Shown here: one piece after another, positions 1 to 64,000 of the stretch
Layout of the letters: each line of letters starts with the position of its first letter
Numbering within the stretch: position 1 is the stretch's first letter
Origin: Natronococcus sp. A-GB7
GTDB lineage: Archaea; Halobacteriota; Halobacteria; Halobacteriales; Natrialbaceae
Assembly (NCBI RefSeq): GCF_029688865.1
Contig: NZ_JARUKV010000026.1
Location: 1-64,000, forward strand
Length of the DNA: 64,000 nt
Direction of reading: 5' to 3'
Made by a program: the position numbers and the translations under genes
The notes under the pieces: generated by a model
What the model saw: the letters and a program-made list of their open reading frames with translations, nothing else
What the model was told of the DNA's origin: nothing
Databases searched by the model: none

Positions 1-43
1 CCTACCAGACGTATCGTTCGTGTTCAATTGCATTGTATCTCAA

Positions 44-59
44 TTGAGAGAACTCTCAA
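44..59 (-). promoter_or_regulatory. Candidate ArsR operator in a leftward promoter
   Basis: Arms TTGAGAG and CTCTCAA flank an AA centre, a perfect inverted repeat. On the minus strand a TATA-like ATATTTATT (about 60-68) sits just upstream of it, so the repeat would cover the transcription start of a gene reading left out of the window. The half-site CTCTCAAATAA recurs in front of arsR (542-552), and CTCTCAAAA occurs again near 86. Inference: the neighbouring ArsR protein represses both promoters here. Confidence 0.5.
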
Positions 60-135
60 ATAAATATCTTACCATAGGCAGCTGCTCTCTCAAAACGGTA
101 CTCTTATCGATTGAACCGTTGGACCGGTAGAGTAC

Positions 136-522
136 TCAGCGAGAACCGTCAAGGACCGTGATCAGGGCGATTGCGATCGGTGTGGCCGTATATTTCCGCC
201 AGCGACCGTCTTTCTGCTTCGTCACAAGCCCGGCATCGACCAGTCGGGAAAGCGCATGGCTCACACCGCTGTCGCTCACGTCGACGAGGGGCGTGATTTC
301 ACAGACACAGAGCTCCTCGTCTGCCTCGACAAGCAACCGAACCAACCGATACCGTGTCTCGTTACCGAGTGCCGACAGCGTCTCGACATCGTGTGAGACG
401 GTTTCCTCGTCTAAAACCGACTCGAGTTCGTCCAATTCCGCTAATCGTTTCTGAAGCGTCTCATTACGACATTCTCCCAATTCGTCTTCCAAATAACGCT
501 GCAAACGATCTGTATCTGCCAT
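136..522 (-). CDS. arsR: ArsR-family winged-helix repressor
   Basis: A 128-residue metalloregulator-type repressor that should bind operator DNA and let go when As(III)/Sb(III) or a similar metal binds. A helical N-terminus (1-45) precedes the winged helix: the LSALGNETRYRLVRLL helix, then the metal-box-like ELCVCEI (residues 71-77, two cysteines), then the recognition helix in SDSGVSHALSRLVDAGLV. The vicinal CVC pair matches the ArsR metal box, so arsenic/antimony sensing is the best guess. It lies leftward, downstream of a broken arsenate reductase, and has its own promoter with an inverted repeat at 529-552. The ATG is followed by a clean family N-terminus. Sensing of another metal cannot be excluded. 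Confidence 0.88.
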   Translation of the reverse strand: MADTDRLQRYLEDELGECRNETLQKRLAELDELESVLDEETVSHDVETLSALGNETRYRLVRLLVEADEELCVCEITPLVDVSDSGVSHALSRLVDAGLVTKQKDGRWRKYTATPIAIALITVLDGSR

Positions 523-528
523 TACGTA

Positions 529-552
529 TTATTTGCGCATTCTCTCAAATAA
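529..552 (-). promoter_or_regulatory. arsR promoter with inverted repeat
   Basis: TTATTTG (529-535) and CAAATAA (546-552) form a perfect inverted repeat with a 10-nt spacer, 7-30 nt upstream of the arsR start codon (520-522). Read on the minus strand, the CTTATTTGAGAG part doubles as a TATA box about 27 nt before the ATG, which suits a leaderless transcript. The CTCTCAAATAA half-site is the same as that at 53-63, so autoregulation by ArsR is likely. Confidence 0.5.
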
Positions 553-597
553 GTGTTCTGCGAGTAACTCGGGTTCACAATGCCGACACGAAAGGTC

Positions 598-864
598 TCA
601 ATAGCCCGGCGAAAGTTCATCTAAGAACTTCTCAACGCGTGCCGCGATCTCGTCTCTGATATGACGAACTTCTTCTATCGACTTTCGATCGGGATCATCG
701 AGTCCCCAGTCACGATTCTCCCCGTTCCACGTCGCCGGGCAGACGTCTGATGCGGAACATCCCATCGTGATGTCAGGGTCTACGGATTGCAACTCTTCGG
801 GCGTGACTTCTCGCGGTGTCCGGTTACGAAGATCGATATCGCGCTCACGCATTGCATCAACGAG
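598..864 (-). pseudogene. arsC: Truncated arsenate reductase (C-terminal two thirds)
   Basis: The readable 84-residue stretch starting at 852 matches the C-terminal part of thioredoxin-coupled arsenate reductases of the low-molecular-weight phosphatase fold: RTPREVTPEEL, then the redox pair in MGCSASDVCPA, then the acid loop DWGLDDPDRKSIEEVRHIRDEI. The in-frame codons upstream (L-V-D-A, 853-864) still align with the family, but a TAA at 865-867 follows. The N-terminal P-loop C-x5-R with the catalytic cysteine is absent. An intact relative lies at 35747-36172. Without the P-loop it cannot reduce arsenate, so I call it a remnant of an ars operon with arsR. Confidence 0.85.
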
Positions 865-922
865 TTACATTCGCACGTGTATGGAACGGAGAAGCATACG
901 CCGAGCGGAGCGAGGGGTTTCA

Positions 923-1010
923 CCGACGGCGAGCCCTGTGGGCGAGCCGTCGGCCTTCTTTCATCGACGTTTTTCGCCGGGGGTTGAGGCTGGCGTCTGC
1001 GACGCCAGCC
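923..1010. other. Two strong hairpins between arsC remnant and rqcH
   Basis: Hairpin 1 (923-953): outer arms CCGACGGC/GCCGTCGG and inner arms GCCC/GGGC, separated by symmetric GA/GA internal bulges. Hairpin 2 (988-1010): GGCTGGCGTC, loop TGC, GACGCCAGCC, a perfect 10-bp stem. A run of five A (1022-1026), which is U5 on the minus strand, lies nearer the rqcH stop. The region could hold the rqcH terminator or be debris from the deletion that removed the front of arsC. No protein is visible in 865-1123. Confidence 0.45.
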
Positions 1011-1123
1011 GATGCCCTCGGTAAAAAGTTCGCTACACGCAACCGCTCGAGTGCTGCCGACGGTCTGAAGCGATTGCCGTCCGTCGGATCACTCGTTCGC
1101 GGTCGCTCGAGAACGCGACCTCG

Positions 1124-3277
1124 CTACTCCTCGGCGATCCGGCTGCCGCCCGGCGGCATGAAGTGCTGGATGCGATCCGGGCTGGCGATCTTCCGGACGA
1201 AGGACTCGTCGGTGAACTCCTCGCGGAACTGCCGGTACATCCGCTTGGCCGCGTCGGCCTGGGCGTACCGTCCGGGCTCGAGTTCGATCGTCGTCTCAGC
1301 CTGGCCCTCGATGGCCGATGGCGGGCCGCCGATGACGCGGGTGTAGGGCTCACACTGGATGCCGACCGCCACACCGACGGGCGTATCCCGGTAGTAAGTG
1401 CGATCCCCACGGATCGCGAACCCCCCCTTCTCCAGGTACTCGCCGCTCTCGGGGGTCTTGGTGACCTGGTCAGCGTCGACGGCGTAGACGTCACCCGCGT
1501 AGCGGCCGTCCTTCCAGACCGACGAGTACGTGACGGCGAACTGGGCGGCCTCCTCGATACTCGAGTCGGGCAGCTCGATCTCCGACGAGGACGCCTCGCT
1601 CGGGTCGGTCGCCTTCAGCACCGTGACGGGCCCGCCGTGGGCCTGGGTGTGTAACACCGTGTCACCGGGTTCGAGGTACTTCTTGACGAGCTCCTCGTTC
1701 TGGTCGGCGTTTCGCCCGCCGATAACGAGGTAGCCGTCGCTGGTGTGGAACCAGCGAAAGCGGTCGTACCAGGGTTCGTTCTCGCGGATCGGGATCGACG
1801 CGAGCTCGAGCCAGTTCGTCTCCTCCTGTTCCTCCTCGTCCTCGTCGTCGGCCATCTCGTCGGTCGCCTCCCACTCGTCGCGGCGTCGTTTCGCGTCCTC
1901 GAGATCCTCGCGGGTGTCCTCGATGGCCGCCAGCGCGCCTTCCTTCTTTTCGGCGATGCGTTTGGCCTCGGTGTAGAGCCGATCGGCGTTCTGTTCGACA
2001 CCCTGCCGGGCGAGAAGGTCGATCTCCTCGCCGTCGAGCTCGATGGTGACGATTCCCTCCGTCCCGTCGACGCCGACGACTGCCTCCGCGGCCTCGATGC
2101 CGCGTTCCTTCCCCTCCTCGAAGCGCTCCTCGATCTCATCCCAGGGTCGATCCTGCGCGCGGGCCTCCTGGACCGTCGAGAGGATGTCGTCGACGACCCC
2201 GTACTCGGCGTACAGCAACTCGGCGTTCTCCCGCTGGGACTGGGCCTGCTGCTCGAACCCCTCGATCGCGCCCTGCTGTTGCTCGATGATCCGCTCGTGT
2301 TTGGCGATCTCCTCCTCGAAGTCGGGCCGCTGTTCGGTCGGATCGGGCTCCTCCTCGTCTTTCAGCTCGAGTTCGAAGAAGTAGTCGTCGAGCGCGCCGA
2401 GGAAGCTGTCGGCGCTTTCGGCGACCAGGCCGGCCTCCTCGTGTTCCTCGAGCGGGAACGGCGTGGCGTCGACGACCGGACCGTCGCCGGGCGACTCCGA
2501 CTCCTCGTTTTCGCCGTCCTCCTCGACCGGTTCCCGGTACAGCCGCGGGTCGAAGTTCGCGTTTCGGACGTCGAGTGCGAGCCGCTCGATGGCCTCGTAG
2601 ACCCGACGGTAGTCGTCCTCGGTGGCGTCCTCGATGTCCAGTGCCTTCTCGACGCCCGCGCGGGTGCAGACCTCCTCGGCGTACAGCCCGCCCATGTTGA
2701 GCTGGGTCGCCAGCGTTCGGACGACGTCCGTATCCGAATCCTCCATCTCGCGGTCGAACGCCTCTCGCGAGACCGACAGCGGGTTCGTCCGCGAGTCGGG
2801 AAACTCGTACCGGGAGCCGGGGACGACCGTCCGCGATTTCAGCCGGACGGTCTCGAGACAGTCGATCACCTCGTACTCGCCGTCGGTGACGGCGATGTTT
2901 CCCTGGCCGAATAGCTCGACGATGATACGGGTCGTGCCATCGTCGCGGTCGAAGACGAACTCGAGGATGCGGTCGAACTCGAACTGCTCGACGCCGACGA
3001 AGTCGGCTCCCGACAGCCGGTTGCGGAGCATCATCGCGAACTGGGGCGGCCGTCCGGGGGCGTCGGGAACCCGTTCGGGGGCGACCGTGTGGGCGCGTTT
3101 GATCTCGTCGACCTCGATCAGCAACTCGACGCGACCGCGATCGAAATCCCGCATCTTGAGCCGCAGAAGGTCGTCACCGTAGAGGTAGGCCTTGTCGACC
3201 TTCGAACCCTCGTAGGTGCCGAACTCCCCGACGAGGGCCGCGAGATCGACGCTCGTAAGCTCCCGCTTTGGATCCAT
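1124..3277 (-). CDS. rqcH: Rqc2/RqcH (NEMF-type) ribosome quality-control factor
   Basis: A 717-residue NFACT-family protein. Its eukaryotic and bacterial relatives bind obstructed large ribosomal subunits and recruit tRNA for C-terminal tailing of the stalled peptide. The NFACT-N domain (about 5-200) has the DR motif (D102-R103, in FEFDRILEF) that tailing activity depends on in RqcH. Then follow HhH-like helices (200-260), an acidic linker, a coiled coil (about 310-480) and an NFACT-R domain (about 500-640) with WYDRFRWFHTSDGYLVIGGRNADQNE. The start MDPKRELTSVDLAALV is the family's usual beginning. It is a stand-alone leftward gene. Peptide tailing in haloarchaea is inferred, not shown. Confidence 0.93.
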   Translation of the reverse strand: MDPKRELTSVDLAALVGEFGTYEGSKVDKAYLYGDDLLRLKMRDFDRGRVELLIEVDEIKRAHTVAPERVPDAPGRPPQFAMMLRNRLSGADFVGVEQFEFDRILEFVFDRDDGTTRIIVELFGQGNIAVTDGEYEVIDCLETVRLKSRTVVPGSRYEFPDSRTNPLSVSREAFDREMEDSDTDVVRTLATQLNMGGLYAEEVCTRAGVEKALDIEDATEDDYRRVYEAIERLALDVRNANFDPRLYREPVEEDGENEESESPGDGPVVDATPFPLEEHEEAGLVAESADSFLGALDDYFFELELKDEEEPDPTEQRPDFEEEIAKHERIIEQQQGAIEGFEQQAQSQRENAELLYAEYGVVDDILSTVQEARAQDRPWDEIEERFEEGKERGIEAAEAVVGVDGTEGIVTIELDGEEIDLLARQGVEQNADRLYTEAKRIAEKKEGALAAIEDTREDLEDAKRRRDEWEATDEMADDEDEEEQEETNWLELASIPIRENEPWYDRFRWFHTSDGYLVIGGRNADQNEELVKKYLEPGDTVLHTQAHGGPVTVLKATDPSEASSSEIELPDSSIEEAAQFAVTYSSVWKDGRYAGDVYAVDADQVTKTPESGEYLEKGGFAIRGDRTYYRDTPVGVAVGIQCEPYTRVIGGPPSAIEGQAETTIELEPGRYAQADAAKRMYRQFREEFTDESFVRKIASPDRIQHFMPPGGSRIAEE

Positions 3278-3480
3278 ACCTCTATCTGCCCGGCCCGGTC
3301 AAAAAGGCGTGTCGCTCCGGCTCGACCGAGGTTCTCGCGACGGCACGCTCGCTCGAGTCAGAAAGGCTCATCGGCGACGAGCCCCTTTCACGCGAGCATG
3401 AACACGGCTGGCTCGCTCGCGAGCGGAACCGACGGGACGAGTACGGACGAACGCCGAGCGCCCGGCGACGGAGGCGACCG

Positions 3481-4125
3481 ATGAGCGCGCCCCAAGCGCC
3501 GGTCTGGGCGGAGGTCTCGAGACTCCCGTCGTTTCTCGATCGGCTCGAGCAGACGGGCGGGCTCTCGGTCCGCGCGCTGATCGACGAGCTCGAGGTCGAG
3601 ATTCCGATCGAGGGCGTCGCCTACCACGACCGCGGGATCCGGATTCCGGGGTACGACGCGACGTTCGTCCACGAGCCGAGCGGCTCTCGCGGCCGACCGG
3701 CGTTCAGCGTTCAGGTCGACACGATCGGCCCGCGAAACGGCTGGGCGATCTTCGACAAGACGCTGTCGTGGGACGTCTACCTGCTCCGGGCAGAGGGAGC
3801 CGCCGCGATCGCCTGGCTCAGCGACGAGGAGTACCGGATCGAGGAGGCCGACGAGTTCGACTCGAAACGCGACGCGGTCGCCGCGGGACGGTTCTCGTTC
3901 GGCGTCTTCCTCTACGCCGGCGACGCATGGGAAGAACAGCAGAGGCGGATCCGCAGCACGAACGCGCCAGCGTATCTCCTGCGGGAGGACGGCCAGCCGA
4001 TGATTCCGAGCACGCAGTCGGAGTTCTACGAGTTCGTCGACTCGACGGTCACGGAGTTTCGAACCAGCGGCGCCGCACCCGACTACCTCGGACTGCTCGA
4101 GCTCGAGGCGACTATCGATAGCTGA
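3481..4125 (+). CDS. Conserved haloarchaeal protein of unknown function
   Basis: A 214-residue soluble, acidic protein with no signal peptide or membrane segment. I do not recognise its family. Visible features are an amphipathic N-terminus (LPSFLDRLEQTGGLSVRALIDEL), a middle with alternating strands (GWAIFDKTLSWDVYLLRAEGAAAIAWLSDEEYRIEE) and a helical C-terminus. The ATG at 3481 is preferred over upstream in-frame starts because the sequence before it is Arg-rich and overlaps the rqcH promoter. It is transcribed away from rqcH and faces the flavoprotein gene at 4479-5204. Confidence 0.75.
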   Translation: MSAPQAPVWAEVSRLPSFLDRLEQTGGLSVRALIDELEVEIPIEGVAYHDRGIRIPGYDATFVHEPSGSRGRPAFSVQVDTIGPRNGWAIFDKTLSWDVYLLRAEGAAAIAWLSDEEYRIEEADEFDSKRDAVAAGRFSFGVFLYAGDAWEEQQRRIRSTNAPAYLLREDGQPMIPSTQSEFYEFVDSTVTEFRTSGAAPDYLGLLELEATIDS

Positions 4126-4478
4126 TCGGTGTTAGCAGGCGCATAAACGTTTCACGGATCCACTGACGCCTCGCTTCGAACTGGTACGGTTGCGGAAAAG
4201 CGGGATCACAGAGGCGCGACGTCGCAGTCCGTTCGAACGGGGGGGAGGTTCGAACGGTGGGGGGTGGGGGAGAGTGGCGACAGCGCGCCCAAACGAGATA
4301 CAGCGGGTGTGGCGCTGGTTATCTGGGGGGAGTGTGATCGATGCCGACGTTCGTCGGCACCCGATGCTTCACACCCCATTATTATAAAAATTTCGCACCT
4401 AGTGGAGTGTTTTTAATACTCGAGCCCCCTCGATATCAGTCAGCATCTACACGATGAGAAGACCGCGTCCGAGGAACG
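4126..4478. other. Intergenic region with G-runs and an AT-rich island
   Basis: 353 bp between two convergent genes with no convincing gene. At 4229-4240 there is a 12-bp perfect palindrome (CCGTTCGAACGG) running straight into G7, G6 and G5 tracts (about 4239-4270); another G6 tract lies near 4324. From about 4378 to 4417 the sequence is AT-rich (TTATTATAAAAATTT, then GTTTTTAATA). The T/A runs could end transcription from both sides, or be a TATA element for a short RNA reading right into the antisense of the flavoprotein gene. A 65-codon frame at 4190-4387 looks non-coding. Confidence 0.5.
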
Positions 4479-5204
4479 TCAGTCCTCGTCGGCCGCGTCC
4501 GCCTCCCAGCCTTCGGTGAAGATCCGATCGCCGTCGACGCCGGCGTCCTCGAGCAACTCCTCGGTTTCGAGGACCATCTCCGGAACGCCACAGATGTAAC
4601 AGTCGACGTCCGCGAGGTCGTCGAGTTCCTCGAGCGCCTCCGGGAGGTGGTCCTGGACGTGTCCGGTCTTCCCGTTCCACGCCGCGTCGTCGTCGGCGTC
4701 CGACAGGACGTACTCGACCGAGACGGCGTCGGTCCCCGCCCGGAGCTGGTCGAGGCTCTCCCGGAAGATCAGGTGCTCCTGGTCGCGCTCGCCGAAGACG
4801 AGCGCGGCCGTCCCCTCTCCTTCGGTGGCGTACTGTCTGACCATCGGGTACAGCGGCGTGATCCCCGTTCCGGTGGCGACGAAGAGCGCGTCGCGCTCGG
4901 GATCGCGGAGGTGGAGGTTCCCCTCGACGGGATCGATCTCGATCTCGTCGCCCGGCGTCCGCTCGTGCATGTACACCGAACCGGTACCGTCGTCGTAGCG
5001 CTTGATCGTCAGCACGAGCTGGTTGGTTCCGGGAGCGTTGATAGCCGTGTACGGTCGCGCGTCCTCTTCACCGTCGACCTCGAAGTGAGCCGTCGTGTGC
5101 TGGCCCGGATCGAACTCGAAGCGGTGGTCGTCGGCGACGAGCCGGAACTGCTTCACGTCCGGCGTCATCTGATGGACGTCGGCGACCGTAACGGACAGTG
5201 TCAT
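4479..5204 (-). CDS. Ferredoxin--NADP+ reductase-like flavoprotein
   Basis: A 241-residue FAD/NAD(P)-binding oxidoreductase of the FNR fold, expected to pass electrons between NAD(P)H and a protein or small acceptor. The N-terminal FAD beta-barrel (1-95) has RPYTAINAP, the RxYS/T flavin motif. The C-terminal NAD(P) half (100-235) has ATGTGITPLYPMVRQ, VFGERDQEHLIFRESL and CYICGVPEMV. There is no 2Fe-2S domain, so the partner must be separate. Nothing around it (a lipoprotein upstream, a convergent gene downstream) reveals that partner. The ATG at 5204 gives the usual family N-terminus. Confidence 0.85.
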   Translation of the reverse strand: MTLSVTVADVHQMTPDVKQFRLVADDHRFEFDPGQHTTAHFEVDGEEDARPYTAINAPGTNQLVLTIKRYDDGTGSVYMHERTPGDEIEIDPVEGNLHLRDPERDALFVATGTGITPLYPMVRQYATEGEGTAALVFGERDQEHLIFRESLDQLRAGTDAVSVEYVLSDADDDAAWNGKTGHVQDHLPEALEELDDLADVDCYICGVPEMVLETEELLEDAGVDGDRIFTEGWEADAADED

Positions 5205-5268
5205 AACTCCATCCAGGATCAGAAGTCACTAAGCCGTGCTGTCGGCACGTGCGCCCCGACTTCGGTCG

Positions 5269-5274
5269 AAAAAA
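5269..5274 (-). terminator. U-tract terminator after the lipoprotein gene
   Basis: Six A on the plus strand, so U6 in the leftward transcript, lie 35 nt after the stop of the 5309-6121 gene. Archaeal termination commonly needs only such a U-tract; no stable hairpin was seen next to it. Confidence 0.4.
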
Positions 5275-5308
5275 GCGGTTGACCCAATCGACGGCCGTTT
5301 CCGGTCCG

Positions 5309-6121
5309 CTACGTCTCCTTCTCGACAGCGGCCTCGATGGCCGCGTACAGCTCGTCGGTTTCGTCCGTCGGCGAGTAGACCGTGTCGTCGACGCTGACGC
5401 GGGGAACGTCGTCGACGTCCATCTTTTCGACCTCGTCGATCGTCTCGTCGAGTTCCTCCTGGTAAGCGTCGCCGCTGGCGGCGTCGTACACCGTTTTGGG
5501 GTCGTCGACGTCCGCCTTCTCCGCGACGTGCTCGAGTCGCTTCGGCGTCGCCCACTCCTCTTCGAGGTCGATATTGATCGCGATACACTCGACGAACGTC
5601 CAGAACTGACCGGGATCGTGGTCCCAGACAGCTAGCCCGGCTCGAGCCAGTCGCTCCCCGTCGTCACCGTGGAGCGCCGCCCCGTGGAGGGAGGCGACGG
5701 CGTGGACTTCGAGATCGACCTCGCCTTCCTTTACGTGTTTCTCGAGCAGTTCGGTGAACTCCTCGAGCATGAACTCGGAGGTCTCCGTCGACTTCCAGGT
5801 ACCGAACAGCTTGATCGTCACGGGCGCGTCGCCCGTGCCGGCGATCGGGAACGCGGATTTCGGGTCGTCCGGCGTCGGAACCGGATCGAGCACGCCCTTC
5901 GGCTCCTCGATCTCGTCCTTCTCGTCCTCGCCGTTCGGGTCGTCGCCGTTGCCACCGTTGCCGCCGTTTCCACCGTCGGACTCGTTCGACGGATCGCCGT
6001 CCTCGTCGTCCTCGTCGTCCTCATCGTCGGAGAGGAAGTCGGTACATCCCGCGAGCCCGGCAATGGCCGCGCCACTGCCGACCTGAAGTACGCGCCGTCT
6101 GGTTCGGTTGTCTTGCGTCAC
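5309..6121 (-). CDS. DsbA-like thioredoxin-fold lipoprotein lacking the CXXC
   Basis: A 270-residue TAT lipoprotein: RRRVLQVGSGAAIAGLAGC carries a twin arginine and the lipobox LAGC, so it should be anchored outside the membrane. An acidic, Gly/Asn-rich low-complexity linker (about 30-75) leads to a DsbA/Thioredoxin_4-like domain (about 85-265) with APVTIKLFGTWKSTETSEF, an inserted helical part and DVPRVSVDDTVY, which contains the cis-Pro-like loop. Where DsbA relatives have C-P-x-C the sequence reads W-K-S-T, so both redox cysteines are missing. Disulfide oxidation is therefore unlikely; a binding or chaperone role is possible. It is a single leftward gene with its own U-tract. Confidence 0.8.
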   Translation of the reverse strand: MTQDNRTRRRVLQVGSGAAIAGLAGCTDFLSDDEDDEDDEDGDPSNESDGGNGGNGGNGDDPNGEDEKDEIEEPKGVLDPVPTPDDPKSAFPIAGTGDAPVTIKLFGTWKSTETSEFMLEEFTELLEKHVKEGEVDLEVHAVASLHGAALHGDDGERLARAGLAVWDHDPGQFWTFVECIAINIDLEEEWATPKRLEHVAEKADVDDPKTVYDAASGDAYQEELDETIDEVEKMDVDDVPRVSVDDTVYSPTDETDELYAAIEAAVEKET

Positions 6122-6362
6122 GGATCAAACTAATCGGTTACCCGGAATTACTACTACTCAGATAAGTCACTAGTTACTGGGAGTATAATTCAGGACCGAT
6201 GGTTTCGGATTTCGAATACGTGCCTAATACGGCACCTAAGGCGCCGAAATGCACTGATTAAAACAGTCTTTCATAGTTATATATCAGACAGGAGAGGAGA
6301 GGAAACGGTCGAAGAGACCGACAGCTACACCACTCGGGGTTCGATTCACGCCGAGACCGACG

Positions 6363-7385
6363 CTACGGCTCGAGGACGACCTCGCGGACGTCGTCGGCGC
6401 CGGCGCGACGAACGACGGTCCGGACCGGATCACGAGCGCCCGTAAGGTTGTCCGAATCCCCGTCGAGGACGAGCAACCGCCCCGGCGCCCCCGGCTCGAG
6501 CGAGCCACCCTCGAGCCCGGCGAGTTCGGCGCCGTTGACCGTCGCCATCCGCAGAATTGTCTCGGCTCGGAGCTCGGAACACTTCGCGAGGAACTCCATC
6601 TCCCGGAACATCGACGGCGAGTTGAGCATCACGTTGTCGGTCCCGAGCGCGAGCGTGGTTCGCTCGGCCAGCTCGGCCGCGGGCGGGAAACCGACGCCTG
6701 TGACGAGGTTCGATCGCGGACAGAGGACGACCGGAATCTCGGCGTCGGCGATGCGCTCGAGGTGGTCCGGCTCCGGATGAACGACGTGAACGAGGAAGTC
6801 GGGCTCGAGGTCGAGCGCGCCGTCGAGGTCGCTCGAGTCCCCCTCGCCCGCGTGGATACCGAACGGCTTTCCCGCCTCGCGAGCCGCGGCCCGTTCGTCC
6901 TCGAAATCGCCGTCGTTGGCGCCGCTGGCGCCGAACCCGTCGCCCACCTCCATCGCCGCGACGGAGCCGCGGGCGAACGACAGGGCCTCGAGCTCGAGGC
7001 CCGCAGCGGCGTCCTCGAGCATCCGGACGCCCTCCGTGTCGCCCTCTCGGAAATCGAGACAGGCGGCGGTCCCCCCGCGTTGCATGTACCGCAGCGACCG
7101 GCGTATCGCACCGACGAGCTCCTCCTGGGAGGCCTGCCGCAGGAGCCGGTGTTTCAGCCCGTCCGGCGGGGCGACGAGCTCCTCGAGCGAGAGCCCGCCG
7201 CCGGCCTCCTTGGCGATCGAGTCGCCGACGTGAGTGTGTGCGTTGACGAAGGGCGGCAGGATGATATCCGAACTGTCGACCGACTCCTCCTCGATGGCTT
7301 CGATGCGTCCCTCGTCGTCGACGACGATCCGTCCCTCGACGGGTTCGAGTTCCCTCCCGCGGAGGATCGTCCCGGTTCGCTCCAT
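6363..7385 (-). CDS. Amidohydrolase-family (TRZ/ATZ-like) hydrolase
   Basis: A 340-residue metal-dependent hydrolase of the amidohydrolase superfamily. It has a small N-terminal beta-sandwich (1-40), then the TIM barrel with the metal motif NAHTHVGDS, the strand-5 and -6 His positions in FGIHAGEGDSSD and FLVHVVHPEPDH, VVLCPRSNLVTG, and the strand-8 Asp in LALGTDNVML. The C-terminal sheet returns at about 305-340. Chlorohydrolases and nucleobase or aminohydrolase deaminases share this arrangement; the substrate cannot be read from sequence. It lies 51 nt downstream of the HD-domain gene on the same strand, so they may be cotranscribed. Confidence 0.82.
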   Translation of the reverse strand: MERTGTILRGRELEPVEGRIVVDDEGRIEAIEEESVDSSDIILPPFVNAHTHVGDSIAKEAGGGLSLEELVAPPDGLKHRLLRQASQEELVGAIRRSLRYMQRGGTAACLDFREGDTEGVRMLEDAAAGLELEALSFARGSVAAMEVGDGFGASGANDGDFEDERAAAREAGKPFGIHAGEGDSSDLDGALDLEPDFLVHVVHPEPDHLERIADAEIPVVLCPRSNLVTGVGFPPAAELAERTTLALGTDNVMLNSPSMFREMEFLAKCSELRAETILRMATVNGAELAGLEGGSLEPGAPGRLLVLDGDSDNLTGARDPVRTVVRRAGADDVREVVLEP

Positions 7386-7436
7386 ACCGGTGTGTCGACC
7401 GGCCCGCCCTTCAACGGTTCGCGTTCCGGTCGCCGA

Positions 7437-8669
7437 TCAGTCGACGAACTCGTCGAGGGTCGTCTCGAGTCCGTCCCGAACCTCGGTGACCAGCGTGCCC
7501 TCGATTTCGAGCCCGAGCACCTCGACGGCCGCCCGCCCGACCCGCTCGCGAAGCTCGGCCGGCGAGTAGACGCCGAGCCGCCACTGGGAGTACTGGGCGG
7601 CTCGCAGCGCCTCAACCAGCGGCGACTGCTGGTCGAGTTGCCGAACGTCGCCGTTGACCAGCACGCGACTCGTCGACTCGGTCATCGACGGCCGTCCCGG
7701 CACGTCGAGGATGACGTGGGCCGGGTCAACGTTCACCTTAGCCGCGATTTCGCGTTCGAACTCGCGGATCGCCTCGTGGTCGCCCTCGATGATCCCACCC
7801 GGCACGTCGTCGATCTCGGCCCAGACGGCCCGTTTGAACAGATCCCGGTGGTCCAGTCGCCGAGAGAACGCGCTCGTCGCCTCGCAGTTGCGCAGCGCGA
7901 CGGTCAAGTCGTAGTCGTCCATCCGCTGGAGCGTCTCGGCGTCGATTCCGGCTTCCGGGGCCTCGAGCAGCCGTTCGGCCGCCCGCCGGAGCATCGCCTT
8001 GCTGATCCGGGCGACGCTGTGGCTGTACACCGTCGGGTTCATCAGCGCCCGCGCGACCAGCAGGCTCTCGGCGGTCTGGACGTTTCCCTCGTCGAGGACG
8101 AGTTCGCCGTCGGTGAAGGTCAGCTCCCGAACCAACCGGCCGTGATCGATCGTTCCGTAGGGGACGCCCGTGTGGTGGGCGTCCCGGACGAGGTAATCCA
8201 TTCGATCGACGTCGAGCTCGCCCGAGACGAGCTGTCCGAACCGCCCCTCGCCGGCGACCAGCCCGGCGACAGCCTCGGGCTCGAGGTCGTGCTCCCGAAG
8301 GACGTCGCCGACTCGGCCGTCGGCGAGCAACTCGCCGACGTCGTCGTGATAGCGCCCCGTCCTGCGGTACGTAAGTGACTCGAGGTTGTGACTGAACGGA
8401 CCGTGACCGACGTCGTGGAGCATCGCCGCGGCGTGGACGCGCTCGGCCTGCTTCCCCTCGACGCCGAGCCCCTCGAGGGCCTCGCAGGCGAGGTGGTAGA
8501 CGCCGAGACTGTGCTCGAACCGGGTGTGGTTCGCCGACGGATACACGAGCGAGACGGTACCCAGCTGGGCGATCCGGCGGAGGCGCTGGACCTCGGGAGT
8601 ATCGAGCAGCGCTCGAGCCACGCCGTCGACCCGAATGTGGTCGTGGACGCTGTCCTTTATGGTCTTCAT
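7437..8669 (-). CDS. HD-domain phosphohydrolase (SAMHD1/dGTPase-like)
   Basis: A 410-residue member of the HD superfamily. The metal-binding pattern H...HD...D is visible as TRFEHSLGVYHLACEAL and HAAAMLHDVGHGPFSH, followed by the long helical domain of dNTP triphosphohydrolase-like proteins. It probably hydrolyses nucleotides or other phosphate esters; dNTPase activity is family inference. The start MKTIKDSVHDHIRVDG (8669) is typical of the family. A frame extending to 8888 is rejected because the extra residues are low-complexity and overlap the promoter of the divergent gene at 8788. Confidence 0.88.
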   Translation of the reverse strand: MKTIKDSVHDHIRVDGVARALLDTPEVQRLRRIAQLGTVSLVYPSANHTRFEHSLGVYHLACEALEGLGVEGKQAERVHAAAMLHDVGHGPFSHNLESLTYRRTGRYHDDVGELLADGRVGDVLREHDLEPEAVAGLVAGEGRFGQLVSGELDVDRMDYLVRDAHHTGVPYGTIDHGRLVRELTFTDGELVLDEGNVQTAESLLVARALMNPTVYSHSVARISKAMLRRAAERLLEAPEAGIDAETLQRMDDYDLTVALRNCEATSAFSRRLDHRDLFKRAVWAEIDDVPGGIIEGDHEAIREFEREIAAKVNVDPAHVILDVPGRPSMTESTSRVLVNGDVRQLDQQSPLVEALRAAQYSQWRLGVYSPAELRERVGRAAVEVLGLEIEGTLVTEVRDGLETTLDEFVD

Positions 8670-8787
8670 TACCGGATTTTCGGCGCGTTCGTACAAAAGT
8701 CGTCGGACCACGATAGCGCCGAACCGCCGCCCCGCTGAATACGACGACAGCAACACTTTACGCGTAGCCGCCGTTCGATTCGAGTAC

Positions 8788-9039
8788 ATGACGGAACTGA
8801 CGATCCCACCCGACGCAGACGGGGACCGCGCCGCACAGCTAGTCCAGGAACACGTCGAGGTCGGCGACGTCGTCGAGGTCCAGAGCAAGGAGTGGGCCGA
8901 CGACAGTCAGGACTTCGATATCGAGGCGACCGTAACCGGGTTCGAACCCGGTTACCTCGAGCTCGACGACCAGCCCGTCGACGAGGGCAGCGTCCGCTAC
9001 GACGAGCTCCACACCGTCGTTCGGGTCGACTCGGACTAA
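8788..9039 (+). CDS. Small conserved-looking protein of unknown function
   Basis: An 83-residue acidic protein (MTELTIPPDADGDRAAQLV...), probably a small beta-barrel judging from its alternating strands (GDVVEVQSKEW, DIEATVTGFEPGYLELDD, ELHTVVRVDSD). The pattern recalls nucleic-acid- or ligand-binding barrels such as SH3/Lsm-like folds, but no family is recognised. A TATA-like CTTTACG about 30 nt upstream of the ATG fits a leaderless transcript. Its coding sequence contains a 24-bp perfect palindrome (8932-8955). Confidence 0.7.
   Translation: MTELTIPPDADGDRAAQLVQEHVEVGDVVEVQSKEWADDSQDFDIEATVTGFEPGYLELDDQPVDEGSVRYDELHTVVRVDSD
8932..8955. repeat. 24-bp perfect palindrome inside a coding region
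   Basis: Half-site GTAACCGGGTTC is followed directly by its exact reverse complement, with no spacer. It lies in frame within the 83-residue gene and encodes V-T-G-F-E-P-G-Y. The next bases outward (C and C) no longer pair. Confidence 0.9.
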
Positions 9040-9090
9040 CCGTTCGGCCGAGCGATCGGTTTCGACTCCGCTCGACCACCCCCTCCCCCC

Positions 9091-10056
9091 TCAGAGAACG
9101 TCCTCGTTAACCGAATTCTCGGGCCGGTCATCGTTCAACACGCGCAGAACGTCTCGAGTCACGGTCTCGCGAAGCTCGACGATCGACTCCTCGGAGTACC
9201 ACGCGACGTGGGGCGTGAGTACGACGTCGTCACGACCGACCAGCGGCGAGTCCTCCGGAGGCTCCTCCGGAAGCACGTCCAGTCCCGCGGCGGCGAGGTC
9301 ACCGTCCTCGAGGGCCGTCGCCAGCGCGTCGTCGTCGACGACCCCGCCGCGGGCCGTGTTGAGCAGGACGGCGTCGTCGTTCATCGCCGCGAACGCCTCG
9401 GCGTCGAACAGCTCCCGCGTCTCCTCGGTCAGCGGCGTGTGCACCGAGACGATATCGGAGCGCTCGAGCAGTCCGTCGAACGACACCTTCTCGACGCCGT
9501 ACTCGGCGAGCTCGTCGGCGGACTGGTGGGGATCGTACGCGACGAACTCGAGGTCGAACCCCGAGAGCCGTTCGGCGATCCCCCGCGGGAGCTTTCCGAA
9601 CGCCGCGAAGCCGAGGGTCTTCCCCGGCAGGCGCTCGATCGGCGCGCCGACCGTCCAGTCCCAGGTTCCCTCGGTGATCGCACGGTCGTACAGCGAGGTC
9701 TTGCGCACGCAGGAAAACAGGAGCGCGATCGTGTGGGTCGGCACCTCGTCCTCGCAGTAGTCGGGGACGTTGACCACGACGACGCCCTCGTCGGCGGCGG
9801 CCTCGAGGTCGACCGCGTCCACGCCGATCCCGTACCGGCCCACGACCGCGACATCGAGGGCCTCGAGGACCGACCGGTCGATCGGCGCGTACTGGACGAG
9901 CAACGCGTCGGCGTCGACCTCCCGGGCCGCCTCGATCACCTCGTCGGCGGTTTCGGCGTCGGCCGAGACGAGTTCGACGTCTCGCTCCTCGAGGACGCCG
10001 CGTTCGATCTCGAGGTCGGGAAAGTCGAAGTCCGTGACGAGAATCGTGTGAGTCAT
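9091..10056 (-). CDS. D-2-hydroxyacid dehydrogenase (CtBP-like)
   Basis: A 321-residue NAD-dependent dehydrogenase of the D-isomer-specific 2-hydroxyacid family, CtBP-like branch. It should interconvert a 2-oxo acid and a D-2-hydroxy acid, or act on a phosphoglycerate-type substrate. Catalytic-domain segments are at both ends (1-100 and 290-321). The nucleotide-binding domain has KTLGFAAFGKLPRGIAERL, where the usual GxGxxG reads G-F-A-A-F-G-K, then LLNTARGGVVDDDAL (Arg position) and the His in LTPHVAWYSEES. The ATG at 10056 gives MTHTILVTDFDFPDLEIER; longer frames run into unrelated sequence. Confidence 0.87.
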   Translation of the reverse strand: MTHTILVTDFDFPDLEIERGVLEERDVELVSADAETADEVIEAAREVDADALLVQYAPIDRSVLEALDVAVVGRYGIGVDAVDLEAAADEGVVVVNVPDYCEDEVPTHTIALLFSCVRKTSLYDRAITEGTWDWTVGAPIERLPGKTLGFAAFGKLPRGIAERLSGFDLEFVAYDPHQSADELAEYGVEKVSFDGLLERSDIVSVHTPLTEETRELFDAEAFAAMNDDAVLLNTARGGVVDDDALATALEDGDLAAAGLDVLPEEPPEDSPLVGRDDVVLTPHVAWYSEESIVELRETVTRDVLRVLNDDRPENSVNEDVL

Positions 10057-10276
10057 CAGTCGGTCGACCCGTTTGCGCGTCTCGCCGATAGGCGTATCGG
10101 CTGCGGTGACTCTCGTATTCGTCTTACTTCGGTGTGATACCGCCCTCGTTCCTCGTGAGGAGGGACAGGGCGAACTTGTAGGAACGTCGGTAGAGGACTC
10201 GAATATTGTCAAGATGTAGTACGATGCCACTATCAGTGTAAGAAAATCGAATCCGACGCTATTGGCGTCCAAAGCT

Positions 10277-10285
10277 ACTTATAGG
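10277..10285 (+). promoter_or_regulatory. TATA box of the 87-residue membrane protein gene
   Basis: ACTTATAGG is centred 25 nt upstream of the ATG at 10306, the spacing expected for a leaderless haloarchaeal transcript. Confidence 0.5.
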
Positions 10286-10305
10286 ATGACATTTCACTCG
10301 GTTAT

Positions 10306-10569
10306 ATGTCAGTTCCCTTGGTATCCAAACTCAACAAATACGGAAAAACAGCCCTGCTGTGTACTGCTCTGGGCCTCGGAGGAATTCTACTCGGAGGAAC
10401 ACTGTCTCTGTCGGTCGGACTGTTCGTCTTTGCTTTCCTCATACTCGTCCGTGCGATGCACGTAAACGACGAGCCTGACCAGTATCCACAGGACCGGGAG
10501 AGCAACCGTTCGGAACGTAAGAGGCGACGACAGAAGGAAATGGAAGCTGAAAAGGGAGGTGTCAACTGA
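10306..10569 (+). CDS. Small two-helix membrane protein
   Basis: An 87-residue protein with two adjacent hydrophobic segments (about 14-33, ALLCTALGLGGILLGGTLSL, and 35-50, VGLFVFAFLILVRAMH) and a strongly charged, Arg/Lys/Glu-rich tail (55-87) that should lie in the cytoplasm. No family is recognised. Its base composition is clearly lower in GC than its neighbours', and a well-placed TATA box precedes it, so the gene looks real and possibly acquired. It stands alone between two leftward genes. Confidence 0.65.
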   Translation: MSVPLVSKLNKYGKTALLCTALGLGGILLGGTLSLSVGLFVFAFLILVRAMHVNDEPDQYPQDRESNRSERKRRRQKEMEAEKGGVN

Positions 10570-10680
10570 ATACTGACTAGACGGACCAAGCGGCGAGGGA
10601 ACCATACGCTGCTTTCGGTACACTGGTTTTCTATTGTCTGTTCCCTACTGCTCTCTCCGATAATTGACGGCGAACCGTGA

Positions 10681-11805
10681 TTACTCGAGACCGACCCACT
10701 CGCCGCGCTCGTCGCTATCCTCGATAGCTGCGAGGACCCGCTGGGCGGCCAGCCCGTCCTCGAAGCTGGGTTCGAACGTCCCGTCGTTTGCTACCGCGCT
10801 GAGCAGCTCGTAGTTCTCGTGAACGAACGTGTGCTCCCAGCCGATGACGTGGCCCGGCGGCCACCAGTGGTCGACGTAGGGGTCGTCCTCGTCCGTGACG
10901 AGGATCGTCTCGTAGCCTCGGTTCTCGCCTCGACGCAACACCTCGAGCTCGTTCAGGCGCTCGAGGGAGAATCGCAGGCTACCTTCGCTGCCCTGGATCT
11001 CGATCGTGTGGTCGTTCTTGTGGCCCGTCGCGTAGCGGGTGGCCTCGAGGGTCCCCATCGCGCCGTTCGCGAACTCGAGCTGGGCCGAGTAGGCGTCGTC
11101 GACGGTCACGGGCCGCGTCTCGTCTTCACTTCCCTCCACGGGACGCTCATCGACGAACGTCTGCAGGTGGCCGCTGAGGCGCTCGATGTCGCCCGCGTGC
11201 TCGTCGTCGCCGACCAAAAAGCGCACGAGGTCGACCGTGTGGGCACCCAGATCGCCGAGCACGCCCGAGCCCGCCATCTCCTCGTCGAGGCGCCAGGCCC
11301 ACGGCGCCTCGGGGTCGACCAGCCAGTCCTGAAGATACCGACCCCGGACGTGGCGGATCTCGCCGATCTCGCCGTCGTCGATCAGCCGTTTCGCATATCG
11401 GATCGCGGGGACGAACCGGTAGTTGAACGCACAGCCGTTGGGAACGCCGGCCTCGCGGGCCGCCTCGGCCATCTCCTCGGCTTCCTCGAGGGTCGGAGCC
11501 AGCGGCTTCTCGCAGAAGACGGGCGTGCCGGCCTCGAGGGCAGCGATCGACGGCTCGGCGTGAACGTGGTTCGGGCCGAGATTGTAGAAGACGTCGACGT
11601 CGTCGACGACCTCTCGCCAGTCGGTCGCTGTCTCCGCGAACCCCAGCTGGTCCGCGGCCTCCGAGAGCGCCTCCTCGTCGCGGCCGACGAGGACCTTTCG
11701 CTCGACGTCCGGAGCGTCCGGGAAGAACATCGGCAGCCGCGCCAGTGCGTTCGCGTGGGCTTTCCCCATGAACCGGTAGCCGAGTACGCCGACTTCGAGA
11801 GTCAT
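10681..11805 (-). CDS. Gfo/Idh/MocA-family oxidoreductase
   Basis: A 374-residue NAD(P)-dependent oxidoreductase acting on a sugar, inositol or related polyol. The Rossmann domain (1-125) begins LEVGVLGYRFMGKAHANALARL (GxGxxG variant G-Y-R-F-M-G) and includes the conserved VFCEKPLAPTLEEAEEM (EKP motif). The C-terminal alpha/beta domain (130-350) has YRFVPAIRYAKRLIDDGEIGEIRHVRGRYLQDW and GVLGDLGAHTVDLVRFLVG, whose D-x-x-x-H is typical of the active site. It is divergent from the zinc alcohol dehydrogenase at 11939, with 133 bp between them, so the two may share a control region. The substrate is unknown. Confidence 0.88.
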   Translation of the reverse strand: MTLEVGVLGYRFMGKAHANALARLPMFFPDAPDVERKVLVGRDEEALSEAADQLGFAETATDWREVVDDVDVFYNLGPNHVHAEPSIAALEAGTPVFCEKPLAPTLEEAEEMAEAAREAGVPNGCAFNYRFVPAIRYAKRLIDDGEIGEIRHVRGRYLQDWLVDPEAPWAWRLDEEMAGSGVLGDLGAHTVDLVRFLVGDDEHAGDIERLSGHLQTFVDERPVEGSEDETRPVTVDDAYSAQLEFANGAMGTLEATRYATGHKNDHTIEIQGSEGSLRFSLERLNELEVLRRGENRGYETILVTDEDDPYVDHWWPPGHVIGWEHTFVHENYELLSAVANDGTFEPSFEDGLAAQRVLAAIEDSDERGEWVGLE

Positions 11806-11938
11806 GCGCGATCGTTCACCACAGATGTAGTTAGAAGTTTCCGTCTCTCGGCGGTTTTCCGGCGGTCGGACCGCTCACAGACCCGTTGCGAGCACAGGCC
11901 GCGCGCTTACCCGAACGGTCGGCATGGCTGTGTCCGTA

Positions 11939-13084
11939 ATGCAAGCACTTCGCTGGCACGGCGAACAGGACGTCCGCGTCGACGACGTCCCGAAGCCCGA
12001 GATCGAGGAACCGACGGACGCGATCGTCGATATCACCGCGACGGCGATCTGCGGCTCGGATCTCCATCTCTACAACGACTTCATGCCGGGGATGCAAGAG
12101 GGCGATATCCTAGGCCACGAACCGATGGGCGAGGTCGTCGAGGTCGGCGAGGAGGTCGACAACCTGCGGGAGGGCGACCGCGTCGTTATTCCCTTCACCA
12201 TCAGCTGTGGCTCTTGCTGGTTCTGCGGGAACGACATGTACTCGCTGTGTGACGAGACCAACCCCAACGCCGAGATGGCCGCGGAGTCGATGGGCCACTC
12301 GCCGGCCGGCCTCTTCGGGTTCTCGCACACGCTGGGCGGCTACGACGGCGGCCAGGCCGAGTATCTTCGTGTACCGCACGCCGACGTCGGCCCGATCAAG
12401 ATCGACTCGAACCTCTCCGACGAGGAAGTACTGTTTCTCTCCGATATCTACCCGACGGGGTACATGGCCGCCGAGAACGCCGAGATCGAGGAGAACGACA
12501 CCGTCGCGGTCTGGGGCTGCGGCCCCGTCGGCCAGTTCGCCATCCAGAGCGCCTGGATGATGGGCGCCGACCAGGTGATCGCCATCGATCGAATTCCCGA
12601 ACGCCTCGAGATGGCCCGGGGCCACGCCGACACCCAGGTGATCGACTACTCCGAGGAGGACGTCTACGATCGCCTGATGGACGCGACCGACGACTACGGG
12701 CCGGACCGGTGTATCGACGCCGTCGGCTCGGAGGCCCACTCGACCTGCGTCGACACCGTTCCCGACGAGCCCGACCGTCCCTACGTGATCCAGCAGGCCG
12801 CCAAATCCTGTCGCAAGGGCGGCACGCTCTCGATTCCGGGCGTCTACATCGACGGGATGGACGACGCACCGATGGGCCCGATCATGAACAAGGCCCTGAC
12901 GATCAACACCGGACAGACCCACGTCCAGGCCTACCTCGACGAACTGCTCGAGACGATCGAGGACGGACAGATCGATCCCTCGGAAATCATCACGCACACG
13001 GGCGATCTCGACGACGGCCCCGAGATGTACCAGCGGTTCAACGACAAGGAGGACGACTGCGTCAAGGTCGTTCTCGAGCCGTAG
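11939..13084 (+). CDS. Zinc-dependent alcohol dehydrogenase
   Basis: A 381-residue medium-chain dehydrogenase/reductase. The catalytic zinc site is suggested by [11 protein letters not shown] and [12 protein letters not shown]; the structural zinc cysteines are in [16 protein letters not shown]. The Rossmann motif is [22 protein letters not shown]. The overall pattern is close to the glutathione-independent formaldehyde-dehydrogenase/threonine-dehydrogenase-like group, so an alcohol, aldehyde or polyol is the likely substrate. The start at 11939 ([14 protein letters not shown]) is the usual family beginning; an in-frame ATG at 11924 would add five residues. The divergent Gfo/Idh gene suggests a shared sugar or polyol pathway. 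Confidence 0.88.
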
Positions 13085-13112
13085 CGCAGCGTTCGCTCGA
13101 TTCGAGCCGACA

Positions 13113-13634
13113 CTACGCGTCGGCCGGGCGATCACTGCCGTTTCTTTCTGGCCCCGACTCCCCTCGAGCCGCCCCTAACCGAGCGAGAGCTGCACCCGCA
13201 AAGACGTAACCGGTGATCGGGAGCGCGACCCGCACCGTCAGGGAGGCGACCTCGAGGACGCGCACGAAGACGCCGGGATCGCCGAACGAACGGGCTCCCC
13301 ACAGCAGCTGTGCTGCCGTCCCGACGAGGATCACACCCGCAGCGCTGCCGACCGCAACCGCGACGGCGAATCGACGGTACTCCCGAACCAGGTCGATCCG
13401 CCGACCGAGGGCGTAGCCGACTCCGAGCGCGATCGCGGCAAGAAGGAGTTGGTCGAGGATACCGACCGCCGCTCCGTACGCGGCGACCGTCTCCTCGTGG
13501 GTGCCGAGCGTCGGCAGCACGCCCGGAGCGTCGCCGCGCTGGACGAGGCCGCCGAGGATCTCCGTCCCTCGAGAGAGGAGGACGAACAGCGTGGCCGCGA
13601 GGGCGGCAGCCACACCCGTCTCGCGGTTTTTCAT
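13113..13634 (-). CDS. Four-helix membrane protein of unknown function
   Basis: A 173-residue integral membrane protein with about four hydrophobic segments (near 7-28, 50-72, 88-112 and 128-152) and short charged loops. The C-terminus is cytoplasmic-like and charged (RGESGPERNGSDRPADA). No family or active-site motif is recognised. It faces the alcohol dehydrogenase gene, with 28 bp between the stop codons. A TATA-like TAATATG about 20-25 nt upstream of the ATG on the minus strand supports this start. Confidence 0.72.
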   Translation of the reverse strand: MKNRETGVAAALAATLFVLLSRGTEILGGLVQRGDAPGVLPTLGTHEETVAAYGAAVGILDQLLLAAIALGVGYALGRRIDLVREYRRFAVAVAVGSAAGVILVGTAAQLLWGARSFGDPGVFVRVLEVASLTVRVALPITGYVFAGAALARLGAARGESGPERNGSDRPADA

Positions 13635-13710
13635 ACGAAAAATTCATATTAGCAACAAATAGTACTGTCGGCCCCCTACCGTCGGCCACGAATCGGCGAC
13701 GTGTCCCCGC

Positions 13711-14949
13711 CTACTCGAGCCCGCTCTCCACGACTGAAACGTCCTCGAGCGCCGCCAGCGACTCGAGCACCCCGGAGAGGTGCCCCGGACCGCTGCCCTC
13801 GAGCCCGACCGTCACGGGAACGCGGTTCGGGTGATCGTCGGGACCGCGACGGGCGCGCTCGAGGACGTCCAGCTCCGCGCCCTCGCTCTCGACGGTTTCG
13901 ACGACGTCGCCGACGGCCGTCGGCCAGCCCGCGACGGCCAGCCGGGCCTCGGTGTAGCGGCCGAGCTCCCCGAGGCCGGTGCGGGTCAGCTCGGCGTGCT
14001 CGGAGAGGTTGACGTTCCCCCCGGAGACGATGACAGCGACGCGTTCGTCCGTAAGGTCGAGATCGGTCTCCTCGGAGAGGGCCGCGGCCAGCGGGGCTGC
14101 ACCTGCCGTCTCCGCGACCGTCTTCGCCCGCTCGGCGAGCAGGGTGACCGCGGTCGCGAGCTCGCGGTCCGTGACACCGACGACCTCGTCGACGACCTCG
14201 CGGGCGTTCGCGAAGGTGGTCTCGAGCATCCGCGTGTCGGCGATCCCCTCCGCAACTGTGTCGACATCCGCGAGTTCGTGGATGCGGTCGTTCTCGAGGG
14301 CGGGTTTGGCGTGGAGCGCCCCCTCGGGTTGGACGCCGATCACTCGAACGTCGGGGTCGGCGGCTTTCAGAACGGTGCCGATACCCGAGATCAGTCCGCC
14401 GCCGCCGATGGCGACGAGGACGGTGTCGAGCTCGGGATACTGCTCGAGCAGCTCGAGGCCGACCGTGCCCTGGCCCGCGATGATCGCCTCGTCGTCGAAG
14501 GGGTGGACGAACGTCTCGCCCGTCTCCTCGGCCCGCTCGAGGGCGTACTCGTAGGACCGTTCGTAGATCTCGCCCTCGACGATCACCTCGGCGCCGTAGC
14601 CGCGGGTGGCCTCGATCTTCGCCGCGGGGGTGACCTCGGGGACGACGATGGTCGTCTCGATCCCCAGGAGGTCGCCCGCCAGCGCGACGCCCTGGGCGTG
14701 ATTCCCTGCGCTCGAGGCGATCACGCCCGCCTCCCGTTCGCGCTCCGAGAGCTGAGCCATCCGGTTGTACGCGCCCCTGATCTTGAACGAGCCCGCCCGC
14801 TGAACGTTCTCGAGTTTGAGCCCGACCGACGCCGCACCGCTCAGTTCGGCGAACGTCCGCGAGGTGTCCAGCGGCGTGCGGTGGACGACGTCCTCGATCC
14901 GATCGCGAGCGGCCTCGACGTCCTCGGGAGTGATTCGGCGATCGGTCAC
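13711..14949 (-). CDS. ilvA: Threonine ammonia-lyase with C-terminal ACT domain
   Basis: A 412-residue PLP enzyme deaminating L-threonine (and serine) to 2-oxobutyrate (or pyruvate) and ammonia. The PLP lysine is K56 in RAGSFKIRGAYN; the substrate loop is SSAGNHAQG and the phosphate-binding loop is the GGGGLISG tetraglycine near 187-194. An ACT-like regulatory domain fills about 335-412 (RLAVAGWPTAVGDVVETVES... NRVPVTVGLEG), as in the shorter catabolic type. Its ATG overlaps the stop of the upstream M20 hydrolase gene by 4 nt (ATGA), so the two are translationally coupled. EutB of hydroxyectoine degradation is a relative, but the ACT domain argues for threonine. Confidence 0.9.
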   Translation of the reverse strand: MTDRRITPEDVEAARDRIEDVVHRTPLDTSRTFAELSGAASVGLKLENVQRAGSFKIRGAYNRMAQLSEREREAGVIASSAGNHAQGVALAGDLLGIETTIVVPEVTPAAKIEATRGYGAEVIVEGEIYERSYEYALERAEETGETFVHPFDDEAIIAGQGTVGLELLEQYPELDTVLVAIGGGGLISGIGTVLKAADPDVRVIGVQPEGALHAKPALENDRIHELADVDTVAEGIADTRMLETTFANAREVVDEVVGVTDRELATAVTLLAERAKTVAETAGAAPLAAALSEETDLDLTDERVAVIVSGGNVNLSEHAELTRTGLGELGRYTEARLAVAGWPTAVGDVVETVESEGAELDVLERARRGPDDHPNRVPVTVGLEGSGPGHLSGVLESLAALEDVSVVESGLE

Positions 14950-16268
14950 CGCGTCCCCTCTGTTGTCGGCGACGGTTGCGATCCCGTCCGTGGTCCCCGC
15001 TCCTCGAGCGCGCGGATCGTCTCGACGAGGACGGCGGCGCCGTGCTCGAGGCTGCGTTCGTCGACGTCGAAGTGGGGCGTGTGGTGGCTGTCGGGGTGGT
15101 CGGTGCCGACGATCAGGTAGGTTGCCAGCCCGCCCTCCTCCTGTACTCGCTCCATCAGGAAGGTCGCGTCCTCGCTCGCGCCGAAGTCCGCCTGCTCGAG
15201 GACGCGGTCGATCCCGTCGACGCCGCGGGCGACGTCGGCGACCACGGCGGCGAGTTCGGGGTCGCTGTCGGCCCGCGGGGATCTGCTGACGACGTCGACC
15301 TCGGCCTCGCAGTCGTGGAGTTTCGCCGCCGAGCGGACGACCCGCTCGAACCGCGATTCGACGTACTCCATCAGCTCGGTCGTCTCGCCGCGGGCCTCGG
15401 CTTCCATGCGGGCTTTCTCGGCGATGACGTTACTCGCACTGCCGGCCTCGGCGTAGCCGACGTTGACGCGGGTCATCCCGTCGCTGTGGCGCGGGATCGC
15501 GTAGATGTTCTCGATGGCGGTTCCCATCGCGTGCATGGCGTTTGCCCCCTCCTCGGGCGCCTTGCCCGCGTGGGCCGACTCGCCCTCGATGTGGACGTCG
15601 AGGTGACACATCGCCAGGGGTTTCTCGATCCCGGCGACGACCTCGCCCGTCGGGTGATCGAGGCCGACGTGGACCGCGAGCAGGTAGTCCAGATCGTCGG
15701 CGAATCGGCTCTTCGCCATCGGACACCCCCCGCCGCTGACCTCTTCGGCGGGCTGGAAGAAGACGACGAGTCTGCCCGAAAAGTCGCTGTCCTTGATCGC
15801 CTCCAGCGCCGCGAGCCCCCAGGTCATGTGGACGTCGTGGCCGCAGGCGTGCATCGCGCCGTCGATCTTCGACCGGAACCCCTCGGTGGCCGGACGGTGT
15901 GTGTCGTCGTTCGCCTCCTCGATGAACAGCCCGTCGATGTCGACGCGCAGGCCGATCGACGGCCCCTCGCCCCGGTCCAGCACCGCGACGGCGCCGGTGT
16001 TTCCGTCGGCCATGCACTCGAGGACGTCCTCGTCGACGCCCCACTCGCGAGCGCGGGCGAGCCAGTCCTCGAGTCGCTCGTCGTCGGGAACGGCCATCCT
16101 GTCGGCCGGGTCGTAGGCGTCGGCGCCGACGGCCAGCTCGTCGACGCCGATGCGCTCGAGCTCCTCGACGAGACGGTACGTGGTGTAGAACTCCCGCCAG
16201 GCGGGCTCCGGGTGACAGTGGAAGTCCCGGCGAACGGCGGAGAGTCGGTTCCGGATCGGTTCGCTCAT
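14946..16268 (-). CDS. M20 (AbgA-like) metallo-amidohydrolase
   Basis: A 440-residue dinuclear-metal amidohydrolase. Metal ligands are visible in HACGHDVHM (H140, C142, H144), with the catalytic glutamate and ligand in FQPAEEVSGGG (E175-E176) and H in VGTDHPDSHHTPHFDVDE. An insertion after residue 45 (AYDPADRMAVPDDERLEDWLARAREWG) is like p-aminobenzoyl-glutamate hydrolase subunit A. Possible substrates are N-acyl amino acids, including N-acetyl-diaminobutyrate (a DoeB2-type role). The start MSEPIRNRLSAVRRDFHCHPEPAW is the family start; the frame stays open far upstream but covers the divergent gene. It is the first gene of an operon with ilvA, behind an inverted repeat (16297-16310). Confidence 0.87.
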   Translation of the reverse strand: MSEPIRNRLSAVRRDFHCHPEPAWREFYTTYRLVEELERIGVDELAVGADAYDPADRMAVPDDERLEDWLARAREWGVDEDVLECMADGNTGAVAVLDRGEGPSIGLRVDIDGLFIEEANDDTHRPATEGFRSKIDGAMHACGHDVHMTWGLAALEAIKDSDFSGRLVVFFQPAEEVSGGGCPMAKSRFADDLDYLLAVHVGLDHPTGEVVAGIEKPLAMCHLDVHIEGESAHAGKAPEEGANAMHAMGTAIENIYAIPRHSDGMTRVNVGYAEAGSASNVIAEKARMEAEARGETTELMEYVESRFERVVRSAAKLHDCEAEVDVVSRSPRADSDPELAAVVADVARGVDGIDRVLEQADFGASEDATFLMERVQEEGGLATYLIVGTDHPDSHHTPHFDVDERSLEHGAAVLVETIRALEERGPRTGSQPSPTTEGTR

Positions 16269-16296
16269 GAGAGTCGATGACTCCCCCCACGAACTT

Positions 16297-16310
16297 AATT
16301 GTACACAATT
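16297..16310. promoter_or_regulatory. Inverted repeat in the divergent M20/dehydrogenase promoter region
   Basis: AATTGT and ACAATT flank an AC centre. The repeat lies 29-42 nt upstream of the M20 ATG, where that gene's TATA element should be, and about 82 nt upstream of the divergent dehydrogenase start. An AT-rich perfect repeat in this GC-rich genome, at the promoter, suggests a repressor site. Lrp/AsnC-type and other HTH dimers bind sites like this; the regulator is unknown. Confidence 0.5.
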
Positions 16311-16391
16311 GTCGTTAACGTCGACTACACAAAAAGGATAAGGTAGATGGTGACAATCGTACGCCAACGCGTCGCTCAGGCGTGAACTATC

Positions 16392-17360
16392 ATGAGCAAG
16401 CCAGATATCGTCGTCCTCCGCGAGGGGACGGAAGGACTCTCGATGGAATCGTACGCCGAAACGCTGCGCGAGCGCCTCCCCGAGGCGACCGTCGAACTCG
16501 CCCGCACGCCGAAACAGGAGCGCGAACTCGTCCCGCAGGCCCGCATCGTGACGGGCGTCACGATCGAAGAGGAACTGCTCGAGGACGCCGATCGCCTGGA
16601 GCTGTTCGCGTGTACGTTCGCCGGCACCGACCACGTCCCGATGGACGCGCTGGCCGAGCACGGCGTCGTCGTCACGAACGCGGGCGGGATCCACGCGCCC
16701 GGCATCGCCGAGCAGTCGATCGCGAACATGCTCGTCTTCGCGCGGAACCTCCACGAGGGGTGGCGGCGCAAATCCAACGGCGAGTGGCGCCACTTCCAGT
16801 CCCACGAGTTCACCGACAGCACGGTGACGGTCGTCGGCCTCGGCTCGATCGGTCAGGAGATCGTCCAACGGCTCGAGGGCTTTTCCGTAGAGACGATCGG
16901 CATCCGATACACGCCCTCGAAAGGTGGCCCAACCGACGAGGTGCTGGGCTTCGAGGAAGAGGATATCCACGAGGCCTTCTCGCGCAGCGAGTACGTCGTG
17001 CTGGCCTGCCCGCTGAACGACCTCACGCGCAACCTCGTCGACGAGGACGCGCTGGCGACGCTGCCGCCCGAAGCAGTGATCGTCAACGCGGCCCGCGGCG
17101 GGATAATCGACACCGACGCGCTCGTCTCGGCGCTGCAGTTCAATGGAATTCGAGGAGCGGCACTCGACGTCACCGACCCCGAGCCCCTGCCCAACGACCA
17201 CGAGCTCTGGGACCTCGAGAACTGCCTGATCACGCCACACACGGGCGGTCACACGCCGAAACACTGGGACCGACTCGCCGACATCGTCGCGACGAACGTC
17301 GACGCGCTCGAGGACGGACGCGGATTCGAAAACGTCGTCTTCCGTCCGGACTCGAGTTGA
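16392..17360 (+). CDS. D-2-hydroxyacid dehydrogenase (NAD-dependent)
   Basis: A 322-residue D-isomer-specific 2-hydroxyacid dehydrogenase. The nucleotide-binding motif is VTVVGLGSIGQEIVQRL (GxGxxG); active-site signatures are VIVNAARGGIIDTDAL (Arg), the acidic residue in TDPEPLPNDHELWD and the His in LITPHTGGHTP. It converts a 2-oxo acid and NADH to a D-2-hydroxy acid, or the reverse. The next gene, 9 nt downstream, is a D-lactate/glycolate-dehydrogenase-type flavoprotein, so the pair probably handles the same D-hydroxyacid. It is transcribed divergently from the M20 gene across an inverted-repeat-bearing intergenic region. Confidence 0.88.
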   Translation: MSKPDIVVLREGTEGLSMESYAETLRERLPEATVELARTPKQERELVPQARIVTGVTIEEELLEDADRLELFACTFAGTDHVPMDALAEHGVVVTNAGGIHAPGIAEQSIANMLVFARNLHEGWRRKSNGEWRHFQSHEFTDSTVTVVGLGSIGQEIVQRLEGFSVETIGIRYTPSKGGPTDEVLGFEEEDIHEAFSRSEYVVLACPLNDLTRNLVDEDALATLPPEAVIVNAARGGIIDTDALVSALQFNGIRGAALDVTDPEPLPNDHELWDLENCLITPHTGGHTPKHWDRLADIVATNVDALEDGRGFENVVFRPDSS

Positions 17361-17369
17361 GTCGTCGCG

Positions 17370-20300
17370 ATGGCTAGCGAAGACACCCGGTCTACGACCG
17401 ATCACGGCGATCGAACGACGACCGACCACAGCGATCAGACCGCGGCCCCCGAGGACGTTCGGTTAGGGCCGCCCGACGATCCGCGAGCCGAGGATCCCGC
17501 CGCCGATCCGCGAGCGGACTACGACTACGTCGGCGGCAGGATCGACCGCCCGACCCTCGTCTCCGATCTCCGGCGACGGATCGACGGCGAGGTCCGGTTC
17601 GACGAGTACAGCCGCCAGCTGTACGCGACCGACGCCAGCGCCTACGAGATGACGCCCATCGGCGTCGTTCTCCCCCGCACGACCGAGGACGTCGCCAGCG
17701 TCGTCGCCTACTGCGCCGACCGGGAGATTCCCGTCCTTCCCAGAGGCGGCGGGACGAGCCTCGCGGGCCAGGCGGTCAACGAGGCCGTCGTGCTCGACTT
17801 CACGACCCATATGGGCGAGCTCCTCGAGATCGATCCCGACGGACGACGGGCGACCGCGCAGGCGGGGGCCGTCCTCGCCGAACTCAACGACGAACTCGAG
17901 CCACACGGGCTGAAGTTCGCGCCCGACCCCGCGGCTGGCAACCGCAGCGCGGTCGGGGGCGCCGTCGGCAACAACTCGACGGGCGCCCACTCCCTGCAGT
18001 ACGGCAAGACCGACGCCTACGTCGAGGCCTGCGAGGTCGTCCTCGCCGACGGCTCCGTCGAGCGCTTCGGCGAGGTCACGGTCGGGACGCTGCGCGAGCG
18101 GGCCGATCCCGACGGCTCCCTGTCAGAGCGCATCTACGAGGCCCTCAGACGGGTGATCGACGAGGAGAGCGAAGCGATCGCCGAGGCGTACCCGCAGCTC
18201 AAACGGAACGTCTCGGGGTACAATCTCGATCGACTCGTCGCCGAGGCCTACGGCCGTCCCGACGCCTTCGACGAGAACAGCGGCGAATCCGTCGCGATCG
18301 ACGGCGAACCCGACCCCGACGCGACGGTCAACCTCGCGCGGGTGTTCGCGGGCAGCGAGGGGACGCTGGGCGTGCTCACGGAGGTCGAGGTCGCCCTCGA
18401 GCCGATCCCCGAGACGACGTCGGTCGCCCTGCTGACCTACGAGGACCTGCTCGAGGCGATGGCCGACGTCGACACCATCGTCCGGAACCACGACCCCGCG
18501 GCGATCGAGGCGATCGACGACGTGTTGATCGACCTCGCCGGGCGAACCGAGGAGTTCGCCGACGTCGTCGCACAACTTCCTGCGGGCACCGAGACCGCAC
18601 TGCTCGTGGAGTTCTACGCCGAGGACGACGCCCACGGCCGCGAGCAGGTCGCCGACCTGCTGGCCGATCGACTGCCCGACGAGACCGTCCCGGATCCGAC
18701 CGCGGACGAGGGCGACGCGGACGCCGCGGGGAACGCGACCACCTCCGGCGACCCCGTCCGCGCGTTCGACGCGCTCGAGGCCCACGCGCCCGACGAGCGC
18801 GCCGAACTCTGGAAGCTTCGCAAGAGCGCGGCGCCGATCCTGCTCTCGCGCACGTCGGACGCCAAGCACATCTCCTTCATCGAGGACACCGCGGTCCCGA
18901 CCGAGAACCTCGCCGACTACGTCGCCGATTTCAAGGAGGTGCTCGCCGATCACGACACGTTCGCGAGCTTCTACGCCCACGCGGGACCGGGCTGTATGCA
19001 CATGCGGCCGCTGGTCGACACCAAAAGCGAGGCCGGACTCGAGGAGTTCGAGTCGCTTGCCGACGCGGTGACCGACCTCGTCGTCGAGTACGGCGGCTCG
19101 GTGTCGGGTGAACACGGCGACGGCCACGCCCGCACCCAGTGGAACCGCAAGCTGTACGGCGAGGACGTCTGGGAGCTCTTCCGCGAGCTGAAGTCGACGT
19201 TCGACCCCGACTGGCTGCTCAATCCGGGAACGGTCTGTGGCGACCATCGGATGACCGAGCACCTGCGGTTCGATCCCGACTACGAGTTCGAGGCCGGATT
19301 CGAGCCCGCCCTGAACTGGGAGAACGAGAACGGCTTCCAGGGAATGGCCGAGCTCTGTCACGGCTGTGGCGGCTGTCGTAGCGAGCAGGAGACCACCGGC
19401 GGCGTGATGTGTCCGACCTACCGCGCGGCCGAGGAGGAGAGCCTGAGCACCCGTGGGCGGGCGAACATGCTCCGCCAGGCGATGAGCGGCGACCTCGACA
19501 CCGAGGCCACCGATCCCGAGTTCCTGGCGGAGATCATGGACCTCTGTATCGGCTGCAAGGGCTGCGCTCGGGACTGTCCGAGCGAGGTCGACATGGCCAA
19601 GCTCAAGGCGGAGGTCGAACACGCCGCCCACCAGGAACACGGCACGAACCTGCGCGAGCAACTGTTCGCCAACGTCGACCGGCTCAACGCTGTCGGCTCC
19701 GCGCTGGCACCGGTCTCGAACTGGGCCGCCTCGCTGCCCGGTTCCGGACTCCTCGCGGAGAAGACGCTGGGAATCGCCCGCGAGCGCGACCTCCCCTCGT
19801 TCGCCGGCGAGAGCCTCGAGGACTGGTTCGACGCTCGAGGACCGAGAGTGTCGCCCGCAGAAGCCGACCGCAAGGTCCTGCTCGTCCCCGACGCCTACAC
19901 CAACTACAACCACCCGCGGGCGGGGAAGGCGACGGTGCAGGTCCTCGAGACCGCGGGCGTCCACGTCCGGATCCCAGACGAGGTGACCTCGACCGGTCGT
20001 CCGGCCCACTCGAAGGGCTTCCTGGATCTCTCCCGCGAGCGCGCGCGGACGAACGTCGAGGCACTCGCTCCGTACGTCGAGGACGGCTGGGAGGTCGTCC
20101 TCGTCGAACCCTCCGACGCCGTCATGCTCCAGTCCGACTACCTGGATCTGCTCTCGGGCCCCGACGTCGAGGCCGTTGCGGAGAGCACCTACGGCGTCAT
20201 GGAGTACCTCGAGCGGTTCGATCTGGTCGACCGGCTTCCGACCGCCGATCCCGGCGAGTCCCTGACCTACCACGGCCACTGCCACCAGAAGGCGACGAAG

Positions 20301-20588
20301 AAGGACGGCCACGCGGCCGGCGTCCTCGAGACGGTCGGCTACGAGGTCGACGCGCTCGATTCGGGCTGTTGTGGGATGGCCGGCTCCTTCGGCTACGAGG
20401 CCGAACACTACTCGCTGAGCCGGAAGATCGGCGACGTTCTGCTCGAGCAGATCGCGGGCAGCGACGGCGAGACCGTCGTCGCTCCCGGCGCATCCTGTCG
20501 GAGCCAGATCGAAGGCTACGATGGTCACGAGGAGCCACCGCACCCGATCGAGAAGGTTTCCGAGGCCCTCTCGAGCCCGTCTCGGTAA
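17370..20588 (+). CDS. D-lactate dehydrogenase-type FAD/4Fe-4S/CCG fusion oxidoreductase
   Basis: A 1072-residue three-part protein. The N-terminal half (about 70-620) is a GlcD/Dld-like FAD-linked oxidase with the FAD-binding PCMH loop PRGGGTSLAGQAV and PAAGNRSAVGGAVGNNSTGAHS. Next are two iron-sulfur clusters, LCHGCGGCRSEQE...CPTY and LCIGCKGCARDCPSE (about 655-750). The C-terminal third (about 840-1065) is a GlpC-like CCG domain with YHGHCHQKA and DSGCCGMAGSFGYE. It should oxidise a D-2-hydroxyacid and pass electrons to the quinone pool. It forms an operon with the dehydrogenase at 16392 (9-nt gap). A T6 run at 20598-20603 follows the stop. Confidence 0.9.
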   Translation: MASEDTRSTTDHGDRTTTDHSDQTAAPEDVRLGPPDDPRAEDPAADPRADYDYVGGRIDRPTLVSDLRRRIDGEVRFDEYSRQLYATDASAYEMTPIGVVLPRTTEDVASVVAYCADREIPVLPRGGGTSLAGQAVNEAVVLDFTTHMGELLEIDPDGRRATAQAGAVLAELNDELEPHGLKFAPDPAAGNRSAVGGAVGNNSTGAHSLQYGKTDAYVEACEVVLADGSVERFGEVTVGTLRERADPDGSLSERIYEALRRVIDEESEAIAEAYPQLKRNVSGYNLDRLVAEAYGRPDAFDENSGESVAIDGEPDPDATVNLARVFAGSEGTLGVLTEVEVALEPIPETTSVALLTYEDLLEAMADVDTIVRNHDPAAIEAIDDVLIDLAGRTEEFADVVAQLPAGTETALLVEFYAEDDAHGREQVADLLADRLPDETVPDPTADEGDADAAGNATTSGDPVRAFDALEAHAPDERAELWKLRKSAAPILLSRTSDAKHISFIEDTAVPTENLADYVADFKEVLADHDTFASFYAHAGPGCMHMRPLVDTKSEAGLEEFESLADAVTDLVVEYGGSVSGEHGDGHARTQWNRKLYGEDVWELFRELKSTFDPDWLLNPGTVCGDHRMTEHLRFDPDYEFEAGFEPALNWENENGFQGMAELCHGCGGCRSEQETTGGVMCPTYRAAEEESLSTRGRANMLRQAMSGDLDTEATDPEFLAEIMDLCIGCKGCARDCPSEVDMAKLKAEVEHAAHQEHGTNLREQLFANVDRLNAVGSALAPVSNWAASLPGSGLLAEKTLGIARERDLPSFAGESLEDWFDARGPRVSPAEADRKVLLVPDAYTNYNHPRAGKATVQVLETAGVHVRIPDEVTSTGRPAHSKGFLDLSRERARTNVEALAPYVEDGWEVVLVEPSDAVMLQSDYLDLLSGPDVEAVAESTYGVMEYLERFDLVDRLPTADPGESLTYHGHCHQKATKKDGHAAGVLETVGYEVDALDSGCCGMAGSFGYEAEHYSLSRKIGDVLLEQIAGSDGETVVAPGASCRSQIEGYDGHEEPPHPIEKVSEALSSPSR

Positions 20589-20597
20589 TCGTCCTCG

Positions 20598-20603
20598 TTT
20601 TTT
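20598..20603 (+). terminator. U-tract terminator after the D-lactate dehydrogenase-type gene
   Basis: TTTTTT lies 10 nt after the stop codon at 20588, as expected for an archaeal oligo-U terminator. The next gene has its own Shine-Dalgarno site and probably its own promoter. Confidence 0.45.
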
Positions 20604-20710
20604 GCCGCTCGGGAGAAACGGCGTCCGTAAAGCGCGGTCGGTGTACGGAAGATTATTCGTCGCGTCTGCGAAGAGTCGAATATGTGCCAACCAGTCGGAG
20701 GCGAACGACC

Positions 20711-21106
20711 GTGAACCTCACCGGGATCGACCACTTCGTGCTCACCGTTTCGGATCTCGAGCGAACCTGCGCGTTCTACGAGGCGCTGGGTGCCGAGGTC
20801 GTCGCCTTCGACGACGGACGGACGGGCGAGCGGCGGGCGCTACGCTTCGGCGAGCAGAAGATCAACCTCCACCCCGTCGACACCGACGTCGAGCACGTCG
20901 CCGAGATGCCGACCCCCGGCGCGGGCGACTTCTGTCTGCTAACCGAAACTCCGATCGCCGAGGTCGAAGACCGCCTCCGTGAACGGGACGTCGAGATCGT
21001 CGAGGGCCCGGTCGATCGAACTGGCACTGTCGGTCGCCTCGAGTCGGTGTACGTCCGGGATCCCGACGGGAATCTCGTCGAGATCGGGCGATACAGAGAC
21101 GACTGA
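20711..21106 (+). CDS. VOC-family (glyoxalase/dioxygenase-like) protein
   Basis: A 131-residue vicinal-oxygen-chelate protein with the paired beta-alpha-beta-beta-beta modules. GIDHFVLTVSDLERTCAFYEALG (metal His in IDH), then INLHPVDTDVEHVA, then YVRDPDGNLVEIGRY with the C-terminal metal Glu in LVEIG. Members are glyoxalases, extradiol-type dioxygenases or resistance proteins; the exact reaction is unknown. The start is GTG at 20711, supported by the GGAGG at 20697-20701 nine nt before it and by the family N-terminus (VNLTGIDHFVL). It lies 122 nt after the D-lactate dehydrogenase-type gene, past a U-tract. Confidence 0.85.
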   Translation: MNLTGIDHFVLTVSDLERTCAFYEALGAEVVAFDDGRTGERRALRFGEQKINLHPVDTDVEHVAEMPTPGAGDFCLLTETPIAEVEDRLRERDVEIVEGPVDRTGTVGRLESVYVRDPDGNLVEIGRYRDD

Positions 21107-21181
21107 GCCGACGCTAGCGCGGGCCAGCGCCGTCGATGCCGTCGGCACCGCCAGTTCTTTCGGTAGCCGATACGGAGAAAG

Positions 21182-21189
21182 TATTTACC
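21182..21189 (+). promoter_or_regulatory. TATA box of the exported hypothetical gene
   Basis: TATTTACC, preceded by a purine-rich GGAGAAAG, is centred about 25 nt upstream of the ATG at 21211. This spacing fits a leaderless transcript and decides the start against the upstream in-frame ATG at 21136. Confidence 0.45.
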
Positions 21190-21210
21190 AAGCTCCGACG
21201 GACACCCTCT

Positions 21211-21813
21211 ATGAAACGTCGTCTGCTCCTCGGAGTGATCGGCGTGGGCGCCGTTTCCTCCGGCGTGCTGGGAGATCCGCACGAACACGGTGCCGAGAAC
21301 TCGCTGGCGGAGCGCTTCGATTGCAGTGAGGCGTCGCGGCCGGCGTGTGTCCTCGAGAACGACGACGTCGAACGAGCCGACGACAGCACCGAGACGGTCG
21401 ACGGTGCCGAGACGGAGCCGTACCCCGATCCGCCGATCAGCTTCGATGCGGAGAGTATCGTCTCGTTCGTCCGTGAACACGAGCGAGCGTACGCCAGGAA
21501 CGACGCTCGCTGTTCCCGCGATCGACCCGAACGGATCGTCGACTACTCGATCGAGTTCGACGACGTCAGACGGTTCGACTGGTACGACGAGATTCACGTC
21601 GTCCGCGTGCGGTACGCGGAGACGCCAGGTGGCGTGGACGAAGACGGTGAACCGTGGACGACGGCCGACGGCTACGGCGGGGCCGTCTACGCCGTCGACG
21701 AAACGGCCGCCGTCAGAACGGGCCTCTCGCTGGGACCGTCGGACTCCGTCCCGAGCGAGACGGAGACGCCGGATCCCGTCTCGACGGGGACGCTCGTCGA
21801 CTGCTTCCGATAG
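21211..21813 (+). CDS. Exported protein of unknown function
   Basis: A 200-residue protein with a short signal-like N-terminus (MKRRLLLGVIGVGAVSSGVLG) and no twin arginine followed by a standard TAT core, so Sec export or a signal anchor is possible. The mature part is acidic with three cysteines (residues about 38, 46 and 108) plus one at the C-terminus (DCFR), which could form disulfides outside the cell. A beta-rich middle (DVRRFDWYDEIHVVRVRYAETPGG, YGGAVYAVDETAAVRTGLSL) is visible. No family is recognised. Its stop codon directly abuts the stop of the convergent glutamate dehydrogenase gene. Confidence 0.7.
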   Translation: MKRRLLLGVIGVGAVSSGVLGDPHEHGAENSLAERFDCSEASRPACVLENDDVERADDSTETVDGAETEPYPDPPISFDAESIVSFVREHERAYARNDARCSRDRPERIVDYSIEFDDVRRFDWYDEIHVVRVRYAETPGGVDEDGEPWTTADGYGGAVYAVDETAAVRTGLSLGPSDSVPSETETPDPVSTGTLVDCFR

Positions 21814-23103
21814 TCAGGGCCAGAGCCCGCGCGTCGCCTTCGCCTCTGCGATCCGCGAGAGCGCGACGACGTAGGCGGCGTCCCGCCAGGACAGCTCCTT
21901 CTCCTCGACCTCGGTCCGGACCTCCTCCCAGGCGTCGAGCATCTTCGACTCGAGCTCCTGGTTGACCTCCTCTAAGCTCCACTTGCGGCGGTTGATGTCC
22001 TGGAGCCACTCGAAGTAACTCACCGTCACCCCGCCGGCGTTGGCGAGGATGTCCGGGATCACGTGAACGCCGCGCTCCTCGAGGATCGTGTCGGCGGCGA
22101 ACGTCGTCGGCCCGTTCGCGCCCTCGACGACGATATCGGCCGCGATGTCGTCGGCGTTGTCCGCGGTGATGACGTTCCCGATCGCCGCGGGGATCAGTAC
22201 GTCGACGTCGAGTTCGAGGATCTCCTCGTTCGAGAGCGTCTCCGGGGCGTCCTGCTTGAGGACCGCCTCGGGTTCTTCCTCGTGAGTCGGGATCGACTCG
22301 ATGTCGAGCCCGTCGGGGTCGTAGATCGCCCCGTTGACGTCGCTGACGGCGACGACGTCGGCGCCCCACGACTCGAGCAGGCGGGCGGCGTTGGCACCGA
22401 CGCTACCGAACCCCTGGACGGCAATCGTGGTGTTCTCGAGGTCCATGTCGTAGTAGTCGACGGCCTCGCGGGCGGCGATCGCTGTCGAACGGCCGGGTGC
22501 CTCCTCGCGGCCGTAGCTGCCGCCGATGACGGGCGGTTTCCCGGTGACGACGCCGGGGATCGTCTCGCCCTGTTGCATCGAGTATGCGTCCATGAACCAG
22601 GCCATCGTCTGAGCGTCGGTGCCCATGTCCGGCGCCGGAACGTCACGCGTCGGACCGATAACGTAGCGCAGCTCCTCGGCGAACCGCCGGGTGAGACGTT
22701 CCTTCTCGTCGTCGCTCAGGGACTTGGGATCGATCGAGATGCCGCCTTTTCCGCCTCCGAAGGGGAGATCCATCACGGCACACTTCCAGGTCATCCACAT
22801 CGAGAGCCCGACGCACTCGTCGGCGTTGACCTCGGGATGGTACCGGAGCCCGCCCTTGTAGGGGCCGCGAACGTCGTCGTGCTGGGCGCGATACCCCGTG
22901 AAGACGTCGACGCTGCCGTCGTCGCGCTCGAGCGGAACCGAGACCTGCTCGACCCGCGTGGGGTGTTTGAGCCGTTCGATGACGCCGTCGTCGACGTCGA
23001 TGTGCGCCGCGGCGCGCTCGAGCTGGCGGCGAGCCGTAACCAGCGCCGAGTCGAGGTCGCTCTCTCCCGATTCGTCGTTCTGCTGAGGTGGTGTGGTCGT
23101 CAT
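21814..23103 (-). CDS. gdhA: Glutamate dehydrogenase
   Basis: A 429-residue hexameric-type glutamate dehydrogenase interconverting glutamate and 2-oxoglutarate plus ammonia. Visible motifs are [10 protein letters not shown] (substrate Lys), [15 protein letters not shown] (catalytic Lys region), [19 protein letters not shown] and the dinucleotide-binding [20 protein letters not shown] with GANGPTT. Coenzyme preference cannot be read safely. The gene starts 6 nt after the stop of the ectoine-hydrolase-like gene on the same strand, so they very likely form one transcript. In that setting GDH would recycle glutamate made by transamination of the amino-acid product. Confidence 0.95.
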
Positions 23104-23109
23104 TATAGC

Positions 23110-24288
23110 TTACGCTGTGAACAGTTTTCGCGGGAACCCTGCAAGCGTTTCGACTCCGTCGTCGGTGACGACGAACGTCTCGCTGATCTCCATCCCGATC
23201 TCCTCGGTCCAGATACCGGGAATCATGTGGAACGTCATGTTCTCCTCGAGCACCGTTTCGTCGCCAGGCCGGATGCTCGCGGTGTGTTCGCCCCAGTCCG
23301 GCGGATAACCCAGTCCCATCGAGTAGCCGATCCGATCCTCCTTCTCGATGCCGTACTGTGCGATCGTCTCACGCCAGGCCTTCTCGACGGCCTCGCAGGT
23401 GACGCCGGGTTCTGCGACCTCGAGGGCTGCCTCGATCCCCTCGACGACGATATCGGCGGCCTCCTCGAGCTCTTCGGGCGGGTCGCCGACGAACGTCGTC
23501 CGGGCCAGCGGGGAGTGATACCGGTGGCGACAGCCCGAGAGCTCGATGATAACAGGGTCGCCGTCCTCGAACTCACGGTCGGTCCAGGTGAGGTGGGGTG
23601 TGTCGGTATGGTCGCCCGAGGGCATCAGCGGGACGATCGAGGGATAGTCCCCGCCGAACTCGTCGGTCCCGCGGATGAGGGCGTCGTAGATCTCGGCGGC
23701 GACCTCGTACTCCGGGACCCCTTCTCCGATCGCGTCGATCCCGGCCTGCATCGCGTTCTCCGAAATTTGGGCGGCCTGGCGCATGTACTCGAGCTCCTGG
23801 TCGGATTTCTTGATCCGGACCCAGCCCACGAGCAGGGTGGTGTCCTCGAACTCGGCCTCCGGAAGGTTCTCCTGCAGGCGCGTGTAGGACTTCGCGGTGA
23901 AGTAGGCGGCGTCCATCTCGAGGCCGATCCGGCCGTCGGCAACCTCGAGTTCCTCGAGGACGCCCGCGAGGTAGTCCATCGGATGCAGGTCGTGGGGCGA
24001 GTGGACGTGGTCGTCGCTGTAGGAGCGGATGTTCTCCGCTGCGAGCCACGTCGTCGCTCGCGCGCCGCCGGCATCCATCTCGCGGCCGACCCAGACGGGT
24101 TCGTCGCGCTCGGCCGTCACGACGACCGCCTGGTGGACGTAGAACGACCAGCCGTCGTACCCCGCGAGGTAGTTCATGTTCGCCGGGTCGGAGACGACGA
24201 TGGCGTCGAGATCCTCCTCGCGGAGCCGTTCTCTGGTTCGTGACAGTCGGCGTTCGTACTCCCGTTCGTCGAAGATCTCCTGGGACAT
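23110..24288 (-). CDS. doeA: Ectoine hydrolase-like M24 (pita-bread) protein
   Basis: A 392-residue creatinase/Xaa-Pro-peptidase-fold protein that I recognise as the ectoine hydrolase (DoeA/EutD) type: NMNYLAGYDGWSFYVHQ, PHDLHPMDYLAGVL, GDYPSIVPLMPSGDHTDTPHLTW and YSMGLGYPPDWGEHTASIRPGD. The two aspartate metal ligands of M24 peptidases are replaced: the first strand reads IIELSGC (E249) and the second HSPLARTTF. EutD is likewise reported to be metal-free and to form an acyl-enzyme on a glutamate at this position. Expected reaction: ring opening of ectoine to N-acetyl-diaminobutyrate. Glutamate dehydrogenase follows after 6 nt. A TATA-like TTTTTTATCG lies about 35 nt upstream of the ATG. Confidence 0.8.
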   Translation of the reverse strand: MSQEIFDEREYERRLSRTRERLREEDLDAIVVSDPANMNYLAGYDGWSFYVHQAVVVTAERDEPVWVGREMDAGGARATTWLAAENIRSYSDDHVHSPHDLHPMDYLAGVLEELEVADGRIGLEMDAAYFTAKSYTRLQENLPEAEFEDTTLLVGWVRIKKSDQELEYMRQAAQISENAMQAGIDAIGEGVPEYEVAAEIYDALIRGTDEFGGDYPSIVPLMPSGDHTDTPHLTWTDREFEDGDPVIIELSGCRHRYHSPLARTTFVGDPPEELEEAADIVVEGIEAALEVAEPGVTCEAVEKAWRETIAQYGIEKEDRIGYSMGLGYPPDWGEHTASIRPGDETVLEENMTFHMIPGIWTEEIGMEISETFVVTDDGVETLAGFPRKLFTA

Positions 24289-24344
24289 GTGGGCTCTACC
24301 CGGGAGGTCGTGCAGTGGCGATAAAAAATTTGTGTATAATGATT

Positions 24345-24355
24345 ACAGTAACTGT
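24345..24355. promoter_or_regulatory. Short inverted repeat between doeA-like and pterin dehydratase genes
   Basis: ACAGT-A-ACTGT lies in the divergent intergenic region (24289-24425), about 60 nt upstream of the doeA-like ATG and 70 nt upstream of the rightward gene. TGTGTA occurs on both flanks. It may be an operator; no regulator gene is adjacent. Confidence 0.3.
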
Positions 24356-24425
24356 GTACGGTTCGGGTTGTAGTCGAGCCGGTGTGTCGATCAGTTACAT
24401 GAGCCGGGAGCTCGTAGATACGCAT

Positions 24426-24785
24426 ATGACGGAGACCCAACTCGCGGATCGGGAGTGTACCGCCTGCACCAGCGACGAGGACCCCCTCGAGGGCGAGGAG
24501 CTGATTCCCCTCTTCGAGGAGCTCGATCGGGCCGTCTGGGAGGTCGTCGACGAACACCACCTCGAGGGCACCTACGCGTTCGAGGACTTCCGGGACGCCC
24601 TCGAGTTCACGAAGGAGGTCGGCGAACTCGCCGAGGAGGAGTTCCACCACCCCGACATCCACCTCTCGTGGGGGAAGGTCGTCATCGAGCTGTGGACCCA
24701 CAAGATCGACGGGCTCCGGGAAGCGGATTTCGTCATGGCGGCCCGGATGGATCGGTTCTACGAGGGGTACGACGATCCGGAGTAG
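24426..24785 (+). CDS. 4a-hydroxytetrahydrobiopterin dehydratase (PCD/DCoH)
   Basis: A 119-residue pterin-4a-carbinolamine dehydratase-fold protein. The signature EFHHPDIHLSWGKVVIELWTHKIDGLREADFVMAARMD contains the conserved HHP, W and TH(x)GL..D positions; catalytic histidines of the family fall in HHPD and THK. The reaction would be dehydration of 4a-hydroxytetrahydropterin. Haloarchaeal members may act in molybdopterin- or other pterin-linked processes. Extra N-terminal residues (1-15) carry two cysteines (ECTAC), possibly binding metal. The start at 24426 follows a near-TATA region; an upstream in-frame ATG at 24399 would add nine residues. Confidence 0.85.
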   Translation: MTETQLADRECTACTSDEDPLEGEELIPLFEELDRAVWEVVDEHHLEGTYAFEDFRDALEFTKEVGELAEEEFHHPDIHLSWGKVVIELWTHKIDGLREADFVMAARMDRFYEGYDDPE

Positions 24786-24924
24786 CGCGGCTCTCACTCG
24801 CTTCGTTCCGAACCGCGGAGCGAACGGACTCTCCCGCGCCCCGCGAGCGGGAGTGCGATCAGATCGCCTCGCGCGTGTCGAGGACCCCCGGAAACGGTTA
24901 GGGAGCGCGCGTCGTTGGTCGAGT

Positions 24925-25431
24925 ATGGGCATCGACGACACGCTCTCGGCGCTCCCCGATCCCGGAGGCCACAGCTTTCCGGACTACTCGCTTCCGAAGG
25001 GAGATCCGGTCATGCCGATCGCGGTCACCCGCGAGGAGCTACGGACCTTGCTCGAGCTGTACGACACCTTCGCCGCGGTCGACCCGACCGGGCTCGACTC
25101 GAACCCGTTTCTGAAATCGACGACGCGGTTTCTCGAGCAGACGTTCGGCACGCCGGTGTACCGTCCCGACGAGCAGCTGGTCGACGATATCGCGGCGATG
25201 CTCAACGACTTCTCCGACGACCTCGCGGGCGAGGCGGTCGGGGTCATCGACGCGACGCCGAAACACCACAAGACCTTGTACTTCTTCCTGACGTCCTGTC
25301 GGGCCTACCGCTCGGCGGTCCACATCCAGTTCGCGCCCGACGAGGCGGCGATCGGCACCCTCTACGAGATCTACGAGCGCGTCGTCGACCAAGAGATGTA
25401 CCTCAAGCGGCCACAGACCGTGCTCGAGTAG
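24925..25431 (+). CDS. Conserved haloarchaeal protein of unknown function
   Basis: A 168-residue soluble protein. Mostly helical sequence is visible (TREELRTLLELYDTFAAVD, LVDDIAAMLNDFSDDLAGEAVGVID, AIGTLYEIYERVVDQEMYLKR) around a short motif TPKHHKTLYFFLTSCRAYRSAVHIQF. No family or active site is recognised. The ATG at 24925 gives a plausible N-terminus (MGIDDTLSALPDPGGHSFPDYSLPKGDP); residues before it in frame are Arg-rich and look non-coding. The intergenic region upstream carries a GC-rich hairpin (CTCCCGC/GCGGGAG, about 24832-24853) that may belong to the end of the pterin dehydratase transcript. Confidence 0.72.
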   Translation: MGIDDTLSALPDPGGHSFPDYSLPKGDPVMPIAVTREELRTLLELYDTFAAVDPTGLDSNPFLKSTTRFLEQTFGTPVYRPDEQLVDDIAAMLNDFSDDLAGEAVGVIDATPKHHKTLYFFLTSCRAYRSAVHIQFAPDEAAIGTLYEIYERVVDQEMYLKRPQTVLE

Positions 25432-25476
25432 TACCAGTCGTTGTACTGTGGTTTGCTGTTCGAAGTCGAGACTACG

Positions 25477-25686
25477 TCACAGCTTCCGAGCGATTTCTTC
25501 GACAGCCACTACCAGCCGATAAAACAGGTAAAGAAGGTAGACTGAGAGCCCAATGATAACTACGCTGAATAGCCCCAGAAAAACCTGTCCGGTTAACAAC
25601 GAATATCCAAGAATTGCGAACAGCACGATGGCAACTCCTGCACCTATTTCAGAGGGGAGTTCTCTTGGGACGGTTCTGGAAGACAT
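25477..25686 (-). CDS. Small two-helix membrane protein
   Basis: A 69-residue protein with two membrane segments (about 14-34, IGAGVAIVLFAILGYSLLTGQ, and 36-58, FLGLFSVVIIGLSVYLLYLFYRL) and a short charged tail (VAVEEIARKL). A TATA-like CTATAATCG about 12-20 nt and a GTTATATCC about 25 nt upstream of the ATG on the minus strand support the start. Its GC content is lower than that of flanking genes. No function can be assigned. Confidence 0.65.
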   Translation of the reverse strand: MSSRTVPRELPSEIGAGVAIVLFAILGYSLLTGQVFLGLFSVVIIGLSVYLLYLFYRLVVAVEEIARKL

Positions 25687-25791
25687 ATGCCACGATTATA
25701 GTGTGGATATAACTGATTTCTCCCCATCCAATCATTTGCGTACTACTGAGGGAGACAGTCGACCGACACTGAACAAGGCCACGATCCGCCG

Positions 25792-27216
25792 TTACAGCCA
25801 CCCGCCCTCGACCGCACCGACGAGCTCCGAGTCGGCGTTCCGCCACGCGTCGCCGGCCCGGTCGAACACGTCGGTCGCGCGCTCGTTCGCCTCCTCGAGG
25901 ATCGCCCCCTCATCAGCGGTCCGAAGCTCTCCGTCCTCGAGGACGACCTCGCCCTCGACCAGCACGGTGTCGACGACGCCCCCGTTCGCGCCGTAGACGA
26001 GGTTCGGCACCGCTGTGTGCAGCGGTTCCTGCACTGTCGGCGCCGTCGAGGGATGCTCGAGGTCCAGCAGCACGATATCGGCTCGTTTCCCCTCCTCGAG
26101 TGATCCCACCTCCTCGCCGATTCCCAGCGCGCGAGCGCCCTCGATCGTCCCGACGCGCAGCGCCTCCCAGGCCGGAAACGCCGTCGGATCGGTTCGTTTG
26201 GTCTTCGCGAGCAGCGCTGTCGTCCGTAACTCCCGGAGGAAGTCGTGGCCCCCGGGACCCGGCGCCTGGTCGGTGCCGATTCCCGCGACGCCGCCGGAAT
26301 TCCGGTACTCGACGATCGGCGGGGTGATCCCGTCGATCGCCGCGATCGAACTCGGATTCGCGGCCATCCGGACGCCCGCATCGGCCAGGCGGGCGCGCTC
26401 CTCGTTAGTCGCGCCGTGGAGGTGAGCCGCGAGCAATCGGTCGGAAACGAGTTCGAGCTCTTCGAGGACGCTCACGGTCGTCTCGCCCGTTCCGTACCGA
26501 GCTTCGATCTGGCGCTGCTCGCGCTCGCCCTGGGCGACGTGCATGTGGATCCCGCGATCGTGGCGCTCGGCGCGCTCGCGGATCTCCTCGAGCAGCCCTC
26601 GTGGTACCATGTCCAGCGCCTGGGGCCCGTACAGCGCCGAGACGCGCTCGCGGTCGGCGCAGGCGTCGAACAGGTCCTCGTTGCGCTCGAGAGCAGCCCG
26701 GCCCTGCTCCTCGCTGAGCGGATAGGGCTCGTCGGGTCCCAGATCGTCGGTCGGCCCGTCGACGGCGTTGATCGTCTCCGTCGCGACGGTGCGGACGCCC
26801 ATCGGCTCGTGGGCCTCGCCGACGAGCAGTTCGACGTCTCCCGCGTACTCGCCGACGGTCGTCACCCCCGAGCGAAGCGCCTCGAGGACACCCAGTCTAG
26901 CGCCCGCGGCGCGGTCTTCGGGTTCCATCGCCGCCGAGAGCGGCCCGAGCGCGCGGTTCATCCACTCGATCTCGGGGACGTCTTGTGCGCCACCGCGCAA
27001 CAGCGTCAGGTCGGTGTGGGCGTGGACGTTTACCAGCCCTGGCGTCGCGACGCGGCCGTCGCCGTCGATCGTTCGCTCCGCGTCGGCCGCAAAGCCGTCG
27101 CTCGAGCCGACGTACTCGATCCGCCCACCGTCGACGCCGATCGTCGCGTCCTCGAGGATTCCCAGTCGATCGTCCCGCATCGTGATCGCGAGGACGTTCG
27201 TGATCGCGAGATCCAT
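25792..27216 (-). CDS. MtaD-like deaminase/amidohydrolase (TRZ/ATZ family)
   Basis: A 474-residue amidohydrolase-superfamily enzyme similar to 5-methylthioadenosine/S-adenosylhomocysteine deaminases. The beta-sandwich (1-58) leads to the metal motif [16 protein letters not shown] (H65, H67). Later ligands are in [15 protein letters not shown] and [13 protein letters not shown], and the strand-8 Asp in [14 protein letters not shown]. The C-terminus ([22 protein letters not shown]) closes the sandwich. It probably removes an amino or amide group from a purine-like compound; guanine deaminase or atrazine-type activities are alternatives. The start [12 protein letters not shown] (27216) is preferred over an upstream in-frame start adding nine residues. 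Confidence 0.83.
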
Positions 27217-27306
27217 ACCCCGACCGACGACACCTGCCGACAAAACCGTCGGCGAACCGGAACTCGATGTGGGTGAGTCGAACCGTCGGGCGCTCGGGAT
27301 CAGACC

Positions 27307-27315
27307 GTTTATTTC
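27307..27315 (+). promoter_or_regulatory. TATA box of pyrE
   Basis: GTTTATTTC is centred 28 nt upstream of the pyrE ATG (27339), the expected position for leaderless transcription. Confidence 0.5.
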
Positions 27316-27338
27316 GCTGGCAGTCGCCTCTCCCCGTA

Positions 27339-27866
27339 ATGACCAACCAGGAGCTCATCGACGCGCTGCGCGCGGCCGACGCCGTGCAGTTCGGGGAGTT
27401 CGAACTCTCCCACGGTGGCACGAGCGAGTACTACGTCGACAAGTACCTCTTCGAAACCGATCCCGACTGTCTCGAGGCGATCGCCGACGCGTTCGCCGAG
27501 CGTCTCGAGCCCGACGACAAGCTCGCGGGCGTCGCCCTCGGCGCGGTTCCGCTGGCCGCGGCCACGAGCGTCGCGGCGGGCGCTCCCTACGTCATCGTCC
27601 GCAAGCAGCGCAAGGAGTACGGCACCTCGAACCTGGTCGAGGGCCGCCTCGAGGAGGGCGAGGAGGTCGTCGTCCTCGAGGACATCGTCACCACCGGAAC
27701 GAGCCTGGTCGAGGCCGTCGAGGCCCTGCGCGAGGCGGGTGCGACCGTCGAGCGCGCGCTGGTCGTCGTCGATCGTCAGGAGGGAGGCCGCGAGAACGTC
27801 GAAGAGGCGGGCCTCGAGATGGAGGCGCTCGTCACGGCCGAGGAACTGCTAGCCGACCGGGACTGA
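27339..27866 (+). CDS. pyrE: Orotate phosphoribosyltransferase
   Basis: A 175-residue type I PRTase that joins orotate and PRPP to orotidine 5'-phosphate in pyrimidine biosynthesis. The PRPP loop [13 protein letters not shown] is at residues 110-122; the flexible catalytic loop is [14 protein letters not shown] (85-98) and the orotate-binding start is [19 protein letters not shown]. This is the short, bacterial-like form known as PyrE2 in haloarchaea. A TATA box 28 nt upstream of the ATG supports the start. A Nudix hydrolase gene follows 27 nt downstream and may be cotranscribed. Confidence 0.95.
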
Positions 27867-27893
27867 TCCCATCTCCGTTCTCGAGCAAACGCA

Positions 27894-28397
27894 ATGACTA
27901 TCGACGTTCCGCCGTCCGTTCCGCGAGAGCAACAGACCATCCGACTCTCACCGGCGAACGTGGACTCGTTCCGGGAGTGGACCGTCGAGGGAACCGGACT
28001 GACGGCTGCTGCCCGCGTTACCGACTCCGAGGGACGGATCGTCCTCGTCCGGAATCGCTGGTCAGACGGCTGGATCGTCCCCGGCGGCGCGGTTGAACCG
28101 GGCGAAGCGCTCGCCGACGCCGCGCGACGCGAGGTGCGCGAGGAGACGGGGCTCGAGGCGACTATCGACGATCCGCTGCTCGTCGTCGAGCAGACGTACG
28201 TCTCCGAAGCTGCATCCGACGCCACCGTTCGACTTTCGGCGCAGTTCGTCGTCTTCGACGCTCGAGCGGATGGACCGATTCCCGACACCGAGCAGTTGGG
28301 CGCCGAGCCCGGCGAGATCGAGGCAGCTCGGTGGTTCGAAACGCCTCCGCCCGACCTTCACGAGGACGACCTGTTTCGACCGTATCTTCGAGGATAG
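27894..28397 (+). CDS. Nudix hydrolase
   Basis: A 167-residue Nudix protein, cleaving a nucleoside diphosphate linked to another moiety. The Nudix box GGAVEPGEALADAARREVREETGLE (residues about 64-88) fits GX5EX7REUXEEXGU fully, with catalytic glutamates in REVREE. An N-terminal extension of about 38 residues precedes the core sheet (LTAAARVTDSEGRIVLVRNRW). The substrate is not predictable from sequence; 8-oxo-dGTP, ADP-ribose and UDP-sugar are possibilities. It starts 27 nt after pyrE on the same strand. Confidence 0.88.
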   Translation: MTIDVPPSVPREQQTIRLSPANVDSFREWTVEGTGLTAAARVTDSEGRIVLVRNRWSDGWIVPGGAVEPGEALADAARREVREETGLEATIDDPLLVVEQTYVSEAASDATVRLSAQFVVFDARADGPIPDTEQLGAEPGEIEAARWFETPPPDLHEDDLFRPYLRG

Positions 28398-28427
28398 CGA
28401 CGGGCTGGCGCCGTTCCCTGTCCGCTC

Positions 28428-29069
28428 CTACTGGCCGTAGGACTCGAACTTCTCGAGGACGGTCTCCAGCTGGTCGTCGGTGAGCCGTCGCGGCTCCAGC
28501 CCCGCAGAGCGGGTCTCGAGGTACAATCGAGCTAAACTCTCGACGTGGTGGGTGTTCTCGAGGGCGGTCTCGAGATCGGGCGCCGTCACGACGAGTCCGT
28601 GGTTCTCGATGAACGAGGCCGTCGAGCCCGCCTCGTCCATCGCCGCGACGATATTCGCGGCCAGCTGGTCGGAGCCGTAGGGCGCGTACTCGGCGACGGG
28701 AACCTCCTTGCCGACCGCGACGATCATGTAGTGGATCGGCGGCAGCGGCTGGTGAGCGATCGCAAGTGCCGTCGACCACGGCGAGTGGGTGTGGACGATC
28801 GCGCCGACGTCCTCGCGGCGGTAGATCGCCGAGTGCATCGGCACCTCGCTGCTGGGGGCCATCTCGCCGTCCCGTTGCTCGCCGTCGACGCCGACGACCG
28901 GCGTCCCGTCGACGTCGAAGCTGTCGTAGGGAACGCCCGTCGGCGTGATCGCGAAGGCGTCGCCGTCCGTGCCCTCCCGGACGCTCAGGTTCCCCGTCCG
29001 CGCGGGGGTCAGTTCGGCCAGCTCGGCGGCGTGCTCGACGACCTGTCGGCGCTCGGACTCGAGGATCAC
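28428..29069 (-). CDS. Class II aldolase (fuculose-phosphate aldolase type)
   Basis: A 213-residue AraD/FucA-type class II aldolase. [10 protein letters not shown] and [11 protein letters not shown] are the substrate-phosphate region; the zinc histidines are in [13 protein letters not shown] and at [12 protein letters not shown]; the catalytic Glu is in [13 protein letters not shown]. It cleaves a sugar 1-phosphate to DHAP and an aldehyde. GTG at 29069 is the start: it overlaps the stop of the upstream HAD gene by 4 nt (GTGA). In archaea such enzymes also serve 5-deoxy-sugar-phosphate disposal, and an MtaD-like deaminase is close by, so that role is a reasonable alternative. Confidence 0.87.
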
Positions 29070-29767
29070 AGTACCAGCTCCGTTAGCTCCCCGAAGGCAT
29101 CTATCCTGTGGTCGGGTTTCCGCCGTCCCTCGAGCGGCTCGTCGGGATCGGCGTTCCACAGTACCGTCTCGAGGCCCACGGCGTTGGCGCCAACGATGTC
29201 GGCGCCGACGTTATCGCCGACCATCACCGCCTCCGATACGCGTCGGTTCAGCCGTGCCAGCGGTAGGGTGAACATGACCGATCCGGGCTTCTCGCGACCG
29301 GTCTCCTCGGAGGTGAGCAGGAGGTCGATATGGTCCTCGAGCCCGAGTTGCTCGATTTTCGCGAGCTGGATTCGGGTCGTCAGGTTGGTCGTCACCGCGA
29401 CATCGATCCCTTCGTTCTGGAGGGTCTCGAGAGTCGCCTCGGCGCCCGGGAAGAGGGCCATCTCCTCGAGATAGCCCTCCCAGAACGCCTCGCCGAGCGC
29501 CAGCGCGTCGCCAGCTCGCGGTTCCCCGGTGTGTTCCTCCACCGCGCGCTTGAAGTAGATGAACCGCTCGTGGGTCGCTGCGGTCCCGGAGAGTTCGCGT
29601 TTGACCTCCCGGCGACCGGTCTGGTAGAACTCGTCGAACGCGTCGCGATCGAACTCGTACCCCAGTTCGCGGGCGGTTTCGTGTGCGGCTTCGAGCGCCG
29701 CGTCCCGACAGGGCACGTACGGGTAGAGCGTGTCGTCGAGGTCGAAGAGGACGGCGGTGGCTGCCAT
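29066..29767 (-). CDS. HAD-superfamily phosphatase
   Basis: A 233-residue HAD hydrolase with motif I DLDDTLYP (nucleophile Asp and general acid Asp), a helical C1 cap (about 20-110), motif II T/S in [11 protein letters not shown], motif III Lys in [13 protein letters not shown] and motif [14 protein letters not shown]. It should dephosphorylate a small phosphomonoester. It lies 57 nt downstream of two TenA genes and overlaps the aldolase by 4 nt. In plants a TenA domain is fused to an HAD phosphatase acting on thiamin monophosphate, so a thiamin-salvage phosphatase is one candidate. A sugar-phosphate phosphatase paired with the aldolase is the other. Confidence 0.87.
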
Positions 29768-29824
29768 ACGCTACCCGTTACGATCGACCGGGAAACGAGT
29801 ACCGGTCCGGGGTCCCTCGAGCTG

Positions 29825-30580
29825 CTACGTGCGCTCACCGGACGATCCCGAGTTGTACGCTTCGTCGAAGAAGGCGACCTCGAGGTCGACGGTCCGGCGG
29901 AACAGCCGTTCGACCCGCCGCTGTCGTCGCGGCGAACAGTCGGCCCCGACCGCATCGAGCTGGCCGCGGAGTTCGTCGACGAACGCAACGAACGACGGTA
30001 CCGCGTGGAGGTCGATCCACTCGGCGTAGTAGAACGGCAGGTCGGCCCCGTCGCTCGGCGGCTCGGTATCTGGATCGCCGTACTCCGCTGCGACAGCAGT
30101 CGCCCACTCGCGGTAGATCCACTCCGCGGGGACCAGTACGGAAAGCGTCTCGGCGTACCCGCCCTCGCGAGCCGCGCGCCCCAGCAGGTCGACCAGCGCG
30201 GCTGCGGTCGGCGAGGGCTCCGGATCGCTCCAGCGGGCGTCGGGAACGTCCAGTGCGTCGAACGAGCGCCGGAAGGAGTCGTTCTCCTCGTCGGTGACCG
30301 TCTCGAGGAACTCGATCAGCGGCCGCTTCGCCTCGATTCCCGGCGCCTGGCCGACCGCGAAGCCAAAGGTTCCGACGAGGGCCTCGAGGAAGGCGTAGTC
30401 CTGCACGAGGTAGGTCGCGTAGACGTCCGTCTCGAGCGTGCCCGCACCGAGTTCGCGGGTGAACGGGTGCGTCACTGCGTCGGTCCACGCCGGCTCCGAG
30501 CGCTCGCGAAGCCAGTCGGTAAACCGGGGGTCGGCGACGCCAGCGGCGTACTCGTCGTAGCTGGCGGGAACGTCGCTCAC
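29825..30580 (-). CDS. TenA-family protein without the catalytic cysteine (TenA_E-like)
   Basis: A 251-residue all-helical TenA/thiaminase II homologue. The family core is visible: AWTDAVTHPFTRELGAGTLETDVYATYLVQDYAFLEALV, SVLVPAEWIYREWATAVAAEYG, and the terminal Glu helix TVDLEVAFFDEAY. In TenA_C proteins the motif reads L-x-P-C; here it is V-P-A, so the nucleophilic cysteine is missing. Cys-less TenA_E proteins process amino-HMP breakdown products of thiamin. GTG at 30580 overlaps the upstream tenA stop by 4 nt (GTGA) and has a purine-rich site before it; an ATG at 30589 is the alternative. It sits in a row with tenA, HAD and aldolase. Confidence 0.82.
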   Translation of the reverse strand: MSDVPASYDEYAAGVADPRFTDWLRERSEPAWTDAVTHPFTRELGAGTLETDVYATYLVQDYAFLEALVGTFGFAVGQAPGIEAKRPLIEFLETVTDEENDSFRRSFDALDVPDARWSDPEPSPTAAALVDLLGRAAREGGYAETLSVLVPAEWIYREWATAVAAEYGDPDTEPPSDGADLPFYYAEWIDLHAVPSFVAFVDELRGQLDAVGADCSPRRQRRVERLFRRTVDLEVAFFDEAYNSGSSGERT

Positions 30581-31236
30581 AGCTCCCATCCCTCCCGCGT
30601 GTAGGCCATCTCCCAGAACCGGTACTCGAGCTTCGCGCTCGTCAGGAACGCCTCGCGCATCGCCTCGTGCTCGCCGGGGTAGCGTTCGCCACAGCGGTCG
30701 ACGAACTCGCGACACCAGTCGGTCGCCTCCCGGAACTCCTCGCTCGTGTACATCTCGATGAACGGCGTGTAGCGGTGTTCCTCGGTCGCGATGTCGGCCA
30801 TGCGCTCGGCGACGTCGAGGTAGCCCTGCATGCAGGGGTACAGCGCCCCGGCGATCTCGGCGATCGACCCCTCGTGGGCCGTTCGCACGAGAAAGCTCGT
30901 GTACGCGACGCAGGTCGGCGCCTTCTCGACGGCCTCGAGTTCGTCGACCGAGATGCCGTAGTCGGCGGCGAACTCCCGGTGAAGATCCATCTCGTGGTCC
31001 AGCACCTGGTGGGCAACGCCCAGCAGGTGGGTCATCGTCGCCTCGTCGCGGGCCTTCCCGCCCGCGATCGAGAACAACCGCGCGTAGTCCAGCAGGTATC
31101 GGTAGTCCTGTTTCACCCAGTGTTCGAACGCGTCCTCGTCGAGCGTTCCTTCGGCGAGTTCGACCACGAAGGGGTGCTCGAGCTGTGCCTCCCAGACGTG
31201 ACTGCCGTACTCGAGGAGGTCGTCGCTGAATGCCAT
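30577..31236 (-). CDS. tenA: TenA thiaminase II (aminopyrimidine aminohydrolase)
   Basis: A 219-residue TenA_C protein. It hydrolyses aminomethyl-pyrimidine (a thiamin breakdown product) to HMP for salvage. Motifs are HPFVVELAEGTLDEDAFEHWVKQDYRYLLDYARLF, the catalytic cysteine in GALYPCMQGY, and the C-terminal LEYRFWEMAYTREGWEL, which matches Bacillus TenA closely. The start MAFSDDLLEYGSHVWE at 31236 fits the family; the frame extends 15 residues further up but without family similarity. The promoter on the minus strand has TATTATTAGG near 31284-31293. It heads a leftward row: tenA, tenA_E-like, HAD, aldolase. Confidence 0.92.
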   Translation of the reverse strand: MAFSDDLLEYGSHVWEAQLEHPFVVELAEGTLDEDAFEHWVKQDYRYLLDYARLFSIAGGKARDEATMTHLLGVAHQVLDHEMDLHREFAADYGISVDELEAVEKAPTCVAYTSFLVRTAHEGSIAEIAGALYPCMQGYLDVAERMADIATEEHRYTPFIEMYTSEEFREATDWCREFVDRCGERYPGEHEAMREAFLTSAKLEYRFWEMAYTREGWEL

Positions 31237-31382
31237 CGCCGGGAGTTCGGCTCCCTCGGAGATATACCTAGCGAATACCACCTAATAATACGTGCGACCG
31301 TCCGCGGATTTGCCGACGTTGGTAGGGCACCGACGCCGATCGCTCGAGGGCCGGTTCGATCCGAGCGCACACCATCACAACG

Positions 31383-31391
31383 CTTTTATCC
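31383..31391 (+). promoter_or_regulatory. TATA box upstream of the thrS leader
   Basis: CTTTTATCC is the best TATA-like element upstream of thrS and predicts transcription starting near 31415. This leaves a leader of about 140 nt before the ATG at 31554, long for this genome. Confidence 0.45.
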
Positions 31392-31416
31392 CGCTCGAGA
31401 CAACTCGTATCTACGA

Positions 31417-31540
31417 TGGTAGGTGTCCGCTTTACAGGGGCTCTCGCCCGCTTCTAACCACTACCTACCGCTCGGCGCGTCGAACCACCGGCGAGCGGCG
31501 TGCGCGGACGCCCGTCCGAACTTCTCACCGAAGTTCCCCA
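31417..31540 (+). promoter_or_regulatory. Hairpin-rich 5' leader of thrS
   Basis: Inverted repeats in order: a long-range stem GGTAGGT (31418-31424) with ACCTACC (31463-31469) enclosing a GGGC-TCTC-GCCC hairpin (31438-31449); CGGAC-GCCC-GTCCG (31505-31518); and GAACTTC-TCACC-GAAGTTC (31518-31536). The last two share a base and exclude full formation of each other, a switch-like layout. No Shine-Dalgarno is seen next to the thrS ATG. Inference: a cis-acting regulatory leader for ThrRS synthesis. The rest of the 31237-31553 interval is the divergent tenA promoter. Confidence 0.45.
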
Positions 31541-31553
31541 ACCGACTACAGCC

Positions 31554-33503
31554 ATGTCAGAATCAGATTCACAGCAACGGATAGCGGTCGTACTGCCAGA
31601 CGGATCCGAACTCGAGGTCGACGCCGGCGCGACGGTCGAGGACTGCGCCTACGAGATCGGGCCCGGGCTCGGAAGCGACACCGCCGCCGGCAAGCTCGAC
31701 GGCGAACTCGTCGCCAAGGAGGAACCCGTCTACGACGGCGCCGAACTCGAGATCGTCACCGACGGCTCCGAGGAGTACCTGCGCGTGATGCGCCACTCCG
31801 CGTCGCACTGCCTCGCACAGGCCGTCGAGCGACTGTACGACGAGGAGGAGGTCAAGCTCGCGATCGGTCCGCCGACCGACGAGGGGTTCTATTATGACTT
31901 CGATAACCTCGAGATCGACGAGGACGACCTCGCCGACCTCGAGCGCGAGATCGAGGCGATCGTCGCCGAGGACTACGAGATCGAGCGCGAGGACGTCTCG
32001 ATCGAGGAGGCCGAGCAGCGACTGGCCGACGAGCCCTACAAGCTCGAGCTGCTCGAGGAGCTCGCCGAGGAGGGCGACCAGGTGTCGTTCTACAGGCAGG
32101 GCGAGTGGGAGGACCTCTGTGCCGGCCCCCACGTCGACTCGACGGGCGAGATCGGCGTCGTCAAACTGCTCGAGATCGCGGGCGCCTACTGGCGCGGCGA
32201 CGAGGAAAACGAGATGCAGACGCGGATCTACGGGACGGCCTTCGAGGACGAGAGCGACCTCGAGGCGTTCATCGAGCGCAAGGAGGAGGCCGAGAAACGG
32301 GACCACCGCCGGATCGGCTCGGAGATGAACCTGTTCTCGATCCAGGACGTCACCGGCCCCGGACTGCCGCTGTATCACCCCGCCGGGAAGACGGTGCTGA
32401 AGGAGCTCGAGGGGTTCGTCGAGGACCTCAACCAAGACGCGGGCTACGACTACGTCGAGACGCCCCACGTGTTCAAGACCGATCTCTGGCACCGCTCGGG
32501 CCACTACGAGAACTACGCCGACGACATGTTCATCTTCGACGTCGGCGACGACGAGTTCGGCCTGAAGCCGATGAACTGTCCGGGCCACGCCGCCATCTTC
32601 CAGGACCAGTCCTGGTCGTACCGCGACCTGCCGATCCGCTACGCGGAGAACGGGAAGGTCTACCGGAAGGAACAGCGCGGCGAGCTGTCGGGACTGTCGC
32701 GAGTCTGGGCGTTTACGATCGACGACGGCCACCTGTTCATCCGCCCCGACCAGATCCGCAGCGAGGTCGAGGAGATCATGGACATGATCACGGAGGTCCT
32801 CGAGACGTTCGACCTCGACTACGAGATGGCGCTGGCGACCCGCCCCGAGAAGTCCGTCGGCAGCGACGAGATCTGGGACCGCGCCGAGAACCAGCTCGAG
32901 GAGGTCCTCGAGGCCCGCGCCCACGAGTACGAGATCGAGGAGGGTGACGGCGCCTTCTACGGGCCGAAGATCGACTTCGCGTTCGAGGACGCGATCGGGC
33001 GCTCCTGGGACGGTCCCACGGTCCAGCTCGACTTCAACATGCCCGAGCGCTTCGATCTGGACTACGTCGGCGAGGACAACGACCACCACCAGCCCGTGAT
33101 GATCCACCGGGCGCTGTACGGCAGCTACGAACGGTTCTTCATGATGCTCATCGAGCACTTCGAGGGCCGGTTCCCGCTGTGGCTTGCGCCCGAGCAAGTT
33201 CGCGTGCTGCCGATCTCCGACGACAATCTGGGCTACGCTCACCGCGTCGCAAACGAGTTCGAGGAGTTCCGCGTCGAGGTCGACCAGCGCGACAGTACCT
33301 TAGAACGGAAGATCCGCGCGGCTCACGACGACCGGGTTCCCTACCAGATTATCGTCGGTGACAACGAGGAAGACGACGGCAACATCTCGGTCCGGGATCG
33401 CTTCGAGGACCAGGAGTACGACGTCGAGATCGACGAGTTCAGGGACCACCTCGAGGCCGAGCGCGCGGAGAAGCGTTCCGAACCCGACTTCCTGCAGGGC
33501 TGA
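31554..33503 (+). CDS. thrS: Threonyl-tRNA synthetase (bacterial-type architecture)
   Basis: A 649-residue class II synthetase charging tRNA-Thr. A TGS domain (about 6-70) is followed by the N2 editing domain with HSASH (H81, H85) and [10 protein letters not shown], which removes Ser-tRNA-Thr. The catalytic core has zinc Cys in [11 protein letters not shown], motif 2 [27 protein letters not shown] and motif 3 near [24 protein letters not shown]. An anticodon-binding domain (about 540-640) ends it. Many archaea use a different, DTD-like editing domain; this layout is the bacterial one. [13 protein letters not shown] is the family-like start; the TATA box lies far upstream, leaving a structured leader. 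Confidence 0.95.
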
Positions 33504-33516
33504 GGCGAGAGCCCGG

Positions 33517-34119
33517 TCAGTTCGACCTGAACGCTCGTACGGTTTCTACGCCGACGAACCGGGGTACTCGCTCGGCGTAGCGTTCGTACTCCTCGCCGTA
33601 CTGCTCGCGGAGCCAGGGCTCCTCGGCGAGCGGGAGCAGGAGCCACCAGCCGACGTACACCGCACAGAGGACGGCGACGAGCGCCGAGTTCGCGAGTAGC
33701 GCGAATCCGACGCTCGCGGCGATGTAGCCGACGTACTGAGGGTTCCTCGAGTAGCGGTACCAGCCGTCGGTCCGGAGCTCCCCGGTCAGACCGACCGTCT
33801 CCTCGCCACCGAGATCCACCCCGGCGACGATCGCGATCGCGAAACCGGGGACGAACAGCGCCAGGCCGACGACAAGCGAGGGACCGCGCGGCAACCCGAG
33901 CTGGTCCGGGTCGGCGATCGCGACCAACAGCAGACAGATCGTGAACGTCTGCGAGAGGGTCCATTGGGCGTAGAACCGCCAGCCTCGCTCACCGGGAGGC
34001 CAGTAGTTCGCCGCGCCGACGGCACTGGCGGCGACGCCTGCGGCGTTGAGCGAAAGGGCGCCGATCCCGACGGCAAACAACGCGAGCGTCAGCGACTCGA
34101 GGGTGCTCCAGTCGACCAT
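33517..34119 (-). CDS. Membrane methyltransferase-like protein (ICMT/PEMT family)
   Basis: A 200-residue membrane protein with about five hydrophobic segments and the C-terminal signature of isoprenylcysteine carboxyl methyltransferase/phospholipid methyltransferase-like proteins: GWYRYSRNPQYVGYI and EEPWLREQYGEEYERYAERVPRFV. These bind S-adenosylmethionine at the membrane surface; the substrate (lipid, isoprenoid or protein) is unknown. It faces thrS with a 13-bp gap. The start MVDWSTLESLTLALF is the first in-frame ATG giving a proper first membrane helix. Confidence 0.83.
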   Translation of the reverse strand: MVDWSTLESLTLALFAVGIGALSLNAAGVAASAVGAANYWPPGERGWRFYAQWTLSQTFTICLLLVAIADPDQLGLPRGPSLVVGLALFVPGFAIAIVAGVDLGGEETVGLTGELRTDGWYRYSRNPQYVGYIAASVGFALLANSALVAVLCAVYVGWWLLLPLAEEPWLREQYGEEYERYAERVPRFVGVETVRAFRSN

Positions 34120-34171
34120 ACCGACGGTTACGGACGGATCCGCCTCGGCGTTCTCACGGACCCACTAGTGA

Positions 34172-34180
34172 TTTTATAAG
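34172..34180 (+). promoter_or_regulatory. TATA box of the HTH_10 regulator gene
   Basis: TTTTATAAG lies 30-38 nt upstream of the ATG at 34210, on a short AT-rich patch between the two divergent genes. Confidence 0.5.
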
Positions 34181-34209
34181 CGCTGGCGGGCCAGCTTCGA
34201 GGGACGCGA

Positions 34210-34920
34210 ATGAAGTACCTCGAGGCTCGTCTCTCCCAGCCCGACGCGATGCTCCACCCGATGCAGCGGTTCATCCGAGAGAGCGAGGCGGTACGATACG
34301 AGGAGCTGCAGGCCTGGAACGTCGACGACCGGGAGCCGACACTCGAGTACGAACTGTTCTACGTCGCGGGAGAGCGCGGACCCTACGAGGACGCACTCGA
34401 GACGGTCGATTCGGTCCGCTGGTTCGACCTGACCCCCGTCGACGACCGTTCGTTCTACTGTTACATCTGTCAGGAGACCCGCGAGGCGGACGTTCGCTGG
34501 CGCCAGGCGTTCGCCGCGCTGGATCTCCTGGTGGTCCCGCCGATCGTCTACGACTCGACGGCGGCCTTCTCGATGACCGTCGTCGGCACCGGCGAGAACC
34601 TACGGGCGATGCTCGAGGACCTGCCGGAGGCGATCGACGTCACCGTGCGGACGATCGGCGAGTACGACCGCCGTCACGCGCCACTCGTCGGCGACCTTAC
34701 AGACCGACAGCTCGAGGCCGTCACAGCCGCGGTCGAGGTCGGATACTTCGAGGTCCCCCGCGAGGGCGGGGTCGACGACGTCGCCGAGGCGCTCGACTGC
34801 GCCTCGAGTACGGCGGCGCGGCTACTACAGAAGGCCCAGGCTCGAGTCATGCAGCAGCTGGTGCAGCGATACGGCCGAGGGCGGCCGACCCGCGACTCAG
34901 CTGACTGTCCTCGACGGTGA
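34210..34920 (+). CDS. HTH_10 (bacterio-opsin activator-type) transcription regulator
   Basis: A 236-residue haloarchaeal regulator. The N-terminal sensor-like domain (1-155) is alpha/beta and contains CYICQE with two cysteines and AAFSMTVVGTGENLRAMLEDLP. The C-terminal HTH_10 domain (about 160-225) reads LTDRQLEAVTAAVEVGYFEVPREGGVDDVAEALDCASSTAARLLQKAQARVMQQLV. Such proteins are specific activators with unknown ligands. It has its own TATA box and is followed 94 nt later by another regulator-like gene. What it controls cannot be told from the context. Confidence 0.87.
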   Translation: MKYLEARLSQPDAMLHPMQRFIRESEAVRYEELQAWNVDDREPTLEYELFYVAGERGPYEDALETVDSVRWFDLTPVDDRSFYCYICQETREADVRWRQAFAALDLLVVPPIVYDSTAAFSMTVVGTGENLRAMLEDLPEAIDVTVRTIGEYDRRHAPLVGDLTDRQLEAVTAAVEVGYFEVPREGGVDDVAEALDCASSTAARLLQKAQARVMQQLVQRYGRGRPTRDSADCPRR

Positions 34921-35005
34921 ACAACCGTCTCCGCTCTCGAAACCCATGTTCGTGATGGACACACACGGCCGAAGAGATCGAAATACCCATACTTGCAGCA
35001 TCGTG

Positions 35006-35017
35006 CATACTAGTATG
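35006..35017. promoter_or_regulatory. Palindrome overlapping the start codon of the PRTase regulator
   Basis: CATACTAGTATG is a perfect 12-bp palindrome whose last three bases are the ATG of the 35015 gene. CATACT also occurs at 34988-34993, 18 nt upstream, in the same orientation as the left arm, where the TATA element of a leaderless gene would sit. The site could be an autoregulatory operator at the transcription/translation start. Confidence 0.5.
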
Positions 35018-35725
35018 AACCGCGCCGAGAAGGCCGCCCTCCAGCTGCGGGCGGTCGACGTGTTGCGGATGTTGAAGGAGACGCGAACCTACGACGAGCT
35101 CGCTGCCGAGACGGATCTGCCCGCGGGCGATCTCAACCGGTACGTCAACGGCCACGTCCTTCCCGGTACCGAGCGTGCCCGCGAGGTCGTCGACGACCTC
35201 GGCCGCGAGGCGCTGGCCGACGAGCTCGATGCCCGAATCAGCGTCGACGACGAGGGGTACGTCGACAACACGGCGACGGTGTTCGATCAGCCGTTTCTCG
35301 ACCTCGCCGCACCGGTCGTCGCCAACGCCTTCGAGTTCGACCGTCCCGACGTCGTCCTGACCGCCGCGACCGACGGGATCACGCTGGCCAGCGCGCTGGC
35401 GAGCTACTACGGCACCCGCTGTGCCTACGCGAAGAAGACCAAGGAGACGGCCGTCGAGGAGTTCATCGAGGCCCGCGAGCGGCTCCAGTCAGGAATCGAG
35501 CTCACCTACTACCTGCCGGCCGCGGCGATCGACGAGGGCGAATCCGTCCTCGTCGTCGACGACCTCATCCGCTCCGGCGAGACCCAGGAGCTGCTGCTCG
35601 ACATCGTCGAGACCGCCGACGCCGAGGTCGCTGGCGTCTTCGCGCTCATCGCCGCCGGCGACGACGGGATCGAGCGCGCTCGTGATCGAACCGATGCGCC
35701 GATCGGGTCGCTGGTTTCCGTCTAA
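35015..35725 (+). CDS. HTH plus phosphoribosyltransferase-domain regulator
   Basis: A 236-residue two-domain protein. The N-terminal HTH (about 8-50) reads LRAVDVLRMLKETRTYDELAAETDLPAGDLNRYVNGHVLP. The C-terminal type I PRTase fold (about 70-230) has the PRPP loop SVLVVDDLIRSGET (177-190) and the flexible loop CAYAKKTKETAVEEF. PurR- and GfcR-type proteins use such a domain to sense PRPP or nucleotides, so this is probably a transcription factor for purine or sugar metabolism rather than a salvage enzyme. The ATG at 35015 lies in a 12-bp palindrome. Adenine or hypoxanthine PRTase activity remains possible. Confidence 0.8.
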   Translation: MNRAEKAALQLRAVDVLRMLKETRTYDELAAETDLPAGDLNRYVNGHVLPGTERAREVVDDLGREALADELDARISVDDEGYVDNTATVFDQPFLDLAAPVVANAFEFDRPDVVLTAATDGITLASALASYYGTRCAYAKKTKETAVEEFIEARERLQSGIELTYYLPAAAIDEGESVLVVDDLIRSGETQELLLDIVETADAEVAGVFALIAAGDDGIERARDRTDAPIGSLVSV

Positions 35726-35746
35726 TACTCGTCGTCCCTCTCTCCC

Positions 35747-36172
35747 CTACTCGCGCTCGGCCTCGAGTTCGTCGAACAGCGCCCCGACGCGCCCTCGTAC
35801 GTCCTCGCGGATCTCGTGAACCCGCTCGAGCTCCTTCCCGTGTGGATCCTCAAGGTCCCAGTCCCGGACGTCGGTGTCTGCGTCGAGCTCGAGGGTCGAG
35901 CATCCCATCGTCGCGACGTAGTCACAGCCCTCGAGCTCCTCTTCCGAGACCGTTCGTGGCGTCCGATCCGAGAGGTCGAACCCCTCCTCGGCCATCGCCT
36001 CTACGACGACGTCGTGGACCGACGCCGCGGGGTGGGTTCCCCCGGAGCGGATCTCGACGTCGTCCCCGAGGCCGCGAGCTTCGCGCTCGCGCTCGGCGTA
36101 GGCGGTTGCCATCTGGCTCCGCCCGGCGTTCTGTACGCAGACCATCGCGATACGGGTCGGATCGGCTTCCAT
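35747..36172 (-). CDS. Low-molecular-weight phosphatase / arsenate reductase-like protein
   Basis: A 141-residue protein of the LMW tyrosine phosphatase fold. The P-loop is VCVQNAGRSQ (C12, R18), the general-acid loop VRDWDLEDPHGKELERVHEIR, and DRTPRTVSEEELEGCDYVATMGC matches the arsC remnant at 598-864. Arsenate reductases of the thioredoxin type have a second cysteine about seven residues after MGC; here the segment reads MGCSTLELDADTD with no second cysteine. A phosphatase, or an arsenate reductase with another electron route, is therefore likelier than the classical triple-cysteine enzyme. It faces the PRTase regulator with a 21-bp gap. Confidence 0.8.
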   Translation of the reverse strand: MEADPTRIAMVCVQNAGRSQMATAYAEREREARGLGDDVEIRSGGTHPAASVHDVVVEAMAEEGFDLSDRTPRTVSEEELEGCDYVATMGCSTLELDADTDVRDWDLEDPHGKELERVHEIREDVRGRVGALFDELEAERE

Positions 36173-36291
36173 ACGGTTGGCAGTCGGAGCTGCAACCTAA
36201 CGGTTCGTATGTTCGACGGTGTGAGAACTATAGACACACGTACGAGCGCGTCTCGGGAGCGGTTCCGGAATACGAAGCCGTGAGGCCGCCT

Positions 36292-36726
36292 TCAACGGAC
36301 GATCGTCACCGGAACCGGGGAGCGCCTGGCGACGGTCTCTGCGACGCTACCGAGCAGAATGCGGCTGGCACCGGTTCGGCCGTGGCTGCCGACGACGATC
36401 TGGTCGAACTCGTTGTCCTCGGCGTAGTCGACGATCGACCGCGAGATTCCGCCGACGATCTTGTCCGTCTCGATGGTGGCACCGAGTTCGCTCGCGTGTT
36501 TGGCCGCCTCCTCGAGGATGTTCTCGGCTCGGGTCTCGTGGTGGTCCTGGATCTCGTCGTAGTTGGCCATCGCGCCGCCTTCGATCCCCGTCGCCGCGTA
36601 GAAGTCGCCCGGATCGAGCACGTGCAGCGCCGTAACCGATGCCTCCGGATGCTCCTCGAGCGCGAACTCGAGGGCCTGTGTCGAGCGGTCCGAGTCGTCG
36701 ATCGGAACGAGGATTCGCTTCGCCAT
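36292..36726 (-). CDS. Universal stress protein UspA family
   Basis: A 144-residue Usp-fold protein. The N-terminal strand ILVPIDDSDRS and the C-terminal ATP-binding motif GSHGRTGASRILLGSVAETVARRSPVPVTIV (G-2x-G-9x-G-S) indicate the nucleotide-binding subclass. Role: stress-related nucleotide binding, with no defined partner. The start MAKRILVPIDDSD at 36726 is the family start; the longer frame (to 36864) is Arg-rich and rejected. It is followed by no gene on the same strand and lies downstream of the L15e gene by 165 bp. Confidence 0.9.
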   Translation of the reverse strand: MAKRILVPIDDSDRSTQALEFALEEHPEASVTALHVLDPGDFYAATGIEGGAMANYDEIQDHHETRAENILEEAAKHASELGATIETDKIVGGISRSIVDYAEDNEFDQIVVGSHGRTGASRILLGSVAETVARRSPVPVTIVR

Positions 36727-36891
36727 GCTCCGACGTACAGTTTCATCCCAAATAAGTACACCCCACGAACGGTCACGCTGGAGGGCGATTCTCGCTCGGC
36801 GAGCGGGGACCGGGGGCGATTTTGTTCCGCCCGCGAAGCCGTGGCTATCGGTCTGGCCGATCAAAGAATCGGAATCGCGTTCGAGCCGACG

Positions 36892-37482
36892 TTACTTCGC
36901 GCGGCCCCGACCGCCGGTGTTGGACGGTCGGACCTTCTCGGCGCCCTTGCCGCGGTTGTTCAGTCCGCGGTTGTCCTTGCCGGCGTTCGTGAGACCGCGG
37001 AACGCGCGGTTGGTGTGGGCGTCGTCGCAGATCCAGTTGAGATCGTCGTCGTTCTGGATCGCGGGGTGTTCGGGATCCACGAGGATCACTTCGAACCACT
37101 TCTGCGAGCCGTCCTCGCCGACCCAGTAGCTGTTGAGCACCCGCAGGTTGGGGTACTTCCGGGAGACCCGTTCCTCGCCGATGCGCTGGATGTTCTTGCG
37201 CCGGCCGATCCGGTTGACACCCTGGCGCTTGGTACGGCGGCCAGCCTTGTGTCGCTGTTTTCGGGCCGTCCCCTTCCGGACGGAGACGCGAGTGACGATA
37301 ATGCCCTGCTTGGCCTTGTAGCCGAGTTCGCGGGCCTTGTCGAGTCGGGTCGGACGATCGATTCGCTCGATCGCACCCTGGTCGCGCCACTCCTGTTTGC
37401 GCTGCCACTGCAGTTCACCGAGTTTGCCGTCGTCGGGGTCCTTCCACGCGTCCTTGATGTGAGAGTAGAAGCTCTTTGCCAT
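36892..37482 (-). CDS. rpl15e: Ribosomal protein L15e
   Basis: A 196-residue 50S subunit protein of the archaeal/eukaryotic L15e family: MAKSFYSHIKDAWKDPDDGKLGELQWQRKQEWR, then RPTRLDKARELGYKAKQGIIVTRVSVRKG, RRKNIQRIGEERVSRKYPNLRVLNSYWVGEDGSQKWFEVILVDPEHPAI and the basic, Gly-rich C-terminal tail RGLTNAGKDNRGLNNRGKGAEKVRPSNTGGRGRAK. It is more basic than almost everything else in the window, as expected. ATG 37482 is the family start. The closest good TATA element (near 37618-37630, minus strand) leaves a leader of about 115 nt with hairpins. Confidence 0.96.
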   Translation of the reverse strand: MAKSFYSHIKDAWKDPDDGKLGELQWQRKQEWRDQGAIERIDRPTRLDKARELGYKAKQGIIVTRVSVRKGTARKQRHKAGRRTKRQGVNRIGRRKNIQRIGEERVSRKYPNLRVLNSYWVGEDGSQKWFEVILVDPEHPAIQNDDDLNWICDDAHTNRAFRGLTNAGKDNRGLNNRGKGAEKVRPSNTGGRGRAK

Positions 37483-37516
37483 CGTGATCACTGCGGGCGT
37501 TTCCTGGTTCAACCCA

Positions 37517-37569
37517 GCGGGTCGCCCCGCGGATCACATCCCGACCTGTGGGCGTCGAACCGAACAGGT
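37517..37569 (-). promoter_or_regulatory. Hairpins in the leader of rpl15e
   Basis: GCGGG-TCGC-CCCGC (37517-37530) and ACCTGT/ACAGGT with a 14-nt loop (37544-37569) lie between the rpl15e ATG (37482) and a TATA-like GTTTATACTC on the minus strand (about 37618-37628). Ribosomal proteins often regulate their own mRNA through such leaders; that is inference here. Confidence 0.35.
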
Positions 37570-37707
37570 GCCCGCCGGCGCCCGCGACCCAGCGAGTCGT
37601 GCTGATCTATCGGACTGCCGAGTATAAACGCTTCGAACCGCGACGACGACGTTCGCTCGGGTCTGCTGTTCCCTGCAGACGATTCGGCTCCCCTGCCCTC
37701 GAGCCGT

Positions 37708-37902
37708 TCAGGCCGGCTCGAGCAGTTCGTACTCCTGGGAGAGGTCGTCCCAGAGCCGATCGACCGACTGCATCGATTCGAGCGACTCGACCCGGTTGCG
37801 TAACTGCTCGGCCTCGGTCTCTGACGTCATCCCCTTGCTGACCGCCTCGTCGACGACGGTCTCGAGTACGTCCCGTTGATACTCGAGTGGTGTCTCGCTC
37901 AT
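37708..37902 (-). CDS. Small acidic helical protein
   Basis: A 64-residue protein, MSETPLEYQRDVLETVVDEAVSKGMTSETEAEQLRNRVESL..., with two predicted helices that could form a coiled-coil hairpin (4-24 and 28-60). No family is recognised. The codon pattern (high third-position GC) and composition look coding. An in-frame ATG at 37917 would add five residues (MGTNS). It lies upstream of the rpl15e leader on the same strand. Confidence 0.6.
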   Translation of the reverse strand: MSETPLEYQRDVLETVVDEAVSKGMTSETEAEQLRNRVESLESMQSVDRLWDDLSQEYELLEPA

Positions 37903-37917
37903 GCTATTCGTACCCAT

Positions 37918-38338
37918 GCCCTTCACCCTGTTAGTTATGAGATTCACTATCACCGTTCTCCCGTGCGAAGTGTTGACTGGGTACTACTCGGGAACCGTAC
38001 TCGAGCGGGAACCGACGGGGGAACCGACGAGCCGGAATACCAGCTGAATCGGCGAATCGGAACTCCTCCCGGATGGTTTCGGATGTTTTGTTTTTGCAAC
38101 GCATAGATCGGAGGAGTCACGTCGTCCTCTCCTCTGAACGATCTGGGTTCGGACTTTTGCCGCGCAAGAATAGCGTCAATCTCACCGGTTCGCCGATATA
38201 AACAGTATGAAACCAAATAGAAGTTTCAACCGTTTGCAGCCTCGTCTCGAGAACCGAGTCCGACGACGGTCCGAGTGACGATCTCGCCGATCCTGTGCTC
38301 GGGAGAAGTCGTTGACGTTACCTCAAACGAACGACCGA
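37918..38338. other. Intergenic region without a convincing gene
   Basis: About 420 bp between the small helical gene and the propeller gene leader. A TATA-like ATATAAACA at 38196-38204 is followed by an AT-rich stretch. Reading right from the ATG at 38208 gives only a 23-codon basic peptide; reading left from 38216 gives an open frame of 88 codons whose composition (Ser/Pro/Arg-rich, few acidic residues) is unlike real genes here. A short RNA from this TATA element is possible. Nothing else was recognised. Confidence 0.45.
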
Positions 38339-38345
38339 CCTAGTC

Positions 38346-38367
38346 GATTTGGTTCACGGTTCTTGAT
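38346..38367 (+). promoter_or_regulatory. Shared leader element, copy A (propeller gene)
   Basis: GATTTGGTTCACGGTTCTTGAT begins 44 nt before the ATG at 38390. Copy B in front of the subtilase (42659-42680) has the same first 13 bases, GATTTGGTTCACG, at exactly the same distance from its ATG. The similarity continues to the start codon (CTGTTA-N-TCCATG) and into the first codons; by hand, about 50 of 64 positions match. Confidence 0.7.
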
Positions 38368-38389
38368 CGTCTTTCACATCTGTTAGTCC

Positions 38390-40480
38390 ATGCCGCGAGA
38401 CACTCTTTCGGACGACACGCTCACACGAACGACGAGACGGGCGGTACTGACGGCGGCCGCGGGCGCGCTGGGTGTCAGTGCGGTCGGCGTCGCGAGCGGT
38501 CACAAGTATACGACCGACGGTCCCCACGGCGACCAGTTCGACGGAAACCGTGCCGACGCCGCGGCCAACACCGACGTCGTCGGCTACCACAGCCTCGGTG
38601 GAATCGGCTCGGCGTCGATGGCCGGCTCCTCCGACGAGCCACACTACGGCGGCCTCACCGAGTTGCGTCTCCACGACGACATCGCGGTCGTGTCAGTGTT
38701 TTCCTCGCGCGACGAGACGCCGGGTCGAGGGATGGCCGTCCTCGATATCGGGCAGTTCACGCGCGCCGAGAGCCGCGCTGAACTCGAGTCGGCCGAACTC
38801 AACGTCCTCTCCTTTTTCGGCAACCGGAACGACGGCGCCGCCTGTATGGACGTTAAGCTCTCCGACGACGGACAGTACGCGTTCATCTCGAAGCAGCCGT
38901 TCACGGCGCTGTTCGACGAGACCGAACTCGACCTCGAGGACGACGACGCCGACAGCGGCGGCGCCGACGGCGCGGCGCTCGAGGTCGTCGACATCTCGGA
39001 TCCGGGCAACCCCGAGTTCGTCACGCAGTCGTCGCTGTCGGTGTGGACCCTCGGCCCGCACAACGCCTGGTACCACCAGATCGGTGGCGGGGAGTACGTC
39101 TTTACCACTCACGGCGAGGACGGCGTCACCGGTGGCATCAACGTCTTCGAGTTCGACCGTGAGGCGGGGACGCTCGAGTTCGTCAACTGGTGGAACTACT
39201 CGGCCGAACTGGCTCAGCCGGGAACGGAGACCGACACCGACGGCGGCGAGGCCTACGCCCACGACATCGTCGTCCAGGACGACCCCCGGTTCGGAACGCC
39301 CGTCGCCTACCTGGCAAACTGGAACGCCGGCACCCGGCTGCTCGACGTGAGCGATCCCGAAGACATCGAGGAACTCGGCGTCTTCGAACAGGACCGGGCC
39401 CACCACACGGTGCCGGCGCCGACGCTTCAAAACGGGAGTCGCGTCTTCGTCGCCGGCCACGAGAACCCCTCGAGCCACGAGTCCGAGGGCCACGTCCGCA
39501 CCGACGGCGAGAGCGGCCACTACTACCTCGTCGATGCCGATCCGATCGACGACGTCCTCGCGGGCGAACGCGACGAGCCCGTCTACCTGGGCGCGTCCTC
39601 GACGGTGCGCGAAGATGGCGTCGAGCCCGCGAACCGAACCGCGTTCGAGATGTACGAGGACAACGGGCGAACGGAGCTGGACTACTGGATCCTCTTCGAG
39701 TCGGACGAGCAGACGTTCGACGAGACGCCGGGTTTCGAGGCGGAGACCGAGGACGACGACCAGGAGTACGAGGGGTTCGACGACTTCAACCTGAGCGCGC
39801 ACAACCTCGATATCGACGCCGACGGGACCGTCGTCCTCGGGCACTACCACGCCGGAACGCGGTTTCTGGAGATCACCGACGACCTCGGGCTCGAGGAGAC
39901 CGGGTACAGCCGGGTCGGACCCGACATCCCCGAGGACGCCGCCCTCGGCGCTCTCTCGACGGGAACGCCGTTCCACTGGTGTGCGGTCGCTCGCAACGGC
40001 GTGGCCTTCGCCGGCGGAATCAACGAGGGGACGCAGGCGATCGCCCACGACGACGTGACCGTCGGCGAGGACACGCCGATCGATCTCGACGTCGAACGCG
40101 AGGCCGACGCCTCGCTGTTCACGGCGGGCCAGACCAGCCAGGTGCAGATTCACGTCGACAGCGACGAACCGGTCCGGGTCCGCGACCGCATCCCGGGCGA
40201 CTGGGAGGTCGTCGGCGGCGACGTCAGCGTCGACGATATCAGCGACGGGACGCGCACGGTCGTGACCGCCGACGAGACCGTCGAGTCGGGAACGGTGCAG
40301 TACTTCGTCGAGGTGCCGACCGAGCTGATCGACAGCGGTTCGTACACGGTCGGGCCCGTCGAGTACGCCCGTCCCGACCCCGCGGGCGAGTACGGCGGCG
40401 GCGTCAGCGTCAACAACTTCGGCTGGCGGAAGGAAAACGGCGAGACCGTCACGAAGACCGTCGTCGGGCTCGAGACCTAG
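38390..40480 (+). CDS. Secreted LVIVD-type beta-propeller protein with C-terminal Ig-like module
   Basis: A 696-residue TAT-exported protein (TRRAVLTAAAGALGVSAVGVASG). Residues about 50-560 hold repeated blades ending in 'ExxDISDPxxPE' type motifs: LEVVDISDPGNPEFVTQ, TRLLDVSDPEDIEELGVF, LEITDDLGLEETGYS; typical of LVIVD/choice-of-anchor propellers. An acidic insert lies near 175-190. From about 565 the C-terminal module starts (READASLFTAGQTSQVQIHV... VRVRDRIPGDWEVVG), homologous to the end of the subtilase at 42703. No anchor is seen at the C-terminus. Its leader matches that of the subtilase. Role: extracellular binding or scaffolding, function unknown. Confidence 0.82.
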   Translation: MPRDTLSDDTLTRTTRRAVLTAAAGALGVSAVGVASGHKYTTDGPHGDQFDGNRADAAANTDVVGYHSLGGIGSASMAGSSDEPHYGGLTELRLHDDIAVVSVFSSRDETPGRGMAVLDIGQFTRAESRAELESAELNVLSFFGNRNDGAACMDVKLSDDGQYAFISKQPFTALFDETELDLEDDDADSGGADGAALEVVDISDPGNPEFVTQSSLSVWTLGPHNAWYHQIGGGEYVFTTHGEDGVTGGINVFEFDREAGTLEFVNWWNYSAELAQPGTETDTDGGEAYAHDIVVQDDPRFGTPVAYLANWNAGTRLLDVSDPEDIEELGVFEQDRAHHTVPAPTLQNGSRVFVAGHENPSSHESEGHVRTDGESGHYYLVDADPIDDVLAGERDEPVYLGASSTVREDGVEPANRTAFEMYEDNGRTELDYWILFESDEQTFDETPGFEAETEDDDQEYEGFDDFNLSAHNLDIDADGTVVLGHYHAGTRFLEITDDLGLEETGYSRVGPDIPEDAALGALSTGTPFHWCAVARNGVAFAGGINEGTQAIAHDDVTVGEDTPIDLDVEREADASLFTAGQTSQVQIHVDSDEPVRVRDRIPGDWEVVGGDVSVDDISDGTRTVVTADETVESGTVQYFVEVPTELIDSGSYTVGPVEYARPDPAGEYGGGVSVNNFGWRKENGETVTKTVVGLET

Positions 40481-40593
40481 CGAACCAGGTCCAGTCGGGA
40501 ACTGCACGCTGGGGTTGCCGGGCGTCGTTTACCTTTCGAAGGTGAGCTTCTGCAGTATCAGAAATTCGTCGTCGTCGAGCGTACCCGATGCAT

Positions 40594-40622
40594 TCAATAA
40601 TAAACAATCGTAACAGATTTGG
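40594..40622 (+). promoter_or_regulatory. Promoter of the bacterio-opsin-activator-like gene
   Basis: CAATAATAAAC (about 40595-40605) is a clear TATA-like element in an AT-rich patch, 42-52 nt upstream of the GTG at 40647. The heptamer GATTTGG, which opens the shared leader element of both neighbours, occurs at 40616-40622, though the following bases differ. Confidence 0.4.
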
Positions 40623-40646
40623 AGTTTCTAACGTCTGCGTTACAGT

Positions 40647-42656
40647 GTGAAGAGTCCCGATCGGACAGCCGAGCAGCACGTCGGTCGCCGATCTCGTTCC
40701 GGCCACCGAACGATCACTACCGCGCTCGTATCCAGAGACCAGGGGATCAGGGCCCTCGGAGAACAACTCGACGGGGAACGCGGGATAGACGTAACCGTCC
40801 GTTCGGCGCTATCCGAGATCGGGAAACGAGCCGGCCGGATCGACTGTATAGTGTGCGGTCCCGACGTCGTCGATTCGGGTATCGCCGAAAAGAAACGGGG
40901 GGTCCCGGCCAGTGCGTGGATCGTCCTCTGCGAGGACAACGAAACGGCGGAACGGGCGCTCTCGAACGGCGTCGATCGGTGTGTACATTGGGGGGACGAC
41001 CGGGACGCGACGGTAGCACATCTCGCGACTGCGCTCAGAGCCGTGATTAATACTCGGGAGGCGAAGTTCACCCGGGAGGCACTCCAGCGGTTGAACGATC
41101 TGTTTTTCGTCTTCGACCCGGACGGTACCCTGCTCCAGTGGAACCACCGGCTGTCCGAGGTGACCGGGTACGACGACGACGAGATCGCCGCTATGTCGCC
41201 GTCCGATTTCGTCGCCGCCGAGGACATCGCGGCGATCGAGGCGGCGGTCCGACGGACTCTCGAGAGCGGGACAGCCCGGACGGAAGCGGACCTCGTGACT
41301 AGGGACGGCGAGGCGATCCCCTACGAGTTCACGGGCGCGTTGCTCGAAACCGAGGCGGGCGATCGGATCAGCGGAATCGGACGGGACATAACGGATTGCA
41401 AACGCCGACAGCGCGTCCTGGCCGAGCAGGCCGAACAGCTGCGAACGCTGAACCACATCAACGCGGTCATCCGGGAGGTCAATCAGGCGGTCGTGCGGGC
41501 CTCGACCCGCGAGGAGATCGAGGAGGCGGTATGCACCCACCTCGCTAAGAAGGAGCCGTACCGGTTCGCGTGGATCGGGGAGCAGGGGGCCGCAAGCGAT
41601 CGCGTCACGCCGCGGGCGTGGGCGGGGATCGAAAAGGGGTATCTCGAGGACCGCCCCGACGTCGAAGAGAAGCGGGGTGATCACATCACGGCGGCGACCG
41701 CCATCCGGACCGGCGAGATCCAGACCGCACAGCGCATCGCCGAGGACCCCGAGTTCGAACCGTGGCGCGAGGCGGCCCTGGAGCGTGGCTTCCGGTCGGC
41801 GATCGCCGTCCCGCTTCGCTATCGCGAGACGACCTACGGGGTGCTTTGCGTGTACGCGCCGCGTCCGGAGGCCTTCGACGAGGACGAACAGGCCGTGCTC
41901 GCCGATCTCGGCGAAACCGTCGCGTACGCGATCAGTGCGGCCGAACGACGGCGCGCGCTCGTCACCAATTCGGTCATCGAACTCGAGTTTCTGACCCGCG
42001 ATCAGTCGATCGGCTACGTGGCGCTGTCGGCCGATCTCGGCTGTGAACTAACCGTCGAGGGCGTTTCGCCGACCGGCGACGGGGAAGTCGCTGCCTTCGT
42101 CACGATACGCGGTGCGGACTGCGAGGCGGTGCTCTCGACTATCGCCGACGACCCGGACGTCGAGGCGACCGTCGTGGCGGATCACGGCGAGGAGTGTGTC
42201 TTTCGGATGACCGGACCGGAGCCGTCGGTGTCCGGAACTATCGCCGATTACGGGGGCGTCGTCCGGGAGGCGGACGCCGACGACGGCGAGGGGCGGTTCG
42301 TCGTCGAACTCCCTTACGACGCCGACATCCGTGCGGTCGTCGGCGGCCTCGAGAAGTACTACGACCGAACCGAACTCGTCGCCCAGCGCGAGCGCGAGCG
42401 GACCGGGCCCTCGGATGCGGTGGTCAGGGAGGCGTTCGACGACGCGCTGACCGATCGCCAGCGGGAGGTGTTGCGGGCCGCGTATCTCTCCGGCTTTTTC
42501 GACTGGCCACGCGGGGCAAACAGCGGCGAGGTCGCCGAGGTCCTCGGGATCACGGAGCCGACGTTCCACGAACACCTCCGGACGTGCCAGCGCAAACTCG
42601 TTAGCGCGTACTTCGATCACCAGCCGCCGGTCGACCTGGCCGAACTGATAGCCTAG
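40647..42656 (+). CDS. Bacterio-opsin activator-like sensor/regulator (PAS, GAF, HTH_10)
   Basis: A 669-residue cytoplasmic regulator. In order: a receiver-like alpha/beta domain (about 23-135: TTALVSRDQGIRALGEQL, DCIVCGPDVVDSG), a PAS domain (about 140-250: FFVFDPDGTLLQWNHRLSEVTGYDDDEIAAM), a GAF domain (about 265-430), the bacterio-opsin-activator linker domain (about 435-590) and HTH_10 (about 600-655: ALTDRQREVLRAAYLSGFFDWPRGANSGEVAEVLGITEPTFHEHLR). No transmembrane segment and no kinase. The GTG start is the first after a stop and follows a TATA box. Lying between two genes with a common leader, it is the likely regulator of both; that is inference. Confidence 0.88.
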   Translation: MKSPDRTAEQHVGRRSRSGHRTITTALVSRDQGIRALGEQLDGERGIDVTVRSALSEIGKRAGRIDCIVCGPDVVDSGIAEKKRGVPASAWIVLCEDNETAERALSNGVDRCVHWGDDRDATVAHLATALRAVINTREAKFTREALQRLNDLFFVFDPDGTLLQWNHRLSEVTGYDDDEIAAMSPSDFVAAEDIAAIEAAVRRTLESGTARTEADLVTRDGEAIPYEFTGALLETEAGDRISGIGRDITDCKRRQRVLAEQAEQLRTLNHINAVIREVNQAVVRASTREEIEEAVCTHLAKKEPYRFAWIGEQGAASDRVTPRAWAGIEKGYLEDRPDVEEKRGDHITAATAIRTGEIQTAQRIAEDPEFEPWREAALERGFRSAIAVPLRYRETTYGVLCVYAPRPEAFDEDEQAVLADLGETVAYAISAAERRRALVTNSVIELEFLTRDQSIGYVALSADLGCELTVEGVSPTGDGEVAAFVTIRGADCEAVLSTIADDPDVEATVVADHGEECVFRMTGPEPSVSGTIADYGGVVREADADDGEGRFVVELPYDADIRAVVGGLEKYYDRTELVAQRERERTGPSDAVVREAFDDALTDRQREVLRAAYLSGFFDWPRGANSGEVAEVLGITEPTFHEHLRTCQRKLVSAYFDHQPPVDLAELIA

Positions 42657-42658
42657 AG

Positions 42659-42680
42659 GATTTGGTTCACGATTCTTTAT
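42659..42680 (+). promoter_or_regulatory. Shared leader element, copy B (subtilase gene)
   Basis: GATTTGGTTCACGATTCTTTAT starts two nt after the stop codon of the regulator gene and 44 nt before the subtilase ATG, exactly as copy A precedes the propeller gene. TTCTTTATT in it can serve as a TATA-like box. Confidence 0.7.
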
Positions 42681-42702
42681 TGTAATCTCCCTCTGTTACT
42701 CC

Positions 42703-45414
42703 ATGTCGCAAGACAACTCTGAAAATATAACAACCACGACGCGGCGTAAATTCGTCGCGGGAACCAGCGCGCTCGTCGGGGCCGGCCTGCTCGGGGCCGG
42801 TGCCGGCGTCTCCACCGTCGGAGCCAGCGAGGACGTCGACACGGCGTTCGCGAACGTACGGGTACGCGAGGCCCTCCACGCCTGGAACCGCGGGTATCGC
42901 GGGCGAGCCGACCGAACGCTTGCACTGGCCGACAGCGGAACCGACTCGCGCCACCCCGATCTCGGTCCCTGGAGCGGGGCGACGGTCTCGACGGAGGACG
43001 GGTTCGAGATCGACGGCAACCCGTTCGCCAACACCGGCGGGAGTACCACCTCGAACACGACGAAACTCGTCGCCTGGCACAACGACTTCGACCGATACGG
43101 CGAGTACTCCCGGCCGCGGGACTCCAACGGCCACGGGACCCACGTCGCCTCGATCATGGCCGGTACCGGGCGAGCGAGCGGGTTCGACGGCAGCCGTTAC
43201 CAGGAGGACGAACCCCGGACGACGCTCGTCCTCGGCGACACCCTCTCCTACGAGGTCGACGCCGAGGCTCACAGCGGCGTCTTCGCCAGCGTCTACGGTG
43301 AACTCGTCGAGATCGCGATCGAAGGTCCCGACGGCGAGGAGATCACGACCTCCAGTGACCTCGTCGGCACGAGCCTCGAAGAGAACATCGTCGCCCAGAC
43401 GCCGACGGTCCACGACGACGGCGAGGAGACCTACACGGTCCACGTCCGCGCCCAGGAGGGCGAACTCGTCTCGTCGGGCACCGTCGAGCGCGTCGCCGTC
43501 GGGGCGTTCGTCGATCCGACCGACACCGTCGGCGACCGGACCGACGACGGCGACCGCTCGATGCACGCGGGCATCGCGCCCGACGCGGGGATCGTCTCGC
43601 TGTCGGGACTCGGCGACCCGACCCTCGAGATGGGCGACTACGCAGAAGAGTTCGCCGAGGAACTCAACGTCCGCGCGGTGAACATGTCCTGGGGGTACGT
43701 CGGCGGGATCCCCCTCGGCGCGGCCGGTGGACGCCTCGACGACGTCCCCGAGGCGATCGGGAACCTGGCCGACGCGGGGATCCTCTCGGTCGCGGCAGCG
43801 GGCAACGACGCCACCCCGGCTTCCGGTAACGCCGCACCGGCAGTCGTCCGCGAGGCGATCTCGGTCGTCGCGACCGGCGCCCGCGACGGGATCTCAGCGT
43901 ACTCCTCGGGGGGGATCGCCGGCATCGACGAACACGACGAGCCGTTCATGAAACCCGACGTCACCGCCCCCGGCGGGACGCTCAACGTCCCCGATATCGC
44001 TGCACTGCAGGGCGAGCCCGAGGAGGAGGTCACTGAAGCGGAACCGGACGACGCCGCGGCGAGCGCGGAGCTCGAACCGGTCGCTGAACTCGACGAGGTC
44101 GACGAGAGCGACCTCGAGCCGAAGACCGCCTTCGACGACGCGATCACCGGTCCCGTCGACTACGAGGTCGACCTCGCCGACTCCGTTCTCGACACCCTGG
44201 GAGACGTCAGCCTCGACACGTCGCTGGAGTCGCCGCTGGCCGGCGCGAACACCGAGGGCGACGGGAGCGACGGCGTCCGTGACTACACGGGGAAGGCCGG
44301 AACGTCGATGGCCGCACCGTCGGTGGCCGGTATCTCCGGCGTCGTCGCGGAAGCGATGGAGTTCGATGCGCCGGAAGCGATCGCGCTCGACGAGCCGGCC
44401 GACGCCGACCGGGACGACGTCTTCCGGCTGAAGACCACGCTGCTCGCAACCGCAAGCGAGACTGCGCTGACGGCCGCACCGTATCACCGCGCGAAGGCAC
44501 CCCGGTACACCCACGGTGGCCGCGACCAGTTCGAGGGCTACGGCCGCGCGAACGTCGGTCCCGCGATCGACGCCGTGACCCGGGACCTGACCGACGACGC
44601 CGTCTCCGGGACGGTCGGCCTCGCAGTCCCCGAGGACGAGCGGGCGATCGCGGGCCACGTCCGCGTGAGCGATCCCGGCGAGATCGACGCCGAGGTCGCC
44701 TTCAGCCACTACAGCGGCGGCAACGCGAGCGCGACCAAGGGCGATCCCCACGTCGACCTCTTCTGCTACGACGCCCAGAACCCCGACGAGCAGACCGGCG
44801 ACCCGACGATTGTCGACAGCGACGCCGGCATCGAGGGCGACGCCGCGGTCTCGACGACGGTCTCGCCGGACGACCTCGAGGACAACGGCGGCGAGCGAGT
44901 GTTCTACGTCGTCGCGAAGCTGGTGAACGTCCCCGGACTGGTCAACGGCTTCGACTGCCGAGCCCACCTCGACCTCGAGACCGCGTTCGACGAAGCGGGG
45001 CTGCTCGTCGAGGGCGAGCGCGAGGACGACGCCTCCGTCTTCACGGGCGGTCAGACCAACCGCACCGAACTCGACGTGACGGTTCGCAATCCCGACGACG
45101 AGGACGTCGTCGTCCGCGACACCGTCCCCGAGGACTGGGACGTCGACGAGGACCACGGCGACGTCGAGGCGACGACGCCCGCCTTCGGCGGCGGCACCCA
45201 CGTCTACGTCGGCGTCGACGATCCCCAGGACGCCTACGAGGGGCTGACCCACTTCGCCGAGGCGCCCGACGACGTCGAGGACTCCGATCGTTACACCTTC
45301 GGTCCAATCGCAGTGACGACCGACACCGACGACGACGGAACGCTCACCGACCGCGAGTGGACCGCGATCAGCGGCACCGACCGGACGGTCACCGTCGCCG
45401 CGGAAGAGACGTAG
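42703..45414 (+). CDS. Secreted subtilisin-like serine protease with inserts and C-terminal Ig-like module
   Basis: A 903-residue TAT-exported S8 protease (TTRRKFVAGTSALVGAGLLGAGAG). Triad: D77 in LALADSGTD, H144 in SNGHGTHVASIMAG and S535 in GTSMAAPSVAGISG; oxyanion Asn in AAAGNDATP. Between the His helix and GIAPDAGIVSL is an insert of about 125 residues, beta-rich (about 158-285). A second insert, very acidic (EEEVTEAEPDDAAAS...), lies just before the serine (about 435-520). After the catalytic domain come a beta domain (about 600-770) and the C-terminal module (about 775-900) shared with the propeller protein. It should act outside the cell. Substrate unknown. Confidence 0.88.
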   Translation: MSQDNSENITTTTRRKFVAGTSALVGAGLLGAGAGVSTVGASEDVDTAFANVRVREALHAWNRGYRGRADRTLALADSGTDSRHPDLGPWSGATVSTEDGFEIDGNPFANTGGSTTSNTTKLVAWHNDFDRYGEYSRPRDSNGHGTHVASIMAGTGRASGFDGSRYQEDEPRTTLVLGDTLSYEVDAEAHSGVFASVYGELVEIAIEGPDGEEITTSSDLVGTSLEENIVAQTPTVHDDGEETYTVHVRAQEGELVSSGTVERVAVGAFVDPTDTVGDRTDDGDRSMHAGIAPDAGIVSLSGLGDPTLEMGDYAEEFAEELNVRAVNMSWGYVGGIPLGAAGGRLDDVPEAIGNLADAGILSVAAAGNDATPASGNAAPAVVREAISVVATGARDGISAYSSGGIAGIDEHDEPFMKPDVTAPGGTLNVPDIAALQGEPEEEVTEAEPDDAAASAELEPVAELDEVDESDLEPKTAFDDAITGPVDYEVDLADSVLDTLGDVSLDTSLESPLAGANTEGDGSDGVRDYTGKAGTSMAAPSVAGISGVVAEAMEFDAPEAIALDEPADADRDDVFRLKTTLLATASETALTAAPYHRAKAPRYTHGGRDQFEGYGRANVGPAIDAVTRDLTDDAVSGTVGLAVPEDERAIAGHVRVSDPGEIDAEVAFSHYSGGNASATKGDPHVDLFCYDAQNPDEQTGDPTIVDSDAGIEGDAAVSTTVSPDDLEDNGGERVFYVVAKLVNVPGLVNGFDCRAHLDLETAFDEAGLLVEGEREDDASVFTGGQTNRTELDVTVRNPDDEDVVVRDTVPEDWDVDEDHGDVEATTPAFGGGTHVYVGVDDPQDAYEGLTHFAEAPDDVEDSDRYTFGPIAVTTDTDDDGTLTDREWTAISGTDRTVTVAAEET

Positions 45415-45521
45415 CTGACCAACACGGCAGTTCGCCCGTTTTCGGGCCGCCGTCGAGACTGCGACTGAAGCGAGACCCATCCGCGACTGACGACGCTCCG
45501 GGCCGACACGAGAGACCATCT

Positions 45522-47011
45522 ATGACCACGAACTCGACCACCGAGACGCGAACTGACGCAGTCAGTGCATCGACCCGCAGACGATTCGTCGCCGGCCTCG
45601 GCGCCGCCGGCCTCGCGACGACGCTTCCCTTCGCCGGGAGCGCGGCAGCCGACGAGACGATCGTCGACGAGACGCTCGACACCGCGAGCGACGCTCTCCA
45701 GGAGACCCTCGTCGTCTTCGAGGAGACCGACCAGGTCGACCGCCTCGCGGAGCTGGACCTCGCGCTGGGGTATCACTCCTTCGCGGTCCTCCCGGTCGGC
45801 TACACCGAACTCACCGGCGAGCAGCTGCTCGAGATCTCCGCCTGGGACGATGTCAGGTACGTCTCGGCGAACCGCGACCTCGAGTACTTCAACGACGACA
45901 GCCGCGAGACGACCGGCGCCGATCGGGTCCAGGACGGCGAGGACCTCGAGACGGCCTACACCGGCAAGAACGTCCACACCGCGGTCATCGACACCGGCGT
46001 CGACGGCGCCCACCCCGACCTCGAGGGGAACCTCGCGGCCAACTGGCAGTGGGTCGGTGATCCGCTCGAGCAGGACGTCCTCTGGGAGGACCTCGGCCCG
46101 TGAACACCGACGACAACGGGCACGGGACCCACTGCTGTGGCACCGTCGGCGGCGACGGCACCGAGAGCGACGGCGAGTACAAGGGGATCGCTCCCGACGC
46201 GACGCTGACCTCCTACTCAGCGAACCTCTCGCTGACGCTCGTCACGATCGTCGCGGCCTATGACCACATGATCGAACGCAAGCAGTCGGGCGAGACCGAC
46301 ATCCAGGTCGTCTCGAACTCGTACGGGCTGGCCGAGGACGAGGACTACGACCCGAACGATCCGGGCAACGTTGCCACCTGGCACGCGTTCGAAGCCGACA
46401 TCCTGCCCGTGTTCGCCGCCGGCAACGACGGCCCCGAGACGAACACGCTCAACTTCTACACCCGCGGCCCCCACGTCCTTGGCGTGGCGGCGACGAACGC
46501 CGACCAGACGGTGACAGACTTCTCCTCGCGCGGGCGCTCGCCGGGGTACGACGGCGTGACCAACTACGACCGCGAGGCAGCCTTCGAGAACCACCGGGCG
46601 TTCTACTCGGGCGACGACCCCGACGGCCCGCTGGGATTTTATCGCAACGGTGTCGCCGCGAAGGGCGGAAGCGTGATGAGCACGCTCAACCCCACCCACG
46701 CGCTGCAGGCGACCGAAACCGACGAGGAGGTCTTCTACGGCCGCCTCTCGGGGACGAGCATGGCCTGTCCCGGCGTCGCCGGCTGTGCGACCCTGGTCGT
46801 CGACGCCTACTACGAGACCCACGGCGAGTACCCCGACGCGATCGACGTGCTGAACACGCTCGAGGCGACGGCCGTCGAGAACGTCCACGACGACTACACC
46901 GCGGAATCGGTCGGCGCCGGGTTCGCCGACGTCTACGCCGCGGTCGAACGCGCCGAGGCGGACGACCTCGCCGACTTCGGCGAGGCCACGATCGCACCCG
47001 GCGGCGAGTAG
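45522..47011 (+). pseudogene. Secreted subtilisin-like protease, split by a frameshift
   Basis: Two reading frames make one S8 protease of about 496 residues. Part 1 (45522-46103, 193 residues) has a TAT signal (TRRRFVAGLGAAGLATTLPFAGS), a propeptide-like stretch (FAVLPVGYTELTGEQLLEISAWDDVRYVSANRDLEYF) and the Asp motif AVIDTGVDGAHPDL, then stops at TGA after WEDLGP. Part 2 (46100-47011, 303 residues, GTG) continues at once with NTDDNGHGTHCCGTVGG (His), VFAAGNDGPE (Asn) and GTSMACPGVAGC (Ser). One missing base near 46100 explains it. The stop and GTG overlap as GTGA, so coupled translation of two pieces is conceivable. It lacks the C-terminal module of its neighbour. Confidence 0.85.
46097..46103 (+). 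other. Frameshift site in the second subtilase
   Basis: The reading frame ends at TGA (46101-46103), while the -1 frame opens with GTG (46100-46102). Restoring one G in CCCGTG would give uninterrupted LGPVNTDDNGHGTH. There is no long homopolymer or clear slippery heptamer, so a mutation or a sequencing error is likelier than programmed frameshifting. Confidence 0.7.
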
Positions 47012-47112
47012 TCGGCTCGGAACCCGACGGGACGGGTTCGGTACGGCTCAGTTCGCTCGAGAACCTTCTGTCGGTGTATTCGGTGCAGCCCGAAGCTTAC
47101 TGGCGGTCGGTC

Positions 47113-49053
47113 TTACTCCCGTTCGATCGGACCCCCGGTAAGGGTCGACTCGTCGCCGACGGGACCTGCCCCCTCGTCCTCGGCGATCGCGAACACCGCC
47201 GCGCCGTGGGCAGGGAGCTCCCGCTCGAGCGGTTCGGCCGGAAGCCGTTCGCCGCGAACGCCGTCCCAGAGGACGAGCGAGTCAGTATCCTGCGCGCTCG
47301 TCGCGTACTCGGCGGGATCGAACGCGATCGTCCGGGGCGCGTCGGCCCAGTTGAAGACCGCGACCGTCGGCGCGCCGTCGCCGGGTCGTTCGCAGACGAC
47401 CCGATCCGGGAACTCGGTGCGGTCGAGCCCCTCGACGACGCCCGTCGAGACGGGCGGCAGCGAGCGCTCGAGCAGTCGCCGTCCCTCCGCGTCGATCTCG
47501 GCGATTCGGTCCGAGAAGACGTTGACGCCCCCGGTCGTCGCGACGAGTGCGGCGAACGCCTCCCGCTCGGCGCGGGTCAGATCGCTGGTCGCCCTGACGA
47601 GCTGGCAGTCGGGATCGTTCACCCACCAGCGGCGGTGGAGCACCTGGCGGTTGAGCGTGTTTCGGACCGCGTTCTTCAGCGCCGGCTGGCTCGCGGCCTC
47701 GTCCTCGGTCTCCCAGACCGGATCGGTGTCGGGTCCGATCCGCATCGCGTCGACCAGCCCGACGCTCGGGGCCAGGGGCGCGCCGCAGCCGAGCACGAGG
47801 ACGTCGTCGCCGACCGTCTCGTCGACGATCTCGAGGCCGCGACGGTAGGCCTCGAACCGGGTCGCGTCCGGGTCGTGGCGCTCGCCTGGAAGCGCCGCCG
47901 CGAAGAGGAAGTCGAGCTTGAGATACGAGAAGCCCCAGTCGTCAACGACGGTCGCGAACGTCTCCCGAAGCCACTCCTGTACCTCGGGGTGAGTCGTGTC
48001 GAGGCCGTAGAGCTGCGATCCCGCGCGGAACCCGCCGTCGACTGGCTCGCCGACCCCGTCGTCCGCGGTTCCGGGTTCCGCCACGAACCAGTCGGGGTGG
48101 TCCTGGTAGAGCGCGGCGTCCCGCTCGACGTAGAAGGGCGCGAGCCAGAGGCCCGGCCTGTATCCCGCCGTCTCGACGTCGTCCGCGAGGGCGGCTATGT
48201 CGGAGAAGCCGTCGTCGATCGAGCGCCAGTCGCCGAACGCCTCCATGTAGCCGTCGTCCAGCTGGACGATATCCACTGGAATGCCCCACTCCCGGAGCTC
48301 CTCGAGGTTCTCGCGGACGTCCGCCTCGGTGACGTCGGTGAAGTAGTGGTACCACGAGCACCAGCCGGTCGGCACCGACTCGGGGACGCGAGCGTCCATC
48401 TCCTCGCCGATCAGGTCGGCGAGCGCCGCCAGCCCCTCGCGGAGGTCGCGGCTCGCGTCCACCCACAGGGTCGGCACCTCGAGCGTCGAGCCGGGCTCGA
48501 GGGACATCCCCTCGAACGGACAGACCGCAGCAACGTCGTGAACGCCGTCGGCGTCGTCGACGATATCGAACCGGGTGCAGAACCGGTCGTGCTCGAGAAA
48601 CCCCATTGTGAGCGCCCGTTCGTCCTCGACGAACCCGGCGAGGTAGCTGCTCGTCCGTCGATCATCCGGGGCGGCGGGATCGAGCATCATCGGCGCGTTG
48701 TCCGGGTTCTCGGCGGGAAAACGCTCGCCGACCGGGAGCGTCGCCGTCGGCGACCACGACTGGTAGCCGTGGCGGTAGAGCCGGGCGTCCGAACCGAAGG
48801 TTGACTCCAGGGAGAGCGTGAGCCGATCGAGCGACGCCGTCGCCTCGCCGTCGTTGGTGATCGAAACCGAGAGGGCGATCCCCTCGGCTCGCTCTGTCGC
48901 CGAGGCGTCGCTCAGCTCGAGTCCTGTCGATCCGTTCGTCGCCGCGACATCGAGACGCCCCGAGAGCAGCTCGCCGTTCGCGTCGGCGACCGAAACCGAG
49001 CCGTCGTCGAGACCGTACCGTACCCTGGTTTCGCCGACCGATAACTCGTCCAT
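47113..49053 (-). CDS. Alpha-galactosidase (GH36)
   Basis: A 646-residue glycoside hydrolase. The N-terminal beta-supersandwich (1-215) leads to a TIM barrel: PTGWCSWYHYFTDVTEADVRENL, IVQLDDGYMEAFGDW, SYLKLDFLFAAALPGERHD with the nucleophile D381, and DAMRIGPDTDPVW with the likely acid/base D442. The C-terminal sheet ends it. No signal peptide, so it acts on imported alpha-galactosides such as melibiose or raffinose, releasing galactose. It is divergent from bgaH with 74 bp between them; GATATATTC (49076-49084) gives a minus-strand TATA box 25-30 nt before the ATG. Confidence 0.9.
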   Translation of the reverse strand: MDELSVGETRVRYGLDDGSVSVADANGELLSGRLDVAATNGSTGLELSDASATERAEGIALSVSITNDGEATASLDRLTLSLESTFGSDARLYRHGYQSWSPTATLPVGERFPAENPDNAPMMLDPAAPDDRRTSSYLAGFVEDERALTMGFLEHDRFCTRFDIVDDADGVHDVAAVCPFEGMSLEPGSTLEVPTLWVDASRDLREGLAALADLIGEEMDARVPESVPTGWCSWYHYFTDVTEADVRENLEELREWGIPVDIVQLDDGYMEAFGDWRSIDDGFSDIAALADDVETAGYRPGLWLAPFYVERDAALYQDHPDWFVAEPGTADDGVGEPVDGGFRAGSQLYGLDTTHPEVQEWLRETFATVVDDWGFSYLKLDFLFAAALPGERHDPDATRFEAYRRGLEIVDETVGDDVLVLGCGAPLAPSVGLVDAMRIGPDTDPVWETEDEAASQPALKNAVRNTLNRQVLHRRWWVNDPDCQLVRATSDLTRAEREAFAALVATTGGVNVFSDRIAEIDAEGRRLLERSLPPVSTGVVEGLDRTEFPDRVVCERPGDGAPTVAVFNWADAPRTIAFDPAEYATSAQDTDSLVLWDGVRGERLPAEPLERELPAHGAAVFAIAEDEGAGPVGDESTLTGGPIERE

Positions 49054-49073
49054 AGCGACGAGTCGAACCGGCG

Positions 49074-49107
49074 TCAGATATATTCTCCCATGGCAACGCT
49101 TAGGTGG
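49074..49107. promoter_or_regulatory. Divergent promoters of the alpha- and beta-galactosidase genes
   Basis: GATATATTC (49076-49084) reads as GAATATATC on the minus strand, 23-31 nt before the alpha-galactosidase ATG. CGCTTAGG (about 49098-49105) is 23-30 nt before the bgaH ATG on the plus strand. Both fit leaderless transcription from a single 74-bp control region. Confidence 0.5.
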
Positions 49108-49127
49108 CGGCCCCGTGACCTGCGCGT

Positions 49128-51152
49128 ATGCGTACTGGTGTCTGTTACTTTCCGGAGCACTGGCCTCGAGAGCGGTGGGAGGACGACGTCGAACGGATGG
49201 CCGAGGCCGGTCTCGAGTACGTCCGCATGGCCGAGTTCTCGTGGGCCGTCCTCGAGTCCGAGCGCGGCGCGTTCGACTTCGAGTGGCTCGACGGGGCGGT
49301 CGAACTGATCGGCGACCACGGGATGCAGGCGGTACTCTGTACGCCGACGGCGACGCCGCCGAAGTGGCTAGTCGACGAACGACCCGAAATTCTACAGGAG
49401 GACCCGGACGGAACGGTTCGGGAGCACGGGAGCCGCCGCCATTACTGTTTCAACTCCGCGGCTTACCGGGAGGAGACCGAACGGATCGTCACGACGATGG
49501 CGAGTCGGTACGCCGACAACCCCTACGTCGCGGGCTGGCAGACCGACAACGAGTTCGGCTGTCATCACACCGTCCGCTGTTACTGCGACGACTGCGCCGC
49601 CGCGTTCCGGGAGTGGCTCGCCGAGAAGTACGGCTCGATCGCGGCGCTCAACGAGGCCTGGGGGACGACCTTTTGGAGCCAGCGGTACACGAGCTTTGAG
49701 GAGGTCGATCCACCGGGACCGACGCCCGCCGAACACCACCCGTCGCGGCTGCTCGACTACGCCCGGTTTTCGAGCGACTCCGTCGTCGACTACAACCGCC
49801 TGCAGGTCGATCTTCTCAGGGAGGTGAACCCCGACTGGTTCGTTACCCACAACTTCATGGGTCGGTTCCCGACCCTCGACGCCTACGCCGTCAGCGAGGA
49901 CCTCGATCTGGTCTCGTGGGACTCGTACCCGACGGGGTTCGTCCAAGACCGACTCGAGGGCGAGCCGACCCCCGACCAGCTGCGGGCGGGCGATCCCGAC
50001 CAGCTCGGGATGGACCACGACCTCTACCGGAGCGCACTGGATCGGCCGTTCTGGGTAATGGAACAGCAGCCAGGCGACGTCAACTGGCCGCCTCACTGTC
50101 CCCAGCCCGGCGAGGGCGCGATGCGTCTCTGGGCCCATCACGCGACCGCCCACGGCGCCGACGCCGTGTTGTACTTCAGGTGGCGGCGCTGTCTCGAGGG
50201 CCAGGAACAGTACCACGCCGGACTGCTGAAACAGGACGGGTCACCGGATCGGGGATACGAGGACGCGTCGCAGGCGGCCGACGACCTGGCGGCCCTCGAC
50301 GACGCCGACGGCGTCGACGCGTCCGTCGCCCTCCTGTTCGACTACGACAACCTCTGGGCGCTCGACGAGCAGCCCCACGCCCCTGACTTCGACTACTGGA
50401 GCCTGCTCGACGCCTTCTACGGGGCGCTCCGCGCTCGAGGGGTGCAGGTCGACGTCGTGCACCCGACGACCGCCCTCTCCGGGTACGACGCCGTCGTCGC
50501 GCCGGCACTGCACCTAGTTACCGACGGGCTCGCGAAGCGACTGACGGACTACGTCGAGACGGGCGGCGAACTCCTCCTCGGCCCGCGGACGGGAGTCAAA
50601 GACGAGTACAACAAACTTCGGCCCGCCCCGCAGCCGGGACCGCTCGCGGATCTCGTCGGTGCGACCGTCGATCAACACGAGTCCCTGCCCCCGCAAGTCG
50701 AGACCCGCGTGCGCCGCGTCGACGGCGACGAGACGTACGCGTTCCGCACCTGGGCCGAGTGGCTCGAGGCCGACGCGGCGACCCCGCTGCTCGAGTACGA
50801 CACCGACGGGATCGAAGCGGGTCGGATGGCGGCCGTCGAGAACGACGTCCGCGAGGGCAGGGTCGTCTACTGTGGCGTCTGGCCGGGCGCCGACCTGGCC
50901 GACGCGCTCGTCGCCCCGCTGCTCGACCGTGCCGGCGTTCCGTCCTGCGATCGGCTCCCCGAGGGGCTCCGGGTCGGCCAGCGCGGCGACTACACGTGGG
51001 TGACGAACTTCTCGAGCGATCGGTTCGGGCTCAAGGTTGACGCGAACGTCGAGTGGCCGGTCGGCGAGAGAACCGTCGGCGCCTACGACGTCGCGGTCGC
51101 AGACGAACGGATCGTCGACGAACTCTCGGTTGAACGGATCGACCAGCAGTAG
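49128..51152 (+). CDS. bgaH: Beta-galactosidase (GH42, haloarchaeal BgaH type)
   Basis: A 674-residue GH42 enzyme that I recognise as the haloarchaeal BgaH family. VCYFPEHWPRERWEDDVERMAEAGLEYVRMAEFSWA opens the barrel; acid/base E142 is in GWQTDNEFGCH and nucleophile E312 in FWVMEQQPGDVNWPP, positions close to those known for Haloferax BgaH. The trimer-type zinc cysteines are in CYCDDC. A beta-galactosidase trimerisation-like domain (about 390-590) and a short beta domain end it. No signal peptide: cytoplasmic hydrolysis of beta-galactosides. It is divergent from the alpha-galactosidase gene and part of the galactose cluster. Confidence 0.95.
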   Translation: MRTGVCYFPEHWPRERWEDDVERMAEAGLEYVRMAEFSWAVLESERGAFDFEWLDGAVELIGDHGMQAVLCTPTATPPKWLVDERPEILQEDPDGTVREHGSRRHYCFNSAAYREETERIVTTMASRYADNPYVAGWQTDNEFGCHHTVRCYCDDCAAAFREWLAEKYGSIAALNEAWGTTFWSQRYTSFEEVDPPGPTPAEHHPSRLLDYARFSSDSVVDYNRLQVDLLREVNPDWFVTHNFMGRFPTLDAYAVSEDLDLVSWDSYPTGFVQDRLEGEPTPDQLRAGDPDQLGMDHDLYRSALDRPFWVMEQQPGDVNWPPHCPQPGEGAMRLWAHHATAHGADAVLYFRWRRCLEGQEQYHAGLLKQDGSPDRGYEDASQAADDLAALDDADGVDASVALLFDYDNLWALDEQPHAPDFDYWSLLDAFYGALRARGVQVDVVHPTTALSGYDAVVAPALHLVTDGLAKRLTDYVETGGELLLGPRTGVKDEYNKLRPAPQPGPLADLVGATVDQHESLPPQVETRVRRVDGDETYAFRTWAEWLEADAATPLLEYDTDGIEAGRMAAVENDVREGRVVYCGVWPGADLADALVAPLLDRAGVPSCDRLPEGLRVGQRGDYTWVTNFSSDRFGLKVDANVEWPVGERTVGAYDVAVADERIVDELSVERIDQQ

Positions 51153-51545
51153 GTGGGCCGCACTCGTTCGTTCACCACAGATGCTGAACGTGAGTCAGTC
51201 GGATCGGCACGTACAGATGAACACGTCCTTTTTTCGGTATCGGGATTCCGCGTGGTTCGAGAGACCTTCGGTCTCTCGTTATCGAGCGAAACCTTCGGTT
51301 TCGCGGACCTCGCGAATTCTGTCGAGACGTTGTCCTGCTGACCTCGCGGGAGTTTCGCTCCCGCTTAGCTTCGATTCGCTCAGTCACGAAAGACGGCAGC
51401 GCCGTCTCGAACGACTTCGCGCGGAACCACTCGCGCAAAAATATATGTTAAAAAGCCGTTCGCTTCCGATTATCGCTCGCGGGTGCTACGCTTGCTACTC
51501 TCCTGCGGTGGTACCGCCTCCGCCTGTGTGTACCACTCACGACTG
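51153..51545. other. Intergenic region with five hairpins and an AT-rich element
   Basis: Perfect stem-loops: CGAGAGACC-TTC-GGTCTCTCG (51258-51278), GCGAAACC-TTC-GGTTTCGC (51286-51304), GCGGGAG-TTTCG-CTCCCGC (51346-51364), AGACGGC-AGC-GCCGTCT (51391-51407) and GTGGTAC with a 15-nt loop and GTACCAC (51508-51536). Between the fourth and fifth lies AAAATATATGTTAAAAAG (about 51437-51454). On the minus strand this offers U-tracts that could terminate the isomerase transcript, or a TATA element for a leftward RNA through the hairpins. No gene is seen. Confidence 0.6.
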
Positions 51546-52289
51546 CTACAGTCGGTCCATCAGGAACGCCGCGCCGTGCTCGAGCGACGCGGCGGGGTCG
51601 TCGGGGTCGTCGTGCTCGTAGACGAGCCACTCGGCGCCGGCGTCCGCGGCGGCCTCGACGCAGGCCTGCACGTCGAGGTCGCCCTCGCCGAGTTCGGCGA
51701 ACGTTGGCTCCGCCCCGCCGACGTTCATATCCTTCAGATGGACCGTCCGGACTCGTCCCTCGAGTTCGCGGAGGCGCTGGGCGGGGTCGTCGCCGGCCGC
51801 GAGTGCCCAGCCGACGTCGAGTTCGATTCCGACGTCCGTTGCCTCGAGGAAGCGCTCGAAGGCCCGCTCGTCGCCGAGGTCGGCATACTCGTGGTCGTGG
51901 TTGTGGTAGGACAGTGTCCAGCCCTCGTCGGCGAGTTCGGCCGCCAGTCCGTCGAGTCGCGCCGCGGTCTCGTCGACAGTCGCCGCGGATTCGAACTGCT
52001 CGGGATCGAGCCAGGGGACGACGACGCCGTCAACCTCGAGTGGTGCGTAGGCCTCGCGGACGGTTTCGAGGTCGTCCTCGAGGGTCTCGACGCCGACGTG
52101 GGGTGGCGCGACCTCGAGTCCGCACGCCTCGAGCGTTTCGGCGAGTTCGTCGGGATCGGCGTGCAACGGCGAGTCCTCGCCGGCGAACTGCACGCCGTCG
52201 TAGCCCGCGTCGGCGACGCGCTCTATGACCTCGATCGTCGACGCGTCGAGTTCGCGAACGCTGTAGAGGTTGATGGCGGTCTTCGGCAT
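51546..52289 (-). CDS. Sugar phosphate isomerase/epimerase (xylose isomerase-like TIM barrel)
   Basis: A 247-residue member of the AP-endonuclease-2/xylose-isomerase-like barrel family. Metal-site features are LSYHNHDHEYAD (His), GIELDVGWALAAGDDP (Asp), TVHLKDMNVGG (His/Lys) and WLVYEHDDPDD (terminal Glu). It probably isomerises or epimerises a sugar or sugar acid. The start MPKTAINLYSVRELDAS at 52289 is the family start; four extra upstream residues are possible. It lies 66 nt downstream of the galactonate dehydratase gene on the same strand, so it belongs to the galactose operon. Its exact substrate is unknown. Confidence 0.85.
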   Translation of the reverse strand: MPKTAINLYSVRELDASTIEVIERVADAGYDGVQFAGEDSPLHADPDELAETLEACGLEVAPPHVGVETLEDDLETVREAYAPLEVDGVVVPWLDPEQFESAATVDETAARLDGLAAELADEGWTLSYHNHDHEYADLGDERAFERFLEATDVGIELDVGWALAAGDDPAQRLRELEGRVRTVHLKDMNVGGAEPTFAELGEGDLDVQACVEAAADAGAEWLVYEHDDPDDPAASLEHGAAFLMDRL

Positions 52290-52355
52290 GGGTCGTCCCA
52301 CTCGCCCCTGCGGTAATGGACTACCGGTTTCGGAAACGCGATCCTGATCCCGACG

Positions 52356-53504
52356 CTACCACTCGGCGACGCTACCGTCGTCGTGGCGCCAGATCGGGTT
52401 GTGCCAGTCGACGCCGCCGGTCTGATCGCGGACGTAGTCCTCGTCGATTTCGATCCCCAGCCCGGGGCCGTCGGGGAGGTCGACGTAGCCGTCACGATAC
52501 TCGAAGACGGAGGGATCGGCGAGGTAGTCGAGCACGTCGCTGGTCTCGTTGTAGTGGATGTCGAGGCTCTGCTCCTGAATCAGCGTGTTCGGCGAGCAGG
52601 CGTCGACCTGGATGCAGGAGGCCAGCGCGATCGGTCCGAGCGGGCAGTGGGGCGCCACTGAGACGTCGTAGGCTTCGGCCATCGCAGCGATCTTTTTGAC
52701 TTCGGTGATTCCGCCTGCGTGAGAAAGGTCGGGCTGGATTACGTCTACAGCGTTCGACTCGAAGATCTCCTTGAAATCCCACCGAGAGTACATCCGCTCG
52801 CCGGTTGCGATCGGAATCGTCGTCGCCGCCCGAATGTCCGGCAGCGCATCGTTGTGTTCGGGCAATACGGGTTCCTCGATGAACATCGGGTCGTACGGCT
52901 CGAGTGCCTTCGCCAGCCGGCGGGCCATCGGCTTCGAGACGCGGCCGTGGAAGTCGACGCCGATATCGACCTCGCCGCCGACGGCTTCCCGGACGGCAGC
53001 GATGCGGTCGACGGCCTCCTCGACGACTCGCGGGTTGTCGACGGAGCGAAGTTCGGACGTCGCGTTCATTTTCAGTGCGCTGAACCCGGCCTCGACCTTC
53101 TCGCGAGCCGCGTCCCCGACGTCCCGCGGGCGGTCCCCGCCGATCCACTGGTAAACCCGGATTCGGTTACGTGCCTTTCCGCCGAGCAGTTCGTACACCG
53201 GCGCGTCGAAGCGTTTACCCTTGATGTCCCACAGCGCCTGGTCGACGCCAGCGATGGCCGACATGAGAACCGGGCCACCGCGGTAGAAGCCGCCGCGGTA
53301 CATCGCCTGCCAGTGGTCCTCGATCGCGCTCGGATCCTCGCCGAGCAGGTAGTTGTCGAGCAGTTCCTCGACCGCCGTTCGGACCGTCTTCGCGCGGCCT
53401 TCGACGACCGGTTCTCCCCAGCCGACGGTACCGTCGCTCGTCGTGAGCTTCAAGAATAGCCATCGCGGCGGGACTTCGAACAGTTCGTAGTCAGTGATTC
53501 GCAT
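52356..53504 (-). CDS. dgoD: D-galactonate dehydratase (enolase superfamily)
   Basis: A 382-residue enzyme, the same length as E. coli DgoD and very similar throughout: PPRWLFLKLTTSDGTVGWGEPVVEGRAKTV, YRGGFYRGGPVLMSAIAGVDQALWDIKGK and DVSVAPHCPLGPIALASCIQVDACSPNTLIQEQS. Mg2+ ligands are D184, E210 and E236; general acid/base histidines H186 and H286. Reaction: D-galactonate to 2-keto-3-deoxy-galactonate, a De Ley-Doudoroff step. Its start is 1 nt from the stop of the ABC ATPase gene, so it is in that operon. Some relatives use other sugar acids. Confidence 0.93.
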   Translation of the reverse strand: MRITDYELFEVPPRWLFLKLTTSDGTVGWGEPVVEGRAKTVRTAVEELLDNYLLGEDPSAIEDHWQAMYRGGFYRGGPVLMSAIAGVDQALWDIKGKRFDAPVYELLGGKARNRIRVYQWIGGDRPRDVGDAAREKVEAGFSALKMNATSELRSVDNPRVVEEAVDRIAAVREAVGGEVDIGVDFHGRVSKPMARRLAKALEPYDPMFIEEPVLPEHNDALPDIRAATTIPIATGERMYSRWDFKEIFESNAVDVIQPDLSHAGGITEVKKIAAMAEAYDVSVAPHCPLGPIALASCIQVDACSPNTLIQEQSLDIHYNETSDVLDYLADPSVFEYRDGYVDLPDGPGLGIEIDEDYVRDQTGGVDWHNPIWRHDDGSVAEW

Positions 53505-53505
53505 A

Positions 53506-54627
<1,122 letters not shown>

Positions 54628-54648
54628 CTGTGTTTTCCTAATATCGTG

Positions 54649-55485
54649 TTACTCTTTGAGCGATCCCGCGAGGATCCCGCTGACGAACTGCTTCTGGAGC
54701 ACCAGAAACAGGATCGCCATCGGGATGATCGCGAGGGTGGTCGCGACCATGATCTGGTCGTAGTAGATCCGTTGGGTTCCCTCGAGACCGGCGAGCGCCA
54801 CCGGGATGGTGTAGTTGCCCGGGTCCTCGAGGATGACCAGCGGGTAGAGAAACAGGTCCCACTGGAACAGAAAGAGGATGATCGCGAGCGCGGCCAGCGA
54901 CGAGCGCATGGCCGGCAAGGCGATGCGGTAGAAGATCTGTAGCTCCGAGGCGCCGTCCATCCGCGCGGACTCGAGGAGGGCGTCGGGGATCGAGCGCATG
55001 TTCTGGCGCATGAGGAAGATACCGATCGGGTTCGCGAGCCACGGGAGGATGATCGCCCGGAACGTGTCGGTCCAGCCCACCTGCGACATCATCAGGAACA
55101 GCGGGATAACGAGCAACTGGATCGGCAGGACGAGCGTCGCCAGAATCGAATAGAACAGCGGTTCCTTGAACCGGAACTCGTACTTCGCGAACGCGAAGCC
55201 GGCCATCGAGCACAGCAGCAGCGACAGCACGGTGTAGACGACCGCGATAAAAACGCTGTTCCAGATCGTCAGCACGTAGTTCATCCGCTCTTGCAGGGCA
55301 GCGAAGTTATCGAGAAACGCCGTCCCCGGGATGAGGCGGGGCGGGAACTCGATGAACTCCTGCTGTGGCAGGGTCGCGGCCACGATCATCCAGTACAGCG
55401 GGATGAGCATGACGACGACCATCGTAAGGATGAACGCGTACGTGAGGAACATCCAGACGGCGTCCTTGCGGCGTTGCTCGCGCAT
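54649..55485 (-). CDS. Sugar ABC transporter permease (MalG-like)
   Basis: A 278-residue inner-membrane permease of the MalG/UgpE type with six predicted helices. The first is AVWMFLTYAFILTMVVVMLIPLYWMIVAATLP; the EAA loop that docks on the ATPase reads ESARMDGASELQIFYRIALPAMRSSLAALAI. Its ATG overlaps the stop of the upstream permease by 1 nt (TGATG), so the two are translationally coupled. Substrate by context: galactosides or galactonate. Confidence 0.93.
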   Translation of the reverse strand: MREQRRKDAVWMFLTYAFILTMVVVMLIPLYWMIVAATLPQQEFIEFPPRLIPGTAFLDNFAALQERMNYVLTIWNSVFIAVVYTVLSLLLCSMAGFAFAKYEFRFKEPLFYSILATLVLPIQLLVIPLFLMMSQVGWTDTFRAIILPWLANPIGIFLMRQNMRSIPDALLESARMDGASELQIFYRIALPAMRSSLAALAIILFLFQWDLFLYPLVILEDPGNYTIPVALAGLEGTQRIYYDQIMVATTLAIIPMAILFLVLQKQFVSGILAGSLKE

Positions 55486-56507
55486 CAGTCGTCACCTCCG
55501 ATCCGGATCTGGGCGATCGAGATGACGCTGACGAGGGCGACGAAGATCACCGTGAGCGCGCTCGCGTAGCCGAGGTTCCAGTGGACGAACGCCTGCCGGT
55601 AGATGTACTGGACGATGGTGATCGTGGCGTTCGTCGGGCCGCCGCCGGTGATAACGTAGGGCTCCGCGAACAGCTTGAACGTCCCGATCGTCGAGAGCAC
55701 GACGACGAACAGCAACACGGGACGAAGCTGTGGCAGCGTCACGTACCGGAACTTCTCCCAGCGACCGGCGCCGTCGATCTCGGCGGCCTCGTACAGCTGC
55801 TGGGGAACGTTCTGTAAGCCCGCCAGCAGGATGATCATGTTGTATCCGATCCACCGCCAAGTGACCGCGGCGATGATCGTCTTGCGGGCCCAGAACTCGC
55901 TGGTGAGCCAGGCGATCGGACTGACGCCGACCTGGCTCAGCAGGTAGTTGACGAAGCCGAACTGCTCGTTGAACAGCAACAGGAACACCGTCGAGTAGGC
56001 GACGATGTTCGCCGAGATAGGCAGGGCGATCGCCGTCCGGAACAGCCCCTTGAACCGGACGAAGGAGGCGTTCAACGCGACCGCGAGGGCGAGCGCCAGC
56101 CCGATCATGATCGGCACCTGGATCAGCAGGATGTAGGTCGTGTTGAACATCGACTGCCAGAACAGCCCGTCGCCGAGCAGTCGCGTGTAGTTCGACAGGC
56201 CGACGAACTGGAGTTCGGCGATCCGGGGAACCGTGACGTGGAACGGGCCGAAGTCAATCCAGAAGAGGTTCCCCTGACCGACCGACTGCCACTCAAAAAA
56301 CGAGAGATACAGCGTGTAGACGACCGGGAACGCGAGGAACAGTCCGAACAGGACGAAAAACGGAGACACCAGCAGGTAGGCGATCCGTTGTCCGCGAAGT
56401 GGGGGTAGCTTCGCGGCGACGTCCTGCCGAGCGAAGCGAAGTCGATCGAGGACCGACGGATCGGGGTTCGCAATCGGGTTCCCGGTCGATTCGGTTTCCT
56501 GAGACAT
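55485..56507 (-). CDS. Sugar ABC transporter permease (MalF/UgpA-like)
   Basis: A 340-residue permease of the MalF/UgpA type. A soluble N-terminus of about 40 residues precedes the first helix (IAYLLVSPFFVLFGLFLAFPVVYTLYLSFFEW). An extracellular loop follows, then the core helices and the EAA loop EAAEIDGAGRWEKFRYVTLPQLRPVLLFVVV. It pairs with the MalG-like permease encoded next. The gene starts 12 nt after the stop of the binding-protein gene. Confidence 0.93.
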   Translation of the reverse strand: MSQETESTGNPIANPDPSVLDRLRFARQDVAAKLPPLRGQRIAYLLVSPFFVLFGLFLAFPVVYTLYLSFFEWQSVGQGNLFWIDFGPFHVTVPRIAELQFVGLSNYTRLLGDGLFWQSMFNTTYILLIQVPIMIGLALALAVALNASFVRFKGLFRTAIALPISANIVAYSTVFLLLFNEQFGFVNYLLSQVGVSPIAWLTSEFWARKTIIAAVTWRWIGYNMIILLAGLQNVPQQLYEAAEIDGAGRWEKFRYVTLPQLRPVLLFVVVLSTIGTFKLFAEPYVITGGGPTNATITIVQYIYRQAFVHWNLGYASALTVIFVALVSVISIAQIRIGGDD

Positions 56508-56519
56508 CTTTCGCGGTCC

Positions 56520-57851
56520 TCAGGCCAGGTCCCGTCCCGTGTTGCCGGCGACGGTCTCAGCCGCCGCCTGAACGGCCTCCTCCGGCGTCTGGTCGTCCCG
56601 GAGCATCCGCTGGAACTCGTCGTTAATCGCCTCGCTGACTTCCGGCGTGTCCTCGGTAAACCGGTAGCTCGGGAGCTCCTCGGCGACCTCGGCGAAGACC
56701 TCTCGAGCCGCCTGCCCGCCGAAGAACTCCAGCTCCTCGCCGAAGATATCTGCGTCGTACGTCGTCTCGAGGGCCGGGAAGAGCCCGTACTCGTCGTACA
56801 TGAGCAGTTGCATCTCCTCGGTCGCGGTCGTCCACCGGATGTAGTCCCAGGCGCGGCTGGTCTCCGCGCTCTCGTGTTGGTCCGGGATCATCAGGCTCGA
56901 GCCGCCCCAGTTCGACGCACGTGCGCCGCCCTCCTCGAACGCCGGGATCTTGTAGACGCCCCAGTCGCCCTCGGTTTCCGGCAGCTCCGCGCGGAGCGTT
57001 CCCTCCATCCAGGCCGCCGAGGGAAGCGACGCGATGTCGCCGTCGCCGTACGCCCCGAACCAGGCCGACGACCAGCCCTCGAGGTTCGACGCGATCCCGG
57101 CGTCGTGGAGGTCCTTGATATTCTGAGCGACCTGCAGGGACGCCTCCGAGTGGATGTTCACCGCGCCGTCCTCCGTGAACGGCTCGCCCTCGAGCTGTCG
57201 GAACTGGAACCGCCAGAACCCGTCGAGGTCGTTCTCCGGCAGGTTCACCATGTAGACGTCGTCCGGCAGCTGTTCTCCCTGCTCGATGAAGTCGTCCCAG
57301 GTCTCGATCGCGTCGGCGTCGAGACCGTGTTCGTCGTAGACGTCGGTGCGATAGAACACCGCAGTCGGGCCGATATCCCACGGGAGCGCGTAGATATCGT
57401 CCCCGTCCGTGAGCGATTCCCAGACGCCCGAGACGAAGTCGTCGTAGACGTCTGCCTCCTCGATCCGGTCCGTGATATCTAGCACGGCCCCGGTATCGAT
57501 GTAGCTCGGGCCGTCGATCATCTCGAGCATCGAGACCTCCGGTGTGCCCGAGCCCGACGCGAGACGCGTCTGGAGATCTTCCTTCATCGCGTCCTGGCCG
57601 AACTCTTCGATCTCGACCGAGGCATCGTGTTCGTCGTTGTACTCTTCGGCGGTCAGCTCCATCGAGCGAGCCGCAACGTCCCATCCCCAGCCGGAGATTT
57701 CGTCGGCCATCTCGTCGGTCTCGGCCTCATCGTCGTCCCCTTCGGGATCGCCGGTACCGATACAGCCCGCCAGTGCGGCCGCACCGAGCGCGGTGGTTCC
57801 CTTCAGCAGTCGACGTCGCCCGAACCGTCCGTATGTGGTATCTTGTGACAT
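56520..57851 (-). CDS. Sugar ABC transporter substrate-binding lipoprotein
   Basis: A 443-residue extracellular solute-binding protein (family 1). The N-terminus FGRRRLLKGTTALGAAALAGCIGTG is a TAT lipoprotein signal with lipobox LAGC, followed by a short acidic linker. The mature domains include ISGWGWDVAARSMELTAEEYNDEH and IYALPWDIGPTAVFYRTDVYDEHGLD, typical of MalE-type proteins for oligosaccharides. The start MSQDTTYGRFGRRR (57851) fits; the longer frame lacks a sensible signal. First gene of the transport operon; a minus-strand TATA-like GGTTTAAGTTA lies 35-46 nt upstream. Confidence 0.93.
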   Translation of the reverse strand: MSQDTTYGRFGRRRLLKGTTALGAAALAGCIGTGDPEGDDDEAETDEMADEISGWGWDVAARSMELTAEEYNDEHDASVEIEEFGQDAMKEDLQTRLASGSGTPEVSMLEMIDGPSYIDTGAVLDITDRIEEADVYDDFVSGVWESLTDGDDIYALPWDIGPTAVFYRTDVYDEHGLDADAIETWDDFIEQGEQLPDDVYMVNLPENDLDGFWRFQFRQLEGEPFTEDGAVNIHSEASLQVAQNIKDLHDAGIASNLEGWSSAWFGAYGDGDIASLPSAAWMEGTLRAELPETEGDWGVYKIPAFEEGGARASNWGGSSLMIPDQHESAETSRAWDYIRWTTATEEMQLLMYDEYGLFPALETTYDADIFGEELEFFGGQAAREVFAEVAEELPSYRFTEDTPEVSEAINDEFQRMLRDDQTPEEAVQAAAETVAGNTGRDLA

Positions 57852-57884
57852 GCGCACACCGAGTATTCCAGACACAGTAACGGT

Positions 57885-57897
57885 CATAACTTAAACC
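57885..57897 (-). promoter_or_regulatory. TATA box of the sugar transport operon
   Basis: GGTTTAAGTTATG on the minus strand, 34-46 nt before the binding-protein ATG. A second strong TATA-like TTTATATAG (57970-57978) lies further upstream and is readable on both strands. Confidence 0.45.
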
Positions 57898-58096
57898 TTT
57901 CTCTCGTCTTCCGCAGAACAACTGATAGAAGGCGTAGAAGGCGCGTTTCCGATGGGAGAACGCCGCCAGTTTATATAGTTATCTCGGCGCCGTCATAGGA
58001 AAAGCGGATCATGTTTCCTGTTTGCGTACTTTATTCTCCGATTCTAGTGTGAAAATAAATCCCGTATTCGGACGCTGTTCACCGATGGAGAACAAC

Positions 58097-58125
58097 AATT
58101 TAGTAGCTCGACTACCGTAGCTGAG
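58097..58125 (+). promoter_or_regulatory. IclR gene promoter with repeated GTAGCT
   Basis: AATTTAGTA (58097-58105) is 30-38 nt upstream of the ATG. GTAGCT occurs at 58103-58108 and again at 58118-58123, 15 bp apart, right after the TATA box; GTAG-CTCGA-CTAC (58103-58115) is a short inverted repeat. Possible autoregulatory site. Confidence 0.35.
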
Positions 58126-58134
58126 AGAGAAACG

Positions 58135-58902
58135 ATGGGTGATGAGGACGGCGTCTCTGTACAGGCGACTGCGACCACCTTCTCGATCATCGAGTCACTT
58201 CGGGACCGAAACCGAGGCGGCGTCACCGAACTAGCGACGGACCTCGGACTCTCGAAGAGCGCCGTTCACAACCACCTTAGTACGCTCGTCGCGCTGGGAT
58301 ACGTTCGTCGCGTCGACGGCAGCTACGAACTCACGCACGAATTTCTCCGACTCGGATTGGCCACGCGCGAACGCAACCGGATCTACGACGCTGCGAAAGC
58401 GGACCTGCGAACGCTCGCCGGGACGACCGGTGAGATCGTCAACCTCGTCGTTCCAGAGGCAGATCACGCCGTCTACCTCTACCGTGTCGGCGACAGTAAC
58501 CACCCGGTCCCGGAGGGCGGCCAAGTGTCGTTACACGCCTCCGCTGCCGGGAAATCGATCCTCGCGTTTCGCGATTACGACGCCGTAGACGCGTACATCG
58601 ATAGGTCCGGTCTCCCGGCTCTAACCGACCGAACCGTTACCGACCCCGCCGCGCTCCGAAGTCAGCTGCGGTCGATCCGTGACCAGCGCGTCGCGTTCGA
58701 CCGCGGCGAACAGACACCGAACTGGCAGTGTGTCGCCAGTCCGATCGTCATCGAGGGCGAACCGGTCGCCGCGATCAGCGTCTCCGGCCCCGCCGATCGG
58801 ATGCGGGGGAAACGACTCGAGGAGGACGCGACCGGGCTCGTCGTGAGCACGGCGAAAGCGATCGAACTCGAGGTACTCGACTCGAGCGACAGCAAGGGCT
58901 AA
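58135..58902 (+). CDS. IclR-family transcription regulator
   Basis: A 255-residue regulator. The N-terminal winged helix (about 8-70) reads VQATATTFSIIESLRDRNRGGVTELATDLGLSKSAVHNHLSTLVALGYVRRVDGSYELTH. The C-terminal GAF-like effector domain (about 85-250) has LHASAAGKSILAF and RVAFDRGEQTPNWQCVASPI, the latter typical of IclR ligand pockets. It is divergent from the sugar transport operon with a 283-bp control region between, so it most likely regulates transport and galactonate breakdown in response to galactose, galactonate or KDGal. Confidence 0.92.
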   Translation: MGDEDGVSVQATATTFSIIESLRDRNRGGVTELATDLGLSKSAVHNHLSTLVALGYVRRVDGSYELTHEFLRLGLATRERNRIYDAAKADLRTLAGTTGEIVNLVVPEADHAVYLYRVGDSNHPVPEGGQVSLHASAAGKSILAFRDYDAVDAYIDRSGLPALTDRTVTDPAALRSQLRSIRDQRVAFDRGEQTPNWQCVASPIVIEGEPVAAISVSGPADRMRGKRLEEDATGLVVSTAKAIELEVLDSSDSKG

Positions 58903-58968
58903 TTCCCGCCAACGGAACGACTCTCAGTCGGCCGTAGAAAACGAATTGAGAGATCTGGGTCGACCGAA

Positions 58969-59502
58969 CTATTCGGAGGTTGGAACTCTCCCGCGAATCA
59001 CCGCGGGGGCGATCCCGTTGACGGCCGCGAACACCGCACCGAGGACCAGCCCGTAGACGAGGTGCCCGATCGCGAACAGGAGCGCCGCGAACAGCTCCGC
59101 CGCCATTCCGGGTACGGGCAGGAACGGCAGCGGGAAGGTCCCGATCCCGGCCCGCGCCATCGCGGCTGGAAAGATCAGTCCCCCGGCGACGATGCCGAGC
59201 ACCGTCCCGAAGACGATCCCGGCGATGAGGTACTCCCGAAAGCTGCCGACGACGTTCTGGACTGCCGGCCTCGAGACGATCGCCGCGAACGTTAGCCCGA
59301 ACAGGACGCTGAGTATCAGGTGGATCGTCCACCCTGCACCGACGTCGGCGGCTGGAATCGGCGCGAGTCCCCCGAGCAGTTCGATCTGGTTGCCCCCCAG
59401 GTGGAGGAGAACTCCCATCGCGATACCGCCGGCCAGACCGCCGGTGAAGCCGCCGCCCCAGCGACCGACGCCGTCGATCGATTGAGTGTTATTCTCTGCC
59501 AT
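58969..59502 (-). CDS. Four-helix membrane protein of unknown function
   Basis: A 177-residue Gly/Ala-rich integral membrane protein with about four helices: GGFTGGLAGGIAMGVLLHLGG (about 15-38), WTIHLILSVLFGLTFAAIVS (58-78), YLIAGIVFGTVLGIVAGGLIFP (90-112) and AAELFAALLFAIGHLVYGLVLGAVFAAV (132-160). No catalytic motif; the family is not recognised with certainty. The start MAENNTQSIDGVGRW (59502) follows an AT-richer stretch; the open frame runs far upstream but into the RIO2 region. Lies between iclR and rio2. Confidence 0.75.
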   Translation of the reverse strand: MAENNTQSIDGVGRWGGGFTGGLAGGIAMGVLLHLGGNQIELLGGLAPIPAADVGAGWTIHLILSVLFGLTFAAIVSRPAVQNVVGSFREYLIAGIVFGTVLGIVAGGLIFPAAMARAGIGTFPLPFLPVPGMAAELFAALLFAIGHLVYGLVLGAVFAAVNGIAPAVIRGRVPTSE

Positions 59503-59702
59503 AGAAGAGGTAGGAGTTTCTGGCAGAATAATCCTCTCATCGTCCTCGTCCCGTGACTCTCTCCCGACCGGAGAGAACGGACGAAAATCGGAACCGGAGA
59601 GAGTTCTGTATAACTCTATACGATTTATACTTCTGCAAGACCGGTTCTGACCGGTCCTCGAGATCGCGACATCGGTACAGGAAACCGGAGGAACCGAACC
59701 CG

Positions 59703-60605
59703 CTATTCGCGAATCGACTCGAAGGAACCGTCGGTAATCGAAGCGGCCAGTTCGTCGCTCGAGAGTTCGTCGGGGACGTACTGGGGGTACTTCCGCCGGA
59801 AGTAGCCGATCACGTTCTCGAGGTCGCGCTCTAAGAACTCGTCGGCGTTGGCGTGGTCGGTCGGCACCGCTTGTGGCCAGTCGAACACCTTCACACCCGC
59901 CTCGTTGACGAAGACGTTGTACTCGCTCATGTCGGCGTGGACGTACCCCGCCTCGTACGCGCCCGCGATCTCGCTGACGAGCAGATCGAGGACGCCGAGC
60001 ACCTGGTCGGGCTCGAGTCTCGTCCGGGAGAGTTCGACGCCGTCCATCTTCTCCATGACGATAGCGTGGCGGTTCTGATCGATCGGCCGGGGAACGGCGA
60101 CGTCCGGGTAGAGCTCCTCGAGGATGTCGTGTTCGCGCTCGGCGGCCTTTCGGGCGGTGTACATCCAGGAGACGTGGTCCTTGTCGGAGGTGTAGTCGCG
60201 TTCCTTGTGGACCTCCCGGAAGTTCGTGTACCCCTCCCGGTGGTACTTCAGCGCCAGGGGTTTGTAGGAGCGAACCTCGTAGACGTCGCTCTCCTTGCCG
60301 ACTCCGAGCGGCGAGCCGAACTCGCCGATCGTTTCCCGCTCGACGAGCGCCCGTAGCGCGAGCGCGTCGTACCCCTCGAACTGGAGGGTGTACCCCTCGT
60401 ACTGGATCGTCTTCTTCTCGACGAGCCCGCGTTTGAGACAGCGCTCGAGGCGGTAGTCGACCTCCTCCTCGGTCAGATTGGCGAACTTCGGGAGCTTCTC
60501 CCGCTGGACCCACTCCGAGAAGCGCATTCCCTGCTCTACGCCCGAGAGGAGATAGAAGTCCTCCTCCTCGAGCTCCGGCAGTAACTCGGCGACGTTCCGC
60601 ACCAT
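59703..60605 (-). CDS. rio2: RIO2 protein kinase/ATPase
   Basis: A 300-residue RIO2 protein, needed for small ribosomal subunit maturation in eukaryotes and assumed to act likewise here. The N-terminal winged helix (1-85) precedes the kinase core: P-loop-like GSPLGVGKESDVYE, the ATP lysine in PLALKYHREG, the catalytic loop YVHADMSEYNVFV (HxD) and the metal-binding DFG-equivalent KVFDWPQAV. The C-terminal helix ENVIGYFRRKYPQYVP is typical of RIO2. A single leftward gene, divergent from the lipoate-ligase-family gene. Confidence 0.95.
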   Translation of the reverse strand: MVRNVAELLPELEEEDFYLLSGVEQGMRFSEWVQREKLPKFANLTEEEVDYRLERCLKRGLVEKKTIQYEGYTLQFEGYDALALRALVERETIGEFGSPLGVGKESDVYEVRSYKPLALKYHREGYTNFREVHKERDYTSDKDHVSWMYTARKAAEREHDILEELYPDVAVPRPIDQNRHAIVMEKMDGVELSRTRLEPDQVLGVLDLLVSEIAGAYEAGYVHADMSEYNVFVNEAGVKVFDWPQAVPTDHANADEFLERDLENVIGYFRRKYPQYVPDELSSDELAASITDGSFESIRE

Positions 60606-60781
60606 GACCCGGACTACCCGTTCGGCACGTAAAAACGTCGTGACAACGGCTACGCGGACCGATCCGTACGCCTCGTTCGCCTCGACGCGGAGCCGAACGC
60701 CCGACCGATAAACCGCCGTGGACGATACGAAACCGATTCGCCGTCGGAATCGCTTTCCGGCTTGCCGTCCTGCGCTCGGGC

Positions 60782-61618
60782 ATGACCGCGCTTGCCGACC
60801 GCGACTGGCGGCTCATCACCGACGAGGCCCGCGACGGACCGACCCAGATGGCGCTCGAGGAGATCGCCGGACGAACGGCGCTCGAGGACGACCTGCGGAC
60901 CGTCCGCGTCTACTCGTGGGAGCCGGGAACGCTCTCGCTGGGGTACCGACAAGATCCCGACTCGGTCGACTGGGAGTACTGCGAGCGGGCGGGGATCGAC
61001 GTCACTCGCAGGCAGACCGGCGGCGGGGGGATCTACCACGACCGCTACGCCGACATCTCCTACACGATCGTCGCGCCGGCCGACGAGGTTCCCGGCGATC
61101 TGATGGACTGCTACGCGCTGTTTTGCGAGCCGATCCTCGAGGCGTTCGCCCGGATGGGGATCGACGCCGACTTCGCTGGGGCCGAACAGGAGTCGATCTA
61201 CTACCCCTCCTGTTACCTCCGGGACATCCACCCGGCCCACGACGTGGTCGCGCCAGCGAGTGCGGGCGCGGACGCGAAGAAGCTCAGCGGCAACGCCCAG
61301 TACCGCCAGCGAGACGTCGTCATCCAGCACGGCTCGCTGTCGTACGACCTCGAGCCCGACCACCACGTCGACGTCTTCGACAGCGACGTGACTGCGGAGA
61401 CGTTCGTCAACCGGGTAACAAGCATCCGCGAGCAGACGAGCCTCGACCGCGAGACCGCCGTCGAAACCGTCGCCGACTCCCTGCGGGAGTGGTGTGATGC
61501 GACCGACGGTGAGTGGCGCGAGGACGAACTCGAGGCGGCCCGCGACCTCGCCGATCGGAAGTACGGCGCCGATGCCTGGGTTCGCGACCGTGAGGTTCTC
61601 GAGGCCGGCAGCCAGTAG
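60782..61618 (+). CDS. Lipoate-protein ligase A family protein
   Basis: A 278-residue protein of the biotin/lipoate transferase fold. VTRRQTGGGGIYHDRYADISYTIV carries the RRxTGGGxxxH lipoyl-AMP-binding motif (R76-H86), and DAKKLSGNAQYRQRDVVIQHGSLSYD the conserved lysine. The C-terminal LplA accessory-like region is about 200-270. It should attach lipoate or octanoate to E2 or GcvH proteins; an octanoyltransferase (LipM-like) function is the main alternative. It is a single gene with no lipoylated protein gene next to it. Confidence 0.88.
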   Translation: MTALADRDWRLITDEARDGPTQMALEEIAGRTALEDDLRTVRVYSWEPGTLSLGYRQDPDSVDWEYCERAGIDVTRRQTGGGGIYHDRYADISYTIVAPADEVPGDLMDCYALFCEPILEAFARMGIDADFAGAEQESIYYPSCYLRDIHPAHDVVAPASAGADAKKLSGNAQYRQRDVVIQHGSLSYDLEPDHHVDVFDSDVTAETFVNRVTSIREQTSLDRETAVETVADSLREWCDATDGEWREDELEAARDLADRKYGADAWVRDREVLEAGSQ

Positions 61619-61682
61619 GACGCCGCAACTCGCAGACCGAGAAACCGGAACGCCCATCGTTCTCTATAGCTGACCAGTTCGT

Positions 61683-62642
61683 ATGCGTCTAACGTCGCCG
61701 ATCGGGCTCGGAATACGGGCGCTTCTCAGCGCCGGCGTCGCTGGTGCCGTGCTGGTAGCGAGTGTGGTCGTCGTGGCGGTCTCCGGGGCAGCGCTGTTGC
61801 TCGCCGTTCCGGCACTCGTCGCGTCCGACGGCTGGCTCGAGCGAGGGCTCCCGTGGGGCGTCGCCGTCAGCGCGGTCCTCGTGCTCCCGGCGTTCGCGCT
61901 CGTCGTCGGATACCTCGTTCGATACGAGCGGCGACTGTTGCTCGAGGGGACGGCTCCCGTGACGGCGATCGACGCCGAAGAACCGCGAGCCCTGGACGAC
62001 GACGCCACACGGTTCGCGACCCAGTTCGGCGTCCCGAAGCCCCAGATTAGATTGCATCCGGCGTCAGCGCCGTTCGCGTACGCGACCTCCCGGCCGAACG
62101 ATCCGCTCCTCGGCGTTCGACGGACGGGCGAACCCGTCATCGTCGTCTCGAAGGGGCTCGTTCGAACGCTGCCGCGGGATGAGACCGCGGCCGTCCTGGC
62201 CCACGAGTTCGCCCACCTCGCCAACGACGAGCTTCGACTGACCGCCTGGCTGCTCGTTCCGCTGGTCGCCGCCGAGTTCCTCCACGACGGGCGCGAAACG
62301 CCGACGGACGGACGAGAGCCTCTCGAGTGGCTGCTCGCAACCGTCGCGCTCGCCGGCGTCGGCGTCTTCTCTCGGGGCCGCGAGATCGCCGCCGACCGTG
62401 CGGCGGTCGCGGCGACGGGCGATCCGGGCTCGCTCGCGAGCGCACTCGAGCGCCTGGACGGTCACCGAAGTTCCCGTCCGACGACCGACCTGCGCAAGCA
62501 CGCCCGATCGACGAACGCGGTGAGCGTGTTGCCGACGCTGGGGACCGCCAACTCGCCCAGCGGGCTCCGCTCGACGCACCCGCCACTCGAGACCCGGCTC
62601 GAGGCGCTTCGCTCGCTGAGTCGCGAGCGCCGAAACCTGTGA
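61683..62642 (+). CDS. M48-family membrane metalloprotease (HtpX-like)
   Basis: A 319-residue membrane protease. Two hydrophobic N-terminal segments (about 10-48 and 60-79) are followed by the zinc motif AVLAHEFAHLANDE (H174, E175, H178) and the third-ligand Glu in SRGREIAADRAAV. Two further weak hydrophobic stretches flank it (about 187-200, 218-232). RLHPASAPFAYATSRPNDPLLGVRRTGEPVIVVSKGLVRTL is the typical M48 core. Role: degradation of damaged membrane proteins. It starts 64 nt after the lipoate-ligase-family gene and precedes endonuclease IV by 45 nt. Confidence 0.9.
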   Translation: MRLTSPIGLGIRALLSAGVAGAVLVASVVVVAVSGAALLLAVPALVASDGWLERGLPWGVAVSAVLVLPAFALVVGYLVRYERRLLLEGTAPVTAIDAEEPRALDDDATRFATQFGVPKPQIRLHPASAPFAYATSRPNDPLLGVRRTGEPVIVVSKGLVRTLPRDETAAVLAHEFAHLANDELRLTAWLLVPLVAAEFLHDGRETPTDGREPLEWLLATVALAGVGVFSRGREIAADRAAVAATGDPGSLASALERLDGHRSSRPTTDLRKHARSTNAVSVLPTLGTANSPSGLRSTHPPLETRLEALRSLSRERRNL

Positions 62643-62687
62643 CGTCGGTTCGTTACCCCTATCACGAACCGGTACTGACTGCCAGCC

Positions 62688-63560
62688 ATGAAGGTCGGCG
62701 CACACGTCTCGATCTCCGGCTCGCGCGTCTCCTCCGACGACGAAACACCGCCCTACGGCGACATCCGCAACGCGGTCCACCGCCAGGTCGCCTTCGGCGG
62801 CAACTGCGGGCAGGTCTTTACCACGTCGCCGCAGGTCTGGGCCCAGCCCGAGATCAGCGACGAGGCCGCGGCGGGCTTTCGCGAGGAGAGCGACGACCTG
62901 CTCGAGGGACCGTGGGTGATCCACTCCTCGTATCTGGTCAACCTCTGTACCCCGAAGGACGACCTCCGCGAGAAGTCCAAGGAGAGCATGCAGGCCGAAC
63001 TCGATGCGGCCGAGACGCTGGGTATTCCGTACGTAAACGTCCACCTCGGCGCGCACACGGGAGCGGGCGTCGAGGGCGGGCTCGACAACGCGGCGAGTCT
63101 CATCGACGAACTCGACGTTCCCGACGGCGTGCAGATCCTCATCGAGTCCGACGCCGGCAGCGGCACCAAGCTGGGCGGCGAGTTCGCCCATCTCGCGGGG
63201 ATCATCGACCGCACCGACGAGCAGATCGGCATCTGCATCGACACTGCCCACACGCTGGTCGCGGGCAACGACCTCACTACGCCCGAGGCCGTCGACGAAA
63301 CGGTCTCCCGGTTCGACGACGAGGTCGGCCTCGAGCACCTCGAGTACATCCACCTCAACGACTCGAAACACGACGTCGGCACCAACAAGGACGAACACGC
63401 CCTCATCGGCGAGGGCTACATCGGCGAGGACGGCATCCGCGCCATCGTCAACCACCCCGATCTGCGAGAGCTGCCCTTTGCCCTCGAGACCCCCACCGAG
63501 GACGGGAAGGGGTTCGCCTGGAACATCGAGAAGACGAAGGAACTCCGCAACGACGCGTAA
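62688..63560 (+). CDS. nfo: Endonuclease IV (deoxyribonuclease IV)
   Basis: A 290-residue AP endonuclease incising DNA 5' to abasic sites. It is a TIM barrel with the trinuclear zinc ligands of the family: [81 protein letters not shown] and LPFALETP. Length and motifs match E. coli Nfo. The ATG at 62688 gives the standard N-terminus MKVGAHVS. It is followed by the edge-truncated methyltransferase gene. Confidence 0.95.
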
Positions 63561-63623
63561 ACGCTCGATTCGACGTCGCTCGGAACCGACCAGCTTTTAC
63601 TCCCACTGGCACTACGAGGGGCC

Positions 63624-64000
63624 GTGCGCGAGTTCTCCGAAGCCTACCTCGAGCGGACCCGCGAGGGAATGTGGGACGACTCCCGGCAGGCGCTCGAGCC
63701 CCTCGAGCTCGATTCCCGTAAACGGGTGCTCGACGTCGGCTGCGGCACCGGCGAGCTGAGCCGCGTGCTCGCGGCGGAGTCATCGGGCGAGGTCGTCGGC
63801 TGTGACGCCGACACGGACCTGCTCGAGTTCGCCGGTGAGCACGTTCCGGTCGTCGCGGGCGACGCCCTCCGGCTTCCTTTCGCTGACGACAGCTTCGACC
63901 TCGTCGTCTGCCAGGCGCTGTTGATCAACCTGCCGGATCCCGAGGCGGCGATCCGGGAGTTCGCCCGCGTCTCGAGTGACCTCGTCGCCGCGGTCGAACC
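63624..64000 (+). CDS. SAM-dependent methyltransferase, 3' end outside the window
   Basis: A partial gene (at least 125 codons, no stop before the window ends). From the GTG at 63624 it reads VREFSEAYLERTREGMWDDSRQALEPLEL, then motif I RVLDVGCGTGELSRVL, then VVGCDADTDLLEFAG, VVAGDALRLPFADDSFDLVVCQALLINLPDPEAAIREFARV: a class I Rossmann methyltransferase of the UbiE/Methyltransf_11 type. The substrate is unknown. CTTTTACTC (about 63595-63603) lies 22-29 nt before the GTG, supporting a leaderless start there. Confidence 0.88.
   Translation, partial: MREFSEAYLERTREGMWDDSRQALEPLELDSRKRVLDVGCGTGELSRVLAAESSGEVVGCDADTDLLEFAGEHVPVVAGDALRLPFADDSFDLVVCQALLINLPDPEAAIREFARVSSDLVAAVE

Follow-up and report, generated by a model that had tools for sequence, protein, structure and literature searches.

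To our knowledge the only target sites known for Bat-type regulators, of which haloarchaea have many, are those of the bop regulon, where saturation mutagenesis at bop in 1999 reportedly defined the UAS as ACC-N7-TTNGG. Bat itself, the bacterio-opsin activator, has the architecture PAS-GAF-BAT-HTH_10 (PMC3184054), and in the purple membrane regulon of Halobacterium the UAS is found ahead of bop and also close to brp and crtB1 (PMC1447603, PMC3184054). With secreted proteases, the promoter of halolysin SptA of Natrinema sp. J7-2 has semi-palindromes upstream of its TATA box, GAAAT-N7-ATTTC, TTCTT-N10-AAGAA and GAA-N4-TTC, that control this secreted subtilase, and in 2018 the regulators of SptA and of haloarchaeal exoproteases were described as undetermined (PMC6085418). 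The locus considered here has two genes with a shared leader on either side of a Bat-type regulator gene. With a probability of roughly two in three, that leader is a promoter with an activator site for the neighbouring regulator, which would co-activate both flanking genes and repress its own, the first of the flanking genes having been relocated to its present position.

The window, the whole stretch of DNA analysed from Natronococcus, a haloarchaeon, is 64 kb long, and three genes on one strand together fill its positions 38390-45414. The first (38390-40480, + strand) is an ORF for a Tat-type secreted protein that is probably a beta-propeller of the LVIVD type; its LVIVD-repeat match (E=7e-4) is under the Pfam cut-off, and so the label ‘propeller’ is fair but weakly supported. 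An AlphaFold model of this protein has a mean pLDDT of 39.9 and was set aside as evidence. Named close relatives of the gene are in Natronococcus amylolyticus, Natronococcus sp. A-GB1, N. pandeyae and two metagenome assemblies. The third gene (42703-45414, + strand) encodes a Tat-type secreted subtilase of 903 amino acids (Peptidase_S8, 9e-29). A preliminary description of this DNA had held that the flanking proteins differ in their main domains and have a C-terminal module in common, and both points stand: the module, of about 115 residues (nucleotides 40016-40360 and 44935-45309), is 35% identical over 125 amino acids (E=2e-10), and its subtilase copy is without a Pfam match. The module pattern, DASxFTxGQT...VxDxxPxDW, is also seen in an M14 peptidase (L138:12698-15892), the module of which matches that of the subtilase at 68% over 134 amino acids. 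The middle gene (40647-42656, + strand, GTG start), already taken to encode a DNA-binding regulator, specifies 669 amino acids in which PAS, GAF, BAT and a C-terminal HTH_10 domain are all above the Pfam cut-offs (BAT 1.6e-42, HTH_10 2.6e-20, GAF_2 6e-17, PAS_4 2e-13), and so it is of the Bat type. Two further genes nearby deserve mention. A second subtilase gene at 45522-47011, a single open frame in relatives such as L043, has a frameshift near 46100 that divides it into ORFs 45357-46103 and 46100-47011, and is without a copy of the leader element. At 34210-34920, 3.4 kb upstream of the cluster, there is a second HTH_10 regulator with an HVO_0513-type N-terminal domain, which is kept near the subtilase in G007.

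The propeller leader (38339-38389, + strand) consists of a dyad, GATTTGGTTCACG and a TATA-like TTGATC (38363-38368), and runs to the ATG; in the subtilase leader (42652-42702, + strand) the TATA-like hexamer is TTTATT (42676-42681), at -27 from the ATG. Extended by 13 coding nucleotides, the two 51-nt leaders align ungapped (38339-38402 with 42652-42715) and are identical at exactly 50 of 64 positions, the number that had been estimated by hand. Chance likeness is ruled out, as the next-best leader matches on both strands of the window reach 32/64 and 31/64 (mean about 15.5, SD about 3.3). GATTTGGTTCACG begins, as had been noted, 44 nt before the ATG in both (38346 and 42659), and these are its only exact copies in the genome of 4,877,762 bases. 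Three copies with one mismatch are found elsewhere in the genome; with two of these inside long open frames, and the extended form restricted to two sites per genome, a large regulon under GATTTGGTTCACG is ruled out. The occurrence of GATTTGG at 40616, upstream of the regulator gene, is also as described earlier, and of its four occurrences on both strands of the 64 kb, three lie upstream of the genes for propeller, regulator and subtilase.

An imperfect dyad, CCTAR-N4-TTTGG, opens the leader element; it begins about 51 nt before the ATG and lies just ahead of the TATA position. A bare dyad scan of the window and the compared neighbourhoods was complemented by a PWM scan within the window and the compared loci. 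CCTAA-N(3-6)-TT[AT]GG with at most one mismatch is present at three places in the 64 kb (38339, 40609 and 42652), all with a spacer of 4 and preceding the propeller, regulator and subtilase genes respectively, where a Markov model leads one to expect about 1.5 per 64 kb anywhere. All three putative regulator sites are on the + strand. Site 1, CCTAGTCGATTTGG (38339-38352), is the best PWM match in the window, and site 3, CCTAGAGGATTTGG (42652-42665), overlaps the stop codon of the regulator (42654-42656). Site 2, CGTAACAGATTTGG (40609-40622), is 25-38 nt before the regulator GTG and follows an AT-rich, TATA-like stretch (40593-40608); it ranks third in the matrix scan both in the 64 kb and in G005, and is conserved in G006 and G005 and degenerate in G001. 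In G006 one more dyad, CCTAATGGACTAGG (L043:7716-7729), sits at the propeller stop codon, about 160 nt ahead of the regulator; the other three cluster genomes have no match to it when one mismatch is allowed.

The propeller-regulator-subtilase cluster is present in four Natronococcus genomes, that of the window (G000), G001, G005 and G006, and with few exceptions all eight leaders read NCCTARNSGATTTGGTTCACGRTTCTTKAT..TCTGTTASTCCATG. CCTA, TTTGG and the ACG that follows are fixed in all eight, as is the arrangement CC-N7-TTTGG, with the fifth base A in five and G in three. Upstream of CCTA the propeller-side sequence has no conservation between the four species, and against this background the element is visible as a footprint. 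The extended element (a 24-mer, at most three mismatches) has exactly two matches in each of the four genomes, always the propeller and subtilase promoters; two congeners without the regulator have none, and a reversed control pattern had zero matches. The element is thus present at all linked orthologous loci rather than scattered through the genome, and its extended form is confined to neighbours of the regulator. Among the genomes tested, element and full-length regulator are found in the same four.

In genomes without the regulator the propeller and subtilase orthologs are unlinked, and both carry TTGGAYNNNTTTGTCANAA or a close variant of it about 50-60 nt before the ATG. This element is like that of the Natronococcus leaders in that the same pair of orthologous genes shares it, about as far from the ATG, but it differs in sequence, its targets are mostly unlinked, and it is absent from the four-genome clade at one mismatch: TTGGATNNNTTTGTCANAA has 47 one-mismatch matches in 125 genomes, against 11 for a reversed control, and zero in the clade. 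Other genes behind TTGGAYNNNTTTGTCANAA include those for the M14 peptidase that also has the C-terminal module, for a CocE-like hydrolase (assigned by eye), for a GDPD-family enzyme and, in several genera, for a protein of about 390 amino acids with a PGF-CTERM motif. Since most of the products look secreted, TTGGAYNNNTTTGTCANAA probably marks a family-wide regulon of secreted proteins. It is seen ahead of many secreted-protein genes across the family (L073-L102, L168-L197 and the neighbourhoods L128-L138). One secreted family of about 390-460 amino acids, from several genera (L171-L172, L174-L178, L183-L184, L186-L187, L192-L193, L197), has its ATG about 55 nt after the start of the element, and its tested member has the PGF-CTERM motif and no other significant domain. 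That TTGGAYNNNTTTGTCANAA is a universal target of the same regulator is unsupported, as its carriers are without a full-length relative of the regulator except in G009 and G014.

These two, at 44% and 43% identity respectively, have the next-closest near-full-length relatives of the regulator, and the only ones outside the clade, among 125 genomes of the family. In both the regulator gene is directly upstream of an orthologous subtilase that is about 50% identical over its parts and has the same C-terminal module, a propeller homolog is a few kb away, and TTGGAYNNNTTTGTCANAA sits between regulator and subtilase. In both, too, a perfect dyad, CCTAA-N5-TTAGG, the sole such site in each 19.5-kb stretch, overlaps the regulator stop codon, just as site 3 does in the window, and its spacers differ between the species (CTTGA and TCAGG). 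Against a shared mechanism are the distance of this dyad from the subtilase ATG, about 140-150 nt and away from the TATA box, its spacer of 5 rather than the 4 of the four-genome clade, and the presence of TTGGAYNNNTTTGTCANAA at the subtilase of both genomes.

The presence of TTGGAYNNNTTTGTCANAA at both genes in regulator-less relatives means that some other factor can co-regulate propeller and subtilase. The duplicated promoter could accordingly be read by another factor here also, a BAT/HTH_10 paralog or a special TBP/TFB pair, with the neighbouring regulator controlling something else, and the 13 matches to the regulator in this genome, which amount to a dozen or so BAT/HTH_10 paralogs, provide candidates. 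This is unlikely, though it deserves to be taken seriously: the co-occurrence of element and full-length regulator, the third dyad copy before the regulator gene itself and the retention of a related dyad at the same junction by the distant regulators of G009 and G014 all argue for the neighbouring regulator.

The propeller leaders of the four species agree with each other at 51-59 of 64 positions and the subtilase leaders at 54-61, whereas the two leaders within one genome agree at 49-51, mostly below the same-gene values across species. As the leaders group by gene rather than by genome, the duplication preceded the divergence of the four species, and a recent duplication or gene conversion is ruled out. 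The preliminary description had proposed either shared regulation or a leader duplication of recent date; both ideas gain support, and it is ‘recent’ that was wrong. As to direction, in G005 the propeller upstream sequence, GCCGAACTGGTGA-CCTAA, and the regulator 3′ end, GCCGAACTGCTGG-CCTAA, are identical at 11 of 13 positions in register (P about 2e-4), whereas G006 shows a borderline likeness and G000 and G001 show none. The copying may thus have run from the regulator-subtilase junction to the front of the propeller gene, the trace being clear in one genome of the four, a metagenome assembly, and the propeller leader is probably an old duplicate of that junction. In G004, G007 and G008 the subtilase is preceded, as in the window, by the thrS region and the 37708 homolog, with neither propeller nor regulator between, and the propeller is at another locus; the propeller gene has therefore moved.

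Plain duplication of promoter and first codons, the likeness being a relic of common descent with no regulatory role, would accord with the relic of the regulator 3′ end kept in G005 and with a match that runs to the start codon (TCTGTTASTCCATG) and into the first codons, where a binding role is not obvious. Given the age of the duplication it is quite improbable, as CCTA, TTTGG and the following ACG have nevertheless stayed invariant in every leader while propeller-side similarity upstream of CCTA was lost. That the conserved leader works in the mRNA, as a translation or stability element, would suit conservation extending to the ATG and first codons, but is scarcely credible when the TATA-like hexamer at -27 puts the predicted transcription start at or next to the ATG, so that most of the element would stay untranscribed; near-leaderless transcripts are common in haloarchaea.

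On the preferred reading, activation by the neighbouring regulator, the Bat-type protein would bind CCTAR-N4-TTTGG, probably as a dimer, and from its position directly upstream of the TATA position would help TBP and TFB to assemble, so co-activating the genes of both secreted proteins, the propeller-like one and the subtilase. Its PAS and GAF domains may sense the signal, for which growth phase or nitrogen supply are possible candidates by analogy with halolysin SptA. Archaeal regulators bound between TATA and transcription start usually repress, and the location of the weaker copy at the regulator gene, past the TATA-like stretch but short of the predicted start, makes negative autoregulation plausible. 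In the ancestor of the four Natronococcus species the propeller gene would have come to lie beside the regulator-subtilase pair and gained a copy of their junction as its promoter, a direction for which the evidence comes mainly from one genome. With a dyad core that resembles the regulator's site, the three genes are probably a small self-contained switch.

A broader proposal, of cis-regulatory takeover, is tentative, its chances being put at a little under even. Propeller and subtilase, elsewhere unlinked under TTGGAYNNNTTTGTCANAA, would have been joined beside a dedicated Bat-type regulator, both would have lost TTGGAYNNNTTTGTCANAA, and promoter copying would have given both the new element, such that co-regulation outlived a full swap of the site and probably of the regulator. 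The locus may thus illustrate the persistence of co-regulation through exchange of a regulatory site. It is also a candidate source of a regulator of haloarchaeal exoproteases, and since about 7 kb hold the regulator, three copies of its putative site and two target genes, it could be moved to a laboratory haloarchaeon.

Comparison with bop comes down to six fixed bases. In three bop orthologs (L117-L119) the sequences concerned, positioned -53 to -61 relative to the start, are CCATACTGATTGGG, CCGTACTGTTTGGG and CCGAACTGTTTGGG, and all fit CCNNA-N4-TTNGG. The clade sites fit it too, save that three of the eight have G as their fifth base; an exact match is missing in six of the nine bop orthologs checked, the more distant ones. 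By sequence and by distance, about 50-60 nt before the start codon, the Natronococcus sites are thus of the bop UAS type. The regulator is only 28% identical to the Bat-like protein beside bop and so is not an ortholog of Bat proper, and this genome has no bop relative at E<=1e-50. As with bop and Bat in Halobacterium, a regulator of the PAS-GAF-BAT-HTH_10 type is encoded next to its presumptive targets, and a CC...TTNGG dyad is just upstream of the TATA position at a like distance from the start codon. In contrast to bop-Bat, the presumptive target genes encode a protease and a propeller-like secreted protein instead of retinal proteins, the dyad is followed by an extra TTCACG, and the two promoters are duplicates of each other. 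With SptA the locus has in common a secreted haloarchaeal subtilase and a semi-palindrome upstream of the TATA position, but CCTAR-N4-TTTGG is different from all the SptA elements, and by inspection GAAAT-N7-ATTTC is absent from both leaders. Judged by its sequences, the locus appears to be a new variant of Bat/UAS control in which two secreted proteins are under one self-contained switch that arose by promoter duplication and replaced an older shared element.

Follow-up and report, generated by a model that had tools for sequence, protein, structure and literature searches.

Hairpins between bgaH and an isomerase-like gene of Natronococcus sp. A-GB7 as a probable small mobile element nested in another dispersed repeat

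Introduction

What is a dense array of hairpins doing in a 393-nt spacer between two convergent genes? In the window, by which we mean the whole stretch of 64,000 nucleotides of Natronococcus sp. A-GB7 analyzed here, the spacer 51153-51545 separates bgaH from a gene resembling xylose isomerases (Table 1). An earlier note on this DNA had seen in the spacer five perfect hairpins around an AT-rich element, for which it offered three readings: a structured RNA, a remnant of a mobile element, or a transcription barrier between the two genes. The surrounding positions 47113-57887 hold a probable galactose-use cluster, with the GH42 beta-galactosidase, a melibiase-like hydrolase and a galactonate dehydratase (NF010624); ABC transporter genes were recognized in this cluster by eye from the list of open reading frames. 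We argue that the array is very probably a small non-coding mobile element, here called B, that landed in the hairpin loop of a different dispersed repeat, here called A.

Results

The spacer holds two nested repeats

The five hairpins are real. Counting stems of at least seven perfect pairs, we find four hairpins of 7-9 bp when loops are limited to 3-8 nt (mean 0.14 and maximum 2 in 1000 dinucleotide shuffles) and five, the last with a 15-nt loop, when loops of 3-15 nt are admitted (mean 0.31, maximum 3); none of the 1000 shuffles matches the observed number under either limit. Of 686 sliding segments of 279 nt taken along the 64 kb, just two contain four hairpins, both of them lying over the array, and the fold of the whole spacer has z = -3.23 on the plus strand and -3.52 on the minus strand. 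The CC-TTC-GG core reported for the first two hairpins is indeed common to H1 and H2, and the AT-rich stretch is confirmed at 51436-51457. Open reading frames of 88 and 194 aa run across the spacer.

The spacer has many partial matches in its own genome and in all nine genomes of the genus, so that the search for copies elsewhere, which the earlier note had proposed, is answered in the affirmative. As an exact 14-mer, CGAGAGACCTTCGG is met a single time in the genome because stem letters differ between copies while pairing is kept, and a search for the exact unit, finding this one occurrence, was discarded as a test for copies. The partial matches fall into two sets, of which one (positions 30-100 and 263-386 of the query) defines A and the other (101-262) defines B. 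At one locus (L007) homologues of query positions 30-100 and 263-375 abut directly, which gives A without B: the hairpin of A reads CCGCGCTTCGCGCGG there, and CCGCG, B, CTTCGCGCGG in the window. By this comparison B interrupts A inside its hairpin loop. The first four hairpins belong to B, whereas the AT-rich stretch and the fifth stem belong to A, and the idea of the array as one unit is thus good for the first four hairpins and not for the fifth.

Table 1. Features of the spacer and its two flanking genes (positions in the window).
Feature	Positions	Strand	Details
bgaH, GH42 beta-galactosidase	49128-51152	+	PF02449, E 7.3e-153
Repeat A, left part	51182-51252	+	ends in hairpin arm GGATTCCGCG (51243-51252)
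Element B, long form	51253-51414	+	162 nt, TGGTTCG ... CGAACGA; first four hairpins; BLAST, covariance model, empty sites
H1 of B	51258-51278	+	9 bp, loop 3 (TTC); perfect stem
H2 of B, first of inner pair	51286-51304	+	8 bp, loop 3; perfect stem
Hairpin nested in apex of inner hairpin H3 (long forms)	51346-51364	+	7 bp, loop 5
H4 of B, stem core	51391-51407	+	7 bp, loop 3; perfect stem
Repeat A, right part	51415-51538	+	begins with hairpin arm CTTCGCGCGGAACC
AT-rich core of A	51436-51457	-	motif GGCTTTTTANNNNAGATTTTTG, one mismatch here
Fifth stem, in right part of A, outside B	51508-51536	+	7 bp, 15-nt loop
Xylose-isomerase-like TIM-barrel gene, convergent with bgaH	51546-52301	-	PF01261, E 6.8e-17

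Repeat A and the convergent genes

The right part of A recurs at 14 other places in the genome, with 75-82% identity over 91-121 nt, and at three shorter ones with 85-93%. Its AT-rich core has 25 genomic matches at up to three mismatches, against 1 for the reversed control; two of these, with 2-3 mismatches, may be due to chance, and we put the genomic copies of A at about 23-25. The exact core was met in 52 named records, namely 11 of Natronococcus, 12 of other haloarchaea and 29 of unrelated bacteria, the last probably by chance.

Could these repeats end or block transcription between bgaH and the isomerase gene, as the earlier note had supposed? A carries T-rich tracts on both strands, and among the 21 of 25 core matches that were placed between two genes, using a simple codon-score gene caller, 12 lie between convergent genes, 7 between tandem and 2 between divergent ones, with the left-hand gene pointing towards the core in 17 of the 21. 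The convergent bias has P 0.0002 if the reference is the proportion of gene pairs in the window that are convergent (10/50), yet P 0.07 if it is the proportion of intergenic bases (39%); leaving out the two weakest matches (10/19 convergent) gives P 0.0016 by pairs and 0.16 by intergenic length. A as a mark of convergent genes was rejected, the bias not being significant by intergenic length. The barrier reading also fares badly in a terminator scan, which gave 0 sites and disposes of an intrinsic terminator, and in the isomerase loci of congeners that do include a bgaH match (G004, G006 and G008 in our numbering), where neither A nor B was found. A terminator or barrier between the two genes is, on this evidence, improbable. 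For bgaH and the isomerase gene we predict that the inserted repeats probably have no effect, or a mild one at the 3' end.

Form and distribution of element B

We collected 90 loci of B, corresponding to 88 distinct places, since two were the other strand of places already counted; excluding 11 without clear ends left 77 places, and excluding nine that were mis-bounded or interrupted left 68 bounded copies. Among these, B starts with TGGTTCG in 57 and ends with CGAACGA in 44, two sequences that are inverted with one mismatch in 7, and the base that follows is C in 64. There are three size classes: 25 copies of 54-60 nt, 34 of 94-115 nt and nine of 137-205 nt. The shortest copies consist of two hairpins, mostly linked by TCATCA (a link that follows 32 of the 60 H1 stems scored among all bounded copies), the middle ones have a second hairpin pair between the outer two, and the long ones have further hairpins, which the window copy carries inside its third hairpin. 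Read outwards, the hairpin feet are mostly TGAT or TGAC, with TSG at the outer end, and the loops are mostly of 3 nt. The inner pair exists in both orientations (L207 versus L211, L217, L221, L231 and L233).

A pattern search of the loci for the inner pair outside B gave 34 matches, 18 of them after a B arm, one elsewhere (L333) and 15 in neither position. The one elsewhere is a lone 54-nt two-hairpin unit resembling the inner pair, at CAACC^TTTTAC on the minus strand of G000:C76 (around 2015-2068), and it is missing at the matching place in congeners G001 and G008; as a single case, from the own genome, it is too little to claim independent mobility of the inner pair. Two-hairpin units of other sequence (GTCGTTCGAAACGGC...GTGATGCCAAAAATC...) were also seen at L284, L219, L332 and L335, some of them near the orthologous class E site described below.

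A first covariance model, built from 12 copies, finds B in all nine genus genomes, own included. A second, from 31 copies, finds it with E up to 1e-10 in at least 83 of the 121 family genomes sampled and in at least 22 of 29 genera, own genus included; BLAST adds partial matches on plasmids of seven named haloarchaea from seven genera. Their copies establish both A and B, on sequence grounds, as dispersed repeats. One copy of B (L043) lies between two tRNA genes (1291-1361 and 1671-1741) with equal model scores, and this tRNA is possibly duplicated.

Filled and empty sites

For one insertion site of B, of class E and next to a gene for 272 aa, all nine genomes allow a comparison. The site is filled in four, G003 (113 nt), G005 (115 nt), G007 (60 nt) and G008 (58 nt), and empty in five (G000, G001, G002, G004 and G006). 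In the four filled/empty comparisons at this one orthologous site, with flank identities of 105/110, 97/111, 100/110 and 96/112, B ends at the same base and target duplication is absent. Two of the four (L335/L336 and L331/L332) have T next to the junction in the empty allele and C in the filled one, a difference that may mean the exchange of one target base or a base that is part of B. The guess of a mobile element is in this way supported, by two nested dispersed repeats with both filled and empty orthologous sites for B.

Orthologues of the isomerase gene are present in all nine genomes, own included. At the eight other loci, as fetched, A and B were not found, except for a 31-nt match to B (E 0.004) in L330, and the array in the bgaH/isomerase spacer is for this reason probably a lineage-specific insertion. 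The spacer after the isomerase gene in L330 (G008) contains, by eye and at the place that A and B take up in the window, a piece like the outer end of A (GTTACGTATAGAGCGCACA) together with other repeats; BLAST with A gave no match in that spacer.

Insertion sites of B

The commonest host of B is the near-terminal palindrome of IS200/IS605 elements, which accounts for 30 of the 77 places by a rule applied to both flanks and failed by the other 47. A looser rule on the right flank assigns the 77 to classes P (34), E (8), 'A?' (6) and F (5), with 24 unassigned; relative to it, the both-flank rule drops L208, L224, L244 and L271, and six rows with the left flank only go uncounted. The left hairpin arm of A is present in three of the 77 rows; in congener G008, B sits in the corresponding A hairpin at two places (L236 and L260). 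In the eight rows of class E, palindromes beside genes, B lies at CG^CAG(A/C)...AAAA, several times directly after a gene stop.

The right-end palindrome of tnpB elements, GCCTCGGGG^CTTGACCCCGAGGC, is empty in L172 and L173, with one base changed in L172, and holds B in L016 and L261. Empty palindromes of the IS605 type, at up to three mismatches, number 83 in the nine genomes against 1 for the reversed control, and they flank a tnpA-tnpB pair on both sides at G001:C31:163572 and 165532. In at least nine places, picked by eye among the matches listed, B lies on the 3' side of a TnpB zinc-ribbon match at a distance of 23-185 nt. Outside the genus, the flanks of 16 loci from other genera, classified by eye, were of the IS605 type in three, class E in eight and other in five.

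Around the junction, a perfect 7-nt palindrome occurs in 22 of 68 copies versus 3% in shuffled flanks, and one of six in seven positions in 34 of 68 versus 27%, counts in which copies within one host family are not independent. Many sites of B have no clear hairpin loop. In the rows of the IS605 type the orientation of B is constant, and some copies may therefore have spread with their host.

An origin without any transposase, through template switching in replication and fold-back synthesis at palindromes, would also produce insertions in hairpin loops without target duplication, an inner pair in both orientations and stems that stay paired despite changed letters; the inverted inner pairs and changing stems of B may indeed reflect template switching. 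Against such palindrome growth stand the constant ends and the TCATCA link at dispersed sites, which demand that a defined unit be copied between places, and we hold it to be no more probable than the transcription barrier.

Pairing kept in the stems of B

We examined the stems of B in two alignments, A2 with 24 distinct two-hairpin copies and A3 with 31 of the 34 middle-class copies. Paired cells make up 98.0% in A2 and 94.5% in A3, with covariation scores of 0.562 versus 0.175 shuffled and 0.429 versus 0.184 shuffled, respectively; in both alignments the pairing share and the covariation score were reached by 0 of 500 shuffles, and pairing falls to 30-47% when the partner is shifted by one to three columns. 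Pairs changed on both sides number 10 in A2 (7.9 shuffled; reached by 12 of 500 shuffles) and 21 in A3 (15.7; 0 of 500), whereas further pair types are not above the shuffles (23 versus 23.1 in A2, 44 versus 42.9 in A3). By stem, paired cells amount to 98.6% for H1 in A2 (95.7% for its lower and 85.5% for its upper part in A3), 97.6% for H2 in A3, and 97.4% (A2) and 95.0% (A3) for H4. Arms of the same copy pair in 97.7% versus 79.1% when arms are swapped between copies for H1 (60 of 68 copies scored), and in 95.8% versus 66.5% for H4 (63 of 68), a comparison that favours own arms because the best hairpin per copy was picked beforehand.

The stems of B vary in their letters and stay paired. Neither a lack of copies elsewhere nor unconserved stems, which the earlier note had named among the outcomes that would refute its reading, was found. 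What the covariation shows is the retention of the hairpins; it does not show a role as RNA, since the same signal would come from a DNA hairpin needed for movement or from the correction of palindromes in replication.

The reading as a conserved structured non-coding RNA that is repeated by chance, for instance a regulatory one or one belonging to an omega-RNA, can claim this strong covariation in H1-H4 and the at least nine places of B after TnpB zinc-ribbon matches, where omega-RNAs lie. It can also claim RF02657 (sot2652), which matches two of eight tnpB or palindrome loci searched, with scores below gathering; in L302 the match stops 24 nt short of the empty palindrome, and in L308 it crosses the palindrome. 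What tells against an RNA is that stem letters, number of hairpins, orientation of the inner pair and position are all variable, that it was not found at any of the eight other orthologous isomerase loci, and that Rfam over 50900-51800 returned three matches up to E 5, the best with E 0.36 and none near its gathering score. On the Rfam result and the copies with variable hairpin number, a unique structured RNA was rejected. Of the earlier guess of a structured RNA the covariation survives, yet it is equally expected of a DNA hairpin that serves mobility, and the guess is left without an Rfam match near gathering score; we judge it somewhat less probable still than the barrier or palindrome growth.

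Discussion

Known systems of the same kind

We suggest that the nearest relatives of B in kind are the SMR-A elements of Haloquadratum walsbyi, HqIRS42, HqIRS43 and HqIRS55. In the sections of the source on which we draw (PMC3119063), these are described as non-coding elements of about 110 bp with inverted ends unrelated to known transposons and without target duplication, inserted in the near-terminal palindromes of PATE/IS605 elements; they are proposed to inactivate IS605 elements, their mobilization is called "enigmatic", and the three are said to have no mutual sequence similarity. B is like them, within the limits of that description, in the length of its 94-115-nt class (the other classes being additional), in its inverted terminal repeats with one mismatch in 7, in the absence of target duplication in four comparisons at one orthologous site, and in its insertion in near-terminal palindromes of PATE/IS605 elements at 30 of 77 places. 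Unlike them, again as described there, it also has a two-hairpin form of 54-60 nt and longer nested forms, and it also enters palindromes beside genes. We infer that B may be a Natrialbaceae counterpart of SMR-A, a likeness drawn from described features. The SMR-A kind is hence already known, and what is new here is the two-hairpin core, the nested growth, the covariation and the insertion in the right-end hairpin of tnpB; in the open-licence PMC literature we found neither such elements of Natronococcus nor their nesting described.

The palindrome-associated transposable elements (PATEs) of Haloquadratum are, in the same sections (PMC3119063), related to IS605, carry near-terminal palindromes, go down to 52 bp in a form described for ISHwa23, and are said to be without terminal inverted repeats. 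Their likes, with ends of the IS605 type, are hosts of B. A fused empty form of about 53 nt, much like that 52-bp form as it is described, was seen in five of 20 empty-palindrome loci read (L307, L309 with the loop inverted, L310, L317 and L319). A itself, by eye, shares the start TACAGGCGGAG with such IS605-type/PATE ends and has the palindrome, and several of its copies, unlike PATEs as described there, carry inverted outer sequences (GTTACGTA...TACGTAAC). The right-end hairpin is a named feature of haloarchaeal omega-RNAs or sotRNAs in the portion of PMC12558985 used here; in tnpB elements this hairpin is one of the places where B inserts, and the B of the window differs from these RNAs (RF02656, RF02657) in having no Rfam match near gathering score.

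Least probable of all is that B belongs to the REPIN/BIME-type elements moved by RAYT: like REPINs (see also PMC3116915) and CGTC/GTAG REP dimers, which are short inverted hairpin pairs, intergenic and in some bacterial cases located in palindromes (PMC3733652), B in its minimal form consists of two short hairpins in inverted arrangement, whose short feet are conserved, but an unpaired GTAG/CGTC tag is missing at its 5' foot, where TGAT or TGAC prevail, its loops, mostly of 3 nt, differ in length, and an association with a RAYT gene is not seen, since none of the 12 Y1 loci scanned has B-like ends on both sides.

How B may move

We posit that B carries no enzyme for its movement and is mobilized in trans, with a folded single strand of DNA as the most likely form: cut at the hairpin feet, this strand would be joined into a target hairpin at its single-stranded loop. 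Insertion in palindromes, the lack of duplication and the hairpin ends all fit single-strand transposition in trans of the IS200/IS605 type. Peel-and-paste movement is the mode of the IS200/IS605 TnpA, and that class of enzyme is a possible mover of B, which we put forward tentatively. The Y1 family (PF01797) has 12 matches in seven of the nine genomes, and a pattern scan of these 12 loci revealed none whose Y1 gene has a B-like end at each side, so that it tied no transposase to B. It did find a B-like hairpin end in L294, on a contig that has a B behind tnpB as well (L253), while a further end, in L295, is doubtful. G005, which is a MAG, and G008, both with B, gave no Y1 match, which speaks against the need for a present-day resident enzyme of the Y1 family.

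A bolder and rather doubtful extension is that B units are self-similar two-hairpin DNA units that recognize the shape of their target, a hairpin loop, and not its sequence. Recognition of shape together with insertion as folded single strands would lead the units to insert into each other, like Russian dolls, and, the right-end hairpin of tnpB being a preferred target, to remodel the ends of TnpB guide RNAs, which they may switch off. If this were true, it would provide a simple route to nested palindromes in genomes and would reveal parasites linked to the omega-RNA ends of TnpB. The B family offers material for testing how elements of the SMR-A kind move: its ends are near-exact, its minimal form has 54-60 nt, its copies in cultured genera run to dozens, one orthologous site has alleles that are naturally filled or empty, and the genomes that carry B also have defined empty targets. 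As a place for a small mobile element the spacer is ordinary; as an example of an ill-understood kind it is well resolved.

Other contents and neighbours of repeat A

The apex of A's hairpin holds hairpin modules other than B at L009, L010, L014 and L015, and in some copies of A the inverted repeats continue, by eye, in sequence outside A. No autonomous partner of A was found among the loci, the sole candidate being L085. There and in L088 (G000:C56:78059-79563) a 342-aa open reading frame, Orc1/Cdc6-like by eye, lies between two short stretches that match A's outer sequence (TACGTAACGAATC...). In L080 (G000:C8:56809-56880), a short A core is flanked by two similar coding stretches, each ending in a stop.
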